Assembly (NCBI GenBank): GCA_020061125.1
Contig: JAGUYV010000202.1
Coordinates: 1-5,459 of the forward strand
From: a bacterium
GTDB taxonomy: Bacteria > UBP15 > UBA6099 > DSWB01
Length of the DNA stretch: 5,459 nt
Direction of reading: 5' to 3'
Position 1 is the first letter of the stretch; each line of letters opens with the position of its first letter. The notes under the pieces are model-generated. The model made no database searches. It saw only the letters and a list, made by a program, of their open reading frames with translations, and had not been told where the DNA came from. Made by a program: the position numbers and the translations under genes. Positions 1 to 5,459 of this stretch are shown piece by piece.

Positions 1-2075
1 TCCACAAATTTCCATACGGAACTGTCAAACGGCGAAAATATGAATCTCGGCATGTACAGGGTCTTTTTCTCTTTGTCAAAATAATAATCCCCGTGAACGC
101 GGCACCATTGTCCGGGTCCGCCTTTGCACAGCACCTGGATCGTGTTGCGTTCCCGCAGCATTTCCGCATGCACGGGAAAAGCGAACCACTGCCGGAAATC
201 CGTGTATTCGAGACCCCGCACGCGCCGGTAATGCTCATAGGTTCCGCTCAAGAACCCGAAAAAGCCTGGCCGTTCGCGCACGGGTTCCCCGGCCCGTTTC
301 AGGATTGTGCCGTTGAGCCTGATTTCAAGGGGCGAGAGATCCGGGGGGCGCGTTTGCGCATCCAGGAACAGCGTCACGCTGCGGATGTCGCCGATCGGCA
401 AATCTCGCGGCTCGATTACCTGCTCGATTCCCCGGTGATCTTTGCTGAATGTATGCGCCCATGATAGGTTGTCTCTATTGGCCAGAACCATGGCCGCAAG
501 CGACGCGAACACCGCGGCCGTGAACAGCACGGAGGCGGCGCGCCATGCGGGGCGTGCATTGGCGCGGTTCGCGGCGCGCGAACACCCCTCCAGAAACACG
601 ATGCCAAAGCCTGCCAGCGCGAGCAGTCCCAGGGCTTTGAACGCAGCTTCCGGCGCCTCCAGCGCAAACAGGTTGAGTTTCAATGAATACATAGCGAACA
701 GAGCACAGGATGCGGCGAGAACGATCTTGAGGCGCGCATTCTCGATGGAACGCGCTGCAAAGCCCGGCCCCGCGGCCGCGCCCCAGGCAGCGAACACAAT
801 CCATACAGGCATGAAGGGCAGGTTGTAACGGGCCAGTGCGATGGTCAGTCCATGTGTGAGGCAAGCGTGCAGGATGAGCACGGCGGGCAGGGCCGCGGCC
901 GGGAAGGCGGCGACGGCTGCGATCATGCCCGCAAGCCCAAGCAGCATCACGGCCAGATGCGCCGCGCGCCAGATCCGCGCGGGCAGAATAAAATCAACGG
1001 AAAATTCATTTTGCGGGCGGGACCACATGCGCGCGTTCTTGTTGAAGAATAGAAGCGCGAAATCCGCGGGCCGTTTCCCGATTTCCTTGAAGGCCGCGCG
1101 CTTATATTCGTCCTCCGTGGGAAGAGCGGATGCAGTTTCCGCGTCCCAGCCCGGAATTTCCGCGAACCAGAAGTCGTCCTGCCAGCCCGCGGTTTCCTGT
1201 CTCTGGCCGATGAAGAGGGCAAGCCCTCCCTGACCCGGCGCAAGCCATTGTCCGAACACGGCCTTGAGCGTGAACATCCAGGGCAGCGCGAAAATCGTGA
1301 AAGCCAGGACGGCGGGAAGCAATGCGCGCGCTGCGGATTTCACGGATTGGCCTCTGGCGAGCAGGATAATCGCATAGGCCGGGAACACGAACAAGGGCAG
1401 CAACTGGAATGCGTGTCGGCATGCGAACAGAAGGAACAGGAGCAAGCCCGCGCAGGCGGCGTGGCGCGCGCGCCCGTTGTCAATCATGGCGTGCGATGCG
1501 GCCAGAAGCGCCACGATCAGAAACGCCGACAGGGTTTCGGACATCACGAAATGCGGCGAAACCGCCAGAGGCGGATACAGGGCATAGAGCCACATGGCGA
1601 ACACACCGGTTTTCGCGTTGAACATCCTGGCCGCAAGGAAAAACACCAGCAGGCAGGTGAACGAATCCAGAAGAGCCTGGGCAATGGAAATGAAGATGAT
1701 TTTGTGAGTGAAAAACCTGATGGCGGCCAGAAAGGCGGGATAGGCGATGAGGCGCGCGTTGATGTGGCTGATGTGCGAGAACCCGCGATCTTCCGCGATC
1801 TGCTTGAGGGATTTGCGATCCTTTCCCGAATCGCTCAAATCCGAAAGCATGCCCAGGGCGAGGCCCGGGGATCTCATGAGCCGCGCCATGTCGTCGGCCA
1901 CGCCCATGTACGCCACGGAGTCGAAGTAAATCGCGGGCGTATTTGTGGTGAAGGTGAAGCCCAGTCGCAGAGCCGCTGCCGTGATCAGCGCGGCAAGGAT
2001 CCAGAGGCGCATGTTTCCGCCGGGCAGGGCGCGGGTTCGTTCCGGGGCTTGTCCGGCATAAGTCTCTTCGATCAT
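1..2075 (-). CDS. GT-C (GT39/PMT/ArnT-like) membrane glycosyltransferase, 3' end missing
   Basis: Reading the minus strand from ATG at 2075 gives 691 codons without a stop, running off the left edge, so the C-terminus is missing. Seen: residues 1-22 are polar, then come about 12 hydrophobic segments (roughly 24-43, 110-150, 154-172, 180-197, 205-241, 250-272, 367-415, 419-438, 449-470, 478-496, 511-531). The first loop carries FDSVAYMGVADDM (51-63; D52, Y56), the usual place of the GT-C catalytic acid. Further family signatures are SPHFVMSETLSAF (173-185) and ARYNLPFMPVW (415-425). Family knowledge: such enzymes transfer sugars from polyprenyl-phosphate carriers on the periplasmic face. Residues about 560-691 form a soluble, beta-rich tail, probably periplasmic because the loop before the last membrane segment (498-512) is basic. 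GGAGAGG (2087-2093) lies 11 bases before the ATG and supports this start; M22 (codon at 2012) is an alternative. The gene begins 31 bases after the methyltransferase stop, so the two are probably co-transcribed. Donor and acceptor are unknown. Confidence 0.85.
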   Translation of the reverse strand, partial: MIEETYAGQAPERTRALPGGNMRLWILAALITAAALRLGFTFTTNTPAIYFDSVAYMGVADDMARLMRSPGLALGMLSDLSDSGKDRKSLKQIAEDRGFSHISHINARLIAYPAFLAAIRFFTHKIIFISIAQALLDSFTCLLVFFLAARMFNAKTGVFAMWLYALYPPLAVSPHFVMSETLSAFLIVALLAASHAMIDNGRARHAACAGLLLFLLFACRHAFQLLPLFVFPAYAIILLARGQSVKSAARALLPAVLAFTIFALPWMFTLKAVFGQWLAPGQGGLALFIGQRQETAGWQDDFWFAEIPGWDAETASALPTEDEYKRAAFKEIGKRPADFALLFFNKNARMWSRPQNEFSVDFILPARIWRAAHLAVMLLGLAGMIAAVAAFPAAALPAVLILHACLTHGLTIALARYNLPFMPVWIVFAAWGAAAGPGFAARSIENARLKIVLAASCALFAMYSLKLNLFALEAPEAAFKALGLLALAGFGIVFLEGCSRAANRANARPAWRAASVLFTAAVFASLAAMVLANRDNLSWAHTFSKDHRGIEQVIEPRDLPIGDIRSVTLFLDAQTRPPDLSPLEIRLNGTILKRAGEPVRERPGFFGFLSGTYEHYRRVRGLEYTDFRQWFAFPVHAEMLRERNTIQVLCKGGPGQWCRVHGDYYFDKEKKTLYMPRFIFSPFDSSVWKFV

Positions 2076-2086
2076 CAGATCTTGTG

Positions 2087-2093
2087 CCTCTCC
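2087..2093 (-). promoter_or_regulatory. Ribosome binding site of the GT-C gene
   Basis: GGAGAGG on the minus strand, 11 bases before ATG 2075 in the 31-base gap after the methyltransferase stop. It favours ATG 2075 over the later in-frame ATG at 2012, which has only a weak purine stretch before it. Confidence 0.6.
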
Positions 2094-2106
2094 AGAGCGG
2101 GGCGCG

Positions 2107-2964
2107 TCAAATTTTTCGGGCGTACACCGTGACGGTGTCGAAGAAGTTCACGGGAATCACGATCCGGTTCAGAATGTTTTTGAGAAATCCGGGCCGTTTG
2201 TGCCTGTCCGGGTTTCGTCCGAACGCTTTGTACACGCGCTCCACGAGATAATCCAGAGAGAAGAACAGGAATTCCGAATGCGCGAAAAGGATCTCGAATC
2301 CGGATTCGCGGAGCATTTCTTGCAGCGTGCGTTTCGAGAAGAAGTGCAGGTGTTCGGGGATGATGAACAGGTGCCAGTAGCGTCCGCACACGCGGGCGAA
2401 AAGGCTGTCTGCGTTGCAGGTGTAGATGCCGCACACGCCTCCCGGTTTCAAAATGTCGTGGATTCCCTTGAGGCTCCGTAGCGGGTCGTTGAAATGCTCG
2501 ATCATGTTCCACAAAGTCACGGCGTCGAACGACTCCGGTTCGAAAAGCGCGGGATCGAACAAGCCGCGGGTGACGCTGTTGCCTCTTTGCGCCGCAGCGT
2601 CGCACGCGAACCCGGAAATGTCTATTCCACGGGCGGTCCAGTTGCTTGAAAGAGACTCCATAAAAAAGCCTGGGCCGCAGCCGATGTCCAGCAGCGCGCC
2701 GCCGCTTTGGAATTTTTCGATGATTCTGATTCTTCGCCTGAAGTTGATTTTGAGATGCCGTTCCCCGGCGAAATAGTCCCCGTAGCCGCCGTCGCAGTCC
2801 TTGTTCACGAAATAATCTTCGGAGTACAGGGCTTCGAGTTCCGCCGCCTGGGGTTGCAGGTCCAGGTATTTGTGCCCGCACTCGCCGCAGCGCACGATGA
2901 GGCCGCCCTTTTTTTCCATGAAAGGCAACGGGGATTCATTTCCGCACAGGACGCAATGTTTCAC
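2107..2964 (-). CDS. Class I SAM-dependent methyltransferase with N-terminal zinc ribbon
   Basis: The 285-residue protein opens with a four-cysteine ribbon (C4-x2-C7 and C26-x2-C29) that probably binds zinc. A Rossmann-type methyltransferase domain follows: motif I LLDIGCGPGFF (91-101) for SAM binding, GIDIS with acidic D115 at the end of strand 2 (ribose binding), FDAVTLWNMIEHFNDP (146-161), and ILKPGG (171-176). The segment PEHLHFFS (203-210) is common in Methyltransf_23-like enzymes of polysaccharide loci. No membrane segment or signal peptide is seen, so it should be cytoplasmic. The start is GTG at 2964; the frame upstream has no ATG before a stop, and GGAG (2974-2977) sits 9 bases before the GTG. 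A promoter lies just upstream, and the GT-C gene follows after 31 bases. The ribbon recalls sugar C-methyltransferases of the TylC3/NovU type, but those are about 400 residues with an extra C-terminal domain that is absent here. Class is firm; substrate (sugar, lipid or other) is unknown. Confidence 0.9.
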   Translation of the reverse strand: MKHCVLCGNESPLPFMEKKGGLIVRCGECGHKYLDLQPQAAELEALYSEDYFVNKDCDGGYGDYFAGERHLKINFRRRIRIIEKFQSGGALLDIGCGPGFFMESLSSNWTARGIDISGFACDAAAQRGNSVTRGLFDPALFEPESFDAVTLWNMIEHFNDPLRSLKGIHDILKPGGVCGIYTCNADSLFARVCGRYWHLFIIPEHLHFFSKRTLQEMLRESGFEILFAHSEFLFFSLDYLVERVYKAFGRNPDRHKRPGFLKNILNRIVIPVNFFDTVTVYARKI

Positions 2965-2973
2965 ACGCGTTGT

Positions 2974-2977
2974 CTCC
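2974..2977 (-). promoter_or_regulatory. Ribosome binding site deciding the GTG start of the methyltransferase
   Basis: GGAG on the minus strand lies 9 bases before GTG 2964. No other usable start lies between it and the upstream in-frame stop, so it supports a GTG start. Confidence 0.55.
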
Positions 2978-2997
2978 GGAAATGTGGCGTCGCGGGC

Positions 2998-3026
2998 ATT
3001 ATAGCCCTGGTGAAATGAAGTGTAAA
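2998..3026 (-). promoter_or_regulatory. Near-consensus sigma-70-type promoter for the methyltransferase and GT-C genes
   Basis: On the minus strand, TTTACA (3021-3026, five of six matches to TTGACA) is followed after exactly 17 bases by a perfect TATAAT (2998-3003). The predicted transcript start is near 2991, giving a leader of about 27 bases that contains the GGAG of the GTG start at 2964. The site lies in the 80-base gap after the radical SAM stop, in an otherwise GC-rich window where such a match is unlikely by chance. Inference: the methyltransferase and GT-C genes can be transcribed independently of the two upstream genes. No clear operator palindrome was seen around it. Confidence 0.65.
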
Positions 3027-3044
3027 GCGCGGGAAGGCGCGGTG

Positions 3045-4058
3045 TCAGTCATAGCCGTGGCGGGTGCGGAAATAATTGATGAGCGCATGGGGATCCAGGC
3101 CGAACATGAGGTTGGCTTCCACACGCTCGCCGCACCAGCATTGCGAGCATTCGGTGCAGGATTTCCGTTTCTGTTCGAACGGCGCCATGAGGCCCGTTTG
3201 CAGAATGTTGCCGCATGGGGCTTCGGTGCCCTGGCTGCTGCCGCATGCGAAGAGATTTCCGGCCGGATCAATCTGGCAGAAGAACCGGCCCGCGCCGCAG
3301 GTGATGGGCGCGTCGTCGGGCCATCGCATGAGATGGCGCAGCCCCTTGACCGAGTTGAGGATGGCGCGCGGGAATTTTTCCTTGAGCTCGATCACATGGT
3401 TGATGAGAGCACGGAAGACCTGCGGGTCCGGGGCGTCCGGGTTGGGGTCGGAAGTGCCGAGCTGCACGGCCAGCAGGGGCTGGAAGCTCACGGGCGCTCC
3501 GTATTCCGCGGCGGTTTTGACGACATCCTCGATGTCATTCTCGCCGGTGTGGCGGCTTATGACGCTGGTGATTTTGGCGGGGATCCCGTATTCGCGCAAA
3601 GCGGCCAGCGCCGCCAGAACCGACTCGAACGACCCTGGCCCGCGGGCCGCGTCGTGTGTTTCGGAACCGCCGTCCAGGCTCAAGCTGATTCCGGCCGCGC
3701 CCGCGAGCGCATCGAGTTTTTCCGGCACCAGCAGCCCGTTGCTGCTCACGGACACGCGAACGCCCGCGTGATTGAGCCGCTCGATGATGTCCCCGAGCGC
3801 GGGGTGCAGCAGGGGTTCGCCGCCCGTGAGGTTGATGCGCCAGACTTTGTTCGCGGCCGCTTCCTCAATCACGCGGTCTATGACCGGGGCCTCGGCATGG
3901 CCCAGGCCGCCGCGCCCGCGCCCGCATTTCAGGCAGTGCATGTTGCATTTGTCCGTAATGAACCAACTCACGAACAATGGGCGGAACCTGCCCATGAATC
4001 TGGATTCGAGAAAGTCTTTTTTCATTGATTCCACGATTGCTTTTTCGTATTTGCGCAA
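3045..4058 (-). CDS. Radical SAM protein with SPASM-type auxiliary cluster domain
   Basis: The 337-residue product has the radical SAM motif CNMHCLKC (C38, C42, C45), which binds the 4Fe-4S cluster that cleaves SAM. TGGEPL (78-83) is the SAM-binding GGE motif, and SSNG (105-108) and LSLDG (126-130) are later barrel strands typical of the MoaA/PqqE/SPASM group. The C-terminal part has C254-x12-G267-x4-C272, which fits the SPASM pattern, plus C261, C282 and a compact C301-x2-C304-x2-C307-x-C309, so at least one auxiliary Fe-S cluster is likely. No membrane segment is seen; it should be cytoplasmic. The start is uncertain: TTG 4058 is the longest reading after an in-frame stop at 4074-4076 and has no clear Shine-Dalgarno; ATG 4025 (residue 12) is the main alternative, with only a weak GGA before it. 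SPASM enzymes modify peptides or small molecules; with a methyltransferase and GT-C genes as neighbours, a glycan or lipid precursor is possible. No precursor peptide gene was found in the window. Confidence 0.88.
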   Translation of the reverse strand: MRKYEKAIVESMKKDFLESRFMGRFRPLFVSWFITDKCNMHCLKCGRGRGGLGHAEAPVIDRVIEEAAANKVWRINLTGGEPLLHPALGDIIERLNHAGVRVSVSSNGLLVPEKLDALAGAAGISLSLDGGSETHDAARGPGSFESVLAALAALREYGIPAKITSVISRHTGENDIEDVVKTAAEYGAPVSFQPLLAVQLGTSDPNPDAPDPQVFRALINHVIELKEKFPRAILNSVKGLRHLMRWPDDAPITCGAGRFFCQIDPAGNLFACGSSQGTEAPCGNILQTGLMAPFEQKRKSCTECSQCWCGERVEANLMFGLDPHALINYFRTRHGYD

Positions 4059-4090
4059 CCGCTTGCGCGCATACTATAAACAATGCGATT

Positions 4091-4108
4091 CGGGAAAATG
4101 GTTCCCCG
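4091..4108 (-). other. Short hairpin after the beta-propeller gene
   Basis: On the minus strand CGGGGAA and TTTCCCG can pair as a 7-bp stem with one G-T wobble around the loop CCAT, about 20 bases after the stop of the upstream gene. No T-run follows, so it is not a convincing intrinsic terminator; it may be a weak attenuator or chance. Confidence 0.25.
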
Positions 4109-4128
4109 GAAATGATTTTATGGCCGGG

Positions 4129-5459
4129 TCAGGGAGTTTTTATGCGGAATCCTCCGGCCGCGGAAGGCACGAATGCGTAACGCCCGTCCAGGGAAAAAGT
4201 CACATCGCGCGCGCGTGGACCGACGCGATGTTCGCTGATCACGCGCATGGTTGCAGTGTCCACGAAGAACACGCGGCCGTGAATATTGTCCACGGACGCA
4301 ACGAGCCTTCCGTCCGGGGCAACGGCCGTGAAACGCACCCCTGGGCACAGGGCAGCGCACCGCATCTCGCGCAGATCGGGCAGGCGGCGTTCGCACAGGC
4401 GGCCGTCCAGAAACCCGTTCACATAAACCAGGGGCTTGCCGGGGTGCGCGGATACGGCGCCCTGGTCCGTGCCGTCGTCGTTGCGCGCCGAGGCGCCGCG
4501 AGTGACGGTTTCCGCGTCCCCGGCGATATTGAAAACTTTGAGGTAATTCTTGGCGACGAAAACCAGGCTGCGGCCGTTCAGCGCCAAATATTTCCCGGCG
4601 TTGCGTGTTGTGGACAGGCGTTCGCCTGCGCTCGTGTCGAGAATGTGCAGCGAGTGATATTCATCGGTAATGAAAAGCCTGCTCATTTTTGGTGAATACG
4701 CCATGTCCAGCAGCAGGCGCTGCCCGAGGCGAATGGTTTTTTCAAGGCGAGGCTGTGAACCGGAAACATCAAGGACATTGACCAGGCCTTCGTCATACAG
4801 CGCAAAGAAAACTTTGTTTTTTTCGCAATCTTTTGCGATCCGGTTGGCCGCGGCGCTGCCTCCCATTCTTTGTGTCACGATGCGGTACGCCCGGCCCGCG
4901 CTCTGATCCCACACGATCAGGCCCGGGCGTCCCTTGCGCGTTGTGAGAAAATACATGCCGTCGCGGCAGCCCGGTGTGAGCGAGTACACCTGGGAGTTGC
5001 CGATGATTTTTTTCACGGCGTCGTCCGGCGCGTAGGAGTAAACCGGTTCCACGGCGCCGGGGATGGAATAGCGCGCCGCGCCTCCTGCGTCCGTGTAGAA
5101 GTAGAACGCGGCCAGGCGTGCGAACAGAAGCGCGGCGGCTATTGTGCAGGCCAGGTGAATCGCGTTCGCCCGGGACAGCGCGGCGCGCGTGGGCAAACCC
5201 ATGAGAGCCGCGGTCAGTGTTGCTGCGCCCGCCGCGACAAGCAGAGCTGGAGAATGCGAGGCCGCAGCCAGGATCCAGCCCGTGGCCGCAGCGCCCCACA
5301 CCAGGGCAGCCGCCAGCCGGGTCCGTCCCCTCCACGCGGCTAACGCAAAAGCCAATCCAAACAGGGCTGCACCCGCTGGCCAGGCCACACCGAAAAGCGG
5401 CTGCCATTGCCGCACAAGATATCTCTGCAATGTGAATGAATAGAAAATCATGTACAGCA
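4129..5459 (-). CDS. Membrane protein with C-terminal YVTN/YncE-like beta-propeller, 5' end probably missing
   Basis: From the first ATG (5451) to TGA (4129-4131) the product has 440 residues, but the frame stays open to the right edge (two more codons, CTG TAC), so the true start may lie outside. Residues 1-15 are polar-aromatic (SFTLQRYLVRQW), followed by four membrane segments (about 16-40, 44-64, 68-86, 96-118). Basic residues at 41-45 and 87-94 place those loops in the cytoplasm, which puts both the N-terminal edge and the C-terminal domain outside. Residues about 135-440 are beta-propeller-like: repeats such as MAYSPKMSRLFITDEYHSLHILD (250-272, in parts), FTAVAPDGRLVASVDN (374-389) and VTFSLDGRYAFVPS (417-430) match the 'P-DG-lyV' blade pattern. 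C161, C209, C353, C365 and C369 could form disulfides. An outside N-terminal edge suggests further membrane segments upstream, so this may be the 3' part of a larger GT-C-like enzyme. The propeller could bind ligand or partner; no catalytic residues are recognised. Confidence 0.75.
   Translation of the reverse strand, partial: LYMIFYSFTLQRYLVRQWQPLFGVAWPAGAALFGLAFALAAWRGRTRLAAALVWGAAATGWILAAASHSPALLVAAGAATLTAALMGLPTRAALSRANAIHLACTIAAALLFARLAAFYFYTDAGGAARYSIPGAVEPVYSYAPDDAVKKIIGNSQVYSLTPGCRDGMYFLTTRKGRPGLIVWDQSAGRAYRIVTQRMGGSAAANRIAKDCEKNKVFFALYDEGLVNVLDVSGSQPRLEKTIRLGQRLLLDMAYSPKMSRLFITDEYHSLHILDTSAGERLSTTRNAGKYLALNGRSLVFVAKNYLKVFNIAGDAETVTRGASARNDDGTDQGAVSAHPGKPLVYVNGFLDGRLCERRLPDLREMRCAALCPGVRFTAVAPDGRLVASVDNIHGRVFFVDTATMRVISEHRVGPRARDVTFSLDGRYAFVPSAAGGFRIKTP

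Follow-up and report, generated by a model that had tools for sequence, protein, structure and literature searches.

A truncated reading frame at a UBP15 contig end most likely encodes a polytopic membrane protein with an outward-facing YVTN/YncE-like propeller

The reading frame that runs off the right edge of the window (the whole stretch of DNA analysed, 5,459 nucleotides, from a bacterium of the phylum UBP15) most likely encodes an inner-membrane protein, of whose roughly 510-530 residues the C-terminal ~85% are present; the protein is made up of about seven transmembrane (TM) helices and one propeller on the outside. We give this explanation somewhat better than even chances; its functional part, on its own less likely than not, is that the protein serves as a non-catalytic module for binding or scaffolding, anchored in the membrane. 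The features of the window that bear on this reading are the following.

4129-5457, minus strand: frame of the seven-helix propeller protein, truncated on its 5' side by the contig end; 442 of an estimated 510-530 codons can be seen
5341-5397, minus strand: hydrophobic helix, residues 21-39, corresponding to TM4 of complete relatives
5260-5316, minus strand: hydrophobic helix, residues 48-66, corresponding to TM5
5194-5250, minus strand: hydrophobic helix, residues 70-88, corresponding to TM6
5098-5154, minus strand: hydrophobic helix, residues 102-120, corresponding to TM7; the extracytoplasmic part follows
4132-5052, minus strand: seven-bladed YncE/YVTN-like beta-propeller, residues 136-442; last blade with the family motif GPRARDVTFSLDG...PSAAGGF
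4825-4968, minus strand: stretch from C164 to C211, two co-conserved cysteines that may form a disulfide
3045-4058, minus strand: radical SAM protein with a cysteine-rich, SPASM-like tail, 70 bases downstream of the propeller gene on the same strand
2107-2964, minus strand: SAM-dependent methyltransferase (Methyltransf_23)
3-2075, minus strand: separate GT-C-like glycosyltransferase gene (PMT_2, sub-threshold match)

The frame is open from the contig edge to a stop at 4129-4131 (440 codons if counted from the ATG at 5451). Markov randomisation of the region (2000 sequences, composition kept) gave longest open runs with a median of 195 codons, 365 at the 99th percentile and 441 at most. Given that the frame exceeds every randomised run and that its GC3 of 0.71 is near that of the other three window genes (0.73-0.79), the reading frame is genuine. 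The right edge could not be extended because it coincides with the end of contig C504, of which the window is the whole (the assembly has 513 contigs, 4.1 Mb, and is 79% complete). A profile search of the same genome found the missing N-terminal piece on no other contig, although a stretch of only 70 residues may escape such a search. The window also had no match among plasmids, either as DNA or as protein, and none in PHROG.

What the contig end removes can be gauged from complete relatives. A single-protein search of the genome contigs returned none, whereas a narrower, alignment-based search gave matches, and a relative was found in six of the seven genomes of the same phylum. The complete relatives in the phylum are 514-543 aa long and those from genomes G320 and G294 about 495-523 aa; their architecture is a bundle of about seven N-terminal helices followed by one extracytoplasmic seven-bladed YncE/YVTN-like propeller. 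In alignments with these proteins, window residue ~22 falls at their residue ~91-115, and from this offset the window lacks roughly 70-90 residues, room for about three helices. Identity between the window protein and its relatives is only about 17-28%; with that in mind, we infer from the alignment that the missing end would match the relatives' N-terminus. Set against a family of about seven helices plus a C-terminal propeller in ~495-543 aa, the window shows four helices and the propeller, while the first three helices would fall beyond the contig end.

Hydropathy at a single threshold gave these four segments in the window part, six or seven in complete phylum relatives and five in the G320 and G294 proteins. 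The basic loops between helices agree with an N-terminus inside and a propeller outside, and we infer that the propeller sits on the outer face of the membrane. The first-pass annotation had suggested that the sequence in view is an inner piece of a polytopic protein and that its N-terminal edge lies outside; alignment to the complete relatives supports both points and places the edge at the TM3-TM4 junction.

The same annotation had gone on to read the fragment as an internal piece of a GT-C glycosyltransferase, with a catalytic core beyond the contig end fused to the propeller. This would suit a polytopic fragment whose N-terminal edge is outside, and separate GT-C genes do adjoin family members. 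However, such a core needs several hundred upstream residues and the relatives have fewer than about 115, so the fusion is not supported; complete relatives are all 495-543 aa, add only ~70-90 residues to what is visible, and have short first extracytoplasmic loops (where clearest, about 1-8 residues long) with no long loop bearing a catalytic Asp. When a helix-bundle profile built from eight members was compared by hhalign with a GT-C profile built from six proteins of the window and family neighbourhoods, the probability was 0.1%. The seven phylum genomes contain 118 PMT_2 matches, and in no case does one of them occupy a single open frame together with a family propeller; no PMT family match was found in any member scanned. 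The supposed resemblance of the opening segment to RYNLPFMPVW of the GT-C gene fared no better: the best BLASTP alignment between the window protein and the window GT-C protein (3-2075) has E = 5.7 and lies elsewhere in the protein. The GT-C identity, guessed from a short hydrophobic motif, is not supported by sequence comparison, and with the evidence from relatives added we consider the fusion extremely improbable. A quite unlikely possibility of another kind is that translation truly begins at the ATG at 5451, in which case the 440 aa, with their four helices and outside propeller, would be the entire protein. Paralogs of only 449-468 aa, for which about four helices are predicted, do occur (G001:C16 and G001:C71), but the closest relatives align through that point into more upstream helices, and a ribosome-binding motif is absent from the eight visible bases before the ATG. 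A seven-helix protein cut by the contig end is our preferred reading, and the case illustrates that truncation at a contig end can mimic an enzyme fusion until complete relatives are compared.

Residues 136-440 of the window protein are predicted to form propeller beta strands. In the AlphaFold2 model of a full-length relative (locus L036), seven blades have pLDDT of about 80-94 and stand behind seven N-terminal helices with pLDDT under 50; the model of the window protein has the same helices and a propeller but is less certain (mean pLDDT 58.7). The L036 model arranges seven four-stranded blades as a single ring, and the propeller of the less certain window model matches as well. By Foldseek and VIA-align, the best structural neighbour of the L036 propeller is E. 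coli YncE (Z 29.8, 288 residues, 2.7 A, 15% identity), closely followed by many unrelated propellers. In sequence, the last blades match 1L0Q, the YVTN surface protein of Methanosarcina. The original assignment of the C-terminus as an extracytoplasmic YVTN-type propeller is upheld, as YVTN/YncE-type. No curated YncE/YVTN model scored above its cut-off, the only matches being weak ones to NF052280 (in two of eight members) and TIGR02276 (in one of eight), and no Pfam match exceeded the gathering score in the members scanned. TIGR03866 covers two blades with E 1.2e-07 and 31.2 bits, below its 287-bit cut-off. Weak propeller matches were also seen to hydrazine synthase beta and cytochrome d1-type proteins. 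Both C164 and C211 are present in seven of eight diverse members (the window, L012, L013, L019, L097, L098 and L099) and both are absent in the eighth (L017); being kept together in seven and lost together in the other, they suggest a disulfide.

With the family profile, 9 of 386 genomes gave strong full-length or near-full-length matches: six belong to the phylum, and the other three, G041, G294 and G320, fall outside by their kinship label. Each phylum genome has 3-10 profile matches, and the window's own genome has seven further ones with E below 1e-5; most of these paralogs carry a C-terminal propeller behind three to about seven helices, and two are cut by contig ends. We conclude that this is an uncharacterised family with divergent propeller paralogs, new here; a literature search returned nothing on phylum UBP15 or on the bundle-plus-propeller architecture. 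One match (G005:C617) was excluded as a different, phosphoesterase-like protein.

A set of longer paralogs, 794-834 aa, was also noted (L071 7309-9693(-), L080 4614-7076(-), L083 4201-6705(+), L088 4414-6918(+) and L089 6943-9405(-)). They have 8-10 helices, arranged as one N-terminal helix, a charged proline-rich linker, about eight more helices and the propeller, and four of the five stand tail to tail with a second, shorter paralog. A long gap after helix 1 made them look like GT-C fusions; we rejected this, as the gap proved to be the charged linker and the two that were scanned gave no PMT match. Elsewhere, at L032, L087 and L079 (G000:C300, G005:C214 and G001:C188), propeller matches lie in short frames with one internal stop or a contig-end cut; these are possibly pseudogenes or assembly errors.

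Genes for enzymes recur beside family members. Separate GT-C genes adjoin them at L033, the L066/L067/L070/L075 group, L071 and L078, and radical-SAM neighbours, often B12-binding, occur at the window, L030, L033, the L013 group, L019, the L080/L083/L088/L089 group, the L066 group and L012. A GT-C gene is directly adjacent in 3-4 of ~23 independent loci against about 0.2 expected from gene density. A radical-SAM gene lies within two genes in 8 of the ~23 loci against about 1.9 expected on the same background. Both comparisons are approximate: the grouping into loci was in part manual, a distance-based GT-C count has the window among its loci and one locus entered twice, and genes for enzymes tend to lie in clusters. 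Neither kind of neighbour is present at most paralogs. The ortholog of the window's radical-SAM protein in G001 (49%) has no propeller gene nearby; it is housed at L092 5388-13908 (G001:C47), among five radical-SAM-like genes (by motif) and a flippase-like membrane protein. At L033 2464-7677(+) a B12 radical-SAM gene is followed by GT-C and propeller paralog genes with overlapping ends, likely an operon. The seven phylum genomes have a very high density of radical-SAM matches (49-106 in each, 527 over 27 Mb in all). Near family members in two distant genomes lie genes for membrane multihaem cytochromes c that are homologous to each other (phmmer E 1.1e-58), at L031 3872-5947(-) and L099 4981-7110(+).

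On the strength of this neighbourhood, we tentatively propose that the protein is a non-catalytic, membrane-anchored binding or scaffold module for envelope-building enzymes. The propeller would hold a polymer, a lipid-linked glycan or a partner protein for the enzymes of neighbouring genes (GT-C transferases, radical-SAM enzymes and methyltransferases engaged in building the envelope), and divergent paralogs would give differing partner or ligand specificities. A broader version, which we regard as rather speculative, is that an undescribed polytopic propeller family, with several divergent copies per UBP15 genome, supplies GT-C and B12-radical-SAM enzymes with partner subunits that face outward, as part of an envelope-building pathway specific to the lineage. 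About as doubtful is a membrane sensor or receptor whose propeller binds an external ligand and whose helices signal inward; a polytopic bundle with an outside binding domain is what one would expect of it and a divergent paralog set suits ligand diversity, but complete relatives have no cytoplasmic signalling domain and no kinase or regulator is a consistent neighbour at family loci. Less likely still is a redox or electron-transfer component in which the propeller partners the membrane multihaem cytochromes. The cytochrome genes just described and the weak matches to hydrazine synthase beta and cytochrome d1-type proteins would speak for this; however, the cytochromes occur at two loci only, most loci being without them, and the haem-binding motif CxxCH is absent from the window protein. 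We favor the binding or scaffold module. That a single uncultured phylum has multiplied a propeller on an uncharacterised polytopic bundle, with links to GT-C and radical-SAM genes, points to an envelope chemistry not yet described.

Propeller domains are common, and several known systems resemble this family in part. GT-C glycosyltransferases (PMT_2, PF13231; PMT, PF02366) are likewise polytopic but occur as separate neighbouring genes, and the window's family lacks both their first loop bearing the catalytic Asp and any sequence or profile similarity to them. The PQQ-dependent catabolism-associated beta-propeller (TIGR03866) shows only a weak two-blade likeness, its score being far under the cut-off (31 vs 287 bits). 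The last blades match by sequence the Methanosarcina surface-layer YVTN protein (PDB 1L0Q) and leptospiral Lp49 (PDB 3BWS), the latter also in fold; both have another architecture around the propeller and are not known to carry a polytopic bundle of this type. The closest likeness is to the seven-bladed propeller of E. coli YncE (PDB 3VGZ, 7SEU), the best structural match. YncE is a soluble periplasmic protein, whereas the window's family has, besides the propeller, about seven bundled membrane helices and two co-conserved cysteines.
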